Assembly: GCF_015355625.1 (NCBI RefSeq) | Contig: NZ_JACLAF010000018.1 | Coordinates: 1 to 64,000 of the forward strand | Reading direction: 5' to 3' | Source of the DNA: Tamlana sp. I1 | GTDB lineage: Bacteria; Bacteroidota; Bacteroidia; Flavobacteriales; Flavobacteriaceae | DNA length: 64,000 bases | Shown: positions 1-64,000 of the stretch, piece after piece | Numbering within the stretch: the first letter of the stretch is position 1 | Layout: every line of letters begins with the position of its first letter | Made by a program: the position numbers and the translations under genes | The notes under the pieces: model-generated | The model's input: the letters and a program-made list of their open reading frames with translations, nothing else | What the model was told of the DNA's origin: nothing | The model's database searches: none

Positions 1-1
1 A

Positions 2-20
2 AAATACTTAATAAGTATTT
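2..20. repeat. Perfect short inverted repeat
   Basis: Two 9-base arms (AAATACTTA and TAAGTATTT) flank a single A. It lies downstream of the cupin gene stop, at the very edge of the window. Its 13-base core TACTTAATAAGTA recurs in reverse complement at 41359-41371, so it may be a protein-binding site rather than a terminator. No T-tract can be checked because the window starts here. Confidence 0.35.
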
Positions 21-79
21 CTGGAAGTAATAAATTGGCTATGGCTAATAATGAATCTGATGGCATTAAAAATTTTTAT

Positions 80-571
80 TCAAAGGTCTTGCTTTTTTAG
101 ATGCTCCACAACTTTTGAGATTGACCCGGTTTCAACGAGTGCAATAAATAATACACAAGGACCATTGTTTAGGCACTTCGCTCGATGTGGTTTGCCTGCG
201 GGTCCATATAAGTATGATCCTGCTTTAACAATTTTAGGAGCTTCGCCCTTGTATTGCACCTCCAAATCTCCACTCATTAAAATCATTCGTTCAGCAGACT
301 TATGTGTGTGTCGAACGACTTCAGTGTTGGGTTCTATTTTAAAAAACAAGTCTAAATTAGGTTTGGTCATTTCGCCGTGTAGAATGCTAAAGGAACAGTT
401 TGGAAAAAAATCTGGAGCATCATGCCATATTAAGCTTTTATCAGATGGGAACTTGGAAAAAGAAGCTTCTGTTGCGTAGTTGTCAGCATGTTGTGCATGT
501 GTCATAGATAGCTGAAATAAAGCAATAAAACATAGGGACCTAAGGATGGATTTAAATGAGAGTGTTTTCAT
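80..571 (-). CDS. Exported cupin-domain protein
   Basis: This is a 163-aa protein with an N-terminal signal peptide (hydrophobic run ending near MTHAQHA), so it is probably periplasmic. The rest is a single small cupin barrel. RHTHKSAERM carries the two His and the Glu of cupin motif 1, a GDLEVQY strand follows, and YGPAGKPHRAKC carries the motif 2 His. These residues normally hold one divalent metal. The substrate cannot be read from the sequence; similar stand-alone cupins serve as small-molecule oxygenases, isomerases or sensors. It is transcribed alone, away from the decayed transposase remnant. The ATG at 571 is chosen because it starts directly with a charged n-region (MKTLSFK) and a hydrophobic core. 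Confidence 0.8.
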   Translation of the reverse strand: MKTLSFKSILRSLCFIALFQLSMTHAQHADNYATEASFSKFPSDKSLIWHDAPDFFPNCSFSILHGEMTKPNLDLFFKIEPNTEVVRHTHKSAERMILMSGDLEVQYKGEAPKIVKAGSYLYGPAGKPHRAKCLNNGPCVLFIALVETGSISKVVEHLKKQDL

Positions 572-595
572 GATTTTTAGTTTAATGATTATTTA

Positions 596-603
596 TAAAG
601 ATA
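596..603 (-). promoter_or_regulatory. Candidate -7 box for the cupin gene
   Basis: On the minus strand this reads TATCTTTA, one base from the Bacteroidota -7 consensus TAnnTTTG. It sits about 25 bases before the ATG at 571. No convincing -33 TTTG partner is seen at the right spacing, so the call is weak. Confidence 0.3.
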
Positions 604-663
604 CGAAAATCTCATTAACTAATTGCTGTTCAATATGTTGTGAATTTTGTGTCTATGAATTTT

Positions 664-971
664 TTACTCAAAATCATTTTTAGTTTTCTTTTTATAACAA
701 CCAATGTTGTGCATTGCTTGTCTCGTAGGGCAATAATAAGTATGCTTTTCTTTCTTTCGGAGTGGCTTTCTGTTATTGGTATTTAGCCATATTAGTTGAC
801 CAGTGTTTTTTGCATAATTAAGTTTTTGTTCAACTTTTTATCAACCTTAAGATGGTTAATGGCTGTTTCTATTTTATCAGCTTCAAAAGCTTCAAAGTCT
901 GGTGTGTTTGGGATGTGCTGCTCGTCTTTATGAACCTTTTCCACATAAGACTCAACTGGTCTTGGTTGTAC
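664..971 (-). pseudogene. Decayed transposase remnant (IS1182-like)
   Basis: The 563-base space between the cupin and the DUF255 gene has no intact gene, but the minus strand carries two protein-like stretches in different frames. From about 795 down to 664 it reads KHTYYCPTRQAMHNIGCYKK and then KTKNDFE before a stop. This resembles the segment of IS1182-family DDE transposases around YxCPMGQxMxxIGT. From about 970 down to 792 it reads RPVESYVEKVHKDEQHIPNT and continues to KIETAINHLKV, with a stop and frame change between the two. No terminal inverted repeats or target duplications are visible. The assignment rests on memory of the family motif, so the family name is tentative. That this is a broken coding relic is more secure. 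Confidence 0.45.
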
Positions 972-1134
972 GTTTTAAAAATTACTTTTCTGCTTATTCT
1001 TAAAATTTAAAATTTACTAGAAAAATGGCAAAAAAATAAGACAGCCTATTCAGAGAGCCTCTTCTTTTATCCCTTACATTAATATTAAAAAGCCTATATT
1101 TAGCCTTGATTTTTTAACTTCTATATTCATTGCT

Positions 1135-3246
1135 GTGCGATATCTTTTAAGCTTTTTTCTGCTAGTACTACTCGTTTTTAATTGTTCAAATAAAAGTGAT
1201 TCCTCTAAAAAGGATTATAAATATACTAACGATTTAATCCACGAAACCAGTCCGTATTTACTACAACACGCCCATAATCCTGTAGATTGGAAAGCTTGGA
1301 ATCCAGAAACTTTAGCCTTAGCCAAAAAAGAGAATAAACTTATCGTTATTTCGGTGGGCTATGCTGCTTGCCATTGGTGTCATGTTATGGAACATGAAAG
1401 TTTTGAAAACGACTCTGTGGCTAAGATTATGAATGCAAAATTCATCAATATCAAAGTCGATAGAGAAGAGCGTCCCGATATTGACCAAGTGTATATGCAT
1501 GCGGTACAGTTAATGACAGGAAGTGGCGGCTGGCCATTAAATTGTATAGCGTTGCCCGATGGAAGACCTATTTTTGGAGGCACCTATTTTGAAAAAGAGC
1601 AGTGGATTAAAATTCTTAAAGATGTATCGGACTTATACGAAAATGATCCCGATAAAGCCATAGCTTATGCCGAACAACTTACACAAGGTATTAAAGAAAC
1701 CGATTTAATTGCACTTAATAAAAATCCAGAACCTTTTACAAACAGCGCTATTGTAGAATCTGTTGAAACATGGAAAGCCAATTTTGATACGATAAACGGC
1801 GGCATCACTGGCAGTCCGAAGTTTCCATTGCCTAATAATCTAAGTTTTTTATGGCGCCATGGGATTCAAAATAAGGATCAAGCGCTTCAAAATTATGTAT
1901 CAACAACCTTAACCAAAATGGCTTATGGTGGTATTTACGATCAAATTGGTGGCGGTTTTTCTAGATATAGTGTAGACGAAACATGGCATATTCCACATTT
2001 TGAAAAAATGCTTTACGATAATGCTCAATTGGTTAGTGTGTATTCCAATGCCTATTTGGTAACCCAAAACCAGCTTTATAAACAAATTGTAGAGGAGACA
2101 CTACAATGTGTTGAACGTGATTTTTTAGACGAATCGGGAGCCTTTTATTCAGCCTTAGATGCCGATAGTGAAAACGCAAAGGGTAGCTTGGAAGAGGGGG
2201 CTTTTTATGTTTGGAATGAAGCTGAATTGAAAGCAGCATTAAAAGCTGATTTTGAAGCTTTTAAAACTTATTACAATATTAATAAGATTGGTTTCTGGGA
2301 ACATGATAATTATGTATTGTATAGAACGAAATCGGATACAGAAGTATCGGAAATTCTTAATGTATCGGAAGCAGCATTACAAGAAAAACTAAAAAACTGG
2401 AAGCTTACACTCTTAAAAGAACGTAGCAAAAGAAAACCACCTCGTATAGATAACAAAGCATTAACCAGCTGGAACGCTTTAATGTTAAAAGCATATACCG
2501 ATGCGTACCGCGTGTTTAAAAAGCCGCATTATTTAGAAATGGCTATAAAAAACGCTCAGTTTATTAAAGATAAACAGTTGCGTGAGGGTGGCGGATTGAA
2601 TAGAGTGTATATAAATAAAGAGAGTTCAATAAACGGTTATTCTGAAGATTATGCAGCGACTATTGAAGCTTTTATAAGTTTGTATCAAGTGACATTAGAT
2701 GAAGCTTGGTTAACTTCAGCTAAAGATTTAATGCATTATACTCTGGAACATTTTTATGATGAGGGGACTGGCATGTTTTATTTTACGTCTAATCTAGACA
2801 CTTCTTTAATTTCAAGGAAAATGGAAACTGTAGATGGGGTAATACCATCGTCGAATGCCACCTTAGCCAAAAATTTATTTACACTTGGTTTGTACTATTA
2901 TAACGATGACTTCGGAAAAAAAGCAAAGCAAATGCTGAGTAATGTCACTGAAGATGCTTTGCAGTATCCTTCTAGCTATAGTCAATGGTTGGATTTAATG
3001 CAAAACTACACGAAACCTTTTTATGAAGTAGCTATTTCTGGAAGTGAAGCGAAACAGCATCTATACGAGTTTCAAACCAACTATTTGCCCAATGTGATTT
3101 ATGCTGCAGCAACATCAGAAAGCAACGTGCCCTTATTGGAAAGTAAAAACGTTCCAGGCAAGACTTATATTTTTGTGTGTACAAATGGTAGTTGTAAGGC
3201 ACCACAAACAGAGGTTTCAAAAGCCATTCAGTTGATCAAGTATTGA
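1135..3246 (+). CDS. DUF255/YyaL-type thioredoxin-domain lipoprotein
   Basis: This 703-aa protein belongs to the DUF255 (YyaL / SPATA20) family: an N-terminal thioredoxin-like domain (about residues 30-190) followed by an (alpha/alpha)6 barrel resembling N-acylglucosamine 2-epimerases and unsaturated glucuronyl hydrolases. The family hallmark [12 protein letters not shown] is at about residues 77-88, and [19 protein letters not shown] is in the same domain. The length matches full-length members. The start is GTG at 1135, which gives a lipoprotein signal ([17 protein letters not shown]), so the protein is probably membrane-anchored, whereas many homologs are cytosolic. Its biochemical role is not established in general. 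It stands alone, with more than 560 bases on either side free of intact genes. Confidence 0.85.
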
Positions 3247-3475
3247 AAATAAGCGCTTTTTTTTGATAATGTGGTAGTTTTTTAGTGTGTAAATATAGGT
3301 TTAAAGCTTATATAGGATTAGATATCCATGGAGTTAATAATTTTAATAAACTAAAATTATTGATTTATTTTTTTTCCTAACTCAAAATTGGAATAATAAA
3401 AAAAAAGCAATAAATCTAATTATCTTTTTAAAATTTAAGTATTTTTTCTTATTTTTATTAAAAATTTAACACAAA

Positions 3476-3483
3476 TAGTTTTG
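3476..3483 (+). promoter_or_regulatory. Candidate -7 box upstream of the SusC-like gene
   Basis: TAGTTTTG fits the Bacteroidota -7 consensus TAnnTTTG. If used, transcription starts near 3490 and leaves an unusually long leader of about 350 bases that contains both copies of the direct repeat at 3511-3734. No clear -33 TTTG is present. The rest of 3247-3841 is very AT-rich, with no coding potential seen. Confidence 0.3.
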
Positions 3484-3510
3484 AAAACAGGCTTTTCACA
3501 TTTTGAAACC

Positions 3511-3734
3511 CTTTGCAAACCTCTTACTCTTCGAGGTTTACAGCCTATTTTTAATTGTTAAACATTAGCATGTTTATGTTTTTTCTTTTACAATAGTTAA
3601 GAAGATAAAAATTTCATTCATGTTTTAAATGTATTAACACTATGCAATTCATAAATTTAAATTTTTCAATAATTTGTAATCTTTTCTGCAAGTCTCTAAC
3701 GCTTAGAGGTCTTCAGCCTATTTTCGACTGTTAA
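3511..3734 (+). repeat. Two-copy imperfect direct repeat in the susC-like leader
   Basis: Copy 1 is 3511-3562 and copy 2 is 3683-3734. Aligned without gaps they agree at about 40 of 52 positions, including a run of ten identical bases (CAGCCTATTT) and a shared GTTAAA end. In copy 1 AAACCTC pairs perfectly with GAGGTTT around a 9-base loop. In copy 2 the corresponding arms keep most of the pairing, partly through G-U. The pattern suggests a duplicated structured RNA element or a duplicated regulator site controlling the SusC/SusD pair. The function is not recognised. Confidence 0.5.
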
Positions 3735-3841
3735 ATGATTAGTTTCTATGTTATTTATTATGCTAAAATAATTTTTAAGCATAGAAATAACTACGCTTTA
3801 AATTCTTTTAAATTTTAATTTTCAAACTAATCGAATCAAAA

Positions 3842-6841
3842 ATGAAAATACTTAATTATATAACAATTTTATTGTTCATGTGTTTTGTAGGAAACCCCGC
3901 GTTTTCACAAAGATTAATAACAGGTACCGTAAAGGCTGAAAGTAATGCCGTTCCTTTGGTAGGCGCAAATGTTGTAATACCTAGCTCAAGTAAAGGTGTT
4001 GTAACCGATTTTGATGGGAATTTCTCCATTGAAATTCCTGAGAGTGTAACTCTTTTAGAAGTATCTTATATAGGTTATGAAACTAAAAAAGTACAACTTA
4101 CAAATCAAAACAGATATGAAATTAAGCTTAAACAAGGCGAAGTTTTAGATGAAGTGGTTGTGGTTGGATACGGTACACAATCAGCAAAAGATATTAGCAG
4201 TAGCATTGTAACTATTAAAAATGAAGATGTTGCTAAAATTCCTTCCTCAAGCTTTGAAAATACCATTCAAGGGCAAACACCTGGGGTTAATATTTCAGCG
4301 TCATCTGCAACACCAGGATCTGCAGTAAATGTCAATATTAGAGGTGTTTCGTCAATTTCAGCTAGTAGTCAACCCTTATTTATTGTTGATGGTGTGCCTC
4401 TAGTTTCTAGAAATAATTCTGCATTAAATAGTAATATTCAGCCTGCAAACCCTATTGCAGATATTAATCCAAGCGATATCGAATCGGTAACCATTTTAAA
4501 AGATGCGGCAGCAGCTTCAATTTATGGTTCTCGTGGTGCTAATGGTGTCATATTAATAAAAACCAAAAGAGGTTCTCAAGGCAAAACTTCGGTCGATATA
4601 GGGTATTATACAGGGTTTTCAACCATAACCAATACACCAGAACTTGTTAGTAGCGATCAATTTAAATCGTTTTTTAATACAGCTGCAGAGTTTGACGGTC
4701 TTGGTAGCGACTATTTCGATTGGATAGACACATCTAGTGGTCAAAACACCAAAATTTTTGATGAGATTTTTAGAACAGGAATCACACAAAATTTAGATGT
4801 TAGCTTTAGTGGAGGTACCGATAAAACACGCTTTTATTTAAGCGGAAACTATTTCGATCAACAAGGTATTCAGATAGGACAAGGTTTTAAAAGGTTAAGT
4901 ACGAGAATCAATTTAGATCATAATGTTAGTGATAAAATTAAAGTAGGTACAACCACTTTTATAAGTCGCGGTGATCACCAACGAACCATTAACGAAAACG
5001 ACGAATATGGGGTGGTTATTAATGCACAAGGTTGGGATCCTACAGCACCAATTAAAGACGGAAATGGCGACTATACCAATCCGTTTGATTACAACACATG
5101 GTGGCCTCTAGAGAATCCTGTTTATATTGCCGAAGAGTATATCAATACATCACGTAGTACCCGTATTCAAAGTTCGAATTTTTTGGAATGGAAAATCATT
5201 CCTGATTTAAAATTTAGATCGGCATTTTCTTTAGAATATTCAAACTTTGTTGAAGATTCTTTTGTGCCTGTAGGATCCAATAAAGCACCAAATGGAGAAG
5301 CTATATTTGCAACTTATGAAGAGACCACCTGGCAATGGGAAAATACTTTAAATTACAACAAATTAGTAGCCGATGTTCACGCCTTTGATGTTACTGCTGG
5401 TTGGACGCTTCAAGAAACTAAAGCACAATTTTCAGATCAGTCGGGCGTAGGTTTCGCTACCAATAATACATCAAGTTTATCGGCAGCAGGAACCATTCTA
5501 ACGAGTACTTCTGGGAAAAATCAGTTTGGTTTACAATCTTTCTTCGGAAGAACAAATTACACCTACGATAGTCGCTACATTTTATCATTTACATTAAGAG
5601 CCGATGGTTCGTCACGATTTGGTAAAGACAATCAATATGGTTATTTCCCTTCTGGTTCTTTGGCCTGGAGAATCAATAAAGAAAACTTTTTCGATGTTGA
5701 AAGCATTTCTAATTTAAAAATTAGATCCAGTTATGGTATCACAGGAAACCAAGAGATTTCTTCAAACTGGGTAGGTACATATTCGTTAAACGCGAATTAT
5801 AACGGTGTGCCTGGAATCGCTCCAAACCGTTTAGAAAATGATAAACTAGGCTGGGAGAAAACAAAACAATTTAATATTGGTTTGGATTTTGGGATGTTTA
5901 ATCAGCGCTTAAATTTTACAGCCGATTATTTTAATAAACAAACCGAGGACCTGCTTTTAAGTGCTGGTGTATCTGGCCTAACAGGTTTTGGGTCGGTGTT
6001 TCAAAATATTGGAGAAATACAAAACACAGGTTTCGAATTTAGTGTGAATGCCAGTATTATTGATGGAGCAAAATTTAAATGGGATTCTGGGTTTAATGTG
6101 ACTTTTTTAGAGAATCAAATAAATAAACTACAAAATGATGGCGAGTTAATAGGTAGAAACCACATTTTAAAAGAAGGTGAGGCGGTAAGTACTCTATATT
6201 TAATTGAATACCTAGGTGTAGATCCTCAAACTGGTGATGCCATGTTTACCGATGTTAATCAAGACGGTGTTATCGATTTTGACGATAGAAAAATTGTAGG
6301 CAGTGCTTTGCCAAACTATTTTGGAGGTTGGACAAACTCATTATCATATAAAGGCTTTAGCTTAACAGCAAATTTCCAATTCTCTGGAGGAAACAAAATT
6401 TTTAACCAAAGTAGACATGTTTATGAGAATTTCGGATTTACAAGAAGCGGCTTGCCTTACGCTAATATTAGTCAGCGTGTTTATGATAACTATTGGAGAG
6501 AACCAGGGCAAGTTACCGATGTACCACGACCATCTACCGAATCGGGACAAATGCAACGTTTTAGTACACAGTACTTAGAAGATGGCGATTATATTCGTTT
6601 AAAAACTTTACGTTTAGGCTATAATCTTCCTAGAAATGTACTTAATAAATTGGGGATAAATAATACTTTGGTTTATATACAAGGGCAGAATGTATTTACA
6701 ATTACTGATTATTTAGGTTTCGATCCAGAAGTTTCAACGAATACCTCTAGTCAAGGCGATTTAAATGTATTGCAAGGTGAAGACTTTGGTACTCTAGGAC
6801 AAGCACGCACATTTACAATTGGTTTAACAACTTCATTTTAA
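3842..6841 (+). CDS. SusC/RagA-family TonB-dependent outer-membrane transporter
   Basis: This 999-aa outer-membrane protein is the importer half of a SusCD pair. After a signal peptide (ending near NPAFSQR) comes a carboxypeptidase-regulatory-like domain (about residues 24-100; LVGANVVIPSSSKGVV, VTDFDGNFSIEI). The TonB-box/plug region starts at VVVGYGTQ (about 106) and includes the diagnostic KDAAAASIYGSRGANGVI (about 220-237). A 22-stranded barrel follows, ending in an aromatic C-terminus (TIGLTTSF). It imports oligomers with energy from TonB/ExbBD, while the SusD lipoprotein acts as a lid. The next gene is that SusD. The downstream isoaspartyl peptidase and S51 peptidases suggest a beta-aspartyl peptide or polymer as cargo rather than a glycan; that is inference from context. 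Confidence 0.95.
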   Translation: MKILNYITILLFMCFVGNPAFSQRLITGTVKAESNAVPLVGANVVIPSSSKGVVTDFDGNFSIEIPESVTLLEVSYIGYETKKVQLTNQNRYEIKLKQGEVLDEVVVVGYGTQSAKDISSSIVTIKNEDVAKIPSSSFENTIQGQTPGVNISASSATPGSAVNVNIRGVSSISASSQPLFIVDGVPLVSRNNSALNSNIQPANPIADINPSDIESVTILKDAAAASIYGSRGANGVILIKTKRGSQGKTSVDIGYYTGFSTITNTPELVSSDQFKSFFNTAAEFDGLGSDYFDWIDTSSGQNTKIFDEIFRTGITQNLDVSFSGGTDKTRFYLSGNYFDQQGIQIGQGFKRLSTRINLDHNVSDKIKVGTTTFISRGDHQRTINENDEYGVVINAQGWDPTAPIKDGNGDYTNPFDYNTWWPLENPVYIAEEYINTSRSTRIQSSNFLEWKIIPDLKFRSAFSLEYSNFVEDSFVPVGSNKAPNGEAIFATYEETTWQWENTLNYNKLVADVHAFDVTAGWTLQETKAQFSDQSGVGFATNNTSSLSAAGTILTSTSGKNQFGLQSFFGRTNYTYDSRYILSFTLRADGSSRFGKDNQYGYFPSGSLAWRINKENFFDVESISNLKIRSSYGITGNQEISSNWVGTYSLNANYNGVPGIAPNRLENDKLGWEKTKQFNIGLDFGMFNQRLNFTADYFNKQTEDLLLSAGVSGLTGFGSVFQNIGEIQNTGFEFSVNASIIDGAKFKWDSGFNVTFLENQINKLQNDGELIGRNHILKEGEAVSTLYLIEYLGVDPQTGDAMFTDVNQDGVIDFDDRKIVGSALPNYFGGWTNSLSYKGFSLTANFQFSGGNKIFNQSRHVYENFGFTRSGLPYANISQRVYDNYWREPGQVTDVPRPSTESGQMQRFSTQYLEDGDYIRLKTLRLGYNLPRNVLNKLGINNTLVYIQGQNVFTITDYLGFDPEVSTNTSSQGDLNVLQGEDFGTLGQARTFTIGLTTSF

Positions 6842-6940
6842 AAAAAGATTGAGATGCGAGCATGCTAGAAACATTAACATTCAAAGGAATGAATGTTAAC
6901 GATTAGCATGAAACCATTAAATAACAATAAATATAGACAC

Positions 6941-8293
6941 ATGAAAAAAATAAATATTTGGTTTATAACATTAGTATCATGTTTAAGCCTAACTTTAATT
7001 GGTTGTAGCGATATTTTAGAGGTGCAACTTGATGATGAAATTCGATCTGAAGACGCCATTACCGATGCCATATCATTAAAATCGGCGGTGGTAGGTCTTT
7101 ACGATATCTTACAAAGCTCTACCTATTATGGTGGTGAGTTTGTTTTAGCACATGCCTTAACAGGAGGTATTGCCGATGCAACAGGCTTTAGAGAACGTTT
7201 TACACAATTAGATAATGCCATAATTCCAACCTCTAACTTGTATGTTGAAAGTGCATGGATAGATGCCTATGCTTTAGTAAATGCAAGTAACTTAATTTTA
7301 GAAAAAGCAGACGAATTACAATTAGATGATCCCAACTCAAAAGGGTCGGCGCACTTTTTTAGAGCATTAGGACTTTTTGATGCCTTACGTCAGTTTGGGC
7401 AGTTTACAGATTTAAATTCCGATTATGGTGTTCCCGTTTACACGAATTATATCAATGCAAATACAGCCTTAACCATTCCACGTGCTTCGGTTTCAGATTC
7501 TTATAATCAAATTACATCCGATCTTTTAAAGGCTATCGATATGTTGGAATATAGCGACAATAAACTATATGCTACCAAAGGTGCTGCTGAGGCTTTGTTG
7601 GCAAGGGTTTATCTATACCAAGGCGCGTATGCTTTGGCAGAACAATATGCTGATACCGTTTTAGGTAATTTTGATTATGAATTAAATTACGATTATAACG
7701 ATATTTATTACGATGAGGAATCTTTAGAATCAATTTTAGAACTACAATTCTTAGACACCGATGGTAATGGTTTAACCTCGTTATTATCGGTTTCCCCGCC
7801 AGAGGTATCTGCTAATTATGGCGATTTCTATGTGTATATGGCAGATGATGACGACCCAAGAGGTGATTTATATTATGATAATGGAAGAATTGTTTTTGTA
7901 GATAAATATGGTATTAATGATGGTGAAGTAACAGCAAATGCTATTATTTTAAAATTATCTGAAATGTATTTGATTAAAGCCGAAGCCCAAGCAAGGCAAA
8001 ATCCTACCAATTTAACAAATGCTATAGCCACTTTAAATGAAGTAAGGACTCGTGCGTTACCAAGTATGCCTATTACAGCGACTGATGCACCGGATTATGA
8101 TGCATTTGTTGGTGTTTTATTGGATGAAAGAGCTAGAGAACTTGCTTTTGAAGGACATAGATGGTTTGATATCGTGCGTTTAGGTAGAGCAGAAGCTATT
8201 TTGGGAATTGAAGCATTTAGAACGGTTTATCCAATTCCACAATCAGAAGTTTCAATTTCACAAGGCGTAATTCAGCAAAACCCTGGGTACTAA
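6941..8293 (+). CDS. SusD/RagB-family surface lipoprotein
   Basis: This is a 450-aa outer-membrane lipoprotein, the substrate-binding lid of the SusC-like transporter 99 bases upstream. The ATG at 6941 is chosen over an in-frame one 48 bases earlier because it starts a clean lipoprotein signal (MKKINIWFITLVSCLSLTLI then GCSD). Family signatures are ITDAISLKSAVVGLYDIL near the N-terminus, TPR-like helices (GAAEALLARVYLYQGAY), LSEMYLIKAEAQAR, and the C-terminal LDERARELAFEGHRWFDIVR. The protein is shorter than glycan-type SusD proteins (usually 500 or more). A strong terminator follows directly, so the SusCD pair is partly uncoupled from the peptidase genes downstream. Confidence 0.95.
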   Translation: MKKINIWFITLVSCLSLTLIGCSDILEVQLDDEIRSEDAITDAISLKSAVVGLYDILQSSTYYGGEFVLAHALTGGIADATGFRERFTQLDNAIIPTSNLYVESAWIDAYALVNASNLILEKADELQLDDPNSKGSAHFFRALGLFDALRQFGQFTDLNSDYGVPVYTNYINANTALTIPRASVSDSYNQITSDLLKAIDMLEYSDNKLYATKGAAEALLARVYLYQGAYALAEQYADTVLGNFDYELNYDYNDIYYDEESLESILELQFLDTDGNGLTSLLSVSPPEVSANYGDFYVYMADDDDPRGDLYYDNGRIVFVDKYGINDGEVTANAIILKLSEMYLIKAEAQARQNPTNLTNAIATLNEVRTRALPSMPITATDAPDYDAFVGVLLDERARELAFEGHRWFDIVRLGRAEAILGIEAFRTVYPIPQSEVSISQGVIQQNPGY

Positions 8294-8313
8294 TAGCAAA
8301 TGTAAAACCCTTG

Positions 8314-8359
8314 CCAAGAAGTCTGTTTGTTATAAAAATAAAAGACTTCTTGGTTTTTT
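8314..8359 (+). terminator. Rho-independent terminator after the SusD-like gene
   Basis: A perfect 11-bp stem (CCAAGAAGTCT with AGACTTCTTGG) closes an 18-base loop and is followed by six T residues. It lies between the SusD stop and the isoaspartyl peptidase start at 8414, so read-through or a separate promoter must serve the downstream genes. Confidence 0.85.
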
Positions 8360-8413
8360 AAAATTTAGAGTTTTGCAAGGCTGAAAAGGAGTGAATAAGT
8401 TATATTGATAAGA

Positions 8414-9352
8414 ATGAATAAAAATAAAAAATTTTCATTGTGTATTCATGGTGGAGCAGGTGTAATAAGTAAAGAAGAGCTTTCTAAAGCAGAAAAAGCG
8501 TCTATAGTTGCCCATTTAAAGCAAAGTTTAACTGCAGGAGAGCGTATATTAGAAAAAGGAGGATCTGCATTAGATGCCGTTTGTGCATCTGTTGAGGTTT
8601 TAGAAAATAGCGCCCATTTTAATGCAGGTCATGGCGCTGTGTTTTCTAGAAGTGGTAAGCATTTTTTAGAAGCATCGGTTATGGAGGGCAAGGCATTACA
8701 AGCCGGATCGGTAGCAAATTCAGAAAGAGTTAAAAACCCTGTTTTATTTGCAAAAGCATTATTGGCCCATAAAGATGTGGTAATGATGTCTGGAACCAAC
8801 GCCGATGTTATGGCAGAAAAGATGGGCTGCGATATGGTAGAAAATAATTATTTTGATATTGATTTTAGAAAAAAGCAATGGGAACAAGCTAAAAAGCTTT
8901 CTGAAGATGCTATTTTCTTAGATCATTCCAATTTAAAAATGGGAACCGTTGGCGCCGTTGCTATCGATACTGAAGGTAACGTAGCGGCAGCAACCTCTAC
9001 AGGGGGGATGACAAACAAACTCGATGGTCGCGTGGGCGATACCGCAGTTATTGGTTGTGGTACCTATGCCAATAATAAAACTTGCGCGGTTTCGTGCACA
9101 GGCATTGGCGAGTATTTTATTCGAGGAACTGTAGCCTCATTAGTCTCTAATTTAATGGAGTTTGCTAATCTTTCCTTAGAAGAAGCTTCAAAAAAAGCCA
9201 TCCAAGAACAGGGTGTCTTGGGCGGTGAAGGTGGTTTAATTGCTATCGATAAAGATGGAAAAATAGCGATGCCATATAATTCAGGAGGTATGTATCGTGG
9301 TTATGTTACAGAAACCGACAAAAAAGTGATGATTTGGGATACCGAAGCCTAA
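8414..9352 (+). CDS. Isoaspartyl peptidase / plant-type L-asparaginase (Ntn hydrolase)
   Basis: This 312-aa protein has no signal peptide and is therefore cytoplasmic. The family (IaaA/EcAIII type) splits beta-aspartyl dipeptides and asparagine after autocleavage that exposes a Thr nucleophile. The start CIHGGAGVIS is the family N-terminus. The cleavage site and nucleophile lie at about residue 178 in LKMGTVGAVAIDTEGNVAAA. Substrate-binding segments STGGMTNKLDGRVGDTAVIG and CTGIGEYFIRG follow. The ATG at 8414 is preferred to a TTG nine bases upstream. It leads a run of peptidase genes: the cyanophycinase-like gene begins 32 bases after its stop. In that setting it would take the beta-Asp-Arg or similar dipeptides released by the S51 enzymes to free amino acids. 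Confidence 0.9.
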   Translation: MNKNKKFSLCIHGGAGVISKEELSKAEKASIVAHLKQSLTAGERILEKGGSALDAVCASVEVLENSAHFNAGHGAVFSRSGKHFLEASVMEGKALQAGSVANSERVKNPVLFAKALLAHKDVVMMSGTNADVMAEKMGCDMVENNYFDIDFRKKQWEQAKKLSEDAIFLDHSNLKMGTVGAVAIDTEGNVAAATSTGGMTNKLDGRVGDTAVIGCGTYANNKTCAVSCTGIGEYFIRGTVASLVSNLMEFANLSLEEASKKAIQEQGVLGGEGGLIAIDKDGKIAMPYNSGGMYRGYVTETDKKVMIWDTEA

Positions 9353-9384
9353 ACCAATTTCAAAACCATTCAAAAATACATGAG

Positions 9385-10281
9385 ATGAGAACTGTTTTAT
9401 TACTATTTTTTTTATGTTGTTTTTTTATTGGCTGTGAAACTAAAAATGATTCAAAGCGTGATAAAGTTGATATAATTGCACAGCAGGCTTCAAATTACGC
9501 CAAAGGGAAATTATTCATTATTGGTGGAGGAAAGCGCCCAAAAGCCTTGGTTGAAAAACTTATGGCAGTAAGCGAACTTTCCAAAGACGATTATATGGTG
9601 ATTTTACCCATGTCGAGTGCCGAACCGGATTCAGCCGTGTTTTATGCGTCTAAGCAATTTTTAGATTTTGGGGTGCCTTCAGGAAAAATAAAAGGGTTCA
9701 ATTTTAAAAAAGATGACCTTCACCCACAATGGATTGATTCTCTTAAACAAGCGAAACTGATTTATATGACGGGTGGCGATCAAACTAAATTTATGGATAT
9801 TGTGTTAAATACCAATGTGCATGAAGCTATAAACACGGCCTATCACAACGGAAGTACCATCGCCGGAACCAGTGCTGGAGCCGCAGTAATGAGTAATAAG
9901 ATGATTACAGGTAATGAATATAAGCATCCTGAATATACAGGAGATTTTAGAACGATTGAAGCTGAAAATATAGAAATAACCAAAGGCTTAGGTTTGCTTA
10001 AAAATGTCATTATAGATCAACATTTCATAAAAAGAATGCGTATGAATAGACTGCTTAGTGTTGCTTTAGAGCACCCTAAAAGTATGGCTGTTGGTATCGA
10101 TGAATCTACGGCGATTATTGTAGAAAACCACTCGGCAACGGTTACTGGGTTGTCACAGGTTGTTGTGGTAGAAAATAAAGCTTCAAAAGTGTATCAAAAA
10201 AATGGATTGTTAGGTGGTGACTCCTTGCAAGTTAAAGTGGTCTTGCCAGGAAAAACGTTTCAACTACCTATTCAAAATTAA
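9385..10281 (+). CDS. Cyanophycinase-like S51 peptidase, lipoprotein
   Basis: This is a 298-aa serine peptidase of family S51 (cyanophycinase/CphB type). The ATG at 9385 starts a lipoprotein signal (MRTVLLLFFLCCFFIGC), so the enzyme is membrane-anchored and exported. The nucleophile elbow GTSAGAAV is at about residues 160-167. GGDQTKF, the IDQHFIKRMRMNRLL segment with the catalytic His, and GIDESTA with the family Glu are all present and match cyanophycinases closely. Known members hydrolyse cyanophycin (multi-L-arginyl-poly-L-aspartate) to beta-Asp-Arg dipeptides. It lies between the isoaspartyl peptidase and the permease (14-base gap), which supports a beta-aspartyl substrate. Other S51 members cut alpha-Asp dipeptides (PepE), but the DQHF block argues against PepE. 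Confidence 0.88.
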   Translation: MRTVLLLFFLCCFFIGCETKNDSKRDKVDIIAQQASNYAKGKLFIIGGGKRPKALVEKLMAVSELSKDDYMVILPMSSAEPDSAVFYASKQFLDFGVPSGKIKGFNFKKDDLHPQWIDSLKQAKLIYMTGGDQTKFMDIVLNTNVHEAINTAYHNGSTIAGTSAGAAVMSNKMITGNEYKHPEYTGDFRTIEAENIEITKGLGLLKNVIIDQHFIKRMRMNRLLSVALEHPKSMAVGIDESTAIIVENHSATVTGLSQVVVVENKASKVYQKNGLLGGDSLQVKVVLPGKTFQLPIQN

Positions 10282-10295
10282 TTAAGAAAAAAGCT

Positions 10296-11681
10296 ATGCA
10301 GATAAAGAAGTTTCCAGATACCATTACGATAATTCTAGTTATAAGTTTGTTCTTTATTGTTTTAACATGGATTATTCCGTCTGGTGAATTTGATAAAACC
10401 ATCGTAGACGGACGCGAAGTTATTGTAGCAAATTCGTATCGTGAAGTGGAAGCTGCACCCCAAGGCATTGGAGCTTTTTTAACAGCCCCAATTAAAGGGT
10501 TTACTTCGGCGGCTTTTGTTATTGCTTTTGTTTTTTTAGTTGGAGGGGCTTTTTCGGTTTTAAATGCTACAGACGCTATAAATGCGGGATTATTTCGAAT
10601 TATAACTTTTGGAAAGGATTATCCGCAATATAAGATTGCCGTTTTGGCAGGCATAACTGCTTTGTTTTCATTGGCAGGCGCTACTTTTGGTATGAGTGAA
10701 GAAGTATTAGTTTTTATACTAATAACCATTCCTTTAGCAAAAGCCATGGGCTACGATGCCTTATTAGGAACAGCCATTCCCGTTTTAGGAACTGGGGTAG
10801 GTTTTGCAGGAGCAATTACCAATCCATTTACCATAGGGATCGCTCAAAGTATTGCTGAAATCCCTATGTTTAGTGGGGTGGAATATAGACTTCTTGTTTG
10901 GGTAATGCTCACTTCTATTGCCTGTTTTGCCATTTCAAGATATGCCATGAAAATGGATAAAGATCCTAGCAATAGTCTGCTTTTTCATTTAAATACTGAA
11001 GATGAAGCGACCCTGGATCCTGTAGATTTTCCAGAGCTCAGCACTAAAAGGAAACTCGTTTTAGTAAGCTTTTTTTTAAGCCTCGTCATACTGATTGTTG
11101 GGGTTGTATATTTAGGGTGGTATATTAATGAAATTGCGGGTTTATTTATTGCTTTAGCTATAGTTTCGGCTATTATAACTAAGATTCCGGTGCATAAAGC
11201 AACTTCCGTTTTTATTGCAGGTGCTAAAGAGATGATGACTGCAGCATTGGTTATTGGGTTGGCTAAAGGTTTATTAGTGATTGCCCAAGATGGAAAAATC
11301 ATTGATACCATTTTAAACGAAGTGGCTTTAGTTGCTGGTAATATGCCAAAATTTGTATCGGCAGAACTCATGTTGATTTTTCAATGCGGTTTAAACTTTT
11401 TTATTCCTTCGGGATCTGGGCAAGCCGCACTTACAATGCCTATAATGGCGCCTTTAAGTGATTTAATTGGGGTAAGTAGGCAAGTTGCAGTTTTAGCGTT
11501 CCAAATGGGCGACGGCCTTACCAATATTATTGTGCCCACAAGCGGGGTGACCATGGGGGCTTTATCCATAGCAAAAATTCCTTATAGTATATGGTTGAAA
11601 TGGATTGCGCCTATATTTATTGTATTAGTTGTTGTGGCTATGTTGCTTATGCTACCACCACTATTAATTTTTACTTGGTAA
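10296..11681 (+). CDS. YfcC/DcuC-type carboxylate or amino-acid permease
   Basis: This is a 461-aa inner-membrane protein with roughly 12 hydrophobic segments, of the C4-dicarboxylate anaerobic carrier (YfcC/DcuC) group in the ion-transporter superfamily. Typical features are the N-terminal FPDTITIILVISLFFIVLTW, the re-entrant loop GATFGMSEEVLVF, ITNPFTIGIAQS, the second loop NFFIPSGSGQAALTMPI, and GDGLTNIIVPTSGV. Members are annotated as arginine/ornithine, basic amino-acid or dicarboxylate carriers, and substrate cannot be told by eye. It starts 14 bases after the cyanophycinase-like gene and is thus co-transcribed, so aspartate, arginine or a beta-Asp dipeptide moving from periplasm to cytoplasm is the natural guess. 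Confidence 0.85.
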   Translation: MQIKKFPDTITIILVISLFFIVLTWIIPSGEFDKTIVDGREVIVANSYREVEAAPQGIGAFLTAPIKGFTSAAFVIAFVFLVGGAFSVLNATDAINAGLFRIITFGKDYPQYKIAVLAGITALFSLAGATFGMSEEVLVFILITIPLAKAMGYDALLGTAIPVLGTGVGFAGAITNPFTIGIAQSIAEIPMFSGVEYRLLVWVMLTSIACFAISRYAMKMDKDPSNSLLFHLNTEDEATLDPVDFPELSTKRKLVLVSFFLSLVILIVGVVYLGWYINEIAGLFIALAIVSAIITKIPVHKATSVFIAGAKEMMTAALVIGLAKGLLVIAQDGKIIDTILNEVALVAGNMPKFVSAELMLIFQCGLNFFIPSGSGQAALTMPIMAPLSDLIGVSRQVAVLAFQMGDGLTNIIVPTSGVTMGALSIAKIPYSIWLKWIAPIFIVLVVVAMLLMLPPLLIFTW

Positions 11682-11803
11682 CTCTGAATTATGAAATAAT
11701 ACCAACTATAACCTAAAATGTGCCCTATAATGTGTTTCTGTGACACTCATTTCCAAATTATTTAGGACGCTTTTTAAATCATAAATGGAATAAAAAATTG
11801 AAG

Positions 11804-12871
11804 ATGATTAATTTAAAAATAATGTTATTTAGTATGAGCGTGTTTTTTATCTCGTGTTCATCGAGTGAAACGCCCAGCATACCTTCAGAAGGAAAAGAAC
11901 CTACAGTTCCAAAAGACTATACTTCCTATAAAATTGGAAATGCTAGCGATAAAATAACGAATCCCTTAGGAGGTATTTGTTTGATGGGCGGTGCTACCGA
12001 AAATGATGAAGCTATGAAATGGTTTTTAAAACGTGCCCAAGGTGGTGATGTTTTAGTGCTGAGAACTTCAGGAACCGACGGGTATAACCGCTATATGTTC
12101 TCAGACTTAGGGGTGGATTTAAACTCGGTGGAAACCATCGTATGTAAAAATGAAAAGGCAAGTCAAGATGCAACTTTGCATGAAAAAATTAAGCATGCTG
12201 AAGCCATTTGGTTCGCAGGGGGCGATCAATGGGATTATATTTCCTTTTGGAGAGATACAGAAATAGCAGCACTTATTAATAAAGGCATTAAAGAGAGAAA
12301 CATTGTTATTGGTGGTACAAGTGCTGGTATGGCCATTCAAGGCGGGTATTATTATTCAGCACAAAGGGGGTCTATAAAATCAGATCAAGCTTTGCAAAAT
12401 CCTTACGATACCGATCTAACTATTGGTCATTCAAGTTTTATAAATCACAACATTTTAGCCGATGTGATTACAGATACACATTATGATAATCCAGATAGAA
12501 AAGGACGACATGTTGCTTTTTTAGCACGTATTGCTAAGGAAAATAACATAGCAGCAAAGGGGATTGCATGCGATGAATATACTGCTGTTTGTATCGATGA
12601 AAAGGGGTTAGCAAGCGTATTTGGCGGATATCCAGACCATGATGATAATGCCTATTTTATCCTGCCTAATCCTGATATTCTAAATAACATTCCCGAAACC
12701 TGTGAAGAAAACAAACCTTTAGAGTGGAACAAAGGCGAAAAAGCGCTTAAAGTTTATGCTATAAAAGGCACTAAAGATGGTAAGAAAACCTACGATTTAA
12801 CCGATTGGAAAACAGCAACTGGTGGCGCATGGCAATACTGGTTTGTTACCAATGGGGTATTAAATGATTAG
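11804..12871 (+). CDS. Second, divergent S51 (cyanophycinase-like) lipoprotein
   Basis: This is a 355-aa exported lipoprotein (signal MINLKIMLFSMSVFFISC; ATG at 11804 preferred to TTG at 11798). It has the S51 layout: GGATENDEAMKWF, GGDQWDYISFW, nucleophile elbow GGTSAGMAIQGG (about residues 168-179), DTHYDNPDRKGRH with a His where cyanophycinases have DQHF, and CDEYTAV in place of GIDExTA. It is clearly diverged from the gene at 9385, being longer by about 55 residues, with a C-terminal part (SVFGGYPDHDDNAYF onward) of no recognised family. A 122-base gap separates it from the permease. It probably attacks the same class of beta-aspartyl or modified aspartyl polymer at a different bond or chain position. 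Confidence 0.8.
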   Translation: MINLKIMLFSMSVFFISCSSSETPSIPSEGKEPTVPKDYTSYKIGNASDKITNPLGGICLMGGATENDEAMKWFLKRAQGGDVLVLRTSGTDGYNRYMFSDLGVDLNSVETIVCKNEKASQDATLHEKIKHAEAIWFAGGDQWDYISFWRDTEIAALINKGIKERNIVIGGTSAGMAIQGGYYYSAQRGSIKSDQALQNPYDTDLTIGHSSFINHNILADVITDTHYDNPDRKGRHVAFLARIAKENNIAAKGIACDEYTAVCIDEKGLASVFGGYPDHDDNAYFILPNPDILNNIPETCEENKPLEWNKGEKALKVYAIKGTKDGKKTYDLTDWKTATGGAWQYWFVTNGVLND

Positions 12872-12924
12872 TGGTTTTGAAACCTTATGTTGCAATGGTT
12901 TAAATATTCATGGTGCGAGGGGTG

Positions 12925-13848
12925 TTAGTTAGCAACATTGATTTTTAAAAATTTTTGAATCTCATCTAAAGAAGGTATCGAGCTTTGTGCACCATTTCTA
13001 GTGACTGAAATAGCCGCAGCAGCATTCGCAAACGGAATCGCTTCACTAAAATTTTTGTGCTGGGTTAAGGCAACAGCAAGCGTGCCATTAAAAACATCGC
13101 CGGCTGCCGTTGTATCTACGGCATTGACATGGTACGCCTTATAATGCTTGATGTGGTCTTTGTTTGCATGCAAGCATCCCAAAGCACCTAAAGTTATAAT
13201 AACCTGTTTTACACCTTTATTTAATAGTTCTTTTGCTGCTTTTTCCGCATTTTGCAAGTCAGTAACTTTGATGCCGGTTAAAATTTCAGCTTCGGTTTCA
13301 TTAGGTGTTATTAGCCACGTTTTTTGTAGGATGTCTTCAGTTAAGTGTTGTGCAGGTGCAGGATTTAAAATGACTTTTACATCATTTTCAAAGGCAGTTT
13401 CAATAGTGTATGTAACCGTTTCTAAAGGAATTTCGAGTTGTACTAAAGCAAAGCTTGCCTTTTTTAAAACAGGTTTTAGTTTTTCAATATCCGCACGGCA
13501 TAAATTCATATTAGCACCTGGGGCCACGGCTATAGAATTTTCGCCTTTTTCTGAAACCAGAATCTGAGCGATGCCAGTGGGTACTTTAGGGTCTACTAAA
13601 GTGGATTCTTGTGCCAAACCTTCCTTTATAAAATGCTTTTTCATAGTCACTCCAAAAACATCAGTCCCGATTTTAGTGATAAAAACGAGATTTCCGTTTG
13701 CGCGTTTTGCTGCAATGGCTTGATTGGCTCCCTTTCCTCCAAAAACAGAAGCCGATTCTCCGCCTAAAACGGTTTCTCCAACCTTGGGTATGTAAGGAAC
13801 CCTAATAATTAAATCCATGTTGGAGCTTCCTATAACAACTAAATCCAT
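12925..13848 (-). CDS. rbsK: Ribokinase (PfkB family)
   Basis: This is a 307-aa cytoplasmic sugar kinase making ribose 5-phosphate from ribose and ATP. The N-terminal MDLVVIGSSNMDLIIRVP, the first PfkB signature with GGKGANQAIAAKRANG (about residues 38-53) and the second, DTTAAGDVFNGTLAVAL, with the catalytic Asp are typical of RbsK. The length is standard. It is downstream of the transporter gene on the same strand, with 21 bases between them, so the pair is probably one operon for uptake and activation of ribose or a ribose-releasing nucleoside. It converges on the second S51 gene, with 53 bases between the stops and no strong terminator seen there. Confidence 0.9.
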   Translation of the reverse strand: MDLVVIGSSNMDLIIRVPYIPKVGETVLGGESASVFGGKGANQAIAAKRANGNLVFITKIGTDVFGVTMKKHFIKEGLAQESTLVDPKVPTGIAQILVSEKGENSIAVAPGANMNLCRADIEKLKPVLKKASFALVQLEIPLETVTYTIETAFENDVKVILNPAPAQHLTEDILQKTWLITPNETEAEILTGIKVTDLQNAEKAAKELLNKGVKQVIITLGALGCLHANKDHIKHYKAYHVNAVDTTAAGDVFNGTLAVALTQHKNFSEAIPFANAAAAISVTRNGAQSSIPSLDEIQKFLKINVAN

Positions 13849-13869
13849 ATGTTTAATTTAAAATTAATT

Positions 13870-14874
13870 TCAGACAATCTTCGCATAAATAATTAATCCT
13901 ATTCCAATAATAAAGCATAAAAACATAAGGCTAATGAGCCAGTTTTTAGCTTGGGGCAGCGTTTTAAATTCTTTCCAGATATATACACCCCAAATGGCGG
14001 CAACTAAAGTAGCGCCTTGACCTAAGCCATAGGCAATTGCTGGGCCTGCTTGTTCTGAAGCTAAAATGCTAAAAGACATGCCTATTCCCCATATTGCGCC
14101 GCCTAATAGGCCAATGCCGTGTAATTTTGGATTCCCTATTTTAAAGTAATCTTTGTAGGTTACAGCTTGTCCCGTTATAGGTTTATACATATTAATGCTG
14201 TTGAATAAGAAATTTGAGACCAATAAGCCTATAGAAAATACCACAAGCGCTGTATACGGTGTTAGTTTTCCAATTTCTGGACTAGCAAAATTTGAAGCCA
14301 TAGATATGGCCACATACTTATAGAAAAACCCCATAGCAATACCTGCTAATAATGAAATTACAATACCCTTAGATGACGATTGTTTCTTATTTTCGGAAAT
14401 AACCTTATAGGCTAAAGCATCCATTACAATTGCTAAAGCTACAAAAGCAACGCCTAAAAATAGATAAATGGGGTCGCCTTCTGGTGTCGATACATAATTT
14501 GTAATAACCCCTAAAACGAGTGCGATGCCAATACCTATAGGGAAAGCAATCGCCATACCTGCAATATCAATGGCGATAACCAATAATAAATTAGCAAAAT
14601 TGAAAATAATACCGCCTAATATAGCATACCAAACATATTTTAAATCGGCTTGCTGTATGTCATTAATAAATGAACGGCCTTCATTGCCAATCGACCCGAG
14701 GGTTAAAGCCAAAATGAGGGTGATGAGTAAGATGCCAAGCGAATAATCCCAATAAAATAGTTGGAATGGCCATTTTTTACTGGATAACTTTTGAGTGTTT
14801 GCCCAGGAGCCCCAACAGAGCATAGTAATAAAGCAGGAAAATACGGCTAATGGATAATTGTCTATAATATACAT
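13870..14874 (-). CDS. DMT-superfamily sugar/ureide-permease-like transporter
   Basis: This 334-aa protein has ten predicted membrane segments and almost no soluble parts, as in the GRP/RhaT and plant ureide permease branches of the drug/metabolite transporter superfamily. Recognisable landmarks are MLCWGSWANTQKL in helix 1, GGIIFNFANLLLV, GMAIAFPIGIGIALVLGV and GLGQGATLVAAIWGVYIWKE near the C-terminus. Bacteroidota homologs are often labelled multidrug or sugar transporters. The partner gene, ribokinase, points to ribose or a nucleoside/purine-like compound as cargo, but the substrate is inferred only from that neighbour. It is the first gene of the minus-strand pair, with more than 800 bases of non-coding DNA upstream. 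Confidence 0.75.
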   Translation of the reverse strand: MYIIDNYPLAVFSCFITMLCWGSWANTQKLSSKKWPFQLFYWDYSLGILLITLILALTLGSIGNEGRSFINDIQQADLKYVWYAILGGIIFNFANLLLVIAIDIAGMAIAFPIGIGIALVLGVITNYVSTPEGDPIYLFLGVAFVALAIVMDALAYKVISENKKQSSSKGIVISLLAGIAMGFFYKYVAISMASNFASPEIGKLTPYTALVVFSIGLLVSNFLFNSINMYKPITGQAVTYKDYFKIGNPKLHGIGLLGGAIWGIGMSFSILASEQAGPAIAYGLGQGATLVAAIWGVYIWKEFKTLPQAKNWLISLMFLCFIIGIGLIIYAKIV

Positions 14875-15712
14875 GATAGTAAGGTTGGTTTTTAGTTAGA
14901 ATCTTTCACATTGAAAAATACTGGTAATCATGTTTTATGGACTTCGGATTGACAATTTCACATAATAAAACCTTCAAATAACCACTCTAGAATCGATAAG
15001 TACTTATTATCAGTATCAAGTGATTATTCTTTAAATAGTTGTAAACGTTGTTTTTATAGCGTGTGTTTTTAATGAAAAGTGTTGTTTTGGTTGATTTTTA
15101 ATGTGATACCACTAGAGGTATTATCTTGTTTTTATGACCAACTAATTTTTTAGACTAGAAAAAATTCATGCAGTTGTCTTTTTTATGCTTTATAATTGTT
15201 TTTCTCACCAAGAATGAAAGTAAAGAAAGCTCTTTTATTTAATCTTGTTTTATATGATTTTGATCGTCAGTAAAATGTAATGGCTTTTCAATTCGAATTG
15301 ATTAAGTGTAACCTCTAAGGATTAATGCAAAACTATAAAGCGATATTGCCTTTTTTAATTTTGTCATTTTTCACTTATTTCTTCTTCATGTTCTGAGTAG
15401 TGTAAATCTTACAATTTTAAGAGTTATGCTTGGATTTCATGTTTTTAATTCTTCTGATTGGTAATTTCAAAGTGTCATAATCCTATTTATTTATCAGTTT
15501 GGCTTTTTAAGGGATAAGTTGCCAAATCATCAATAAAACAGCCATATTTTTTTTGAAAAAGTAAATTTTTCCCCGTAAACAGTGGGATTGCTAATTTTTA
15601 ATAGCTGTTGATTTAGAAAATAAAAGAGTAAGATTCTGTTGTCTAATTAAGTTCGGAGGACTAGTAGTCAATTTATTAAATAAAATTGATACCAATTAAC
15701 CAAAACTAATTC
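14875..15712. other. Long divergent intergenic region
   Basis: These 838 bases between the minus-strand transporter operon and the first propeller gene hold no credible gene. Two small palindromes could be regulator sites: ATAAGTACTTAT at 14996-15007, and arms ATACC / GGTAT at 15106-15121. A possible -7 box TAATTTTG (15356-15363, plus strand) would give a leader of about 340 bases for the propeller gene. Everything else is AT-rich sequence in which I see no structure. Confidence 0.4.
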
Positions 15713-18700
15713 ATGATGAAAAAAACTACATTTCTCATTCTTTTTTCATTGATTTTCAGTCTGTCTTATGGGCAGTGGAAACCAATAAATCCTGGTGCCG
15801 GAGGGCAAGTTCAGGATATTGTAAGCGATCCCAATACAGAGGGTCGTTTAATTTTAGCTTCCGATATGGAAGGGATTTACGAAAGTTTAGACCACGGCGA
15901 GTCTTGGCACGCCATGGGGCATTTACACCAAAATAGAGTCTATGCCGTAGCATTTGCTCCTGGAAATGCGAATAAACTTTATGTGGGAACCTTATATGGT
16001 TTAGAAGTTTCTAATGATGGCGGAGCAACTTTCTCGCTTGTTCCAGGTTCAAAACGAAAATCTATTGGCGCTATTGCCGTAGATCCGAATAATACCGATG
16101 TGATTATTGCAGGAATAGGCTGGAGAGATGATTATGATTTCTCGGATAACTTTGGATTACCATCAAAATTTAAAGGTGAAATTTTTAGATCAACCGATGG
16201 TGGTGCAACTTGGGCAAATATAAATTTTGATCAAGACGCTAATAGCGATCCTAATGTATTTACCATCCAATTTGATGAAACCGACGGGAATATTGTTTAC
16301 TTAAGTTCAGGAAAAGGGCTTTTTAAAAGTATGGATGCCGGTTTAACTTGGGTAAAAATAGATGGTCCAACAGGGACGCAAAAAAACAAAGGCGCTTCTT
16401 TAAGCCCAGATGGTAAAATTTTATACGCTGCATATACCACAACCGGAAAGCAAGGTTGGATTTATGCAACGCCTACATCTGCCATAAACTGGCAAAAAGT
16501 AGCCGATGGTACTAAGGAAACACTTAATAACATCAATTATTGGTATCCAGAAGTGGATAGCCGATCAGTAGGAGGCGAACACAAAGTTATTTTTTCTTTA
16601 GAAGGTCATAGAGATGGTTTGTTTGAAGGAACATTTTCTTGGAATGGTGATGTTTTAACCGAATATTCATGGAAAAACGTTTGGAAAGGAACCGAAGGTT
16701 ATGATAATGGTTGGGATAATGCTGCACCAAATCCGCGTTTCGCACATTATACACCAAAATCTTGGGATAGAGCCATTTGGTCTACTACCAATCAAACGAT
16801 TTTCCAAGGAAAACCTAGCGGTGATACCTTTACATGGCATAACAGATATTCCATTCCAAATTTATCGATCTTGGTTTCGCATTGGGGGCAAGATTGGCCA
16901 ACCTATAGCGGAAGAGGTACAGAAAGCACCTATACTTATGATATTGCAGTACATGAAAACTACGTGGTACAAGGACAAGCTGATAACGGTGCTATGGAAA
17001 GTTGGGATTATGGATTTTCTTGGTCTAATATCAAGCACAGATCTGCTAATCCGCCATTATCCGATGTACAAGCAGTGGATATCGCTATGGTAGAAGGAAC
17101 GGCTATGGTTGTAGCACAAATGACAAGTGGTTACGGCGGAAATGCTAAAGGCGCTGGTTTATATGCTAAAAAATTATCGACACATTCACCAGAAGATCCA
17201 TGGCTATACCTTGGTGGCGGTTGGAAAGGTTTACCTCCAGGCGTATTACGTGATATTGCAGTTTCTCCAGCAGATCCAAAACGTGTGTTTACATTCTCTT
17301 CAGGCCAAGGTTTATGGATGATGAATGATATTGGATGGGCTTATAATACCACAGAGCAAGGTCAAGTGGCTTGGTGGTCACAAATAAATAAAGACGATGC
17401 TGTTACTGCAGGAGTAAATGCTGTTAAAAAAATAGCACCACACCCTACCAATAAAGATATCGTATATTTTAACGGAGCTAGTGGTTCTAATCAAGGTGTT
17501 TTTAAAGGCGAATTTGTTGCCGATGGAGAGCCTTGGAAATTCACTAAAATCTATAACGGTGCTGGTTGGGATTCAGAAATTGTTGCCTGGGAATCGAATG
17601 GGCAAGTGTATTTATTTTTCTCAGGAAAGTCTAATGAAAATGGCGACGGAAGTAATTACATAGGTGCTTTATCATTAGATGAAGGACAAACATGGAAAAC
17701 CGTTATTACAAAAGATACGGCTAAAGGTTTAAATACGCCAGATTGGTACAGTGCCATTGCTGATGATTTTAACTTCACAAATAAAGGTGGTGCAGCAGGT
17801 TATGGTAACCAAATTATTATGAGTTACTACGACCACAGAATGCAGCAAACTTATGGTATTTATAAAGGAACCATTGATGGTTCTGGTGATGTTACTTGGG
17901 AAAATTGGACAGGTGATATACATTTTGGAGGATTAACATCGGCTATTGTTAAAGAAGAAGCTGGTGTGCCTTACGTGTTTGCTTCTACTGCTGGTGCAGG
18001 GGCGTGGAAAAGACCATTAAATGCTGGTGCTGTAATAGCTAAACCAGCAGCACCTTCAGGACTTACTACCGAAGCGATTTCAGGAACGGAAATCAAATTA
18101 ACTTGGGTTGATAATTCAGATAACGAAACAGGTTTCCGTGTACAAAGAATGCAAGATGGTACCTACATAAACGTAGGGTCACTAGCAGCCGATGCTACAA
18201 TGTTTACCGATGAAGATTTAGCACCATCTACACAATATACTTACCGTGTTATAGCCATTAATGATGGGGGTGAATCTGCTCCAAGCGATGTAGCCATGGG
18301 AACAACAACAGATGAAGTTCCAGCTTGTAAAAGCGAAAACATTGTTGTGAATTCAGAGTTTGACACCGGTATAAATAATTGGGTGTTTTATAAAAATGAT
18401 GGCGCAGGTGTTGATGCCGAATTAGCTATTGTTTCCGATGGCGGACTTTCAGGTGATAAATCTGCGAAAGTTACTGTAAATAGTGCATTAACAGGTGAAA
18501 AAGATTCTGATATTCAATTATGGAATAATATTCCAGATTTAGAAAAAGGTAAAACCTATCAATATACCTTTATGGCTAAATCTACAGCTTCTAGAACGAT
18601 AAGAGCGAGTGTTTTAAAAGGAGAGGCGCCATGGACAACTTATTCTTCTGAAGAAGTAACTTTAACAAATGAAGCTTCAACTTATGGACCTTTTGAGTTT

Positions 18701-21352
18701 ACTATGGGTGAAACAGGTACCGCTTTAAGATTGGATTTTCTTCTAAGTAAAAGTGGTGAAACAGTATGGATTGATAACGTTATTTTACAAGTTAAATGTG
18801 AGGATGATAATACTGGCGGAGAAGGTGCTCCAGATGCACCATCGGAGTTAAAAGCGACTGTAGTTTCATCTAGTGCGATTAACTTAAGTTGGACGGATAA
18901 TTCAGATGACGAAACTGGATTTAAAGTTGAGCGTAAAAAAGGAAATGGTGACTTTGAAACCATTTCAACAGTTGGCGAAAATGGAACGAGCTATCCTAGC
19001 GAAGGATTAGAAGCCGGTACAACTTATACTTACCGTGTAAAAGCTGTTAATCTTTCTGGAGAGTCTGTGTATTCTAACGAGGTTACAGCAACTACAAGCG
19101 AAGGGAATACGAATTCTTGTAATGAAAAAAACTGGGTGCCTAATGGTGAGTTTGATAAAGGAGATGTCGATTGGGATTTTTATGTAAATTCAGATACAAG
19201 CGCTAAAGCTATTGTAAAAACAGTTATGGGTGAGCCTGGTCTTTCTGGTGATTTAGCCATAAAACTGGAAATTGAAACAGGAGGTGTTAAAGATGCCGAT
19301 ATTCAATTTAAATCTCTTTTGCCAACCTTAGAAAAAGGTATGACTTACCAATTAACCTTTATGGCAAAAGCTGAAGCAAAAAAGACGATTAGAGTTGCTA
19401 CCTTATTAGGAGAAGCGCCATGGTCAAATTTCCTTGAAGAAACTATTGAAATTTCAACAGAAGCTAAAACCTATGGGCCATTTGAATTTACTATGGAAAA
19501 TGAGACGTCTAAAGGACAATTTCATTTCTTTGTAGGTGCCGATAATATCGATCTGTTTGTTGATAAAGTGGCTATTAAAGAGCAATGTGATATCGTTGCA
19601 GTTGTGCCAAATGCACCAACAAATTTAGCTGCCGCTGTACAATCAGACACTCAAATTGATTTAACTTGGACAGATAATGCCGATAATGAAACGAGTTATA
19701 TTTTAGAAAGAAAAAGCACAGGAGCTTTTGAAACTATAGCAACTATTAATGCGAATACCATTTTTTATTCAGATACATCTGTAGAAGCAGGTACCGCTTA
19801 CACCTATAGATTAAGTGCTAAGAATGATACCGGAACTTCAGATTACTCGAATGAAGCTATGGCTACAACGACCGGCAACGGTGGTGATGAAGGTGGTACT
19901 TGTGCAAATCCAAACCTAGCTCCTAATGGTGATTTTGATAAAGGAGATGTCGATTGGGATTTTTACAACAACACAGGAGGAATAGGCGAAGTGAAAACTG
20001 TAATGGGCGAAGGCTTATCTGGCGAATTAGCTATTAGCGTTTCTACAGATGAAGCGGGAGCCAAAGATTCAGATGTACAATTTAAAACGTTATTACCAAC
20101 TTTAGAAAAGGGTAAAACTTATGAGTTGAGTTTTATGGCAAAAGCCGATGCTGCCAAAGATATTCGTGTAGCTGTGTTACTAGGGGAAGCGCCTTGGACT
20201 AATTTTGTTGAAGAAAACTTAACTATTACAACGAGTGTTGCCACTTATGGTCCTTTCGAATTTACTATGGATATGGAGACTTCTAAAGGTCAATTCCATT
20301 TCTTCTTAGGAAACGACAATACACGTATTATATTAGATAATGTAATCATTCAAGAGAAATGTCCAGAGATCCCTTCTATACCTAAAGCGCCAAGTAATTT
20401 ATTGGCAACTATGGGATCTGCGACTCAAATTAATTTAACATGGACAGATAATTCGAAGAACGAAACAGGTTTCATAATCGAGCGTAAATCGGATGGTGAT
20501 TTTGCAGAAATAGCAACTGTAGATGCTAATACGACCATGTATGAAAGCACTGGTTTAATTCCAGAAACAGAATACACCTACCGTGTAAAAGCGATTAATG
20601 ACCTTGGGGCTTCGGCTTTCTCAAATGAGAGTTCAGATGTTACCGACTCCGAGTCAGGGATATCATTTAACAACTTTGACGTTGAGTCAATTAGTGAAAC
20701 TTGTACAGGGAAAAATAATGGTCAAATAAGTATTGTAACCAAGAAAAGATTTGATTATACGACCACTATTGCAGGTGTAGATTATAGTTTTGATGATACT
20801 TTGGTTGTCGATGATTTAGCACCTGGTACTTACGAATTCTGTATTGAAATTGCATCAGAGAATTTCGAACAATGTTTTTCAGTTATCATTACTTCAGGCG
20901 CCCAAACTACGGGTAAAATGTATGTGAATGATAAAAAACTAGAAGTGGATATGACTGCAGGAACTGCGCCATACGATGTGGTTATAAATGGAGAATCAGC
21001 ATTTAAAACATCATCAAGTAAATTTAGTGTAGATGTTAAACATGGCGATAAAGTTACCATTAAAACAAGCAAAAGCTGTGAAGGTGTTTTATCAAAAGAA
21101 ATGGATATTATCAAAACATTGAAGGCTTATCCAAACCCGACTACAGATGTTTTTGAAGTTGCAATACCATCAGATGACGAAACCGTTGTTGTTCAAATCA
21201 CAAACTTACAATCGCAAGTTGTTTTCAATAAAACACTAGCTGTTCAAAGTGGTCGTGTTAAAGTGAATGTAGCAGATCAAGCAGAAGGTGTTTATTTGGT
21301 GAAAGTTCAATTAAAGAGCAAGCCAGTAACATTTAAATTAATAAAAAAATAA
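15713..21352 (+). CDS. Giant T9SS-secreted Asp-box propeller protein with Fn3/CBM modules
   Basis: This 1879-aa secreted protein has a signal peptide ending at YGQW. Residues about 21-770 form a GH74/VPS10-like beta-propeller region with repeated Asp-boxes (SLDHGESW, STDGGATW, SMDAGLTW, SLDEGQTW). ASDMEGIY near residue 50 sits where GH74 enzymes have the TDIGGAY segment with a catalytic Asp; that equivalence is judged by eye. Four Fn3 domains (about 780-865, 1041-1130, 1298-1390, 1558-1645) alternate with three CBM4/9-like domains starting at about 872, 1136 and 1397. A Cys-containing linker domain and a type A T9SS sorting domain (AYPNPTTDVFEVAIP, from about 1804) end it. It is probably a cell-surface or secreted polysaccharide hydrolase or binder. 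Only four bases separate it from the next lipoprotein gene. Confidence 0.85.
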   Translation: MMKKTTFLILFSLIFSLSYGQWKPINPGAGGQVQDIVSDPNTEGRLILASDMEGIYESLDHGESWHAMGHLHQNRVYAVAFAPGNANKLYVGTLYGLEVSNDGGATFSLVPGSKRKSIGAIAVDPNNTDVIIAGIGWRDDYDFSDNFGLPSKFKGEIFRSTDGGATWANINFDQDANSDPNVFTIQFDETDGNIVYLSSGKGLFKSMDAGLTWVKIDGPTGTQKNKGASLSPDGKILYAAYTTTGKQGWIYATPTSAINWQKVADGTKETLNNINYWYPEVDSRSVGGEHKVIFSLEGHRDGLFEGTFSWNGDVLTEYSWKNVWKGTEGYDNGWDNAAPNPRFAHYTPKSWDRAIWSTTNQTIFQGKPSGDTFTWHNRYSIPNLSILVSHWGQDWPTYSGRGTESTYTYDIAVHENYVVQGQADNGAMESWDYGFSWSNIKHRSANPPLSDVQAVDIAMVEGTAMVVAQMTSGYGGNAKGAGLYAKKLSTHSPEDPWLYLGGGWKGLPPGVLRDIAVSPADPKRVFTFSSGQGLWMMNDIGWAYNTTEQGQVAWWSQINKDDAVTAGVNAVKKIAPHPTNKDIVYFNGASGSNQGVFKGEFVADGEPWKFTKIYNGAGWDSEIVAWESNGQVYLFFSGKSNENGDGSNYIGALSLDEGQTWKTVITKDTAKGLNTPDWYSAIADDFNFTNKGGAAGYGNQIIMSYYDHRMQQTYGIYKGTIDGSGDVTWENWTGDIHFGGLTSAIVKEEAGVPYVFASTAGAGAWKRPLNAGAVIAKPAAPSGLTTEAISGTEIKLTWVDNSDNETGFRVQRMQDGTYINVGSLAADATMFTDEDLAPSTQYTYRVIAINDGGESAPSDVAMGTTTDEVPACKSENIVVNSEFDTGINNWVFYKNDGAGVDAELAIVSDGGLSGDKSAKVTVNSALTGEKDSDIQLWNNIPDLEKGKTYQYTFMAKSTASRTIRASVLKGEAPWTTYSSEEVTLTNEASTYGPFEFTMGETGTALRLDFLLSKSGETVWIDNVILQVKCEDDNTGGEGAPDAPSELKATVVSSSAINLSWTDNSDDETGFKVERKKGNGDFETISTVGENGTSYPSEGLEAGTTYTYRVKAVNLSGESVYSNEVTATTSEGNTNSCNEKNWVPNGEFDKGDVDWDFYVNSDTSAKAIVKTVMGEPGLSGDLAIKLEIETGGVKDADIQFKSLLPTLEKGMTYQLTFMAKAEAKKTIRVATLLGEAPWSNFLEETIEISTEAKTYGPFEFTMENETSKGQFHFFVGADNIDLFVDKVAIKEQCDIVAVVPNAPTNLAAAVQSDTQIDLTWTDNADNETSYILERKSTGAFETIATINANTIFYSDTSVEAGTAYTYRLSAKNDTGTSDYSNEAMATTTGNGGDEGGTCANPNLAPNGDFDKGDVDWDFYNNTGGIGEVKTVMGEGLSGELAISVSTDEAGAKDSDVQFKTLLPTLEKGKTYELSFMAKADAAKDIRVAVLLGEAPWTNFVEENLTITTSVATYGPFEFTMDMETSKGQFHFFLGNDNTRIILDNVIIQEKCPEIPSIPKAPSNLLATMGSATQINLTWTDNSKNETGFIIERKSDGDFAEIATVDANTTMYESTGLIPETEYTYRVKAINDLGASAFSNESSDVTDSESGISFNNFDVESISETCTGKNNGQISIVTKKRFDYTTTIAGVDYSFDDTLVVDDLAPGTYEFCIEIASENFEQCFSVIITSGAQTTGKMYVNDKKLEVDMTAGTAPYDVVINGESAFKTSSSKFSVDVKHGDKVTIKTSKSCEGVLSKEMDIIKTLKAYPNPTTDVFEVAIPSDDETVVVQITNLQSQVVFNKTLAVQSGRVKVNVADQAEGVYLVKVQLKSKPVTFKLIKK
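19118..20365 (+). repeat. Recent internal duplication of CBM-Fn3 modules
   Basis: Within the 1879-aa propeller gene, the second and third CBM4/9-like modules (from about 19118 and 19901) are far more alike than either is to the first (from about 18326). Both contain FDKGDVDWDFY, encoded by the same bases, then LPTLEKG, LLGEAPW and SKGQFHFF. This indicates a recent in-frame duplication of one CBM-plus-Fn3 unit of about 783 bases. Confidence 0.7.
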
Positions 21353-21356
21353 AACG

Positions 21357-22040
21357 ATGAAAAATTATATATACCTGTTAATTTTAGGCGTTAGTTTATG
21401 TTCTTGTAATCAAGAAGGCTGGCGCTCGGTATCAAACTCGGCGCCATCTGTGCCAGAGCAAATCTATCCATCAGATAACTTATTATGTCTTGAAGAGACG
21501 ATAACTTTCCGTTGGGAAGCCTCAACCGATATAGAAACAAAGAATTTAGAGTATGAAGTTCTAGTTGCTACCGATCCAGGCTTTACAGACATTGTACAAA
21601 GTGTTCAAGATTTAATGGCCACCGAAGTGAGTTTGACTTTAGAAGAAAATAAAGCTTACTACTGGAAAGTTAGATCTGTAGATGGCGAGTTAACCAAAAG
21701 TGATTATTCTAGTACCTTTCAGTTTTATACTGAAGGTATTGGGGTGTCTAATCACTTACCATTTGCACCATTGTTAATTTCTCCAGAAATGGATGAGATG
21801 GTTGCTGGAACTACAGCAACCTTAGAGTGGAATGCCAAGGATGTTGATGGCGATGATTTAACCTACGATGTGTACTTCGGAACAGATGCCACACCAATGG
21901 CCATGATAAGTGAAAACCAAGCTGAAACAACTATTGATGTTGCTATAACATCGGGTGAAACTTATCACTGGAAGGTGGTTGTTGCAGATGCACATAATGA
22001 GAAAACCATAGGTTCTGTTTGGAGTTTTATGGCTAACTAA
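21357..22040 (+). CDS. Small lipoprotein with two Fn3-like domains
   Basis: This is a 227-aa lipoprotein (MKNYIYLLILGVSLCSC). Two tandem beta-sandwich repeats follow: APSVPEQIYPSDN...ITFRWEASTD ending near FQFYTEG, and FAPLLISPEMDEM...TLEWNAKDVDGDD ending at VWSFMAN. Both follow the Fn3-like pattern (PxxPxLxSP, then LxWxAxDxDGDxLxYDV, then YxWKVxxxD) seen in carbohydrate-active loci of Bacteroidota. It may be a surface glycan-binding or scaffold protein. It starts four bases after the propeller gene and so is co-expressed with it. A weak hairpin terminator follows. No enzymatic motif is seen. Confidence 0.75.
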   Translation: MKNYIYLLILGVSLCSCNQEGWRSVSNSAPSVPEQIYPSDNLLCLEETITFRWEASTDIETKNLEYEVLVATDPGFTDIVQSVQDLMATEVSLTLEENKAYYWKVRSVDGELTKSDYSSTFQFYTEGIGVSNHLPFAPLLISPEMDEMVAGTTATLEWNAKDVDGDDLTYDVYFGTDATPMAMISENQAETTIDVAITSGETYHWKVVVADAHNEKTIGSVWSFMAN

Positions 22041-22069
22041 GTATTTTTTAAAAGTAATTTGTTTAATAT

Positions 22070-22101
22070 AAAGAGGTTGTACTAGTCTGTGCAGCCTCTT
22101 T
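22070..22101 (+). terminator. Weak hairpin between the Fn3 lipoprotein and second propeller gene
   Basis: AAAGAGGTTG pairs with CAGCCTCTTT through one G-U, around a 12-base loop. The following sequence is only moderately T-rich (CCTATATTTTT), so termination would be partial. The next gene starts 16 bases later. Confidence 0.5.
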
Positions 22102-22117
22102 CCTATATTTTTATACG

Positions 22118-24422
22118 ATGAGGAATTGTTTTGTTTTATTATTAATAATCTGTTGTTTTTTCTGTTCATGCACAGTGGGTATCTATAAATCCAGGAGCAG
22201 GCGGACAAGTGCAAGATATTGTTTGCGACCCTAATACACCAGGGCGCTTAATACTTGTTTCCGATATGGAAGGTATTTATCAAACTCTTGACCATGGCGA
22301 TTCATGGCACATCATGGGCGATTTACATCAAAACCGCGTGTTTTCGGTAGCCTATGCCAAAGGGAAAACGAATAAATTATTTGTTGGAACCTTATATGGT
22401 TTAGAAGTTTCTAACGATAGTGGTAAATCTTTCAAATTAATAGAACAAACAAAACGAAAATCAATAGCAGCTATAACGGCTAGTCCTCATGATAGTAATA
22501 TTGTTATTGCTGGACTTGGCTGGAGAGATGATTATGATTTTTCACACACCTTCGGATTAGGACAATCTGGAAAAGGCGAACTTTACAGATCGACCGATGG
22601 CGGTGAAACATGGTCGCATATTTATTTTGAAAATGCAATTACTGAAGATCGAAATGTTGTAAATATTTTATTTGATGAAACCGATAGTAATATCGTGTAC
22701 TTGGGAGCAAGCAATGGTATTTATAAAAGTACCGATGCAGGTAAAACATGGGCTAAAATAAAAGGACCATCGGGTGTAGCTAAAAACCGTGGTGTAGCTT
22801 TAACACCAGATGGGAAAACCCTTTATGCCGCTTACAGTACGCAAGGAAATAAAGGTTATTTATATGCTTCGCCAACATCTCATATCAATTGGACTGATGT
22901 GAGTTATGGTAACAATGAGTTTTTAGGACATTTTGATTTCTGGTATCCTGAAGTTGATCCGAGGTCTCAAGGAGGAAAACATAAAGTTACCGTAGGTTTG
23001 CAAAGTGGAAGAGAAGGTGTTTTTGAAGGTGTTTTTAATTGGGAAGACGATGCATTATCTCATTATGAATGGAGCACTATTTGGAAGGGTACTAAAGGTT
23101 TTGATACTGGTTGGGATTTTGCACCAACCAATCCGAGGTTTGTACATTACACGCCAAAAAAATGGGATTATGCTTTGTGGTCTACCACCAATCAAACTAT
23201 TTTTCAGGCCGTTTTAGAGAATAATACCTACCAGTGGAAAAACAAATATTGTATTCCGAATGAATCAATAAAAGCATCACAATGGGGAATGGAATTCCCA
23301 ACTTATTCTAGTCGAGGAACCGAAAGTACATACACATACGATATTGCTGTTCATAACAATTATGTTGTTCAAGGGATGGGCGATAATGGTGCGGTAGAAA
23401 GTTGGGATCATGGTAAAACATGGTCGAATATGCAAATTCGATTGTCTATACCTCCACTTTCAGACGTGCAAGCAGTGGATATTGCAAATCGAAGTAAAAC
23501 TCCAATTGTTGTAGCACAAATGACCAGTGGTTACGGGGGTGGAGCATTAAATGGGAATCTTTATGCAAAGCGATTAAAGCACAATTCACCTAAAGACGAA
23601 TGGGTTTTTATTGGCGGAGGCTGGGAACACAAAGGCGGTTTGCCGTCTGGCGTATTTAGAGATGTAGCTGTTTCTCCAGTAAACGACAAAATGGTGTTTC
23701 TTTATTCTACCGATCACGGCTTGTATTTAATTGATGATATCGAACAAACGCTTAATGATGTGGAACAAGGTAAAGCCGCTAGGTCTACAAAAATTTCAAA
23801 TGGTGTTGCAGATGGTATCCATGCCGTTAAAAAAATAGCACCACACCCTACCAACGTTAATATTGTGTATATCAATGGTACCCGAGGTAATAAAGAAGGT
23901 GTTTTTAAAGGTGAGAAAAAAGGAAAAAATTGGGAATGGTCTAAAATTTATGAAGGCTCAAATTGGGATTCCGAAATTGTTGCTTGGGAACATGAAGGAC
24001 AGGTATATTTATTTTTCTCTGGAGCTTCAGCTGAAAAAGGCGGCGATGGATCAAACTTTGTTGGTGCCCTTTCTTTAGATGAAGGTAAAACTTGGAAGAC
24101 TATTATAACCAAAAAAACAGCCATGAAATTAAATTCAAATTCTTGGTATGATGCTATTGCAGACGATTTTAGATTTCATAATAAAGGCGGTGCGTTAGGG
24201 TATAAAAACACAATCATTATGAGTTATTACGACCATAGAATGCAGAAGGCTTATGGTGTTTATAAAGGCACCATACATAAAAATGGCAAGGTAACTTGGG
24301 AGGATTGGACAGATAATTTATACTTTGGAGGGTTAACATCCTCAATTATTGCCAATCAAAATGGTGTGCCTTATGTTTTTGTTTCAACAGCTGGGGCAGG
24401 TGCTTGGAAAAGACCGCTTTAG
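22118..24422 (+). pseudogene. Second propeller paralog, frameshifted in its signal peptide
   Basis: The mature part (from 22173) encodes about 750 residues closely similar to the propellers of the two neighbours (WVSINPGAGGQVQDIVCDPN, VSDMEGIYQTLDHGDSWH, STDGGETW, STDAGKTW, SLDEGKTW), with no Fn3, CBM or sorting domain after it. The only plausible start, ATG at 22118, encodes MRNCFVLLLIICCFF in a different frame. Removing one T from the six-T run at 22156-22161 restores a continuous signal peptide (MRNCFVLLLIICCFSVHA, then QWVSINPG) fused to the propeller, exactly as in the paralogs. As written, translation from that ATG stops after about 38 codons. A GTG at 22209 would give 737 residues but no export signal. 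It could be a sequencing error, a recent inactivation, or slipped-strand phase variation. Confidence 0.8.
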
Positions 24423-24546
24423 TGTAGGTTTATTCCATTTACGGTGTTGCTGAAAAATGATTCTTTGTAGAGATTTTATAAAATCATTTTGGGTGCCTCG
24501 TTTAATTTGGAACATATCCATGATTATTTAATAATTTAATGAATAA

Positions 24547-24586
24547 AAAGGCTGAATCCATATGTTTTTATGGTTCAGCTTTTTTT
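24547..24586 (+). terminator. Terminator after the second propeller gene
   Basis: GGCTGAATCCATA pairs with TATGGTTCAGC(T) (one bulge), followed by a run of seven or more T. It is the main feature of the 383-base gap 24423-24805. Otherwise the gap is AT-rich with no gene or clear promoter. Confidence 0.7.
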
Positions 24587-24805
24587 GATTTTCATGATTT
24601 TTAGCCTGTTTTTTTTGATATTAATAATTTTTAGTGCTTCATTTTGTGGTCTTCGTAATATTCTTTCTCGATTAACGGAAATATACTACATAATTTCCTG
24701 TGGTTTTGTAAAACAGAAGAAAAATAGAACTATCTGATAATAAGTTCGTTAAGTTTAAAAACAAATTCAACCTATTAATAATCAGTAACTTAATTATGTA
24801 GTCTT

Positions 24806-27800
24806 ATGAAAAAACTAACGCATTTATTTAGTTTATTATTTTTAATGACCCTCAGTAGTCATGCGCAATGGCAGTCCATTAATCCCGGAGCTGGAGGTCA
24901 AGTTCAGGACATTGTATGTGATCCTAATATCCCCAATCGCGTCTTTTTGGCATCCGATATGGAGGGTATTTACGAGAGTTTAGATAATGGAGAATCTTGG
25001 CATGAAAAAGGGCATTTAAAACAAAACCGTGTTTATGCTGTTGCCGTTACTCCAGGGAATTCCAACAAGATGTTTGTTGGTACTTTATATGGTTTAGAAG
25101 TATCTAGCGATGGTGGTAATAATTTTAACCTCGTGGGTGTTTCTAAAAAAATGTCTATCGGGGCTATTGCGGTTAGTCCATCCAACCCCAATTATGTTAT
25201 TGCCGGGGTAGGCTGGCGTGATGATGGCGATTTTGCTGGTAATTTTGGAATGTCTAAAAACGGGCAAATTGTAACCTATAGATCAACCAATGGCGGAAGT
25301 TCTTGGACTCAAGTAAATATAAATGGAAGTTCAGAACGTAATGTGTACACCATTCAGTTTGATAAAAACAATGCTAATATTGTGTATATGGGAACCTCAC
25401 AAGGGGTTTTTAAAAGTACCAATGGAGGTTCGTCTTGGTTTGCTTTGGGTAATAATCCAGGAACAAATACAGGTGTGGCCCTTAGTCCTAATGGTCAAAC
25501 TTTATATGGAACCTTTAATCATGATTTATATGTAACAAGTACAGCATCTATAAACTGGCAGCAAAAAATGTCGGGATTAGATGGAAGTGCCAATTATTGG
25601 TATCCAGAAGTCGATCCTAGATCAACGGGATCTTCGCATAAAGTAACCATGGCTATTTTAGGTAGCCGTCCTGGGCTTTATGAAGGGACATTTAATTGGA
25701 GTGGTAATAATTTATCTAATTATTCTTGGAAGAAAATTTGGGAAGGTACAAGTGGTTATGATACCGGATGGGATCAAGCAACGCCAAATCCTAGAGTAGC
25801 ACATTACACACCTACTAGTTGGTCGCGTGCTATTTGGTCGACTACAAATCAAACTATATTTCAAGCAGAACCAAATGGATCTTCTGGTTGGGGTTGGAAC
25901 TGGAATAACAAATACAGCGAACCAAATTATAACTTTAGCGTGGGAGGCACGCCTACGTATTCTAGTAAAGGAACCGCAAGTACCTATACTTATGATATTG
26001 CGATTCATGAAAATTACGCGCTTCAATCTATGGCCGACAATGGTTGGGTAGAGAGTTGGGATGGCGGTGAGTCATGGAGTAATATTCAAATGCGATGGAA
26101 AGGACAACAATCGGATTCTCAAAGTTGTGACATTGGTTTCGATAATGGAAAATATATTGCCATTACCGAATCGGCTCAAGGCTGCTATGGTGGTTATTGT
26201 TTTGGAGGCGGAAGATTATGGATGAAAATTCTAAATACTAAATCACCTTCTGATGAATGGATTCAAGTGGCCGACAGTTATAAAAGTTCTATTGTAGGCT
26301 TTCCTAATAGCGGACAATACAGAGATATTGCCATTTCTCCAGCAAAAAAAGACCGTCTTTTCGCAGCGAGTAACGATCATGGCGTATTTCTTATTGACGA
26401 TATTTGGGCTGCTGCTAATGGTGGTTCTGTCATGCAGTATATTGGTATGAGTGGTGTGCGTGCTAAAAAAATTGCGCCACATCCAACAAATCCGGATATT
26501 GTGTTTATGACGTCTAATACTGGTGGAAATCAAGGTGTTTATAAAGGCGTTAAAAGTGGTTCGAACTGGAATTGGACTAAAATATATTCTGGTGGCGGAT
26601 GGGATGCTGAAGTGAACGTATGGGAACACAACGGTCAGGTGTATGTATTCTATTTTGGAGATAATGGCGGAGAATTTAAAGGAGCATTATCCTTAAATGA
26701 AGGGGCTTCTTGGAATACTGTAATGACTTCTGCCGATGCTAAAGCACTGCGTACGCCAAGCTGGTATAGTGCGGTTTCTGGCGATTTCAGATTTAGTAGT
26801 AAAGGTGGTATCGCAGGTTATGAAAATAATATTGTTGTAAATTATTATGACCACAGGCAACAACAAACTTATGGTGTTTTTAAAGGAACCATAAGTGGTA
26901 GTAATGTAACTTGGGAAGATTGGACAGGCGATGTTCATTTTGGAGGTGCAACCTCGGCGGTTATAGCCAAAGGATTAGATAATAAAACATATTACTATGC
27001 CTCAACAGCAGGAGCAGGCGCTATTAGGAGAGAATGGAATGGCGGAAGTACGCCTCCAAATCCTACTGCACCTGTAGCTCCAACAAATTTATCGGCAACA
27101 TCAAGTGGATCAAGTGTGATAAACTTAACGTGGAATGATAATTCGAACAACGAGTCTGGTTTCAAAATAGAAAGAAAACAGGGTAGTGGTTCGTTTAGTC
27201 AAATAAGCACGGTTAATGCTGGAGTTACTTCATATAGTGATTCAGGATTAACGGCAAACACCAGTTATACCTATCGTGTAAGAGCCTATAATGCGGTTGG
27301 AAATTCATCATTTACAAATAACACTTCAGCAACTACAAGTGGAAGTTCAGGCTGTACAAACTCAAATTTGGTTTCTAATGGTGAGTTTGCAAGCAACCTT
27401 AATAATTGGACGCTTTATGTTAACAGCAATAACAATGCTGTAGCAAGTGCAGCTTCGGTATCTGGTGGTGGATTGTCTGGAACTAATTCAGCAAAAACCA
27501 CGATAAGTAATGGGGGTTCAAGCGATTCTGATATTCAGTTTTATGCTTCCTTGCCTACCCTAACAAATGGAGTTACCTATCAAGTTAAATTTAAAGCAAA
27601 AGCAACGGGCTCAAGGTCGATGCGTGTTGGTGTTTTAAAAAGTAGTAGCCCATGGACCAATTTCTTATCACAAAATGTAAACTTAACTAATTCGGTACAA
27701 GATTTCACTCTTGAATTCACCATGACCGAAACCAGTAGTGCTTCAAGAATCGATTTCTTTGTTGGGAATAACACAAGTGATGTATGGATTGATGCCGTTT

Positions 27801-29371
27801 CGGTGAGTGAAAAATGTACTGCAGTAGTCGTTCCATCAAGTGTTTCAATAAATAATTGTCCGTCGAGTGCATTAGAAATTGGAGGGACTGTAGATTTAAA
27901 TGAAACGGTATTGCCAGCTAATGCTGATAACAAAAATGTAAGCTGGTCGTCTTCAAACCAAAGCGTGGCAACCGTAAATAGTAATGGTATTGTAACAGCG
28001 GTTTCCGATGGTACAGCAATTATTACAGTAACAACGGTTGAAGGTGGTTTAACAAACACATGTTCTATTACAGTAAACCCCGCACAAACTTGCGATAATG
28101 ACAGTTTAGTTAGTAATGGCGAGTTTAATTCTAACTTAACCGATTGGACGTTTTATACCGCTCCTGCAGCTTCTGCTAGTGCCGCTTCGGTTGCTGGCGC
28201 ATGGCTTTCAGGTGCTAATGCGGCTAAAGCAACCATTACCAATGGTGGTTCTAGCGATAATGATATTCAGTTATACACGAATTTAGGTGCGCTATCTAAT
28301 GGTGTCACTTACGAGGTGCTTTTTAAAGCTAAGGCATCGGCAAACAAAGCGATTCGAGTTGGCGTGCTTCTAAATGCAAGTCCGTGGTCTAATTTTTTAT
28401 CTCAAAACCTAACTGTTGGTACAAGTGTCCAAGATTATAGTTATGAGTTTACCATGAGTCAAAATAGCAGCAATGTGCGACTTGATTTCTTTATAGGAAA
28501 TAATAGTACAGATATTTGGATTGACGGGGTGATACTTCGGGAAAAATGTGACACATCAAATGCATCATGTTCTGCTACCGGAAGTATTTTATACGAACGT
28601 TATGAGGGTATCGCAGGTTCAAACTTATCCGAATTGAAAAATGCGAGCAGTTATCCATCAAACCCAACAATTACATCTAACCTTACATCATTTGATGCAC
28701 CTACCAATGTGGGAGATAATTACGGTATTAGAATTAGCGGTACCATTTGTGCTCCAGAAACAGGAGGTTATACCTTTTGGGTTGCTGGCGATGATAATGT
28801 CGAGTTGTCTTTAAGTACAGATGCGAACGCTGCAAATAAATCGGTGATTGCTAGTCATGCTAGTTGGACGAGTATCAAAGAATGGAATAAATTTACAACC
28901 CAAAAATCGGCTGTAATTAATCTTGTTGCCGGTAATACGTATTATATCGAGGCTTTAATGAAAGAAGCTGGAGGCGGTGATAATTTAAGTGTAGGATGGA
29001 GAAAGCCAAGTGATGGCTCTGGAGCCTCGCCTGCAGAGGTTATTCCAGGATCTGTACTTTCTCCGGCATCTGGTGGCGCTTCAGCGAAAGCATCAAACAC
29101 TAAGACCGTAGAAGAAAAAACAGGAACATTTAATGTGTATCCTAATCCACTTAGTTCACATAAGCAATTAAGCGTAAAAGTGCCTGTTAATGGCGAATTT
29201 ACCATACAGATTTATAGTGTTACAGGTGCTTTAGTTTATAAAAATAGGTTAAATGGTTCAACAGCAAATCCAACCCTGTTGAACATTAATAAAAATCTAC
29301 AACAAGGTATGTATATCATCCAATATCAATCTGGAGCTATACATGCAAGCAAAAGATTAATCGTTAAATAA
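24806..29371 (+). CDS. Third T9SS-secreted Asp-box propeller with CBM, Big2 and PA14 modules
   Basis: This 1521-aa secreted protein has a signal peptide ending SSHAQW and a propeller over about residues 21-750 (INPGAGGQVQDIVCDPN, ASDMEGIYESLDNGESWH, STNGGSSW). Then come Fn3 (about 755-845), a CBM4/9-like domain (about 850-1007), a Big2 Ig-like domain (about 1010-1095; WSSSNQSVATVNSNGIVTAV), a second CBM4/9-like domain (about 1096-1250), a PA14-type domain (about 1255-1420; GGYTFWVAGDDNVELSL) and a type A T9SS sorting domain (from about 1448; VYPNPLSSHKQLSVKVP). The shared propeller with different appendages suggests one catalytic activity aimed at different parts of a complex polysaccharide. 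It probably has its own transcription unit, between two terminators. Confidence 0.85.
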   Translation: MKKLTHLFSLLFLMTLSSHAQWQSINPGAGGQVQDIVCDPNIPNRVFLASDMEGIYESLDNGESWHEKGHLKQNRVYAVAVTPGNSNKMFVGTLYGLEVSSDGGNNFNLVGVSKKMSIGAIAVSPSNPNYVIAGVGWRDDGDFAGNFGMSKNGQIVTYRSTNGGSSWTQVNINGSSERNVYTIQFDKNNANIVYMGTSQGVFKSTNGGSSWFALGNNPGTNTGVALSPNGQTLYGTFNHDLYVTSTASINWQQKMSGLDGSANYWYPEVDPRSTGSSHKVTMAILGSRPGLYEGTFNWSGNNLSNYSWKKIWEGTSGYDTGWDQATPNPRVAHYTPTSWSRAIWSTTNQTIFQAEPNGSSGWGWNWNNKYSEPNYNFSVGGTPTYSSKGTASTYTYDIAIHENYALQSMADNGWVESWDGGESWSNIQMRWKGQQSDSQSCDIGFDNGKYIAITESAQGCYGGYCFGGGRLWMKILNTKSPSDEWIQVADSYKSSIVGFPNSGQYRDIAISPAKKDRLFAASNDHGVFLIDDIWAAANGGSVMQYIGMSGVRAKKIAPHPTNPDIVFMTSNTGGNQGVYKGVKSGSNWNWTKIYSGGGWDAEVNVWEHNGQVYVFYFGDNGGEFKGALSLNEGASWNTVMTSADAKALRTPSWYSAVSGDFRFSSKGGIAGYENNIVVNYYDHRQQQTYGVFKGTISGSNVTWEDWTGDVHFGGATSAVIAKGLDNKTYYYASTAGAGAIRREWNGGSTPPNPTAPVAPTNLSATSSGSSVINLTWNDNSNNESGFKIERKQGSGSFSQISTVNAGVTSYSDSGLTANTSYTYRVRAYNAVGNSSFTNNTSATTSGSSGCTNSNLVSNGEFASNLNNWTLYVNSNNNAVASAASVSGGGLSGTNSAKTTISNGGSSDSDIQFYASLPTLTNGVTYQVKFKAKATGSRSMRVGVLKSSSPWTNFLSQNVNLTNSVQDFTLEFTMTETSSASRIDFFVGNNTSDVWIDAVSVSEKCTAVVVPSSVSINNCPSSALEIGGTVDLNETVLPANADNKNVSWSSSNQSVATVNSNGIVTAVSDGTAIITVTTVEGGLTNTCSITVNPAQTCDNDSLVSNGEFNSNLTDWTFYTAPAASASAASVAGAWLSGANAAKATITNGGSSDNDIQLYTNLGALSNGVTYEVLFKAKASANKAIRVGVLLNASPWSNFLSQNLTVGTSVQDYSYEFTMSQNSSNVRLDFFIGNNSTDIWIDGVILREKCDTSNASCSATGSILYERYEGIAGSNLSELKNASSYPSNPTITSNLTSFDAPTNVGDNYGIRISGTICAPETGGYTFWVAGDDNVELSLSTDANAANKSVIASHASWTSIKEWNKFTTQKSAVINLVAGNTYYIEALMKEAGGGDNLSVGWRKPSDGSGASPAEVIPGSVLSPASGGASAKASNTKTVEEKTGTFNVYPNPLSSHKQLSVKVPVNGEFTIQIYSVTGALVYKNRLNGSTANPTLLNINKNLQQGMYIIQYQSGAIHASKRLIVK

Positions 29372-29400
29372 CAAGAAGTATATTTATTAATTTATAGTTT

Positions 29401-29446
29401 GAGAGCTATCATTTGGAAATTTCTAAATGGTAGCTTTCTTTTTTTT
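29401..29446 (+). terminator. Terminator after the third propeller gene
   Basis: GAGAGCTATCATTT pairs with AAATGGTAGCTTTC through two wobbles, with a 10-base loop, followed by an uninterrupted T-rich run. It lies 30 bases after the propeller stop codon. Confidence 0.8.
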
Positions 29447-29620
29447 GGTATACCTTCATTAAAAGTTTTATTGATGTCTTTAATGGATTGAATAAGCTTA
29501 TTAACTAATCGACTTTCCTAATGAACAAATAATCTAGTCTATTGTGTGTTTTTTGACTGTAATAACTTCTAATTTGAAAATAAAGAGTACGGTAGATGGT
29601 AATGGAAGTATTTTCAAACC

Positions 29621-32600
29621 ATGAAAAAACATTACTTTATATTTTACATGGCAGTTTTTGGTTTTGTAGTTTTTAGTCAGGGACAAACTCCAGAATCTAT
29701 AAAACAAAATACTTTAGATTATATTAAACGTGCTGCCGATGGCGATCATTTAGCACTTGAAGGAGGTCATTTAGCATTAGACGGGCATGTGATGCCTTAT
29801 CCTTTTTTTGAAAATCATGAGGTGCTTTATCTTTTTAGATTAAGTCGTTTACGACATCAAACCGTTTGGAAGGCCGATCATTTGTATTATAATGAAGGCT
29901 GGAATGCTGAAAATGCCACTAAAAAATCGATTCCGAAATCGGCTAAAAAAATATCTGTAAACGAATTAAATGGAGGCCGTTTAACCCATGAAACCTATTG
30001 GTTAAATCTTCCAAAACTCCCAAAAAGCAAAACAGGGCATGAGCGTTTTTTTTGCATTCAACCTATTGAAATGTCTTTGCCAGGCTGGCCAGAAACAACC
30101 ATTTATGTGAATGGAAAATCGAAGGCTGCATTAATGCGTCAACATTTTTATTGGTCTTTAGATCAGCTTTTAGATGAAACAAAATCGAACATGATTTGTT
30201 TGAAGTCTTTTGGTATTTACGACCAAGCTCGTGGCTACAAAGAGGTTAGTGTGGTAGAACGCGACCCTGAAATTGATGCCTTATATTGGTACATGCGTGT
30301 ACTTATTGAAGCCAAATCTATTTTGACTGAAAAGGATAAAGGTTATGCTGAAATTAAAGCTTTAAGCGATGATATCATGTCTACATTAGATTTAGATCTG
30401 GGTGAAACGACTTTGTTTAAAAAAGATTTAAAAGCGTTTTTACCTTCGGTGGAATCCCGTTTTAAAGCTATTGAAGATTTGTCTGATAGTACATTCACTT
30501 TAAAAATGCTAAATCATGGGCATTTAGATAGTGCATGGCGTTGGACCTTAGCAAATACCGATGAAAAAATAGAGCGTTTGGTCTTGAATAATTTATACCT
30601 CATGGATCGCTATCCGGAATATAAATATATTTTTACTACACCTTACCACTACGAGCGCTTACAAGAGCTTTTTCCAGAATTATTTAAACGTGTACAAGAA
30701 AAAATAAAAACCGGACAATGGATTGCCGATGGTAGTACTTATGTGGAAACGGATATGAATTTGCCTGGAGGCGAAAGTATTGTACGTCAATTTTTATATG
30801 GTTTAGAATATTATAGAAACACTTTAGGGGTAAGTAACAATAGTTTGTTTTTGCCAGATACTTTTGGGTATCCCAGATTTTTGCCGCAAATAGCACAAGG
30901 CTTTGGTTTAGACCATTTGGTAGCCATGCGTGTGAATACGCCAGAAATCGATAATCATATTATATACAAATGGAAAGGGATTGATGGCTCCCAAATTTTA
31001 GTGAATGGATTAAGTACTCCAGCTTGGGAATATCCTTTTGTAGATGCTGTGCACGGCTACAGCATTAAAAATCCAGAGCATTATACCACTTATAACGCCC
31101 CAGATCCTGGGCCAAGACGCCTTTTAGGAACTTACAATCAGTTTAAAGATAAAGCAGCAACTAACAACCAAATTATGCTAATTGGTTGGGGAGATGGCGG
31201 CGGTGGCGGTACCGAAGATCAATTGGAGTTGAAACGCAAAGGGAGCAGCCTGCCGTCTTTTCCAAAAGTAGAGTGGACAAATATGCACGATTATGTGACG
31301 CAGCAGAAAAAGAACATCGCTAAATTTGCAACCTTCGATCAGCGTATTCTTCCATCTCGTTTTGTTCAGCGTACCTTCATTTCTGCCAATGGTTTAAAAG
31401 CAGTAAACAGGGCTGCCGAACAAAGATTACGAGAAACCGAGGCGCTTTCGGTATACGCAACAGAATATGGTTATACTTACCCTAAAGCCGAATTAGAGCG
31501 TTTGTGGAAAACCGTTTTATTACATCATTTTCATGATATTATTACGGGAATGGCGGTTCCTGAGGTTATTTCTGAGGCTTATACCACGTTAAAAGAAGTA
31601 GAAGCTGAAACCCGAAAACTTCGTGATCAGGCCATAGATTTTTTACTTACAAAAGGCGCTGCCGGTAACGATGCACTTGTGTTATTTAATCCGTCTGGAG
31701 TAACCATGTCTGGCGTGGTTGCCATTCCAGATACTCAAGTAAAAAAGGGCATGCAGCTCGTTGATAGTCATGGCGCTGTAATCGAGCAAGTTTGGCATGA
31801 TAATCAGCTTCATGTTGATTTAAAAGCATTTGAACCAATGACTTTCAAAACGTTACATTGGAAACCCGAAGCAGCTTCAAAGACCGAATTAAAGACATTA
31901 AAAGCGACAAAAAATTCATTAGAAAATGACCTCGTAAAAGTCACTTTTAATGCCAAGGGAGAAATTTCGAGTTATTTCGATAAGGAAGAAAATAGAGAGT
32001 TGCTTCCAAAAAGTAAAACATGGAATAACTTTGTGGCGCTTACTGCTCAAGGCGATACCACTATTAAAGAACAGCCTTTTAATAACGATGCTGAGGTAAC
32101 GATAAACACCCCTAAGGCAGACGCTTTAAAAGCATCGTTAGAGATACATTTGGGGTATAAAGCTTCAACAATCTATCAAAAAGTATCCTTAACAAAAGGC
32201 AGTAAGCAATTAACTTTTGATACAAAAACAGCGTGGAAAGAACCCGAGCGTTTGGAGGTTGATTTTCCTTTAGATTTTGCGACCGATAAAGCAAATCATG
32301 GCATTCAATGGGGGTCGCAAGAAGTATCTCGAGCCATTTTTAAAGCTTCAGATTCATTGAAAATGCCATATTGTGTACATCAATGGGCCGATGTTTCCGA
32401 TAAAGATTACGGGGTTGCTGTATTTAATAATGTGCGTTATGGTTACGATTTAAAAAAAGGAGGCATTCGCGTCATTTTAACTTACGGACAACGAAAGCAA
32501 TCTTATGAAGAATTAGAAAAAGTAGATTATACTGTTAAAGGTGCAGGAGAAATTGGCGGTGATCATTTTAGTTACGCTATTTTTCCTCATAAAGGCACAC

Positions 32601-32959
32601 ATACCGAAGCCCAAGTGATTCAAAAAGCAAAAGCGTTTAATACACCGTTAATAGCTAGAAGTTTGTCTTCAAATAAAGGGGCTTCAAAACTAGAAGCCTT
32701 GATTTCTAATTTACCTGAAAATATAATATTTCAAACGATAAAACAAGCAGAAGACGGACAAGGCATCATTGTTCGATTATATGAAACGGAGCAAAAAGCG
32801 ACGGTAGCCAAATTGAAAGTGTCTGATGCTGTTAAAGCAGTATTTGAAACCAACCTAAATGAAGAAAACCAATCGGAAATCAACTTAAAAGCAGGTGCTT
32901 TTGAGCTGGCTTTTGGACCCTTCGAAATAAAAACATTACGATTATTACCTAAAAAATAA
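29621..32959 (+). CDS. GH38 alpha-mannosidase, exported
   Basis: This is a 1112-aa retaining alpha-mannosidase of family GH38 with a signal peptide (ending VVFSQGQTPE). The zinc-binding start of the catalytic domain, LNHGHLDSAWRW, is at about residue 297. The nucleophile Asp is in FLPDTFGYPRFLPQI (about 410-424), and LHHFHDIITGMA (about 635) supplies the third metal-region His and Asp. The C-terminal half is the usual beta-sandwich. The roughly 270-residue N-terminal extension is typical of longer exported members. Family members remove alpha-linked mannose from mannans and N-glycans, and zinc or a similar metal is needed. The sulfatase gene starts 22 bases after its stop, so the two are probably co-transcribed. 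This points to sulfated, mannose-containing glycan as substrate. Confidence 0.92.
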   Translation: MKKHYFIFYMAVFGFVVFSQGQTPESIKQNTLDYIKRAADGDHLALEGGHLALDGHVMPYPFFENHEVLYLFRLSRLRHQTVWKADHLYYNEGWNAENATKKSIPKSAKKISVNELNGGRLTHETYWLNLPKLPKSKTGHERFFCIQPIEMSLPGWPETTIYVNGKSKAALMRQHFYWSLDQLLDETKSNMICLKSFGIYDQARGYKEVSVVERDPEIDALYWYMRVLIEAKSILTEKDKGYAEIKALSDDIMSTLDLDLGETTLFKKDLKAFLPSVESRFKAIEDLSDSTFTLKMLNHGHLDSAWRWTLANTDEKIERLVLNNLYLMDRYPEYKYIFTTPYHYERLQELFPELFKRVQEKIKTGQWIADGSTYVETDMNLPGGESIVRQFLYGLEYYRNTLGVSNNSLFLPDTFGYPRFLPQIAQGFGLDHLVAMRVNTPEIDNHIIYKWKGIDGSQILVNGLSTPAWEYPFVDAVHGYSIKNPEHYTTYNAPDPGPRRLLGTYNQFKDKAATNNQIMLIGWGDGGGGGTEDQLELKRKGSSLPSFPKVEWTNMHDYVTQQKKNIAKFATFDQRILPSRFVQRTFISANGLKAVNRAAEQRLRETEALSVYATEYGYTYPKAELERLWKTVLLHHFHDIITGMAVPEVISEAYTTLKEVEAETRKLRDQAIDFLLTKGAAGNDALVLFNPSGVTMSGVVAIPDTQVKKGMQLVDSHGAVIEQVWHDNQLHVDLKAFEPMTFKTLHWKPEAASKTELKTLKATKNSLENDLVKVTFNAKGEISSYFDKEENRELLPKSKTWNNFVALTAQGDTTIKEQPFNNDAEVTINTPKADALKASLEIHLGYKASTIYQKVSLTKGSKQLTFDTKTAWKEPERLEVDFPLDFATDKANHGIQWGSQEVSRAIFKASDSLKMPYCVHQWADVSDKDYGVAVFNNVRYGYDLKKGGIRVILTYGQRKQSYEELEKVDYTVKGAGEIGGDHFSYAIFPHKGTHTEAQVIQKAKAFNTPLIARSLSSNKGASKLEALISNLPENIIFQTIKQAEDGQGIIVRLYETEQKATVAKLKVSDAVKAVFETNLNEENQSEINLKAGAFELAFGPFEIKTLRLLPKK

Positions 32960-32981
32960 ATGACCTAAATCAAATTAAAAA

Positions 32982-34598
32982 ATGAATTCAATTCTTAAAA
33001 CTTTCACGATTTTAATCACATCGGCAGTCGTTTTTTCTTGTAATGAGAAAAAAAAGGAAGCGGTTGCAGAGCATAAAGCACCAGAAAAACCTAATGTTAT
33101 TTTAATTCTAGCTGATGATATGGGCTATTCCGACCTGGGATGCTATGGTTCAGAAATAAAAACCCCAACTTTAGATAAACTTGCTTCTAGTGGGTTACGC
33201 ATGACTCAGTTTTACAATGCTTCCCGTTGTTGTCCAACAAGAGCATCTTTATTAACGGGTTTGTATCCGCACCAAGCCAATATGGGTTTTATGCAAGAAG
33301 ATTGTAATTTGCCAGGTTATGGAGGCCACCTCCCTGATAATGCCATAACTATTGCAGAGCTATTAAAAGAAAATGGTTATGCCACAGCTATGTCTGGAAA
33401 ATGGCATATTGGAAACGATAGAGCCTATTGGCCAACAAAAAAAGGGTTCGATAAATATTTTGGAACGCCACATCATGGCGGGGAGTATTTTAGTCCTTTT
33501 TTATCAGATCAGCCATTAGTTTTAGGGGACAGTATTATTACTCCAGAAGCGGATTTTTATTTTACAGAAGCTATCAACGAATACGGTGTGAAATTCGTAA
33601 AAGACATGCAAGCTGAAAAGAAACCTTTCTTTTTGTATTTGGCACATATAGCACCACATTTCCCTTTGCAGGCAAGAGCTGAAGATATTGCGAAATATCG
33701 TGGAAAATACATGCAGGGTTTTGTAGAAACAAGAAACAAAAGGTTTGAAAAACAAAAACAATTAGGCATTATTCCTGAGGACTATCCAATTTCGGATATT
33801 GATCCTAAAGTTCCAGATTGGGAGACCTTGTCGGAAGCCGAAAAAGATGATTACGATTTAAGAATGTCGGTTTATGCCGCCCAAATTGAATGTATGGATC
33901 GAGGTATAGCAGACCTGGTTAAAACGCTTAAGGAAACTGGTGTTTATGATAATACGATGATTGTTTTCTTGTCGGATAACGGCGGAACTCGTGAAGATTA
34001 TTCGAGTCCTGATTTTACGGCACCAATTGGTGAGCCTGGTTCTTTTGCTTGTTACAAATTACCTTGGGCAAATGTAAGTAACACCCCTTATCAAAAGTTT
34101 AAACATTGGGGGAATGAAGGTGGTATTAGAACGCCGCTTATTGTGCATTATCCTAGATTAATTAAAAAAGCACGTATTGATAACCAACCAGGGCATATTG
34201 TAGATATTATGACCACGATTGCCGATGTTACGGGGGCTAGGTATCCTAAAAACATGAACAACACTCAAATTCAACCTATGGAAGGTGAATCGCTTTTACC
34301 TATTTTTAAAAATGAAGAAAGAAAGGCGCATGAAGGGCTGTTTTGGGAACATGAAGGGAATAAAGCAGCACGTTTAGGAAACTGGAAATGGGTAAACGTT
34401 TACCCTGAAGGCGTAGACGAACTTTATAATTTAGCTAAAGATCCTGTTGAAAATGTTAATATTGCGGCCGAAAACCCAGAACGCCTTAGGATTATGAAAG
34501 ACGAATGGCAAAAATGGGCAGATCGTGTAGGGGTAATGCCTTGGGAAAAAGTTCTAGAAAGCAAACCCGATCAAGCACGATTGCAGATATTTTATTGA
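32982..34598 (+). CDS. S1-family sulfatase, lipoprotein
   Basis: This is a 538-aa type I sulfatase with a lipoprotein signal (ITSAVVFSC at about residue 20). LILADDMGYSDLGCYG supplies the two metal-binding Asp. The formylglycine site CCPTRASLLTG is at about residue 82 (C-x-P-T-R form, so it needs an FGE-type or anSME-type maturase encoded elsewhere). SGKWHIGND and LSDNGGT give the remaining active-site Lys/His and Asp/Asn. NWKWVNVYPEGVDELYNL is the usual C-terminal subdomain. The S1 subfamily, and so the sulfate position, cannot be told by eye. It lies 22 bases behind GH38 and probably unmasks sulfated mannosides or a similar sugar. Confidence 0.92.
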   Translation: MNSILKTFTILITSAVVFSCNEKKKEAVAEHKAPEKPNVILILADDMGYSDLGCYGSEIKTPTLDKLASSGLRMTQFYNASRCCPTRASLLTGLYPHQANMGFMQEDCNLPGYGGHLPDNAITIAELLKENGYATAMSGKWHIGNDRAYWPTKKGFDKYFGTPHHGGEYFSPFLSDQPLVLGDSIITPEADFYFTEAINEYGVKFVKDMQAEKKPFFLYLAHIAPHFPLQARAEDIAKYRGKYMQGFVETRNKRFEKQKQLGIIPEDYPISDIDPKVPDWETLSEAEKDDYDLRMSVYAAQIECMDRGIADLVKTLKETGVYDNTMIVFLSDNGGTREDYSSPDFTAPIGEPGSFACYKLPWANVSNTPYQKFKHWGNEGGIRTPLIVHYPRLIKKARIDNQPGHIVDIMTTIADVTGARYPKNMNNTQIQPMEGESLLPIFKNEERKAHEGLFWEHEGNKAARLGNWKWVNVYPEGVDELYNLAKDPVENVNIAAENPERLRIMKDEWQKWADRVGVMPWEKVLESKPDQARLQIFY

Positions 34599-34604
34599 TT
34601 TTAG

Positions 34605-34647
34605 AGTTGCAAAGTTAGAAAGTTGCAAAGTAACTAAGTTACAAAGT
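34605..34647 (+). repeat. Three short direct repeats after the sulfatase stop
   Basis: AGTTGCAAAGT occurs at 34605-34615 and 34621-34631, and AGTTACAAAGT at 34637-34647, a regular 16-base spacing. They lie in the 232-base convergent gap 34599-34830. Their role is unknown; a short tandem-repeat relic is the simplest view. Confidence 0.6.
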
Positions 34648-34651
34648 AGTA

Positions 34652-34699
34652 AAAGGCTCCTTAAAATGATGACGAATAGGTCTGATTTTAGGAGCCTTT
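34652..34699. terminator. Long hairpin between convergent sulfatase and porin genes
   Basis: AAAGGCTCCTTAAAAT pairs with ATTTTAGGAGCCTTT (one bulged T) around a loop of about 17 bases. The downstream T-tract is poor on both strands (TTTGTTGTTTA on plus; TTTTACTACTTT on minus). Its place between converging genes suggests a shared terminator. Confidence 0.5.
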
Positions 34700-34830
34700 G
34701 TTGTTTATAGTAGTTGTTGTATTATTAACGATTCTATATTGAAATTACTGTAAAAGGGTTGAATTAATCGAGGCTTAAATGTGTAGGTGTTGTCATATTG
34801 GTTCTTGTTGAAGTATTTTCAGAATGCTTA

Positions 34831-35976
34831 CTAAAATTGAATGTTGAAATCCAAGCGTACGCGGTTTCCAGTTTCTGTTATAGCGTCAAGCGGAACCAAT
34901 TGATCAACACCAAAGAATCTCATTTTAAGATTCATGTTTTTAGCAAGGGCATAGCCCATCATGAGTTCGAAACCTTTAAAGTTTGTTAACCGTCCGTCTG
35001 GAGATCCTTGCGAACTATAATCCCATCTAGCCCAGTCATTTTGTGCCATAAAATCGACCGCAGCATAGCGTTCTAGATAGGTATAAGTAAATAGGAATTT
35101 CCAATGACCTTTTTTCTTGAGTTCGCCAATACTAGCGGTAGTTACAATGCCTTTTTTCTGATTTTTAAATTTCTGAGGTATGGAATCGTTACTTTCTAAA
35201 TTGGTGATGTTTTGGTAGTAGTCAAAACCCACTTTAAGTTTCTGCTTTTTCAAAATTTCTACTTGTGCGCCAATATCTACAATCGCATAATTTAGTTTAA
35301 ACGTATCGTTTCCGTCTGGGATATTTGGGATGTCATTAAAATAATAAAACGCAGGAAATAGCTTAATTCTATTGTCTAAATGTGTTGTTACCAATTGGAA
35401 TCCTTCAAAATAGCTGTCGGCGGCTAAAGCTTTTTTATTGGTGGCTATAATAAAGTGTCCTGTGTTTATTTGTAGAGACTCTATAAGCTTGTTTTTAAAA
35501 GCAAATTTTCCTTTTAATGCCACACCTTCAGGAAATACATTATCACTCCAAAATAACTCATTTATTTTCTGGAAAGGGAATGTGTTTTTTCCCACCCAAG
35601 CAGAGAACCAATTAAAGCTAAAATTGGCATAAGCTTTTTCAAAACCAATAGGTAAAAGCCCGAATTCTTTATAGTTATCGCCTAATGTTAATTGCGGATC
35701 TTGTTGTTTTAAAGGATTTCCAGTTCGTATTCTAAGTCCGAATGTAAAGTTTTCATTATAATCATATCGAACACCAACACGTGCTCTGTAACGTAATCGC
35801 GTTCTGTCTTCCCGGTAAGTGCCATCAGATTTCCGTGAATCCCAATCCTGTTCAACCCTAAATCTAAAATCTCCCGAAAAGGAAAGCTTTTTGTTTTTTG
35901 TAGCTTCCTCTTGAGCTTGTGTGGTTAAACAAAACGTAAAAATAAAAAATAAAAATGCAGTTAACTTAGTAGGCAT
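34831..35976 (-). CDS. Outer-membrane porin-like beta-barrel
   Basis: This 381-aa protein has a signal peptide (FTFCLTTQAQEE) and alternating-residue beta strands to the end, finishing with an aromatic residue (VRLDFNIQF), as outer-membrane barrels do. FSGDFRFRVEQDWDSR, RTRLRYRARVGVRYDYN and FTFGLRIRTGNP resemble the putative-porin / alginate-export (AlgE-like) and OprO groups. A passive channel for oligosaccharides, sulfate or phosphate is likely. It sits downstream of the CRTAC1-like gene on the same strand, but a terminator-like nested hairpin lies between them, so it may have separate control. The exact family is uncertain. Confidence 0.7.
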   Translation of the reverse strand: MPTKLTAFLFFIFTFCLTTQAQEEATKNKKLSFSGDFRFRVEQDWDSRKSDGTYREDRTRLRYRARVGVRYDYNENFTFGLRIRTGNPLKQQDPQLTLGDNYKEFGLLPIGFEKAYANFSFNWFSAWVGKNTFPFQKINELFWSDNVFPEGVALKGKFAFKNKLIESLQINTGHFIIATNKKALAADSYFEGFQLVTTHLDNRIKLFPAFYYFNDIPNIPDGNDTFKLNYAIVDIGAQVEILKKQKLKVGFDYYQNITNLESNDSIPQKFKNQKKGIVTTASIGELKKKGHWKFLFTYTYLERYAAVDFMAQNDWARWDYSSQGSPDGRLTNFKGFELMMGYALAKNMNLKMRFFGVDQLVPLDAITETGNRVRLDFNIQF

Positions 35977-36005
35977 GGTGGCACTCAGGTGTAGGTTAGT
36001 AGTTG

Positions 36006-36129
36006 AAAAAGGCCGTCTGAAAAATCAGTTAAAATTGATTTGTCATGAGTTTATCGAAATCGATTAAACACTAGTTTAAAACATTATGACAAATTCTATA
36101 GGACATCACATGATACGTTTCAGACAGCC
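36006..36129 (-). terminator. Nested inverted-repeat structure ending in a U-tract
   Basis: Read on the minus strand, GGCTGTCTGAAA (36129-36118) pairs with TTTCAGACGGCC (36022-36011) in 11 of 12 positions and is followed by TTTTT. The roughly 95-base loop is itself folded: ATTTGTCAT (36094-36086) pairs with ATGACAAAT (36046-36038), and ATCATGTGAT is a small palindrome. It lies after the CRTAC1-like gene and before the porin start at 35976. It could be an elaborate terminator, or a structured RNA controlling the porin. Confidence 0.5.
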
Positions 36130-36180
36130 TTACGCCATTTTTTTTGACGTTAGTTTAGTTATAAAATACTTTATTAATTT

Positions 36181-39100
36181 TTAAGGTGTTTTAATAAACT
36201 GCAAATAATCACTGTTTTTTGCTGCAATGATATAGTTTTGGTTACCTATTTGTATTGGCACTAAATCTTTTACATCGCCAGGGGCGTAAAAACCACTTTT
36301 TCTGGTTGGTACAGGGGAGAAATTACCTTTACCATCGCCTTCTAAAAATAGGCCGTTACTCGAGTCGTTTCTAGGGGTTTCTACTTCCGAAGCATAAAGG
36401 TTTCCAGCCGTAATAATATCAAGGTTATTATCGCCATTAAAATCTTTTACAATAATTTGATTAATGCTAGATAGTTGGGCCAGATTAGGTAGATTATGTA
36501 TTACAAATTCCCCATCTTTATTTTCTAAATATGCACTAGCAAATGTTTTTGCTTGGTAATGTAATGCCTTTTTTAAATCCCTTTCTGTATAAACATCTAC
36601 AAGTGTTGCTGTAGAAAATTCGGTGTAATTTTTAAACTTTTTCTTGATAGCAGGAATTTGTTGCGAAGAACAAGAACGCCCACGAACAGGGAACTTTTCA
36701 CCATCGTTAAAATAGCTTAAAACGATATCGTTTTTCTGGTTTTTATCAAAATCATTCACATAGATATCAAAGGTTTCTTTTTCATTCGCCTGGTATTTGT
36801 AATTGGTTCCTAAATTTCCAACAACATAATCCATGTCGCCATCTTTATCAAAATCACCTTGCTGTATGCTAAACCACCAGCCTGTAGTGTTGGCAAGCCC
36901 AACTTTTTCGGTCACATTTTCAAATGTACCGTTTGTGTTTTTAAATACGGTAATAGGCATCCATTCGCCTGTTAGAATTAAATCGATGGCGCCGTCTTGA
37001 TCATAATCCGTCCAAACAGCACTAGTTACTAGGCCTAAATTTTCTAATTCTGGTGCTATTGTTTTAGTTACGTCTTTAAACTTTGGCTGCCCATTGCTGC
37101 TTATATTTTCTAAGATATAACTATTAGCAGGTGTAGGGTAATTGCCAGGAACAAGTCTGCCTGCAACAAATAAATCAAGGTCACCATCTTTATCAAAATC
37201 ATGGCTAAACACACGTGAACCACTGGTAATCATTTTAGGTAAAGCCGAAGTTGCTTTAGTAAAGTTTCCTTTTCCGTCGTTTACATATAAGCGGTCTTGT
37301 AGCAGCGGATTATCGCGTGTAAACTCGTTACCACCACTAACCATATAAATATCATTGTCGCCATCGCCATCGGCATCAAAAATAAGCGCACCTAAATCTT
37401 CCGAAAGGCGATCCTTTTTAAGGGCAGGCGTATTTTGTTTTTTGAAACCTTTTTCTTCTTGAAGGTAAATAGCAGCTTCATATTGATGTGCGCCACCAAC
37501 AATAAAATCGTCTAAGCCATCACCATTTAAATCACCAACCGCTAAGGCAGGACCAAATGTTGAGGTTTTATGCGGTATTAAAACTTCATGTTCAAAATCG
37601 TCAAAAATATTTTCAATATGTTGGTGCTTAACAACGATGGTGCTATCGTTTTCGGTTGAAAATAACGTTTTTTCTTTTGCTTTTTCAATAGGTACTAACT
37701 TGGCATCATTATAATTTACAGTAAGAATTTGATTTTTATCAATATTGGAAATCATTTGCGATTTGCCATCTGGCCATACAATTTTAAGATGATCTGCCTT
37801 TTCAGCTTGTCCCAAACCAAAATGTAACTCTGGAGCTACCGAAGATTGAAAACCTCTACTTAAGGTCATTTCTTGAAATTGGTTCATGTTATTAACAGCC
37901 AAGGTTGCTTTTACACCAATACCAAATTTATTTTTATCGGAACCTTTAAAACGCAGGGTGATAAAGTTGTTTTTTTCTGCACTTTTGTTTTCAAAAATGG
38001 TGGTTGTGTCGTCAATATTGCTGGTTATTATTTCTAAATCACCATCGTTGTCTAAATCTACATAAACACAACCGTTCGAGAAACCTTCATAAATTAATCC
38101 CCAATCGTCATTCATTTTTTTGAAGGTTAAATCGCCGTTATTTTTAAAAACGAAGTTGTCTATTTTTTCCGAAGGAATGGCAAGACTTTTTTGTAGTAGG
38201 CTATCTGTAGGGTTTCTGTTTTTACCTATTGCTCGGAAATAATCTTGGTTATTAATTTCACGACGTGTACCGTTGGATACAAAAATATCTTTCCAGCCAT
38301 CGTTATCTAAATCAACAAATAGAGGCCCCCAAGACCAATCGGTGCTTGATAATCCGGCGATACGAGAAACATTGCTAAAATCTGGAATAGTACCGTTAAT
38401 CATATTGCCGTTATTCATTTGCAACTCATTTTGCATGTATTGGTAATGAAATCCTGCATCTACGGTATTCCAAAAAAGCGAAGGGTTCATACTTGCCATG
38501 TTCGCTTTTTGGCGGCGATTATCTTTAGCCATCATGTCTACCTGAATAATATCTAATAAGGCATCATTGTTAAAGTCTGCAATATCTGCCCCCATGCCAT
38601 AAAATGCAGTTTGTTTGGTGGCTTCTTTAATGTGTTCGCTAAACGTTCCGTTTTTATTATTGATGTACATTAAATCTGGCGAGCTAAAATCTTGTGACAC
38701 ATATAAATCTGGCCAGCCATCATTATTTAAATCACCTACCGTAGCACTAAGGCTTAAGCCAAAGCTTCGTAAGTTAGCTTCGTCGGTAACATTGGTAAAT
38801 GTATCGCCGTCGTTGCGGAATAGTTTGTTAGTTTCCTCATCAGAAGGATCGTGCATTTTGTTAAGATAGTAGCTAGCAAGCGCGTTAAAGCGCGTTGGCG
38901 GGTAGTTGGCCACATATAGATCTAAATCACCATCTTGGTCGTAGTCAAAGAAGGTTGCTTGTACCGAATTACCGATATCATCGATACCGTATTTAGCAGC
39001 ACTTTCGGTAAATGTTGAATCGCCATTATTGATGAAAAGTTGATTGTTTCTAGGGCCAAATTTACCGCCTACCGAGCAGTAAATATCTAGAAAACCATCG

Positions 39101-39477
39101 TTGTTTACATCGGCCATAGTCACCCCTGTATACCAACGGTCGTCTCCAAAAACATTGGCTTTTTCGGTAATATCTTCAAATTGAAGATTGCCTTTGTTGA
39201 GGTATAATTTATTTTGAACTTGATTTCCAGTAAAATATAAATCTATAAGACCATCATTATTTATATCACCAGCAGAAACACCTGCGCCCATATAAATATA
39301 ACCGTAGGTGAAATAGTTTAAAGAGTCATTTTCAACAAGGTCGTTGGAGAAGGTGATGCCTGTTTTTTTTGCATCTAATTTTGTGAATAATTTAGTGGTT
39401 TGGTTGGTGTCATTTTTTTTGTTGGAGCAAGCAAAAAAACTTAATGCTAAAAAAATGAGTGCTATAGATTTTTTCAT
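36181..39477 (-). CDS. CRTAC1-like FG-GAP/VCBS repeat lipoprotein with ASPIC/UnbV domain
   Basis: This is a 1098-aa surface or periplasmic lipoprotein. The ATG at 39477 is chosen over one 27 bases upstream because it begins the lipoprotein signal (MKKSIALIFLALSFFAC). It consists mainly of FG-GAP beta-propeller blades with calcium-loop motifs (DINNDGLIDLYF, DVNNDGFLDIYC, DYDQDGDLDLYV, DLNNDGWPDLYV, DLDNDGDLEIIT, DLNGDGLDDFIVG). Between two propeller sections is an ASPIC/UnbV domain (SRGFQSSVAPELHFGLG, HLKIVWPDGKSQ; about residues 520-600). Such proteins are common next to SusCD and sulfatase genes in Bacteroidota. Their role is unproven, with glycan binding or adhesion the usual guess. No catalytic motif is seen. 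Confidence 0.88.
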   Translation of the reverse strand: MKKSIALIFLALSFFACSNKKNDTNQTTKLFTKLDAKKTGITFSNDLVENDSLNYFTYGYIYMGAGVSAGDINNDGLIDLYFTGNQVQNKLYLNKGNLQFEDITEKANVFGDDRWYTGVTMADVNNDGFLDIYCSVGGKFGPRNNQLFINNGDSTFTESAAKYGIDDIGNSVQATFFDYDQDGDLDLYVANYPPTRFNALASYYLNKMHDPSDEETNKLFRNDGDTFTNVTDEANLRSFGLSLSATVGDLNNDGWPDLYVSQDFSSPDLMYINNKNGTFSEHIKEATKQTAFYGMGADIADFNNDALLDIIQVDMMAKDNRRQKANMASMNPSLFWNTVDAGFHYQYMQNELQMNNGNMINGTIPDFSNVSRIAGLSSTDWSWGPLFVDLDNDGWKDIFVSNGTRREINNQDYFRAIGKNRNPTDSLLQKSLAIPSEKIDNFVFKNNGDLTFKKMNDDWGLIYEGFSNGCVYVDLDNDGDLEIITSNIDDTTTIFENKSAEKNNFITLRFKGSDKNKFGIGVKATLAVNNMNQFQEMTLSRGFQSSVAPELHFGLGQAEKADHLKIVWPDGKSQMISNIDKNQILTVNYNDAKLVPIEKAKEKTLFSTENDSTIVVKHQHIENIFDDFEHEVLIPHKTSTFGPALAVGDLNGDGLDDFIVGGAHQYEAAIYLQEEKGFKKQNTPALKKDRLSEDLGALIFDADGDGDNDIYMVSGGNEFTRDNPLLQDRLYVNDGKGNFTKATSALPKMITSGSRVFSHDFDKDGDLDLFVAGRLVPGNYPTPANSYILENISSNGQPKFKDVTKTIAPELENLGLVTSAVWTDYDQDGAIDLILTGEWMPITVFKNTNGTFENVTEKVGLANTTGWWFSIQQGDFDKDGDMDYVVGNLGTNYKYQANEKETFDIYVNDFDKNQKNDIVLSYFNDGEKFPVRGRSCSSQQIPAIKKKFKNYTEFSTATLVDVYTERDLKKALHYQAKTFASAYLENKDGEFVIHNLPNLAQLSSINQIIVKDFNGDNNLDIITAGNLYASEVETPRNDSSNGLFLEGDGKGNFSPVPTRKSGFYAPGDVKDLVPIQIGNQNYIIAAKNSDYLQFIKTP

Positions 39478-39716
39478 TTTTATATAATTTATTGGACTAA
39501 ACATACCACTTCCTATTTAAATTTTTAAAAAATGTAGTTTTAAATCCTTTTGAATTTATAAAACAGGAAAAAATACATGAATTTAGTTTGGTTAAGTGGT
39601 TGTGTTTTAGGTGATTGTTTAGGTGTATGAATTTACCTCGTTTTTAAATGTATTGTTGTTTTTGAAGAAAATAATTAGAATACCACAAAAAATGAGTACG
39701 TATTTTTATTAGTAAC

Positions 39717-40757
39717 TTATTTTAGTTCTAAATAAAACTCCATAGTTCTGTATGTGTCTACATCAGGATAGCCATTTGTAGTTGGTGCTAAAGTTTCATA
39801 ATGGTTTTTAGGAAACAGAGATTCGGTAACTAATTTGTTATAATCTTTAGGGTTTTTTGGAGGGGTTGCATTTTCAATCATTGTGGGAGGTAAGGTGCCA
39901 TTGCCTTCTCTTCTAATACCCCAGCGAATCAAGCCGTTTTCATCTTTTACAAATTCAGCGGGTTCTTTGGTGTGGACTGTGGTACTTATAGACCAAGCAA
40001 TACCTCGGTCCTTTCCAGGAGTGGTGAAACCTACAATAAAAGCATAGCGTTTGCCACCTTCTAAGGTAATTTCGGCATCGTTAAAAAAATCGAATTTTAA
40101 ATATCGTAAATGTCCTTCTTGTTCGCCGAAAGGTTTGTTATCTCTTGGGTAGGCTGTTTGGGTTGTAGCAGGAATGTTAGGACAAATTCCCGCAACCATT
40201 TTATGTAAAACGATATATTTATCACCTTCAATGAAATCGTCGCAACGATTAAATTGATGATCAAATCCATGAGTGGCTAAATCACCTTTATATGTACCAT
40301 TTTCATTGATTTTTAAAGGCTGATTTTTGCTTGTTTTTACTTCATAAAAAAGCACATATAGTTGTGCGCCAGAAGCCCCTTTCATAAATGCATTCCTGCC
40401 TTTTGAAGTACGCAAAACGAGAGCATCAATGGTTATATTTTTCCCTTTAGGAACATTAAAAACTTGACCCATATCTCTATTTCTTTGAAAATAGCCATAA
40501 CCATTACTATTCGGGCTATCTTTCCAACGTAAATGAGCTTCATCGGTATTTCTAATACTGGTATTTCCATGGTTTACGTCTTCACTAGGAATAGGGAAGT
40601 AGAGTCCTTTTTCTAGTTTATCTAGCGGAAGTTTATAGGTTTTTCCAAGGTCGACAATGTTCAAATTTTCTTGTGCTGTTATTTTAGGTGTATAAAAAAT
40701 AAAAGCCGTTATTAATGAAATAGGAATCCATTTTAATTTAGAAGTGGTTAATTTCAT
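39717..40757 (-). CDS. Exported protein of unrecognised family
   Basis: This 346-aa protein has a signal peptide (ISLITAFIFYTPKITAQEN). I do not recognise a family. It is rich in beta structure with conserved-looking aromatic and glycine patches: DKLEKGLYFPIPSEDVNHGN, DEAHLRWKDSPNSNGYGY, MGQVFNVPKG, HGFDHQFNRCDDF, and a jelly-roll-like segment LEGGKRYAFIVGFTTPGKD. It contains two well-separated Cys residues that could pair. The fold suggests a carbohydrate-binding or sugar-hydrolase-associated beta-sandwich, but no active site is visible. It is preceded by a candidate promoter at 40822-40829. The CRTAC1-like gene lies downstream on the same strand after a 239-base gap. Confidence 0.7.
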   Translation of the reverse strand: MKLTTSKLKWIPISLITAFIFYTPKITAQENLNIVDLGKTYKLPLDKLEKGLYFPIPSEDVNHGNTSIRNTDEAHLRWKDSPNSNGYGYFQRNRDMGQVFNVPKGKNITIDALVLRTSKGRNAFMKGASGAQLYVLFYEVKTSKNQPLKINENGTYKGDLATHGFDHQFNRCDDFIEGDKYIVLHKMVAGICPNIPATTQTAYPRDNKPFGEQEGHLRYLKFDFFNDAEITLEGGKRYAFIVGFTTPGKDRGIAWSISTTVHTKEPAEFVKDENGLIRWGIRREGNGTLPPTMIENATPPKNPKDYNKLVTESLFPKNHYETLAPTTNGYPDVDTYRTMEFYLELK

Positions 40758-41533
40758 GGTAAGAAGTATTTAGTTTTTGGTTAGTTGAAAAGTTTTAAAG
40801 CTTATTTTATTTATCACATGACAAAAATACAATACATTAAAAATCAAAAAAATTAGTATTATGACGATTGCGGTAAAGGATAGATTTTTAGTATATTATA
40901 ATAATATCTCGAGCTACTGTTCTGATGAAGAAAGCCAATGCTGTCACTAAAAATAGTAAATTAATTTCTGTTCTCAACACCTATTTCCATGGAAAAGTAA
41001 ATTTAGCCTGAGTAAAACTTCATCCCGTTTGCGTAGGGCTTTTTAAAGCTTTTAGATTTAATTTTATTTCATAGGCTTTTTCTAAGGGAGTTATTAATAT
41101 TAAATTTAGGATATTAATGTACTGCTTAGTAATTTAATTTTGGTGTAAGGTGTTGGCGTTTAGTTGTTAATCGGTTTTGTGTTTGAAGCTGTTTATTTGC
41201 TTTAAAGGTATCAGCTAAGAATTAAAATACGTATTAAAAAAATATTTCAAAAAAACGACAGATTTTTCTCTCTTAATTAGATTGTAACAGCTTAAAAGTT
41301 TGCTTTTATCATTTTATTTTGTTATAAAAATTTTGTTTTATATGCTGTTTTAAGTCTGTACTTATTAAGTATGACGTAAGTTTTGGTCGGTTTTACCGAA
41401 ATTGTTATGAAATTAAAATTGAAGTCTTTTAATTAAATAATTCGTTATAAATGGTCTTTTAATTTAGAAATCCATAAGATTTTACGCTTTTGTTTGTGGA
41501 ATTTTGATGCAAACCAACTACTAACTTATTATT
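40758..41533. other. Long divergent intergenic region
   Basis: These 776 bases between the unrecognised exported protein and the glycosidase pseudogene contain no credible gene. The palindrome TACTTATTAAGTA (41359-41371), matching the one at 5-17 in reverse complement, lies 162 bases before the pseudogene start and may be its old operator. A candidate minus-strand -7 box is at 40822-40829. The remainder is AT-rich sequence in which I see nothing else. Confidence 0.4.
40822..40829 (-). promoter_or_regulatory. Candidate -7 promoter box for the 346-aa exported protein
   Basis: On the minus strand this reads TATTTTTG, matching TAnnTTTG, about 65 bases before the ATG. A TTTG lies 15 bases further upstream (40845-40848), slightly closer than the usual -33 spacing. 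Confidence 0.4.
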
Positions 41534-42207
41534 ATGAAGACAAAAATTACTTTTTTATATTATTTGTGCTGTATATATTCAGGATTAGCACAAATTAGTG
41601 TTACCGAAGGGGCACTAACTCCAAATAACCCTGATATCATAGGTTGTAATAATAATACAACCCTTATTGAAGAACCTTGGAATAATCCAAATCTCATTAA
41701 TTCACTTGAGGAAACAAGAATGAGTACCTTAAGGTATCCAGGAGGTACGGTTTCTGAAAACTGGGATTTTAGGAATGATACCTTTTTTCCAGACAAAGGT
41801 ACCCCAGGAAGCGATGACGGATGGGTTGATACCTCTAAAATGATTGGCTTTGCCAAGTCTATTATTGTAAATGGAACAGGGAAAACAAACTCTATAGAAA
41901 ATTTTGCTAAGGCGTAAAAAGGTAACCGTTGTCAGACTCATAATTTGTATTATACCCAAATCCAGCATCAGATTTTATAAACCTTTCGATAACAAATTCA
42001 ACGCATAAAAAGGCTAGTCAAAAAATTGAAGCTGTTAAAATTTATGATATTTCCGGAAGAAGTGTGAAAGATTACCATCATATGATGGATCATGCTGTTC
42101 AAAATAAATTACAAATTTCTATAGAAAATCTATCAAAGGGGCTTTATCTTCTTCGAGCCTATTTTGGAGATGGATCTTCAAACTCAAAATTATTTGAAGT
42201 GAAGTAA
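41534..42207 (+). pseudogene. Remnant of a T9SS-secreted clan GH-A glycosidase
   Basis: The first 127 codons (41534-41917) encode a signal peptide (YSGLAQISV) and the N-terminus of a glycosidase: NPDIIGCNNN, EEPWNNPNLINSL, LRYPGGTVSENWDF, SIENFAKA, then a stop. The same blocks occur in the intact enzyme at 55348 (YPDMIGVNGN, NQPWDNANLVNAV, FRYPAGSLGNYWDW, TLENFAKGQKK). Aligning the two suggests the stop arose from CAA to TAA. Right after it, in another frame (from about 41950 to 42207), comes a complete type A T9SS sorting domain (LYPNPASDFINLSI ... LSKGLYLLRAYF ... KLFEVK). The catalytic middle, roughly 1 kb, is missing. The terminator downstream is intact, so the loss seems recent. Confidence 0.85.
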
Positions 42208-42234
42208 ATATTAACTAAATTATTGTAAAAAAGT

Positions 42235-42273
42235 AAACCTGTTGTACAATCATGTGCAACAGGTTTGTTTTTT
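42235..42273 (+). terminator. Terminator after the glycosidase pseudogene
   Basis: A perfect 10-bp stem (AAACCTGTTG with CAACAGGTTT) around a 12-base loop is followed by GTTTTTT. It still sits 27 bases after the stop of the retained sorting domain. The 395-base gap 42208-42602 otherwise holds only a candidate -7 box. Confidence 0.85.
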
Positions 42274-42569
42274 ATATGGGCTAATGTTATGCTTGTTTTT
42301 TCATTTTTGAAGTCGGCACAGGTTTTAGTTTTCCATTATATTTTTAAGCGTTGTTAAGTTAAATTGGACTGTTTTTTATCTTCATTTAGACATTAATAAC
42401 TCTGTTTTTTCTAATAAAAATTACTTGAAATTTGAGTATGATAAATAAAGGAGGTCTTTATAACGAAAATTCGGTGGTTTCTTCGTAAAAGCTAGTAAAA
42501 TCAACGGTTTTAAGTGGTAAAATTTTCTTTTTATTTGTAAAACCAAATAGTATGTAGCTGCTTGAGCTT

Positions 42570-42577
42570 TAGTTTTG
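42570..42577 (+). promoter_or_regulatory. Candidate -7 promoter box for GH97
   Basis: TAGTTTTG matches TAnnTTTG, 25 bases before the GH97 ATG. No TTTG is found at normal -33 spacing, so it is a weak call. Confidence 0.3.
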
Positions 42578-42602
42578 AACTAATCAAAAATTATAGTTTA
42601 TA

Positions 42603-44651
42603 ATGAATAACAGGTCTACTTTAGCTTTAATAGTTTTAATTTTATTTACTATTAGTTGCTCACAAAAAAAGTCAAATTCCTATGGTGTAAATTCTCCAGA
42701 TGGTAAAATAGGTTTAATGGTATCGTGTGACAATGCCAACGGAAATTTAAGTTACCATGTGTCTTTTAATGATAGTATAAAAATAACAGAGTCTTTAATG
42801 GGATTTGTTGCTAAACAGGAAGGTGATTTAATGTCATCTTGGTCTGTAGTGAATGATTCTCTTAAAACGTTTAGCGAAACATGGACACCTGTTTTAGGTC
42901 GCTTAAACAAGGTTAAAAATAATTACAATGAACTTTCGTTGGATTTAATACATAAGCTCGATCATTCTAAAAAAATGGTTTTGCGTTTTCGAGTTTTTAA
43001 TGATGGTATAGGGTTTAGGTACGAGATCCCAGAATGGTCTAAAAGTGACTCTTTATATATCTTAGAAGAGTCAACCGAATTCAATTTTAAAAACGATTCG
43101 GAGGTTTTGTGGAGCAGTGCTCATTTTACACAATATCAAAAACCTTATCATCACACTAAAATTTCTGAAATAGATTCATCTCACACACCAATAACCGTTC
43201 GAGATGTAGACGGTACTTTGCTTGCCATACATCAAGCAGCGATTAAGGATTATCCCGACATGAAACTTCAACATGTTGATGGGGCCAAATTACGTGCCCA
43301 CCTAACACCATGGAAAAAAGGGCCAGCCGTAAAAGCTGCCATACCTTTTAATACGCCATGGCGAACTATTCAAATAACCGATAACACCGAAAGTTTATTA
43401 AAATCTTATTTAATAGAGAATCTTAATGAGCCATTAGCATTAGAAAATACCGATTATATAAAACCTTATAAGTATATGGGGATTTGGTGGGAAATGCACA
43501 TTGGAACGCATACCTGGAGTATGGATGATAGACATGGAGCAACCACTGCGCGAACTAAAAAATTAATTGATTTTGCAGCAGAACATGGCATTGATGCCGT
43601 CTTGGCGGAAGGCTGGAATGTAAAAGAGGATATATTTGCTGAGTATGGCGATAACCTGCCTTATAGTTTTACTAAAGCTGCTAGCGATTTTGATTTAGAA
43701 GACATTGTTAGCTATGCCAAGCATAAGGGGGTAGACTTTATTATACATAATGAAACTTTAGGGAAGATTTTTGATTATGAAACCCAATTAGATTCGGCTT
43801 ATACATTATACAAAAAAATAGGAATTACAGGTATGAAAACAGGCTATTCTGGAGCATTACCAGGCGGAGAATGGCGTCACGGACAATTTATGTCGAAGCA
43901 TTACGAAAAAGTGATTAAAAAAGCGGCTGAGTATGAGCTCATGGTAAATGCGCATGAACCTATAATACCATCTGGCTTGGATAGAACATACCCTAATTAT
44001 GTAACGAGTGAAGCGGTTAGAGGTAGTGAAATGGAAGCGTGGTCTGATGGTAATCCCGTAGGTCATCCTGTGCATTTGGCGTATACGCGTTTGCTAGCCG
44101 GACCTATGGATTATACGCCTGGAATTTTTGATATAAAATTAAAGCGTTTTGCAAAAGAAAAAGTAATTTGGCATCCAAAAGACGATGGGCTACCTAAACG
44201 AATACATACCACTTTATCTGCGCAGTTAGCACTTTATGTCGTTTTATATAGTCCTTGGCAGATGGTTGCCGATCTTCCAGAGAATTACGAAGGGGAAAAG
44301 GCATTTGAGTTTATTGAAGAGGTTCCTACTGTTTGGGATGATGTTAAAGTACTAAGCGACGATTTTGGCAAACATATCGTTATAGCTAGGAAAAAAGGTG
44401 ATAATTGGTACATCGGTGGGGTAAACGGAGTAGATCCTGTAACAACCAGCGTTGCTCTTAGTTTTCTAGACTCTAACGCCACTTATAAAATGAAAAAGTA
44501 TGCAGATGGTGAAGAAACCGATTATGAAAATTCACCAGAAAAGTATGAGTTTAACGAGCGCATGGTTTCCCAGTCGGATGCTCTACAAATTAAAATGGTA
44601 AAAGGTGGCGGATTTGCTGTTTCCTTAACTCTAATTGACAAAACGAAATAA
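42603..44651 (+). CDS. GH97 glycoside hydrolase, lipoprotein
   Basis: This is a 682-aa enzyme of family GH97 (SusB family; calcium-dependent alpha-glucosidases and alpha-galactosidases) with a lipoprotein signal (VLILFTISC). The N-terminal beta-supersandwich has VNSPDGKIGLMVSCDNANGN and DGIGFRYEIP. The TIM barrel contains MGIWWEMHIGTHTWSM and VNAHEPIIPSGLDRTYPNYV. The C-terminal domain ends near residue 680. At the barrel strand where retaining members carry the Asp nucleophile (GIKVDF-type), this protein reads GMKTGYSGALPGG with no Asp, which would put it with the inverting, SusB-like group; that reading is inference. It is followed after three bases by a sulfatase, so the pair is co-transcribed. 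Confidence 0.9.
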   Translation: MNNRSTLALIVLILFTISCSQKKSNSYGVNSPDGKIGLMVSCDNANGNLSYHVSFNDSIKITESLMGFVAKQEGDLMSSWSVVNDSLKTFSETWTPVLGRLNKVKNNYNELSLDLIHKLDHSKKMVLRFRVFNDGIGFRYEIPEWSKSDSLYILEESTEFNFKNDSEVLWSSAHFTQYQKPYHHTKISEIDSSHTPITVRDVDGTLLAIHQAAIKDYPDMKLQHVDGAKLRAHLTPWKKGPAVKAAIPFNTPWRTIQITDNTESLLKSYLIENLNEPLALENTDYIKPYKYMGIWWEMHIGTHTWSMDDRHGATTARTKKLIDFAAEHGIDAVLAEGWNVKEDIFAEYGDNLPYSFTKAASDFDLEDIVSYAKHKGVDFIIHNETLGKIFDYETQLDSAYTLYKKIGITGMKTGYSGALPGGEWRHGQFMSKHYEKVIKKAAEYELMVNAHEPIIPSGLDRTYPNYVTSEAVRGSEMEAWSDGNPVGHPVHLAYTRLLAGPMDYTPGIFDIKLKRFAKEKVIWHPKDDGLPKRIHTTLSAQLALYVVLYSPWQMVADLPENYEGEKAFEFIEEVPTVWDDVKVLSDDFGKHIVIARKKGDNWYIGGVNGVDPVTTSVALSFLDSNATYKMKKYADGEETDYENSPEKYEFNERMVSQSDALQIKMVKGGGFAVSLTLIDKTK

Positions 44652-44654
44652 TCA

Positions 44655-46142
44655 ATGCGAACAATGTCCTTTATTCGAAACTTTATTTTAGTTTTTCCAA
44701 TGCTGTTTTTTATAGCATTAACAAGTTGTAACAAGACTACTGAAAACACTAAAATTAAACCTAGTAACATGAAAGGAAAACCAAATATTTTATTGGTTTT
44801 GGCCGACGATTGGTCTTTTCCACATGCTACTATATATGGTGATTCTGTAGTGAATACACCCAATTTCGATTTGATAGCCAAAAGCGGCATCCTGTTTAAT
44901 AATGCCTTTTGTTCGGCACCATCTTGTACGCCATCACGGGCCGCCATATTAACAGGAAGATATCCTCATGCCCTTAATGAAGGCGCTAACCTTTGGGGGA
45001 CTTTGCCTAATTCTTACACCAATTATGTGTCGGAATTAGAATCTGCTGGGTATGTTATTGGTTATCAGGATAAAGGTTGGGGGCCTGGAAATTATGAAGA
45101 TGGCGGGTATACACACAACCCTGCAGGTAAATTAATAGAGAATTTTGATAGCTTTTTCGAGAAGTTAGATGGTAGTAAACCGTTTTGCTTTTGGTATGGT
45201 ACAAGAGATCCGCATAGACCGTATACAAAAGGATTGGGGGAAGCTTCAGGTCTTGATATAGACGATGCGGTTTTGCCAGATTTTTATCCGGATGATTCTG
45301 AGTTAAAATCAGACCTTTTGGATTATTACTATGAAGTGCAACGTATTGATTATGATTTAGCCCGAATTCTTTTTAGGCTGGAGCGTAAAAATATGTTAGA
45401 AAACACTTTAATTGTGGTAACAAGTGATAACGGTATGCCGTTTCCGCGAGCTAAAGCTAATTGTTATGATTTGGGTACACGGGTGCCCTTGGCAATAGCC
45501 TGGGGAGACCAAATTAAAAATAAAGGAAGTCTTGAAAATACCTTTGTTAATCTCTTAGATTTAGCGCCAACTTTTTTAGATATTGCAGGGTTAGATATTC
45601 CTAAGGAAATGCAGGGTAAAAGCTTGTTGCCTTTGTTAAAAGGAGAAACAACGCAGCATAAAGACAAGGTTTTTTTAGAAAGAGAACGTCATGCATTTGT
45701 TCGTAAGGACAATACATCGTATCCTATGCGCGCCGTACGCGACAGCAACTATTTGTTAATTCATAATTTATATCCAGAGCGCTGGCCAGCAGGAGATCCT
45801 ATTCCAACCGATTTGAATAAAGGGTTTGGTGATATAGATGCGAGCCCATCCAAAAATATCATGATTTCAAAAAAAGATACCGATAAAAATTACCGTACAT
45901 TTTTTGATATTTCAACAGAAAAAAGACCGGAATTTGAATTCTATGATATTATAAAAGATCCTTACCAGACCAATAACCTAGTAAATTCAGAAAGTTATCA
46001 GTCTAAAATTTTGGACTATAAAAAGGTTTTAATGGACTGGAGACAAAACACAGAGGATGGTAGTCTAAACCATTTAGGTAATGATTATCCTTTCGATAAC
46101 TATAAATACTACGGTAAATATAATACCTTATTAGATGAGTAA
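44655..46142 (+). CDS. S1-family sulfatase, lipoprotein
   Basis: This is a 495-aa type I sulfatase (lipoprotein signal ending FFIALTSC). Metal-site LVLADDWSFPHATIYG comes first. The formylglycine motif SCTPSRAAILTG at about residues 89-100 is the classic C-T-P-S-R form. TRDPHRPYTKG and TSDNGMPFPRAKANCYDLGT give the distal active-site residues. The C-terminus RPEFEFYDIIKDPYQTNNL is typical of heparan/N-sulfoglucosamine sulfohydrolase-like S1 subfamilies (for example S1_8), but the sulfate position is not provable from sequence alone. It begins three bases after GH97 and the two probably act in sequence on one substrate. Two in-frame ATGs (44655, 44664) are both possible starts. Confidence 0.9.
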   Translation: MRTMSFIRNFILVFPMLFFIALTSCNKTTENTKIKPSNMKGKPNILLVLADDWSFPHATIYGDSVVNTPNFDLIAKSGILFNNAFCSAPSCTPSRAAILTGRYPHALNEGANLWGTLPNSYTNYVSELESAGYVIGYQDKGWGPGNYEDGGYTHNPAGKLIENFDSFFEKLDGSKPFCFWYGTRDPHRPYTKGLGEASGLDIDDAVLPDFYPDDSELKSDLLDYYYEVQRIDYDLARILFRLERKNMLENTLIVVTSDNGMPFPRAKANCYDLGTRVPLAIAWGDQIKNKGSLENTFVNLLDLAPTFLDIAGLDIPKEMQGKSLLPLLKGETTQHKDKVFLERERHAFVRKDNTSYPMRAVRDSNYLLIHNLYPERWPAGDPIPTDLNKGFGDIDASPSKNIMISKKDTDKNYRTFFDISTEKRPEFEFYDIIKDPYQTNNLVNSESYQSKILDYKKVLMDWRQNTEDGSLNHLGNDYPFDNYKYYGKYNTLLDE

Positions 46143-46205
46143 GCTGTAAATGAGGAGGTGGACTTTTGAAGGTTGTTTCTCCTCGAAATTACAGGTTTAA
46201 AATAA

Positions 46206-46248
46206 GGGGGCTATGTTATTTTTAGAGATATAACATAGCACCCTTTTT
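46206..46248. terminator. Terminator between convergent sulfatase and gmhA
   Basis: GGGGGCTATGTTAT pairs with ATAACATAGCACCC (one mismatch) and is followed by TTTTT on the plus strand. On the minus strand the tail is TTATTTT, so it may serve both genes. Confidence 0.75.
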
Positions 46249-46280
46249 GGAAACGAGCTTATTTCATTTCTTGTTTGTAA

Positions 46281-46865
46281 TTACTTTAAAAGCATGGATT
46301 CTATAGTCAAAATAAGGCTGTGAATCACTTTAATATGAATTTCTTGAATGCGATCGGCAAAGCCTTCATAAGGCACACAAATTTTAAAATCGGCTAATTT
46401 TGCCAAATCTTTACCTGTTTTTCCGGTTAGTAAAACGGTAGTCATGCCTTTCTTTTTGGCAGCTTCAAACCCTTTTAAAACGTTTTTAGAATTCCCGCTG
46501 GTACTTATTCCAAAGGCAATATCGCCTGATTGGCCTATGGCTTCAATAAATCTTGAAAACACAAACTCGTAGCCAAAATCGTTGCCAACACATGATAAAT
46601 GGCTGGGGTCGGAAATGGCAATGGCAGGAAGCGCTTGGCGGTTTTCTCGATATCTTCCTGTGAGCTCTTCAGCAAAATGCATGGCATCACAATGGGAGCC
46701 ACCGTTACCAAAAGAAATTACTTTTCCGCCGTTGTTAAAAGCCTTAGTAATGGCTTGGGCAATGTTTACAATATCTTTAAAATTATCTGGGTTGGCAGAA
46801 AAATCATGTAATACTTTTTGAGCTTGTAAAAATTCAGACTGAATGGTGTTTTCGTAATTCATCAT
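46281..46865 (-). CDS. gmhA: D-sedoheptulose 7-phosphate isomerase (SIS domain)
   Basis: This 194-aa cytoplasmic protein is strikingly like E. coli GmhA. It has [20 protein letters not shown] followed by YRENR, then [39 protein letters not shown], and the C-terminal [19 protein letters not shown] carrying the conserved Gln and His of the zinc/active site. GmhA converts sedoheptulose 7-phosphate to D-glycero-manno-heptose 7-phosphate for lipopolysaccharide heptose. Here it sits nine bases behind a mannokinase-like ROK gene in a catabolic region, not with heptose synthesis genes. It may therefore have a catabolic aldose-ketose isomerase role, or simply feed heptose synthesis. Confidence 0.9.
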
Positions 46866-46874
46866 GAGTTCTGT

Positions 46875-47786
46875 TTAGTTAACCAGCATGGCAGCACCAA
46901 AAACACCGGCGCTATCACCCAATTTAGGTTTTAAAAATTTCGTCTCTAAGCCGTTATTAAACACATATTTTTTGGCACTTTCAACGCCTTCAGTATATAA
47001 TAAATCGATGTTTCCCACGCCACCACCAATCACAATGGCATCGGGGTCAATAACATTAATTATGGAAGCAACGCCTTTTCCGAAATAGGTAATTAATCGT
47101 TCAATAGTAGCTTTAGCAGCTGGATCTTTTCCTGCTTCATATAATTCTAAAATAGCCTTTAAACGTTTTCTAGTTCCGGTTTCTTCTTCATAAAAATTCT
47201 CTAAACCTGTTCCCGAAATAATAGTTTCCACGCAACCTGTTTGTCCGCAAAAGCATGGTCCACCAGATTCATGTAAAAAATTATGTCCCCATTCGCCACC
47301 AATACCATGGCGACCATTTAATACTTTACCATTTAAAATAACGCCGCCACCAACACCAGTGCCCATAATAATTCCAAAAACAACTTGCGCATTGGATACT
47401 TGGTCTGGTACAGCACCTAAAGTGGCTTCTGCTAGGGCAAAACAATTGGCATCGTTGGCCATTTCAATAGAAAAACCTAAAAGATTTTCTAAATCCTTTT
47501 TAAAGGGTTGACCATTTAAACACACCGTATTACTGTTTTTTAGTGTTTGTGTTGTGGGATCTAAAGTGCCTGGAGTACCTATGCCTAAAGTGGTTATTTT
47601 AGTTTTACTTTTTTCTTCAAGCAAGGCAACAACCTTTTTTATTTGGCTAAGAATATGGTTGTAACCATGTTCTTTTTCGGTAGGAACACGAAGTCTTTCT
47701 ATAACTTCAAATTTAGAATCTTGAATTGCTAGTAATACACCTTCAATTTTTGTTCCTCCTAAATCAATACCACATAATGTTTTCAT
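46875..47786 (-). CDS. ROK-family sugar kinase, mannokinase/fructokinase (Mak)-like
   Basis: This 303-aa cytoplasmic kinase has the ROK ATP site CGIDLGGTKIEG at the N-terminus, and NSNTVCLNGQPFKKDL and MANDANCFALAEA for sugar binding (NDAN holds the catalytic Asp). It also has GTGVGGGVILNG, GEWGHNFL and the zinc motif GGPCFCGQTGCVE. NVIDPDAIVIGGGVGN and GDSAGVFGAAML close the fold. The blocks LNGQPF, GEWGHN and DPDxIVxGGG match E. coli Mak (manno/fructokinase) better than NagK or glucokinase as far as I can judge by eye. Phosphorylation of mannose released by GH38/GH92 fits the neighbourhood. It is transcribed first, followed by gmhA after nine bases. Confidence 0.85.
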   Translation of the reverse strand: MKTLCGIDLGGTKIEGVLLAIQDSKFEVIERLRVPTEKEHGYNHILSQIKKVVALLEEKSKTKITTLGIGTPGTLDPTTQTLKNSNTVCLNGQPFKKDLENLLGFSIEMANDANCFALAEATLGAVPDQVSNAQVVFGIIMGTGVGGGVILNGKVLNGRHGIGGEWGHNFLHESGGPCFCGQTGCVETIISGTGLENFYEEETGTRKRLKAILELYEAGKDPAAKATIERLITYFGKGVASIINVIDPDAIVIGGGVGNIDLLYTEGVESAKKYVFNNGLETKFLKPKLGDSAGVFGAAMLVN

Positions 47787-47808
47787 TGTTCTTATATTTT
47801 GACTGAAT

Positions 47809-47816
47809 CAAAAATA
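47809..47816 (-). promoter_or_regulatory. Candidate -7 promoter box for the ROK-gmhA operon
   Basis: Minus-strand TATTTTTG fits TAnnTTTG, 22 bases before the ATG at 47786. No -33 partner is evident. Confidence 0.35.
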
Positions 47817-47965
47817 ACCAGATGCACTAATAAAAGGGGGGAAGAAGCTGTTTTATAACTTCTATTTTATAAAATGATACAAATATGCAGGGATTCATAG
47901 CGCTACATAAAATGGATTAAATAGTATTGTGAGTATTAAAAATAATTATAATTGAAATGCGCTGT

Positions 47966-47977
47966 ATGGTTAACCAT
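47966..47977. promoter_or_regulatory. Palindromic candidate operator between ROK kinase and GH92
   Basis: ATGGTTAACCAT is a perfect 12-base palindrome in the 270-base divergent gap between the mannokinase-like gene and the GH92 mannosidase gene, 79 bases before the GH92 ATG. Its position suits a shared sugar-responsive repressor or activator. No such regulator is encoded in the window. Confidence 0.35.
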
Positions 47978-48056
47978 CATCCAGATGGCGTAGTTTTTTT
48001 TCGAGCAAGTTGGAGGGTAAAAAGTTATTAATTCATCACATTTAAAATTTAAATAA

Positions 48057-50312
48057 ATGAAAAAGGTTTTCATCGTAGGTATAAGCATGATGTTTATGGT
48101 ATTAAATATATCGGCTCAAACTTTTAGTAATTCAAAATATGTAGACCCGTTTATTGGAGCTGATGGTGGAGGAAATACCTTTCCAGGTGCAGCTATGCCT
48201 ACGGGAATGGTTAAGTTGGGCCCAGATTGTAATTTGCTTACCGAGAACGGAGGTTGGGATGCTGAGGGCGATATTGTTGGGTTTAGCCATACACATCTAA
48301 ATGGTTCTGGTGGAGGTTCTAAATATGGTAATGTATTATTCATGCCTACCACAGGAGCTGTTAATCCTTTAGATTATGCTTCTCCTCGTGAGAATGAAAA
48401 GTCTCGTGTGGGTGTTTATTCGGTTGATTTAACACGCTATAATACCAAAGTTAGGTTGTCGGCTTCAAATCGTGCTGCAATTCATGAATATACTTTTTCT
48501 AAATCTGATACCGCCAATGTGTTGATTGATTTAGGAAGTTTTTTAGCCTCGTATCAAAAACAAGAATTTGTTGGATCTGAAGTGAACATTATTTCTGATA
48601 CAGAGGTTGAGGGTTTTACGCGTATTCGTGGTGGTTGGAATATTAGTGATGCTTATACCGTCTATTTTTATGCGAAATTTGAAAAACCAGCATCATCTTA
48701 TGGAACCTGGAAATCGGGTAAACTTTATCCGAATAAAAAAAGCCAATTTGATAGTAATGAAAAAACAGGTGCTTATTTTTCATTTAAAACCAAAGCGGGT
48801 GAAAAAATTAAGGTTAAAGTTGGAATTTCTTATTTAGGTACTGGTGCTGCAAAGCACAATTTAAAAGAAATTACAACATGGGATTTAGATCAGGTTAAAG
48901 AAAGTGCCGTAAAATCTTGGGATAAAATTCTTAACCTTATTCAGGTAGAGGGGGTTAGTGAGGATATTAAAAAAATATTTTACTCCTCGGTATATCGTAT
49001 TTTTTTACAGCCTACTGATTATACTGGGGAAAACCCGAAATGGATTTCGAATAAACCTTATTATGGTGATTACTTTGCTATTTGGGATACCTACCGCGCT
49101 ACACATCCGTTTATTACACTATTAAAACCATCCCTTCAAGCCGATATGGTAGAGTCCTTGATTGATATGTATCGTTTTGATAATTATATGCCAGATGCAA
49201 GGGGAAGTCATTCCACTGGGCGTACCCAAGGAGGGTCTAATTCGGATATGCTTATTGCAGATGCTTTTGCAAAAGGTTTAAAAGGAATCGATTATAAAAC
49301 GGCCTTACAAGCTATGTTAAAAAATGCAACGGTTCCACCAGGAGATGATGAGCGTAAATATGGCCGTGGCGGACTGTGGGATTATAACCGTATTGGGTAT
49401 GTGTCAACCGATTACGAGAGATCTGGAACCCGGACTTTGGAATATTCAGCGAATGATGCGGCTATAGCCTTGGTAGCAAAAGGACTTGGTAATGTTGAGG
49501 TGTATGAAACTTACAAGAAAAAAGCATCCAGTTGGAAAAATTTATGGAATTCCAATATAGAAAGTTTAGGGTTTAAAGGGTTTATTTGGCCGCGAAAACC
49601 CGATGGAACATGGCTGGAGGAGGATAGCCTAAGTCTGTTCGCTTCGGGATTTTGGACGCACCCTTTTTATGAAACATTCTCTTGGGAATATTCATTCTAT
49701 GCCCCGCATGATATGAAAAGTTTAATAGAAAAAATGGGCGGAAAACCCACTTTTACCAAACGATTGGATACTTATTTTAAAGAGCCTTTTCCTGCTAATG
49801 AACACCATGAATTACAGATGTACACCAAATTAGTAGGAATGTCCCAAATTTCTAATGAACCTTCATTTTTGGTACCATCGCTGTATTGTTACGTAAATGA
49901 ACCGTATAAAACAGCTAAAATTGTTAGGCATATTTTAAAAACACAATATAGCGCATCAAAAACGGGACTACCAGGAAATGACGATTCCGGCTCTATGGGG
50001 GCATGGTATGCGTTTCATAGTTTAGGCTTTTTTCCTAATGCAGGACAAGATGTTTATTTGATATCTAGTCCGTTATATCCCAAAGCAACGATAGCATTAG
50101 AAAATGGAAAAGAATTGATTATTATCGCTAAAAATGCAAGTCCTAAAAATATATACATTCAATCGTGTCTTTTAAACGGGAAACCTTTTAATAACTGTTG
50201 GTTTAAACATAGCGACATAAGTAAGGGGGCTAAGTTTGAGTTTGTAATGGGGGAAAAACCTTCTAAATGGGGAACACAAGGGGAGTTGCCTCCTTCTTTA
50301 TCAGATTTTTAA
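48057..50312 (+). CDS. GH92 alpha-mannosidase-family protein, exported
   Basis: This 751-aa enzyme has a signal peptide (VLNISAQTFS). Family GH92 comprises calcium-dependent, inverting exo-alpha-mannosidases. The N-terminal sandwich shows YVDPFIGADGGGNTFPGAAM, PTGMVKLGPD and VGFSHTHLNGSGG. The (alpha/alpha)6 domain has WDTYRATHPFITLL, YETFSWEYSFYAPHD (about residue 538; the Glu matches the family EGNxWQYxW acid position) and GLPGNDDSGSMGAWYAFHSL (about residue 640). The motifs deviate from the common EGNAWQY and GNEDCGQMSAWY forms, so linkage preference may differ from well-studied members. It is alone in its unit, opposite the mannokinase-like operon. Alpha-mannose release from a decorated glycan is the likely task. 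Confidence 0.9.
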   Translation: MKKVFIVGISMMFMVLNISAQTFSNSKYVDPFIGADGGGNTFPGAAMPTGMVKLGPDCNLLTENGGWDAEGDIVGFSHTHLNGSGGGSKYGNVLFMPTTGAVNPLDYASPRENEKSRVGVYSVDLTRYNTKVRLSASNRAAIHEYTFSKSDTANVLIDLGSFLASYQKQEFVGSEVNIISDTEVEGFTRIRGGWNISDAYTVYFYAKFEKPASSYGTWKSGKLYPNKKSQFDSNEKTGAYFSFKTKAGEKIKVKVGISYLGTGAAKHNLKEITTWDLDQVKESAVKSWDKILNLIQVEGVSEDIKKIFYSSVYRIFLQPTDYTGENPKWISNKPYYGDYFAIWDTYRATHPFITLLKPSLQADMVESLIDMYRFDNYMPDARGSHSTGRTQGGSNSDMLIADAFAKGLKGIDYKTALQAMLKNATVPPGDDERKYGRGGLWDYNRIGYVSTDYERSGTRTLEYSANDAAIALVAKGLGNVEVYETYKKKASSWKNLWNSNIESLGFKGFIWPRKPDGTWLEEDSLSLFASGFWTHPFYETFSWEYSFYAPHDMKSLIEKMGGKPTFTKRLDTYFKEPFPANEHHELQMYTKLVGMSQISNEPSFLVPSLYCYVNEPYKTAKIVRHILKTQYSASKTGLPGNDDSGSMGAWYAFHSLGFFPNAGQDVYLISSPLYPKATIALENGKELIIIAKNASPKNIYIQSCLLNGKPFNNCWFKHSDISKGAKFEFVMGEKPSKWGTQGELPPSLSDF

Positions 50313-50327
50313 TAACTTTTATAAATG

Positions 50328-50353
50328 TAACCAAGTAGAACCTAGCTTGGTTA
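50328..50353 (+). other. Hairpin after the GH92 gene
   Basis: TAACCAAG pairs perfectly with CTTGGTTA around a 10-base loop, 16 bases after the GH92 stop. No T-tract follows, so it may be an mRNA 3-prime stabilising stem or a regulator site rather than a terminator. Confidence 0.35.
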
Positions 50354-50531
50354 ATGGTTTAATTTTAGGAGAGCGATTAATCCTGTATAGCTGTTTTTTT
50401 ATGCTAAAACCGTATGAAAAAACTTCTAGGAATAAGGGATTTATTAATTTATAACTTCGATTTTATAAAATAACACCATTATAAATAGATTCTTATACAT
50501 ATTTGATATGACTAGTAAAATCAATCTATAC

Positions 50532-51455
50532 ATGCGTAATTACTTATTGGCTTTTCTTCTTACTACAGGAGTTTTATTTACTGTTAGAGCACAGGAAAAA
50601 CCTTCGGAAGCAGAATTAAAGACCATCACATACACGAGTGCGTTTGATAATACAGCGCGTGATTTTTATCTGTACCTCCCAAAAGGTTATGATGAAACAA
50701 ATGATAAAAAATGGCCTATAATGCTTTTTTTACATGGAAATGGCGAGCGCGGAAATGGAAAAAACGAGTTGCCTTATACCCTCGCGCATGGCCCTATTTA
50801 TGAGGCTTGGATTCAAAAGCGCGATTTGCCATTTATAATTATTCAGCCTCAACTTCACATGCATGGGTTTGATAGTGTTCCAAATTCATATTACAATCAA
50901 CGCAAGTTGGAAAACCATCCTAAACGTTTAAAAGTAGGTACGCCAAACAGAAGTCCGAAATCGAAATCGGATGCACCAATGGGAAGTTTGGTTACCCATC
51001 CAGGCTACAAATATGGCACTTATGGCCCTCCAATGGGTTGGGAAACTGTTGAAACCGATTTGTTAAAGATGCTGCAAACCGTAGGTGCAGATTATAATAC
51101 AGACGCCTCAAAAGTGTATTTAACAGGATTGAGCTATGGCGGATTTGGTACTTGGTATATGGCAAGCAAGCATCCAGATTTATTTGCTGCAATTGCACCA
51201 ATAGTAGGTTGGGGACATAGCGATTTAATGGCGCCTATTGCTAAACATAAAATTCCTTTGTGGTGTTTTGCTGGCGGAAGAGACCACGTTATTACACTCA
51301 ATCATTTTTATTCTGGAATGAACACTTTAGAAAAATTAGGCCATCCCGATGTTCGATTTACTATTGAATCTGATATGAATCATGATGTATGGACACGCGT
51401 TTATGCAGGAGATGATATTTACAATTGGCTTTTAAAACAACAAAAACAAAATTAA
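50532..51455 (+). CDS. Exported alpha/beta-hydrolase esterase
   Basis: This is a 307-aa secreted serine hydrolase. The ATG at 50532 starts a good signal peptide (MRNYLLAFLLTTGVLFTVRA); an ATG 24 bases upstream is less likely. RDFYLYLPKGYDETNDKKWP, the oxyanion strand IMLFLHGNGERG, the nucleophile elbow GLSYGGFGTWYMASKHPDLF (Ser at about residue 202), and MNHDVWTRVY with the probable catalytic His place it among prolyl-oligopeptidase-like/feruloyl-type carboxylesterases. An insert around residues 120-165 (NRSPKSKSDAPMG) is unusual. It is translationally close to the nucleoside-hydrolase-like gene (one-base gap). A role in removing ester groups from the glycan is a reasonable inference. Confidence 0.82.
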   Translation: MRNYLLAFLLTTGVLFTVRAQEKPSEAELKTITYTSAFDNTARDFYLYLPKGYDETNDKKWPIMLFLHGNGERGNGKNELPYTLAHGPIYEAWIQKRDLPFIIIQPQLHMHGFDSVPNSYYNQRKLENHPKRLKVGTPNRSPKSKSDAPMGSLVTHPGYKYGTYGPPMGWETVETDLLKMLQTVGADYNTDASKVYLTGLSYGGFGTWYMASKHPDLFAAIAPIVGWGHSDLMAPIAKHKIPLWCFAGGRDHVITLNHFYSGMNTLEKLGHPDVRFTIESDMNHDVWTRVYAGDDIYNWLLKQQKQN

Positions 51456-51456
51456 T

Positions 51457-52413
51457 ATGAATCAAACTTTTAAAGTGCTTCTTTATACCTTGTTTATAAC
51501 CTGCTTAAGCGCTTTTGGTCAAAGCCCAGAGCGTTATATTTTAGATGCAGATACGGCAAATGAATTGGATGATTATTATGCCATTTTTCAAGCCATTGCA
51601 TCTCCAGAAATGGAGTTAATTAGTCTGAATTCTGCACAATTTAATAGCTCGCAGATTTTTATGGATTCCATTTGGAATGGTAACAAAGTGACTAATTTCA
51701 ATTCTGTAACCTTATCTCAAGCAGCTAACGAAACCTTACTAAAAGGATTGAATAGAATGGATATTCCGCATCCGCAAGGTTGCGAAACGCATTTAGGATA
51801 TGCTTATGGATATTGGGATGGTGCCTTTTTTCCAACTTCTCCCGCCACAGCGTTTATAATTAAAGAAGCTAAAAAAGCATCTCCTAGTAATAAGCTAAAA
51901 ATTATTTGTATTGGTGCTTCCACTAATTTGGCTGCGGCTATTGAAGCAGAACCTAAAATTGCTAAAAATATTCATGCGTATTTATTAGGCGCTCAATTTG
52001 ATGCAACGAAAAATGTCTGGAATAAGAATGAATTTAATATTCGTAGAGATTTAAATGCTTTTGATGCTTTATTAAATCAAACTGATATGGAAATGACGGT
52101 GATGCCAATAACCCCTGTGCGTCCGTTTGTTTTTGATAAAACAAAAACGCTAGAACGGTTATATAAAATAGACCATGCCGTACCAAAATTATTAGGTGAT
52201 GTTTGGACAGACATAAATGCCGGACAAGAACGAATTATGTGGGATTTAGCTTTAATTCTTGCCATTCAAAAACCAGAATTAGCCACTTTAGAAGATCGCC
52301 CTGCACCTCCAGAAAATAAACGAGATACTTTACATGTGTATACAGCCATTGATATAAAAGGCATGCATTCTGAATTTTGGAATACGCTTGAAGGGTATTT
52401 TAAAGAGCAGTAA
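51457..52413 (+). CDS. Exported nucleoside-hydrolase-like protein
   Basis: This is a 318-aa protein with a signal peptide (LFITCLSAFGQSPE). It has the inosine-uridine nucleoside hydrolase fold: an N-terminal Asp cluster YILDADTANELDDYYAI (about residues 26-42), a calcium-site loop IICIGASTNLAAAIEA, and late DxWTDINAGQERIMWDLA. In standard enzymes the cluster is DTDPGxDD; here two extra residues lie between the Asp pairs (DADTANELDD), a variant of exported relatives whose substrate is not settled. Extracytoplasmic location argues against ordinary nucleoside salvage. It follows the esterase gene after one base, so both are one operon, probably acting on an N- or O-ribosyl-like or other furanoside group. 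Confidence 0.8.
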   Translation: MNQTFKVLLYTLFITCLSAFGQSPERYILDADTANELDDYYAIFQAIASPEMELISLNSAQFNSSQIFMDSIWNGNKVTNFNSVTLSQAANETLLKGLNRMDIPHPQGCETHLGYAYGYWDGAFFPTSPATAFIIKEAKKASPSNKLKIICIGASTNLAAAIEAEPKIAKNIHAYLLGAQFDATKNVWNKNEFNIRRDLNAFDALLNQTDMEMTVMPITPVRPFVFDKTKTLERLYKIDHAVPKLLGDVWTDINAGQERIMWDLALILAIQKPELATLEDRPAPPENKRDTLHVYTAIDIKGMHSEFWNTLEGYFKEQ

Positions 52414-52420
52414 AAAAAAA

Positions 52421-52468
52421 GGAGGACATTTATAAAGTGCTTAATACTTTACAAATGTCCTCTTTTTT
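52421..52468. terminator. Bidirectional terminator
   Basis: A long stem (GGAGGACATTTATAAAGT region pairing with ACTTTACAAATGTCCTC, one mismatch, 7-base loop) is flanked by AAAAAAAAA on the left and TTTTTT on the right. It sits exactly between the convergent nucleoside-hydrolase-like and mutarotase-like genes. Confidence 0.9.
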
Positions 52469-52488
52469 ACAAATAAAGGCTTAAAATA

Positions 52489-53604
52489 TTAAAAGGTTAA
52501 AGCCTGTGTTTTAGTTTTTCCTTCATTGTTAATCGTAATGTCGATACTATTCGTATTCATTTTAATATTTTCAACAGCGGTGAAATTTGAATCGATAGGG
52601 AGTAAGAACATAAAATAGGTTTTATGCTTAGTTTCGCCAGCATCAATAAACTCAAAAGAATTTTGTCCGAAAAAGCGCGAATCGTTAGACATCATATATT
52701 CAAAAGGTTGCCACATGCCACAAGTTGCAAATTCAATAGCACGTCCTTTTACTTTCCCCTCTTCATATTGATGCCAAACATTCAACCACGGATAATCTTT
52801 CTTGTCCCAAATATAACCAATAAGCAATCCAGCTTCCACATTGGTTAAGGTTGCCCAACCATGCGTTTCATTTTCAGGAAAAATATGGGTGCTTACAAAA
52901 CTTTTTTGAACTTGGTTAGATAAGGTTAAATCGATTTCGCCATCAGGAACCAAGGCATTTGGCCATTCATAACTGGTTTCTTCAATATCGGTGTAAGTTG
53001 AACGCTTATATTCGGCATTTTGATAAAACCCTTTGCCTGCATTGGTATTCAATATGGTTTTTTGGTTAATAAAACGGCCCCCCATAGTAGCGTGTTGTAA
53101 AATGTTATAAGGGCGTCCAATGGGAAGGTTATTTGTAACCTCTTCTGTAACTTCAACCACTGAAGAATGGTTGTATAGGTTTAAAGTTCGCGTAACATCT
53201 AAACGCTCAATAGGACCCTGCATAACAGTTGTAATGCTTTGGCTAGTATCTGTGTTGTGCAAAGGTTTAGTGATTTTCCAGACTTCGGTGTTTCCTTCAC
53301 CATAAAATTTTAAACCTGCTTTTTTTTCGCCATCAGTAGGCATGCCCCAAGTGCCTAAACATAAAAAATGCCCCTGAAATAAAAAGCTGCCAATATTGGT
53401 GTCGGGTAATCGCTTTTTTGGCAATCGCCAATCTAATGGATTAATAGGGTTATCTGTTAATCTAAATTTTGTAAAAGCAGAGCCTTCTAAAGTCATTTCA
53501 AATTCTGCAGTTTCATTTTTTAGTATTACCGAGGTCATAGGATTTGTATTGCAGTTTAGTAATAAGGAAAAAGTAAGGATTGTAATAAAACTATTTTTTA
53601 TCAT
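52489..53604 (-). CDS. Lipoprotein with galactose-mutarotase-like fold
   Basis: This is a 371-aa lipoprotein (MIKNSFITILTFSLLLNC; ATG at 53604 preferred to one 24 bases upstream). The whole body resembles the beta-sandwich of aldose-1-epimerase/mutarotase-like proteins. Segments such as FEMTLEGSAFTKFRLTDNP, DVTRTLNLYNHSSVVEVTEE, YNILQHATMGGRF (His in the position of the mutarotase catalytic His) and WATLTNVEAGLLIGYIWDKK fit that fold. Conserved Asp/Glu partners could not be assigned with certainty. It may rotate anomers of released sugars in the periplasm or bind carbohydrate. It is divergent from the NCS1 permease operon and shares its upstream region of 156 bases. Confidence 0.6.
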   Translation of the reverse strand: MIKNSFITILTFSLLLNCNTNPMTSVILKNETAEFEMTLEGSAFTKFRLTDNPINPLDWRLPKKRLPDTNIGSFLFQGHFLCLGTWGMPTDGEKKAGLKFYGEGNTEVWKITKPLHNTDTSQSITTVMQGPIERLDVTRTLNLYNHSSVVEVTEEVTNNLPIGRPYNILQHATMGGRFINQKTILNTNAGKGFYQNAEYKRSTYTDIEETSYEWPNALVPDGEIDLTLSNQVQKSFVSTHIFPENETHGWATLTNVEAGLLIGYIWDKKDYPWLNVWHQYEEGKVKGRAIEFATCGMWQPFEYMMSNDSRFFGQNSFEFIDAGETKHKTYFMFLLPIDSNFTAVENIKMNTNSIDITINNEGKTKTQALTF

Positions 53605-53760
53605 AATAGGTTTCGAATTATGAATCAAAAATGTCCTTTTTTTAACGAATTCTACTCTGTATTTCTAAATCATAAGTTTAAAAAGAGTACGTAAGCACAT
53701 CTTTACCAAGACAACCATGCGAATCTACATTGTGGATTTGTAATTAAATATGAAACCAAC

Positions 53761-55179
53761 ATGCAAATTAAAAAATGGCTAAATTTTAGCGAAGCCAAAA
53801 ATGTAAATGAGTACGAGCGGGAGCCTGTACCAAAATCAAAAGTAAAATCATTTAAAGATTTTGTAGGATTAGTAGCTGGAGAACATATAGCAGGAACCGA
53901 ATTTATAATAGGGCCGCTTTTTGTAGTTCATGGGGTAGGCGCAGCCGATTTATTTTTAGGATTACTTTTAGGAAACATTTTAGCAACTTTAAGTTGGGCT
54001 TTAATTTGTGCACCTGTTGCCGTTAAAACTAGAATCACCATTTTTTATCAGTTAGAGAAAATTTGCGGATTTCGTTTAGTATCTATATATAACTTTATAA
54101 ACGGACTCCAATTTTCGGCCGTTGCGGCAGCCATGATTATGGTGTCTGCCTCGGCCGTTGGGATTTTACTTCATGTAAAAGGACCTGGTTTAACCAGTAT
54201 GTATCCCGATAGTTTTTCGTGGGTTCTAATCATTATAGCTGTAGGTTCTGTAATTACCATTGTTGCCACTTTTGGATTTGAAATTGTAGCTAAATTTTCA
54301 ACCCTTTTTGCGCCTTGGATGCCTTTAATTTTTTTAGCAGCAGGAGTTGCTGTATTGCCACAATTAGGTGTTACAGGAATTGATGATTTCTGGCAAGTAG
54401 CGAACGATAAAATTTGGACAGGTGTGCCTTTAGAAGGACAAACAAAATATACGTTTTGGCATGTGATGATTTTCTCATGGCTTTGTAATAATGCCATGCA
54501 TATCGGATTATCGGATATGACTATATATAGGTATGCTAAAAAATCGACCTACGGTTTTGCTTCAGGATTCGGTATGTTTATTGGCCATTTTATGGCTTGG
54601 GTAGCTTCTGGGATTTTATGCGCATTAGCACTAAGTCAGGGTAATGACAATCCAACTCCAGGCGATATCGCTTATTTAGGAGCAGGAATGGCAGGATTAA
54701 TTTGTGTAGTTGCTGCAGGATGGACAACTGCAAATCCAACCATTTATAGAGCAGGGTTAGCCATACAAGCCTTAGTGCCAAGTATGAAACGATGGAAAAT
54801 TACTATAATGATTGGTGTGATGTCTATTATCTTGGCCTGTTTCCCTTTTATTGTGAGTAAGCTAGATCAGTTTTTAGGGTTTTATGCCCTTGTAGCAGCA
54901 CCTGTTGGTGCCGTGGTTATCGTCGATTTATTCGTGTTTCCTAAACTGGGATTGGTATCAAATTTGGCAGAAGCTATTCAGCTTAAATTTAATGCATCAG
55001 TTGCCTTAACTTGGATTATATCTATGGCAGCCGGCTATGGGCTATATCAGTTTTTTGAACTCGATTTCTATTTCTTCGTCGCCTTACCAGGTTGGGTTAT
55101 AGGAGGTGTTACTTATATGATTCTTGGGTATATTCAACAAAAGATACTAGTTAAAAAAATTAAAAGTGTAGAACTATGA
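53761..55179 (+). CDS. NCS1-family permease (purine/cytosine permease-like)
   Basis: This is a 472-aa inner-membrane protein with about 12 hydrophobic helices of the NCS1 nucleobase:cation symporter family. It has FVGLVAGEHIAGTEFIIGPL at the first helices, FSWLCNNAMHIGLSDMTIYR, WTTANPTIYRAGLAIQAL (family hallmark TxNPxxYxxG) and the C-terminal LPGWVIGGVTYMILGY. Classical members carry cytosine, purines, allantoin or hydantoins. Here it heads an operon of glycosidases and a sulfatase and overlaps the next gene by four bases. Its substrate may thus be a sugar-derived or nucleobase-like product of the locus; this is inference. The predicted N-terminal soluble tail is normal for the family. Confidence 0.85.
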   Translation: MQIKKWLNFSEAKNVNEYEREPVPKSKVKSFKDFVGLVAGEHIAGTEFIIGPLFVVHGVGAADLFLGLLLGNILATLSWALICAPVAVKTRITIFYQLEKICGFRLVSIYNFINGLQFSAVAAAMIMVSASAVGILLHVKGPGLTSMYPDSFSWVLIIIAVGSVITIVATFGFEIVAKFSTLFAPWMPLIFLAAGVAVLPQLGVTGIDDFWQVANDKIWTGVPLEGQTKYTFWHVMIFSWLCNNAMHIGLSDMTIYRYAKKSTYGFASGFGMFIGHFMAWVASGILCALALSQGNDNPTPGDIAYLGAGMAGLICVVAAGWTTANPTIYRAGLAIQALVPSMKRWKITIMIGVMSIILACFPFIVSKLDQFLGFYALVAAPVGAVVIVDLFVFPKLGLVSNLAEAIQLKFNASVALTWIISMAAGYGLYQFFELDFYFFVALPGWVIGGVTYMILGYIQQKILVKKIKSVEL

Positions 55180-55361
55180 AACCAATAATGAAATTTTTAT
55201 CCTATATAGCACTTGCCATGACTATTGTTCCAGCTTTTTTGGCCATGGGAGGCATTATTGATGATGCAACTTATAAAACCTGGATGTTAGCAGGTACAAT
55301 TGGTTGGTTTGTTACAGCGCCATTATGGATTTTTGATAAAAAAGAAGATGAAACGATTTAA
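55176..55361 (+). CDS. Small two-helix membrane protein
   Basis: This 61-aa protein overlaps the NCS1 permease stop by four bases (ATGA), a sign of translational coupling. Two hydrophobic segments (FLSYIALAMTIVPAFLAMGG and MLAGTIGWFVTAPLWIF) are separated by a short acidic loop (IIDDATYK), ending in a charged tail KKEDETI. No family is recognised. Because it is tied to the permease gene, it may be an accessory or stabilising subunit. The downstream glycosidase start at 55348 lies within its last codons. Confidence 0.75.
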   Translation: MKPIMKFLSYIALAMTIVPAFLAMGGIIDDATYKTWMLAGTIGWFVTAPLWIFDKKEDETI

Positions 55362-56889
55362 ATCATATTACTTACTAATAATACCGTGTCTGTTGTTAGC
55401 GAGCTGCCTAATAACTTCTTGTGCTAATGATAAAACCTTAGTAACCTCAGGGTTTGAAAGAACCATTTATCCAGATATGATTGGTGTAAATGGGAATTTA
55501 ATAGCATTTAATCAGCCCTGGGATAATGCTAATTTAGTAAATGCCGTTGGTGATTTACAAGTTCCTAATTTTAGATACCCTGCAGGTTCACTTGGAAATT
55601 ATTGGGATTGGGATACGGGTTGGATTGATAAAAGCGTACCAGATAGTTTAATGATAAAATGGGTTGCAGAAAAAGGTCTGAAAGAAAGTACCGATACTTA
55701 TACTTTAGAGAATTTTGCCAAAGGACAAAAAAAACTTGGTTTTACTCCCGTTTTTATGCTGAATATGTTAAGCAAGGATTTAGCACATGCTGTAAGAAAC
55801 TTGTTGCGTGCCAAAAAATTAGGCTTACCTGTAAAATATATTGAGTTGGGAAATGAACTGTATTTTAATTTACCTTTTGAAATGTCTGTTTATCCAACGC
55901 CTGAAGACTACGGGAAAACTTGTCAAATATGGATTGATTCTTTAAAGCAACATTTTCCAAATGCCAAATATGCTGTTTTAGGAACAGATCTAGAACGCCG
56001 AGCGCGTCATACCGACTGGACACGTCGTGCATTAAAATATTGTAATAATGCCGATGCGGTTATTTTTCATAAATATAGTCCTGCCGGAATAGATGGAAGT
56101 AAAGAAATAAAAAAAATAACAGCAGGAACCGAAGGGACTTCAGATGCTTTAACAGCAACAAGGAAAGCACCTTCAAAAGAACTTAAAGTTAGACAGGAAT
56201 GGGAGATAGGCTTATTGCAAAATGATTCTGCCTACGCAAACATGTTGCAAACTGCTCATGAAGCTGCCTATAGTTATACCAAAGTAAACGTTCCAGTAGG
56301 TATGGAAATTTGGGCAACCGAGTTTAACATGCGAGACGATAGAAGTGCTATTCGTGGTACTTGGGCAAACACACTATATATTTCAAAATATTATGAGGAG
56401 TTCTTAAATTCACCCGTCAGTCTAACGAATATTCATAACATATCTGGGGATTTGTTTGGGCAAATTTTCTCAGATGACACTCAGCTTGATTTTATTAAAT
56501 GGAAACACGTTAAGTCAAAACCTTGGCAGCTAACAGCCGCAGGGATATCTACGCATCTTTTTGCTAATGCCTCCAAAGGGATGACTCTAGCAAAAAAGTT
56601 AGCTTTTTCGAAAAGCTTTGATATCACCAATGATAGAGGTGATCAAGTAGAAACCTTAGGTGGTTGGCTTTTTGAAAATGAGTCTTCAAAAAAGATGTTG
56701 CTTATTAATTATAGCAGGAAGGATATTGCTCTTGATTTGTCTTCGTATCCATTTTTAGAAAAGGCAACCCAATACTTTTCACCAATCGACACCTACATAA
56801 CCAATGGTTTTTCCGATGTTAAAAAGGAAGAAGGATCAATAAAAAGGGAGGTCACGTTAAAACCATTTTCAATTACTATTATTCAATAA
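55348..56889 (+). CDS. Clan GH-A glycoside hydrolase lipoprotein (arabinofuranosidase-like)
   Basis: This is a 513-aa lipoprotein. The ATG at 55348 gives MKRFKSYYLLIIPCLLLASC and overlaps the 61-aa gene by 14 bases. The catalytic TIM barrel resembles GH51/GH39/GH30-type enzymes: FRYPAGSLGNYWDWDTGW, VFMLNMLSKDL, the acid/base YIELGNELYF (about residue 168) and the nucleophile MEIWATEFNMRDD (about residue 320). A small C-terminal beta-sandwich (about 430-513) follows. The exact GH family cannot be fixed by eye. The pseudogene at 41534 is a paralog with a T9SS tail; this copy is a lipoprotein without one. It is followed after three bases by a sulfatase, so it likely acts on a sulfated substrate. 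Confidence 0.75.
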   Translation: MKRFKSYYLLIIPCLLLASCLITSCANDKTLVTSGFERTIYPDMIGVNGNLIAFNQPWDNANLVNAVGDLQVPNFRYPAGSLGNYWDWDTGWIDKSVPDSLMIKWVAEKGLKESTDTYTLENFAKGQKKLGFTPVFMLNMLSKDLAHAVRNLLRAKKLGLPVKYIELGNELYFNLPFEMSVYPTPEDYGKTCQIWIDSLKQHFPNAKYAVLGTDLERRARHTDWTRRALKYCNNADAVIFHKYSPAGIDGSKEIKKITAGTEGTSDALTATRKAPSKELKVRQEWEIGLLQNDSAYANMLQTAHEAAYSYTKVNVPVGMEIWATEFNMRDDRSAIRGTWANTLYISKYYEEFLNSPVSLTNIHNISGDLFGQIFSDDTQLDFIKWKHVKSKPWQLTAAGISTHLFANASKGMTLAKKLAFSKSFDITNDRGDQVETLGGWLFENESSKKMLLINYSRKDIALDLSSYPFLEKATQYFSPIDTYITNGFSDVKKEEGSIKREVTLKPFSITIIQ

Positions 56890-56892
56890 ATT

Positions 56893-58611
56893 ATGCTTAA
56901 AAAAATTCATTTAATAACGCTTTTTATTTTAGCATTAGCTTCATCCTGTAAAGAAGAAAAAATAGCGAATCACAGAGATGAAAAGTTACCAAAACCAAAC
57001 ATCATTTGGTTTGTTGCAGAAGATATTAGTCCGCGCTTCGCTTGTTTTGGAGATACATTAGCGTTAACCCCTACCATAGATGCCATTGCAAAAAAAGGAA
57101 TGGTGTATCAAAATGCTTTTACGGTCTCTGGGGTTTGTGCGCCTAGCCGATCATCAATGATTACTGGCTGTTATCCTTCTTCCATAGGAACGCAGCATAT
57201 GCGACAAGCAAAAGGGGTGCTTCCAATGCCTGGAGTGCCAAGTTATAACGCAGTTCCGCCGCCAGATATTAAAGCCTTTCCAGAGCTTTTACGTACAAGT
57301 GGCTATTGGACGGCGAGCTATAGAAAATTAGATTATCAATTTGGTAGTCCTTTTACTATTTGGGATACCATTTCAGAAACACCAACATGGCGTATGCGAG
57401 CGAAAGCAGATGAAAAAAGGCCGTTTTTTATTTATAATACTTATGAAATTACCCATGAGATTAATATCTGGCCAGACAGCACTAAAACTAAATTTTTTGA
57501 AGATAAAAATATCAACTTATCTAAGTTGGCAAAAGATGTGGTGGTAAGACCTAGTTTGGATAGTTTAGGACGAAAAATTAAATTATCAGATATTACATTA
57601 CCACCCTATTTTCCTGATACCGAATTGGCTCGCGACCATATACAGCGTTTATATTACAATGCCATGAGAATGGATCAGCAGATAGCAAAAGTGATTGCCG
57701 ATTTAAAGGAGGATGGTCTGGAAGATGATACCATTTTGTTTTTTATGAGTGATCACGGCGATTGTTTACCACGAGGAAAGCGTTGGCTTTATGACTCCGG
57801 ACTTAAAAGTCCGTTAATTATTTACATCCCGCCTAAGTATTTGCCAAAAGGGTTTAAACAACCTGGAAACGATTCCAATTTATACAGTTTTGTAGATTTA
57901 CCTGCCACGGTTTTAGAAATGGCTGGAGTTGAAATTCCTGAGTGGATTCAAGGGAAAAGCATCATCTCAGAATTGAAAGAAAAACCTAGAAAATATGTTT
58001 ATGGCTCAAGGGATCGCATGGACAATCGCTATGATGTGCGTCGTGCCATCCGAAGTAAAAACTATAAGTACATTAAAAATTTCGAGCCAGAAAAACCCTA
58101 TCAACAACACATTGAATTTTTAGAACGCATGCCTTTAATGCATCAAATTTTAGAGATGAAAGAGAAAGGGCAGTTAAATCCTGTGCAATCGGCTTGGTTG
58201 GCAGATTCGAAGCCAGAAGATGAACTGTATGATATCGTAAAAGATCCTTATGAAATAAATAATCTAGCACAAGACCCGAAATTTGCAACGGTAAAAAATA
58301 CCATGGAAAAAGATTTAATGTCTTGGATGGAATCTATTGATGATCTTTACCTTATTGATGAAAAAGATCAAGCAGAAAAAGCTTGGCCAAACGGCGAACA
58401 ACCTACCACAAGCGATGTTACGTTTACAATTAAAAATAACATATTAACCCTGCAATCTAATACACCTGGCGCTTCGATAGCATACCGAAAGCCAAATGCA
58501 GAACGTTGGGAAATTTACTCGCACCCTTTATCAAATATTGAAGGTCACATCGAAGCAAAAGCAGTACGATATGGCTACAAACCTTCTAAAACGACTACTT
58601 ATACCAACTAA
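56893..58611 (+). CDS. S1-family sulfatase lipoprotein with C-terminal beta domain
   Basis: This is a 572-aa type I sulfatase with a lipoprotein signal (TLFILALASSC). It shows IIWFVAEDISPRFACFG (metal site), the formylglycine motif VCAPSRSSMITG at about residues 82-93, a long inserted segment to TYEITHEINIW, and FMSDHGDCLPRGKRWLYDSG with the distal metal ligands. The mid part (SLDSLGRKIKLSDITLPPYF, RLYYNAMRMDQQIAKVI) is as in heparan N-sulfatase-like S1_8-type enzymes; that subfamily call is tentative. The last 85 residues (TFTIKNNILTLQSNTPGASI to TTTYT) form a small beta domain like those at the ends of beta-hexosaminidases. It has three-base gaps on both sides in the operon. Confidence 0.9.
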   Translation: MLKKIHLITLFILALASSCKEEKIANHRDEKLPKPNIIWFVAEDISPRFACFGDTLALTPTIDAIAKKGMVYQNAFTVSGVCAPSRSSMITGCYPSSIGTQHMRQAKGVLPMPGVPSYNAVPPPDIKAFPELLRTSGYWTASYRKLDYQFGSPFTIWDTISETPTWRMRAKADEKRPFFIYNTYEITHEINIWPDSTKTKFFEDKNINLSKLAKDVVVRPSLDSLGRKIKLSDITLPPYFPDTELARDHIQRLYYNAMRMDQQIAKVIADLKEDGLEDDTILFFMSDHGDCLPRGKRWLYDSGLKSPLIIYIPPKYLPKGFKQPGNDSNLYSFVDLPATVLEMAGVEIPEWIQGKSIISELKEKPRKYVYGSRDRMDNRYDVRRAIRSKNYKYIKNFEPEKPYQQHIEFLERMPLMHQILEMKEKGQLNPVQSAWLADSKPEDELYDIVKDPYEINNLAQDPKFATVKNTMEKDLMSWMESIDDLYLIDEKDQAEKAWPNGEQPTTSDVTFTIKNNILTLQSNTPGASIAYRKPNAERWEIYSHPLSNIEGHIEAKAVRYGYKPSKTTTYTN

Positions 58612-58614
58612 ATT

Positions 58615-60015
58615 ATGGGCACTTCTAAAAATTACACATCGTCACTTATTATTTTAACCACATTATTTTTTATGTGGGGATTTCTAACCTGTATGAACGA
58701 TATTTTAATTCCGTATCTAAAAGAGATTTTCGATTTAAAATATTGGCAGGCCATGCTTATCCAATTTTGTTTTTTCGGCGCTTATTTTATTGGTTCACTA
58801 GTGTATTATATACTATCGCTTCGAATTGGTGATCCCATTAATAAAATAGGGTACAAAAACGGTATTATCATTGGTTTGGTAGTAGCAGGTGTAGGGTGTT
58901 TTTTATTTTATCCTGCAGCACAGTTTAAATTATACGGCTTTTTTCTTGCAGCTTTATTTATTTTAGGTCTCGGGTTTACCATGTTGCAAATTGCAGCTAA
59001 TCCGTATGTATCTATATTAGGAAGTCCAGAAACGGCATCGTCGCGTTTAAATTTATCACAGGCTTTTAATTCTTTAGGAACAACCATTGCACCAATTTTT
59101 GGAGGATATTTAATTTATGAGTATTTCTTTTCTCATGGCGAAACCGGTGGCGAAGCGGTTAAAATACCTTATCTCGTATTTGGTATCATCTTTATTTTGG
59201 TGGCTATAGTTTTTAAATTTATAAAGCTGCCGGAATTTGTAAATGAAGATGAGGTCGTTAAAGGAAAAGGAGCGTTAAAATTTAAAAATTTATCCTACGG
59301 AACGGTTGCTATTTTTATGTATGTAGGTGGGGAAGTTGCCATAGGGAGTTTCTTGATAAATTTTATTGGTTTGGATGAGATTATGGGCTTGAAAGAATCG
59401 GTTGCCAAAAATTTTCTAGCCTATTATTGGGGTGGAACCATGATTGGTAGATTCTCTGGAGCACTTTCTTTAAGTGCTATGGAAAAAACAAAAAAATACG
59501 CCATGATGCTCTTGCTTTCAGTATTGTCTTTCGGGCTAATTTTCTTTATTTCGGGTATGGAATTTAACACGGTACTACCTTATTTAGGTATTATAGCGCT
59601 TAATTTTGTTGCCTTTATTGTTGGTAAAGGTTTATCAGGAAGAACCTTAGGGTTGTTTGGTACCATAAGCATTGTGTTAATTGCCTTAGCCATATTTTCT
59701 AGTGGTAGTTTTGCTATGTGGTGTTTAATTGGTGTTGGGGTTTTCAACTCCATTATGTGGTCTAATATTTTTACAATCGCCATCGACGGTTTAGGAAAAT
59801 TTACAAGTCAAGGCTCTTCTTTATTGGTTATGGCCATTCTAGGGGCTGCTTTAGTGCCGCTTATTCAAGGTATATTAGCAGATAATATTGGGTTACAAGC
59901 TTCTTTTATTGTGCCATTATGTTGTTATATTTACATCATGTTTTATGGCTTTTATAGCCCGAAATGGAAATCAAATAATTCAGAGCAATTAAAGCCTAAA
60001 GCAGGGTTTCATTAA
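58615..60015 (+). CDS. FucP/GluP-type sugar:H+ symporter (MFS)
   Basis: This 466-aa protein has twelve transmembrane helices, of the fucose/glucose-galactose branch of the major facilitator superfamily. Family landmarks are FFMWGFLTCMNDILIPYLK in helix 1, MLIQFCFFGAYFIGSLVYY, QIAANPYVSILGSPETASSR followed by LNLSQAFNSLGTTIAP, and in the C-half SFLINFIGLDEIMG and LAYYWGGTMIGRFSGALS. It takes up free monosaccharide from the periplasm with a proton. Given the GH38/GH92/mannokinase-like genes in the window, mannose is one candidate cargo; fucose, galactose and arabinose are others. It lies inside the operon after the sulfatase (three-base gap) and before the GH51-like gene (11-base gap). Confidence 0.9.
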   Translation: MGTSKNYTSSLIILTTLFFMWGFLTCMNDILIPYLKEIFDLKYWQAMLIQFCFFGAYFIGSLVYYILSLRIGDPINKIGYKNGIIIGLVVAGVGCFLFYPAAQFKLYGFFLAALFILGLGFTMLQIAANPYVSILGSPETASSRLNLSQAFNSLGTTIAPIFGGYLIYEYFFSHGETGGEAVKIPYLVFGIIFILVAIVFKFIKLPEFVNEDEVVKGKGALKFKNLSYGTVAIFMYVGGEVAIGSFLINFIGLDEIMGLKESVAKNFLAYYWGGTMIGRFSGALSLSAMEKTKKYAMMLLLSVLSFGLIFFISGMEFNTVLPYLGIIALNFVAFIVGKGLSGRTLGLFGTISIVLIALAIFSSGSFAMWCLIGVGVFNSIMWSNIFTIAIDGLGKFTSQGSSLLVMAILGAALVPLIQGILADNIGLQASFIVPLCCYIYIMFYGFYSPKWKSNNSEQLKPKAGFH

Positions 60016-60026
60016 ATAAAATAAAT

Positions 60027-61727
60027 ATGCATTATATTGTATTTCTAAAAAAGCTGGTAGTTTGTATGTGCATCTGCCAGCTTTTTTATGCTTGTAAAGA
60101 AGAAAAAAGTCAGACTGAAGCGAGGTCTTTAGATGCCGTTGCAAAATTGTATTTAAAATCTAAAAAGATGCCTCTGCATAAAAATGTATTTGGTCATTTT
60201 ATGGAAAAATGCAATTGGGATGGCGAATCCGGTGCCGATATTTCATGGGACACCGAAAGACAAGCCATTCGGAAAGATGTTGAAAAACTCATGGATTCCT
60301 TAGATATACCCATTATAAGGTTTCCAGGCGGAACAGATATTGATTATTACAACTGGACCGATTTAATTGATAATCCTTATGATAGAACAGGTCCTAGACC
60401 GCCTTACAAGGGCCGTGCTGAAAATGTGGTCTCACAAAATGGATTGGGCTTCGATGAGTTTTTACAGTATGCCGAGAAAAAACATATTGATCCGCTTTTG
60501 GTGGTTAATTTAGGCGATGCTTATTTTAAAAAGAAAACCTTACAAGCAGCTGCCGAACATGCTGCGGCATTAGTCGCTTACTGCAATGCGCCTTTAGATG
60601 CTGATTTACCTGAAAAGTATTTAAAATGGGCGAAATTAAGAGCTAAAAATGGAAGAAAAGAGCCGTATCATGTGCCATATTTTCAAATAGGCAATGAGGT
60701 TTATATGTTCGAAAAAGCCATCGATAGAAATGTACAACCCATTAAAAAGGAAGTTTTAGATCATTATTACACGATTGTGGAACGTTATATTGATGAAATG
60801 CGTGCTGTAGATCCTACTATTAAAATTATTATTGAAGGAAATTCTATCGGATTCATTGCCGCTGGAAAAGAAAAGCTAGACAATAAATTTGATATGATGG
60901 CTTATCATCATTACGAACCCTGGGGTATGAATTATGCGATAGATAAAGCAGGTGATACTCTTCAAAAAATTTCACCAGAAGCTTTATATTATGCTCAGGT
61001 TTCTGTACCAGCGTTTGATAGTATTTCGGGGCAATCAGACTTTCATCATTCTGTGTTTCAAGAATTATTAAAAAACAACGTGCCAATCGCAGTAACCGAA
61101 TGGAATTGGAACGGATGGGTTTCAGGAGGTTTTGCTAAAAATGGTCTTAAAGATTCTAAATTAGCACAAGGTATAGGAGCTGCTTCTATGCTGCATGCCA
61201 TGATGCGTCACGCCGATGTTGTTCAAATGGGAAATCAATCGATGTTGGTAGGAAACAGTTGGGGTATCAGTTCCATTCGTGTGGATAAAACTAGTAATAA
61301 AGCTAGCATTTTTCCAACGGGTTCAATCACCGGTTTGTATGCTAAATATCATGGAGAGACTATGGTAGAAAGCGTTTTAGAAAATAATGAAGTTTACCAG
61401 CAGCCTTTTGATGCTATTGGTATTTTAAAAGCAAAACCAAGGGTGTCTTATTTAGATGTGGTGGTTAGTGAAAACAGCTCGCAATTTTTTATACATGTTA
61501 TTAATAGAGATTTTTCTGAAAAAAGAGAAATTGTTATAGCTCCTGAAGATTTTTCTATTTCTAAGGCTTTTAAAGAAGTGAAATTTACAGGAGAGGTTTA
61601 TGCGGAAGGAAAGCATGAAACTGCTAAGCATGAAGTGACTGTTAAAGACATGCAGTTTTCTACAGATTCTAATGTTTTAGAGGTGGCACCACATTCTGTA
61701 AATGTGTTTATTTTGAATAAATTATAA
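60027..61727 (+). CDS. GH51-like alpha-L-arabinofuranosidase-type lipoprotein
   Basis: This is a 566-aa lipoprotein (VCMCICQLFYAC). It has the layout of GH51-like arabinofuranosidases: an N-terminal strand with NVFGHFMEKC, barrel strand IIRFPGGTDIDYYNWTDLI, the acid/base PYFQIGNEVYMF (about residues 220-231), and nucleophile IAVTEWNWNGW (about 354-364). The C-terminal beta domain is SYLDVVVSENSSQFFIHVIN. Classical GH51 enzymes are often cytoplasmic; this one is exported and anchored. The substrate could be another furanoside or pyranoside, since the family resemblance is by motif only. It begins 11 bases after the MFS transporter and six bases before the next glycosidase. Confidence 0.78.
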   Translation: MHYIVFLKKLVVCMCICQLFYACKEEKSQTEARSLDAVAKLYLKSKKMPLHKNVFGHFMEKCNWDGESGADISWDTERQAIRKDVEKLMDSLDIPIIRFPGGTDIDYYNWTDLIDNPYDRTGPRPPYKGRAENVVSQNGLGFDEFLQYAEKKHIDPLLVVNLGDAYFKKKTLQAAAEHAAALVAYCNAPLDADLPEKYLKWAKLRAKNGRKEPYHVPYFQIGNEVYMFEKAIDRNVQPIKKEVLDHYYTIVERYIDEMRAVDPTIKIIIEGNSIGFIAAGKEKLDNKFDMMAYHHYEPWGMNYAIDKAGDTLQKISPEALYYAQVSVPAFDSISGQSDFHHSVFQELLKNNVPIAVTEWNWNGWVSGGFAKNGLKDSKLAQGIGAASMLHAMMRHADVVQMGNQSMLVGNSWGISSIRVDKTSNKASIFPTGSITGLYAKYHGETMVESVLENNEVYQQPFDAIGILKAKPRVSYLDVVVSENSSQFFIHVINRDFSEKREIVIAPEDFSISKAFKEVKFTGEVYAEGKHETAKHEVTVKDMQFSTDSNVLEVAPHSVNVFILNKL

Positions 61728-61733
61728 TAGGTT

Positions 61734-62801
61734 ATGAGGTGGTATATTGTAGTTTTTATCATTGTTTTACAATTTGGTTGTGCGAATAAAACAACTAAAT
61801 CAAAAGTTGCAACGCGTTGGAGTGAAGAAAAAGCATGGCAATGGCATGATGATTTACCTTGGTTACGTGGTGCTAATTTTGTGCCTAGTACAGCGATAAA
61901 TCAGTTAGAAATGTGGCAAGAGTCGACTTTCGATCCGAAGACTATCGATAAAGAATTAGGCTGGGCAGAGTCCATTGGTTTTAATTGTATGCGTGTGTAT
62001 TTGCATCATGCAGCATGGCAACAAGATCAAGTTGGTTTTAAGCAAAGGGTATCCGATTATTTGAAAATTGCTGAGCAACATCATATAAAAACGATATTTG
62101 TGTTTTTTGACGATTGTTGGAATCCTACGTTTAAAGTAGGCACGCAGCCTGAACCTAAACCAGGCGTTCATAATTCCGGTTGGTTAAGAGATCCTGGAGA
62201 TTTATTGCATACTAACAACGATTTAATGTCTGTGCTAGAAACTTACGTTAAAGATATTTTAAGCACCTTTAAAGACGATAATCGTATTGTTTTATGGGAT
62301 TTGTACAATGAACCAGGAAATTCTGCTTACGACAATAAATCTATGCCCTTACTTAAAAATGTATTTGCATGGGCAAGAGCAGTTAACCCTAGTCAGCCAT
62401 TAACCTCTGGGATTTGGCATGGTGATTTAAAAGATTTAAATGCCTTTCAGTTAGAGCATTCTGATGTTATTTCGTATCACAATTATATGGATGAAATAAG
62501 CCATCAATCGGGAATAGATAGCCTTAAACAGTTAAAGCGGCCCTTAATTTGCACCGAATACATGGCTCGAAAAAATAAGAGCAGGTTTCAAAATATAATG
62601 CCAATCCTTAAAAAACAAAAAATAGGCGCTATTAATTGGGGATTAGTTGATGGGAAAACAAATACAAAATACGCTTGGGATACCCCCTTATCTGATGGAT
62701 CGGAACCTGAACTTTGGTTTCATGAAATTTTTAGAAAAGACGGAGTACCTTATAAAAAGGAAGAAGTAGCATTGATAAAACAGCTTACAAAAGCGGACTA
62801 A
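61734..62801 (+). CDS. GH5/GH2-like clan GH-A glycosidase lipoprotein
   Basis: This is a 355-aa lipoprotein (MRWYIVVFIIVLQFGC) that is almost entirely one TIM barrel. It has LPWLRGANFVPSTAINQLEM, SIGFNCMRVYLHHAAW, TIFVFFDDCWNP, the acid/base VLWDLYNEPGNS (about residue 190) and the nucleophile LICTEYMARKN (about residue 273), followed by GAINWGLVDGKTNTKYAWDT. Databases often label such proteins 1,4-beta-xylanase or cellulase-family, and the true specificity is unknown. It is the last gene of the NCS1-headed operon, converging on the esterase gene at 62877. No strong terminator is visible in the 75-base gap. Confidence 0.8.
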   Translation: MRWYIVVFIIVLQFGCANKTTKSKVATRWSEEKAWQWHDDLPWLRGANFVPSTAINQLEMWQESTFDPKTIDKELGWAESIGFNCMRVYLHHAAWQQDQVGFKQRVSDYLKIAEQHHIKTIFVFFDDCWNPTFKVGTQPEPKPGVHNSGWLRDPGDLLHTNNDLMSVLETYVKDILSTFKDDNRIVLWDLYNEPGNSAYDNKSMPLLKNVFAWARAVNPSQPLTSGIWHGDLKDLNAFQLEHSDVISYHNYMDEISHQSGIDSLKQLKRPLICTEYMARKNKSRFQNIMPILKKQKIGAINWGLVDGKTNTKYAWDTPLSDGSEPELWFHEIFRKDGVPYKKEEVALIKQLTKAD

Positions 62802-62876
62802 TAATTACTCAGGATTTTTCTTTTTTGAAGCTTTTTAATAATCCGTAAGAAGCTTAATATGGGCTTAGAATGGATG

Positions 62877-63800
62877 TTATTTCAAATCATCCATCCAATC
62901 TGAAAGTAATTGCGTCCAATTTTGTAAAGCGCCTTTTCCTATAGCTAAACCAAAACCGTGGCCGCCCTTAGGGTAAATGTGCATTTCTGACGATACACCT
63001 TCTTTAATTAAAGCTTCGTAAAACTGTATGCTATTCATAACTGATACCGCCTCATCATCGGCACTATGTAGTATAAAGGTTGGTGGTGTATTTTTAGTGA
63101 CCTGTAATTCGTTAGAATAAAAATCTATAAGTTTTTGGTTTGGATTTGCGCCTATTAAACTAGTTCGAGACCCTAAATGGGTGTAATTAGATTTCATGGT
63201 TATAACCGGGTAAATAAGCACCATAAAATCTGGACGAGCACTTATCCTATCCATAGGGCTGGATATGCTATTTTTGTCGTTATCAAAATGTGTTCCTAAA
63301 GTGGAAGCGAGGTGACCACCGGCAGAAAAGCCCATAATACCAATTTGGTTTTTGTCTAGGTTCCATTTTTCAGAATGAGCTCTTACCAATCTCACAGCAC
63401 GTTGTGCATCTTGTAAGGGCGCTTTATAGTTTACTAGTAAGGATTTAGATTCAGGTAAACGGTATTTTAAAACAAAGGCGGTAATCCCTTTGGAATTAAA
63501 CCATTTGGCAATATCGGTGCCTTCCCAATCGTAAGCGATGTGGTGGTAGGCACCACCAGGGCAAATAATGACCGCTTTTTTTGTAGCACTTCTTTTATTT
63601 GGTATAAAAACTTCTAGTGTTGGATTTTGTACGTTAGCCTTCCAAAATATGTCACTTTCATAATATTGTTTTTCAACTTCGTTTGATGTCTTTTGATTAG
63701 GAATATTTTCAGTCCAAAGTGGGATAATTTGGTTTTGACTAAAACAGTTGTAAATAGTTATTAGTAAGCAAAGGCTAAAGAACTTATGTTTTCTCATCAT
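62877..63800 (-). CDS. Exported alpha/beta-hydrolase esterase (BD-FAE/acetyl-xylan-esterase-like)
   Basis: This is a 307-aa protein with a signal peptide (LCLLITIYNCFSQNQ). A typical carbohydrate-esterase-like lipase fold is seen: AVIICPGGAYHHIAYDWEG (oxyanion HGGG-type loop as PGGAY), nucleophile elbow GIMGFSAGGHLASTLG (Ser at about residue 158), LHSADDEAVSVMNS (acid) and HIYPKGGHGFGLA (His). Related enzymes remove acetyl or feruloyl groups from polysaccharides. It converges on the GH5-like gene. A terminator at 63874-63912 belongs to the next minus-strand gene further right, so this gene probably starts its own transcript. Confidence 0.85.
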   Translation of the reverse strand: MMRKHKFFSLCLLITIYNCFSQNQIIPLWTENIPNQKTSNEVEKQYYESDIFWKANVQNPTLEVFIPNKRSATKKAVIICPGGAYHHIAYDWEGTDIAKWFNSKGITAFVLKYRLPESKSLLVNYKAPLQDAQRAVRLVRAHSEKWNLDKNQIGIMGFSAGGHLASTLGTHFDNDKNSISSPMDRISARPDFMVLIYPVITMKSNYTHLGSRTSLIGANPNQKLIDFYSNELQVTKNTPPTFILHSADDEAVSVMNSIQFYEALIKEGVSSEMHIYPKGGHGFGLAIGKGALQNWTQLLSDWMDDLK

Positions 63801-63873
63801 TTGGTATTTGGAGGTATGACTTTAGTCTCCTCAAAAAATTTAAAAGTAATTAAATCGGCATAGGCCTTTTGCG

Positions 63874-63912
63874 AAAAAAAGGCACCAACAGCATAGAATC
63901 GCTGTTAGTGCC
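63874..63912 (-). terminator. Rho-independent terminator of the gene at the right edge
   Basis: On the minus strand GGCACTAACAGC pairs with GCTGTTGGTGCC (one mismatch) around an 8-base loop and is followed by seven T. It lies 16 bases after the stop of the partial gene. Confidence 0.9.
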
Positions 63913-63927
63913 AATAAAAAAACTAAA

Positions 63928-64000
63928 TTATGCTTTTATAAACTTTTTTGTGCTGATTTGTCCTAACTTATTTTTAACAGAAACAAGGTATAAACCCGGT
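63928..64000 (-). CDS. 3-prime end of a T9SS-sorted protein (partial)
   Basis: Only the last 23 codons are in the window. They read PGLYLVSVKNKLGQISTKKF then IKA and a stop. This is the end of a type A T9SS C-terminal sorting domain (GxYxVxV...K..vK pattern), so the gene to the right encodes another secreted or surface protein. Its catalytic domain is outside the window. Confidence 0.75.
   Translation of the reverse strand, partial: PGLYLVSVKNKLGQISTKKFIKA

What the first reader, a model, noticed from the sequence alone, without database searches (positions are those of the whole stretch)
3842..12871. PUL-like locus for a beta-aspartyl polymer (cyanophycin or isoaspartyl peptides)
A SusC/SusD pair is followed by a cytoplasmic Thr-nucleophile isoaspartyl peptidase, a lipoprotein with the full cyanophycinase signature (GTSAGAAV, DQHFIKR, GIDESTA), a YfcC/DcuC-type permease and a second diverged S51 lipoprotein. 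Seen: the genes, motifs, signals and order. Known: cyanophycinases release beta-Asp-Arg and plant-type asparaginases split beta-aspartyl dipeptides. Inferred: surface S51 enzymes cut the polymer, SusCD takes up fragments, the permease brings products in, and the peptidase finishes. SusCD pairs are usually tied to glycans, so use on a beta-linked polypeptide would be notable.
Basis: partly seen in the sequence, partly recalled or inferred. Interest (0 to 1): 0.8.

Follow-up and report, generated by a model that had tools for sequence, protein, structure and literature searches.

The report
Gene set for eating cyanophycin
Six neighbouring genes look like a kit with which a flavobacterium takes up and breaks down cyanophycin, an arginine-aspartate storage polymer of other microbes; one such locus is already in print, but the comparison here suggests that the kit recurs across its phylum and how its steps may be arranged in the cell.

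Summary
Window 3842-12871 (+) holds SusC, SusD, a cytoplasmic Thr-nucleophile isoaspartyl peptidase (IaaA), a cyanophycinase lipoprotein (S51a), a YfcC/DcuC permease and a second S51 lipoprotein (S51b). The same six genes in the same order occur in 9 other genomes. SusC+SusD lie near S51a relatives in 34 of 42 full-length named loci, against 3 of 20 hand-placed windows and 1 of 18 full-length loci of other S51 genes; a more distant S51a group lacks the pair (0 of 20). 55 of 61 S51a-linked SusCs fall in one block of a SusC tree. S51a keeps the cyanophycinase catalytic and pocket residues. Arginine-catabolism genes near some relatives favour cyanophycin over general isoaspartyl peptides. The genome has no cyanophycin synthetase over the cut-off, so it looks like a scavenger. 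In 21 of 21 scored pairs YfcC goes with a signal-less peptidase, so YfcC probably imports intact beta-Asp-Arg. Export signals suggest that S51a is periplasmic and S51b more surface-like. A cyanophycin utilization locus in Bacteroidetes is already in print (Ben Hania 2017, not read here), so this is a new member of a known kind. Nothing biochemical was tested.

The parts
3842..6841 (+). SusC/RagA-type TonB-dependent outer-membrane transporter (999 aa), member of a SusC block tied to cyanophycinase loci
   Evidence: TIGR04056 891.8 bits; Plug and barrel domains; SusC tree, sister to Aquimarina L105
6893..8293 (+). SusD-like lid lipoprotein; likely start 6941
   Evidence: PF07980, PF14322 over cut-off; lipobox and acidic residues after Cys (CSDILEVQLD)
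8405..9352 (+). IaaA: Ntn (Thr) isoaspartyl peptidase without signal peptide, so cytoplasmic; likely start 8414; nucleophile T181
   Evidence: PF01112 325.9 bits; 2zak/1jn9 matches, beta chain starts at residue 181; T181 invariant in 10 sequences; the only PF01112 match in the genome
9334..10281 (+). S51a: cyanophycinase lipoprotein, likely periplasmic; likely start 9385, lipidated Cys34; Q150, S180, D228, Q229, H230, R234, R236, R239, E257 correspond to CphB Q101, S132, D172, Q173, H174, R178, R180, R183 and the triad Glu (E201 by recall)
   Evidence: TIGR02069 over cut-off; phmmer alignment to 3en0; those columns invariant in 17 and in 28 sequences; AF2 model nearest cyanophycinases in the PDB
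10296..11681 (+). YfcC/DcuC-type inner-membrane permease, proposed importer of beta-Asp-Arg
   Evidence: PF03606 334 bits; NF008611 YfcC 368.8 bits, under cut-off; in scored pairs goes only with signal-less peptidases
11798..12871 (+). S51b: diverged S51 lipoprotein of a clade that also holds secreted enzymes with T9SS-like tails; likely surface-exposed; likely start 11804; CphE-like DTH motif; R178 position is P232
   Evidence: PF03575 38.5 bits; TIGR02069 64.8 bits, under cut-off; alignments; AF2 model nearest 3en0; S51b clade separate in tree

Best explanation
[quoted passage not shown] Proposed path: S51b, on the cell surface, attacks the polymer; SusCD imports the pieces through the outer membrane; S51a in the periplasm finishes them to beta-Asp-Arg; YfcC carries beta-Asp-Arg through the inner membrane; cytoplasmic IaaA splits it into Asp and Arg, which feed general amino-acid catabolism. 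Shown by sequence: the genes, their order, the residues, and the absence of a signal peptide on IaaA. Inferred: substrate, cell locations of S51a and S51b, direction and cargo of YfcC, and every activity.
For: Same six-gene cassette in 9 other genomes. S51a passes the curated cyanophycinase cut-off, keeps the nine catalytic and pocket residues (residue list mainly from passages of PMC3235067), and its model is nearest cyanophycinases, ahead of dipeptidase E. SusC+D near S51a relatives: 34 of 42 full-length named loci against 3 of 20 hand-placed windows (p 9e-7) and 1 of 18 full-length other-S51 loci (p 4e-8); 15 of 20 in the top loci taken by handle. 61 S51a-linked SusCs need 3 label changes on the tree against 26 in shuffles. 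Arg-catabolism genes in 11 of 42 stretches against 0 of 20; ADI-like and CtlX directly behind S51b in 5 of the 9 cassettes. YfcC in 14 of 42 against 0 of 20. No CphA over cut-off in the genome. YfcC goes with a signal-less peptidase in 21 of 21 scored pairs. PMC10206079 reports that cyanophycinase and isoaspartyl dipeptidase genes cluster in 45 of 52 genomes that lack cphA1 (passages).
Against: No activity, induction or growth data. Cyanophycinase-like 7uqv is titled 'pseudo-CphB' and, as I recall from its paper, is inactive although it carries the same motifs (alignment), so residues do not prove activity. S51b fails the cyanophycinase cut-off and lacks one pocket Arg. Cyanophycinases are described as exo-enzymes, so it is unclear what size of piece SusCD would carry. 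In the window itself no arginine-catabolism gene adjoins. The locus was not found in 5 of 5 same-genus genomes. 8 of 42 full-length named loci and 5 of 20 handle loci lack the SusCD pair, and the next, more distant S51a group (L077-L096) lacks it in 20 of 20. IaaA is in only 11 of the 80 named S51a stretches, and also in 12 of 20 other-S51 loci, so IaaA beside S51 is not special to this system.
Confidence: 0.78

Rival explanations
1. A locus for scavenging general isoaspartyl peptides or mixed peptides (RagAB-like use of SusCD), with S51 enzymes of broad or unknown specificity; cyanophycin is at most one substrate.
For: The one IaaA and the one IadA from cyanophycin clusters that PMC10206079 assayed show no preference for beta-Asp-Arg (passages). 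SusCD uptake of oligopeptides is proposed for a flavobacterium (PMC9723704 passage). S51b is under the cyanophycinase cut-off.
Against: S51a keeps the full cyanophycin pocket; arginine-specific catabolic genes near relatives; a SusC block tied to S51a.
Confidence: 0.15
2. SusCD imports dipeptides made wholly outside: both S51 lipoproteins are on the surface, SusCD takes in beta-Asp-Arg, and nothing is cut in the periplasm. (A variant of the best explanation, not exclusive with its substrate.)
For: S51a is a lipoprotein here, and S51b relatives include secreted enzymes with T9SS-like tails.
Against: Mature N-termini of 34 S51a lipoproteins carry few acidic residues (mean 0.76 D/E in +2 to +6), against 2.65 in 23 neighbouring PKD-propeller lipoproteins (acidic export signal described in PMC5080379, passages).
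Confidence: 0.2
3. One or both S51 proteins are catalytically dead and act as cyanophycin-binding proteins for SusCD.
For: 'Pseudo-CphB' 7uqv has the same motifs and the top Foldseek rank for S51a; S51b lacks R178.
Against: Ser, His and Glu of the triad are present in both; in S51a they are invariant across 28 chosen sequences.
Confidence: 0.07

Closest known systems
Cyanophycin utilization locus of Salinivirga cyanobacteriivorans L21-Spi-D4 (Ben Hania et al. 2017)
   Same: Scavenger locus of a Bacteroidetes strain with cyanophycinase genes, an isoaspartyl dipeptidase and a transporter, as described in passages of PMC10206079. As I recall its abstract, the transport complex is homologous to PULs. 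A Salinivirgaceae MAG fetched here (L114) has S51a, SusC, a SusD-like gene, IadA (TIGR01975 488 bits) and an S51b-like gene with a T9SS tail (read as two ORFs) in one stretch.
   Different: That locus uses iadA; the window uses cytoplasmic iaaA, a YfcC permease and a lipoprotein S51b. The paper itself was not held, so the gene-by-gene comparison is with L114, not with the published strain; the SusC of L114 lies outside the window's SusC block, that of another Salinivirgaceae MAG (L110) inside it.
CphB (3en0) and CphE cyanophycinases
   Same: S51a: residues, fold, curated family. S51b: fold, Ser-His-Glu, D-T-H as in CphE (PMC3235067 passage).
   Different: Both are lipoproteins in a SusCD operon; S51b has P in place of R178 and is below the TIGR02069 cut-off. 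Flavobacterial CphB-type enzymes beside CphA also have DTH, so DTH alone does not mark CphE.
RagAB and other peptide-importing SusCD systems
   Same: SusCD used for peptides instead of glycans (PMC9723704 passage; otherwise recalled).
   Different: The proposed cargo is an isopeptide-branched polymer with dedicated hydrolases in the operon.
E. coli IaaA (2zak, 1jn9)
   Same: Ntn family, Thr nucleophile, no signal peptide.
   Different: Fails the NCBIfam beta-aspartyl-peptidase equivalog cut-off (292.6 against 567 bits); sits in a polymer-uptake operon.

Membership tests
Cyanophycinase (TIGR02069), S51a | Score over the curated equivalog cut-off | tested here: met
   159.8 against 126.6 bits
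Cyanophycinase (TIGR02069), S51a | Ser-His-Glu triad and pocket Gln101, Asp172, Gln173, Arg178, Arg180, Arg183 | tested here: met
   All nine columns invariant in A1 (17 sequences) and A5 (28 chosen of 80 loci plus window); residue list from PMC3235067 passage, CphB numbers of His and Glu inferred or recalled
Cyanophycinase (TIGR02069), S51a | Releases beta-Asp-Arg from cyanophycin | not testable with these tools
   Needs an assay
Cyanophycinase (TIGR02069), S51b | Score over the curated equivalog cut-off | tested here: not met
   64.8 against 126.6 bits
CphE-type extracellular cyanophycinase, S51b | Export signal; Thr in place of Gln173; Arg at the 178, 180 and 183 positions | tested here: inconclusive
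   Lipobox, T227, R234 and R237 present; 178 position is P232
IaaA / plant-type asparaginase (PF01112) | Family match and catalytic Thr at the autocleavage site | tested here: met
   325.9 bits; T181
beta-aspartyl-peptidase equivalog NF007589 | Score over the curated cut-off | tested here: not met
   292.6 against 567 bits
SusC/SusD pair | TIGR04056 SusC next to a SusD_RagB lipoprotein | tested here: met
Polysaccharide utilization locus | Carbohydrate-active enzymes with SusCD | tested here: not met
   None of the six genes has a glycoside-hydrolase or similar match at E 1e-3 in Pfam or NCBIfam
Cyanophycin utilization (scavenging) locus | Clustered cyanophycinase, isoaspartyl dipeptidase and transporter in a genome without cphA1 | tested here: met
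   no CphA over cut-off
Cyanophycin utilization (scavenging) locus | Induction by, or growth on, cyanophycin | not testable with these tools
   Needs culture

The most novel reading that the evidence does not exclude
Cyanophycin uptake by SusCD is a phylum-wide, modular trait with its own SusC lineage. The last step follows a topology rule: either YfcC imports intact beta-Asp-Arg for a cytoplasmic peptidase (IaaA or a PepT-like M20), or an exported peptidase (IaaA, M20 or M28) splits it in the periplasm and other carriers import the amino acids. The loci without IaaA or IadA would then contain the isoaspartyl dipeptidase that PMC10206079 calls undiscovered in Bacteroidota, most likely the exported M20 or M28 enzyme near S51a.
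Probability: 0.45. Interest if true: 0.65.

Novelty: new member of a known kind. Interest (0 to 1): 0.5.

Why it matters
It makes a testable case that Bacteroidota, best known for eating polysaccharides, use the same outer-membrane machinery for a nitrogen-rich storage polymer of cyanobacteria and other bacteria. It gives named organisms as an entry point (Flavobacterium anhuiense and F. aquariorum carry the same cassette), a predicted cargo for a YfcC-type permease, and named candidates for the dipeptidase described as undiscovered in Bacteroidota.

Tried and rejected
Chance adjacency of SusCD and S51: rejected by hand-placed windows (3 of 20 with the pair; SusC alone 5 of 20) and by other S51 loci (1 of 20; 1 of 18 full-length). 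The windows come from 19 of the 20 handle genomes and the window's own, not from the named genomes, and were placed by hand, not by a random generator. Of the 20 other S51 loci, 11 have an 874-891 aa neighbour; of 6 large neighbours scanned, 5 were cyanophycin synthetases over cut-off and 1 was DNA polymerase I.

Dipeptidase E (alpha-aspartyl) for S51a: rejected; cyanophycinases rank above it, and the genome's separate third S51 gene, which I take for that type without a family test, lacks the DQHF..R.R..R motif.

Own-use of stored cyanophycin: rejected for this genome; no CphA over cut-off. Of 21 genomes checked, 7 have CphA, and none of these carries the exact cassette.

Promoter and terminator scans gave no more than shuffles: nothing learned about regulation. 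An HMM category for the long S51 proteins took over part of S51b, so S51b counts there are too low; searches are used instead. A crude signal-peptide rule misfired on cytoplasmic IaaA and was replaced; the label 'T9' was set by length alone, and looked for a tail motif (recalled) instead: 23 of 29 long S51b have it. The 80 named loci were found with patterns that include the DQHF motif, so the full motif in 76 of 76 S51a of 250 aa or more (4 of 80 loci have no such ORF) is partly by selection. Rows dropped: in the SusC tree, SusCs under 800-850 aa, farther than 9 kb or near-identical; in the S51 tree, rows under 250 aa or 60 bits and every second S51a.
Full report
What is there. The window (contig C9 of a 4.04 Mb genome in 32 contigs) holds six intact + strand genes at 3842-12871 with gaps of about 120 bases or less: SusC, SusD, IaaA, S51a, YfcC/DcuC permease and S51b. 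Family matches are, solved relatives. Four starts listed by the ORF tool are probably too early. The neighbours look like different business: a DUF255 protein upstream, and a ribokinase with a ureide-permease/GRP-like transporter on the opposite strand downstream.

Is it conserved? S51a was not found in the 5 same-genus genomes searched (one weak partial match, E 8.8e-4); 16 of 60 genomes, the window's own included, have some match. In 395 genomes of the phylum, own included, 111 have a match at E 1e-3 or better, many of them weak. The exact order SusC-SusD-IaaA-S51a-YfcC-S51b occurs in 9 other genomes: L057 (the same contig as L115), L058 (same genus code as L057), L105 (Aquimarina), L106, L107, L109, L111, L113 and L116 (Flavobacterium). 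In L109 the SusC reading frame is in two pieces.

Is SusCD tied to S51a? Of the 20 loci taken by handle (the 19 best and one), 15 do. Controls: 3 of 20 hand-placed windows and 1 of 20 loci of weaker S51 genes (1 of 18 full-length). Against it: none of 20 loci of the next, more distant S51a group (L077-L096) has the pair; 15 of these 20 have a TonB-dependent receptor of another type and 15 a MurR/RpiR regulator. YfcC is in 35 of the 80 named stretches and IaaA in 11; IaaA is also in 12 of the 20 other-S51 loci. Fisher tests are; related genomes make the p-values too small.

Does SusC belong to the system? In a FastTree of 92 SusCs, 61 linked to S51a need 3 label changes (shuffled mean 26); 55 of the 61 lie in one block (local support 94), from Flavobacteriaceae through Fulvivirgaceae to Bacteroidales and a Salinivirgaceae MAG (L110); the window's SusC is sister to that of Aquimarina. 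The other 6 (L067, L071, L072, L074 in one clade; L112 with L114 in another) lie elsewhere, so SusC was probably recruited more than once. The background set of 31 is mostly from this one genome, where the nearest paralogue is 37% identical.

Which substrate? S51a has the residues that PMC3235067 (passages, citing Law 2009) lists for CphB catalysis and pocket; they are invariant in 17 and 28 sequences, the CphB numbers of His and Glu being inferred or recalled. Its AF2 model (mean pLDDT 88.0) matches cyanophycinases at E 4e-21 to 7e-20, ahead of dipeptidase E at 2e-11. S51b has the triad and the D-T-H form described for CphE, but P where R178 should be; its model (pLDDT 88.5) is also nearest cyanophycinase 3en0. 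S51a, S51b and the other S51 genes fall apart in a tree. The best pointer to arginine is the neighbourhood: ADI-like and CtlX genes follow S51b in 5 of 9 cassettes (L057, L058, L111, L113, L116), and ornithine aminotransferase, sometimes arginase, and an Lrp/AsnC-type regulator sit near S51a in other Flavobacterium loci. Counted together, arginine-catabolism genes occur in 11 of 42 full-length stretches against 0 of 20 windows; 10 of the 11 are Flavobacterium. The window has none next door, though its genome carries CtlX elsewhere. The genome lacks CphA over the cut-off, as do 14 of 21 checked genomes including this one.

How does it work? Window IaaA has no signal peptide. Across loci, a peptidase of four classes on the same strand within 3.5 kb of S51a was scored in 52 cases (other peptidases, and loci without one, were not scored). 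All 21 with YfcC nearby are signal-less (12 IaaA, 9 PepT-like M20). Of the 31 without YfcC, 19 pass the export threshold (5 IaaA, 8 M20, 6 M28), 6 are PepT-like and signal-less, and 6 fall just under the threshold but look exported by eye (L060, L061, L083, L133, L164, L175). Two of the exported-IaaA loci (L067, L069) carry an SDF dicarboxylate symporter (DctA family for L067). The cases fall into about five lineages, and some rows are duplicate contigs, so this is not 52 independent tests. It says that YfcC most likely brings in the uncut dipeptide. For location, residues +2 to +6 after the lipid Cys hold on average 0.76 acidic residues in 34 S51a, 1.45 in 11 S51b, 2.04 in 51 SusD and 2.65 in 23 PKD-propeller lipoproteins. 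Acidic export signals in Bacteroidetes are described in PMC5080379 (passages). Many S51a have no lipobox by my rule. Of 29 long S51b relatives 23 have a T9SS-like tail motif; the one scanned as a whole (L058) has a Por_Secre_tail domain. Hence S51a periplasmic, S51b surface: inference.

What is known? PMC10206079 (passages) names a 'cyanophycin utilization locus' (Ben Hania 2017, strain L21-Spi-D4) and scavenging clusters with transporters, and says that the isoaspartyl dipeptidases of Firmicutes and Bacteroidota remain undiscovered, in the context of cphA1-cyanophycinase clusters. PMC6243061 (passages) says that Salinivirga has two S51 proteins of different build, the relative of one with a Por secretion domain. 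PMC3400609 (passages) proposes cyanophycin as a TonB-transporter substrate in Citromicrobium. The Ben Hania paper was not held; that its abstract calls the transport complex homologous to PULs is recalled. A Salinivirgaceae MAG (L114) shows S51a, SusC, a SusD-like gene, IadA and a T9SS-tailed S51b-like gene (two ORFs) together, in a layout that fits that description. My searches for cyanophycin with SusD, SusC, TonB or polysaccharide utilization showed no title or abstract start of a survey of such loci across the phylum, and I saw no statement of the YfcC rule in the passages read; subscription papers are mostly missing from this library.

Limits. All evidence is comparative. As I recall, pseudo-CphB (7uqv) has these motifs and no activity. 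The IaaA assayed in PMC10206079 is promiscuous (passages), so the peptidase alone does not fix the substrate.

Noticed in passing
L077-L096: A SusD-less variant: in many of these loci a PepT-like M20 gene, S51a, often YfcC (9 of 20), a T9SS-tailed protein, a MurR/RpiR regulator and a TonB-dependent receptor lie in a row.
   Followed up: partly
L177, L181, L184 and similar Flavobacterium loci: SusCD, ornithine aminotransferase, Lrp/AsnC-type regulator, S51a and a penicillin-acylase-like protein together, in some with an M28 peptidase directly before S51a, without IaaA: M28 or the acylase may be the missing dipeptidase.
   Followed up: partly
L110, L123, L124, L137 and others: PKD plus propeller-like lipoproteins with acidic export signals follow SusD in many S51a loci (33 of 80 named); they could be surface cyanophycin-binding proteins. 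The window has none.
   Followed up: partly
window 12925-14874, minus strand: Ribokinase next to a ureide-permease/GRP-like transporter, facing the operon; looks like a separate nucleoside or ribose unit.
   Followed up: no
window 15713-63800: Large carbohydrate region: three paralogous BNR-repeat secreted proteins, several sulfatases and glycoside-hydrolase-like genes; named by sight only.
   Followed up: no
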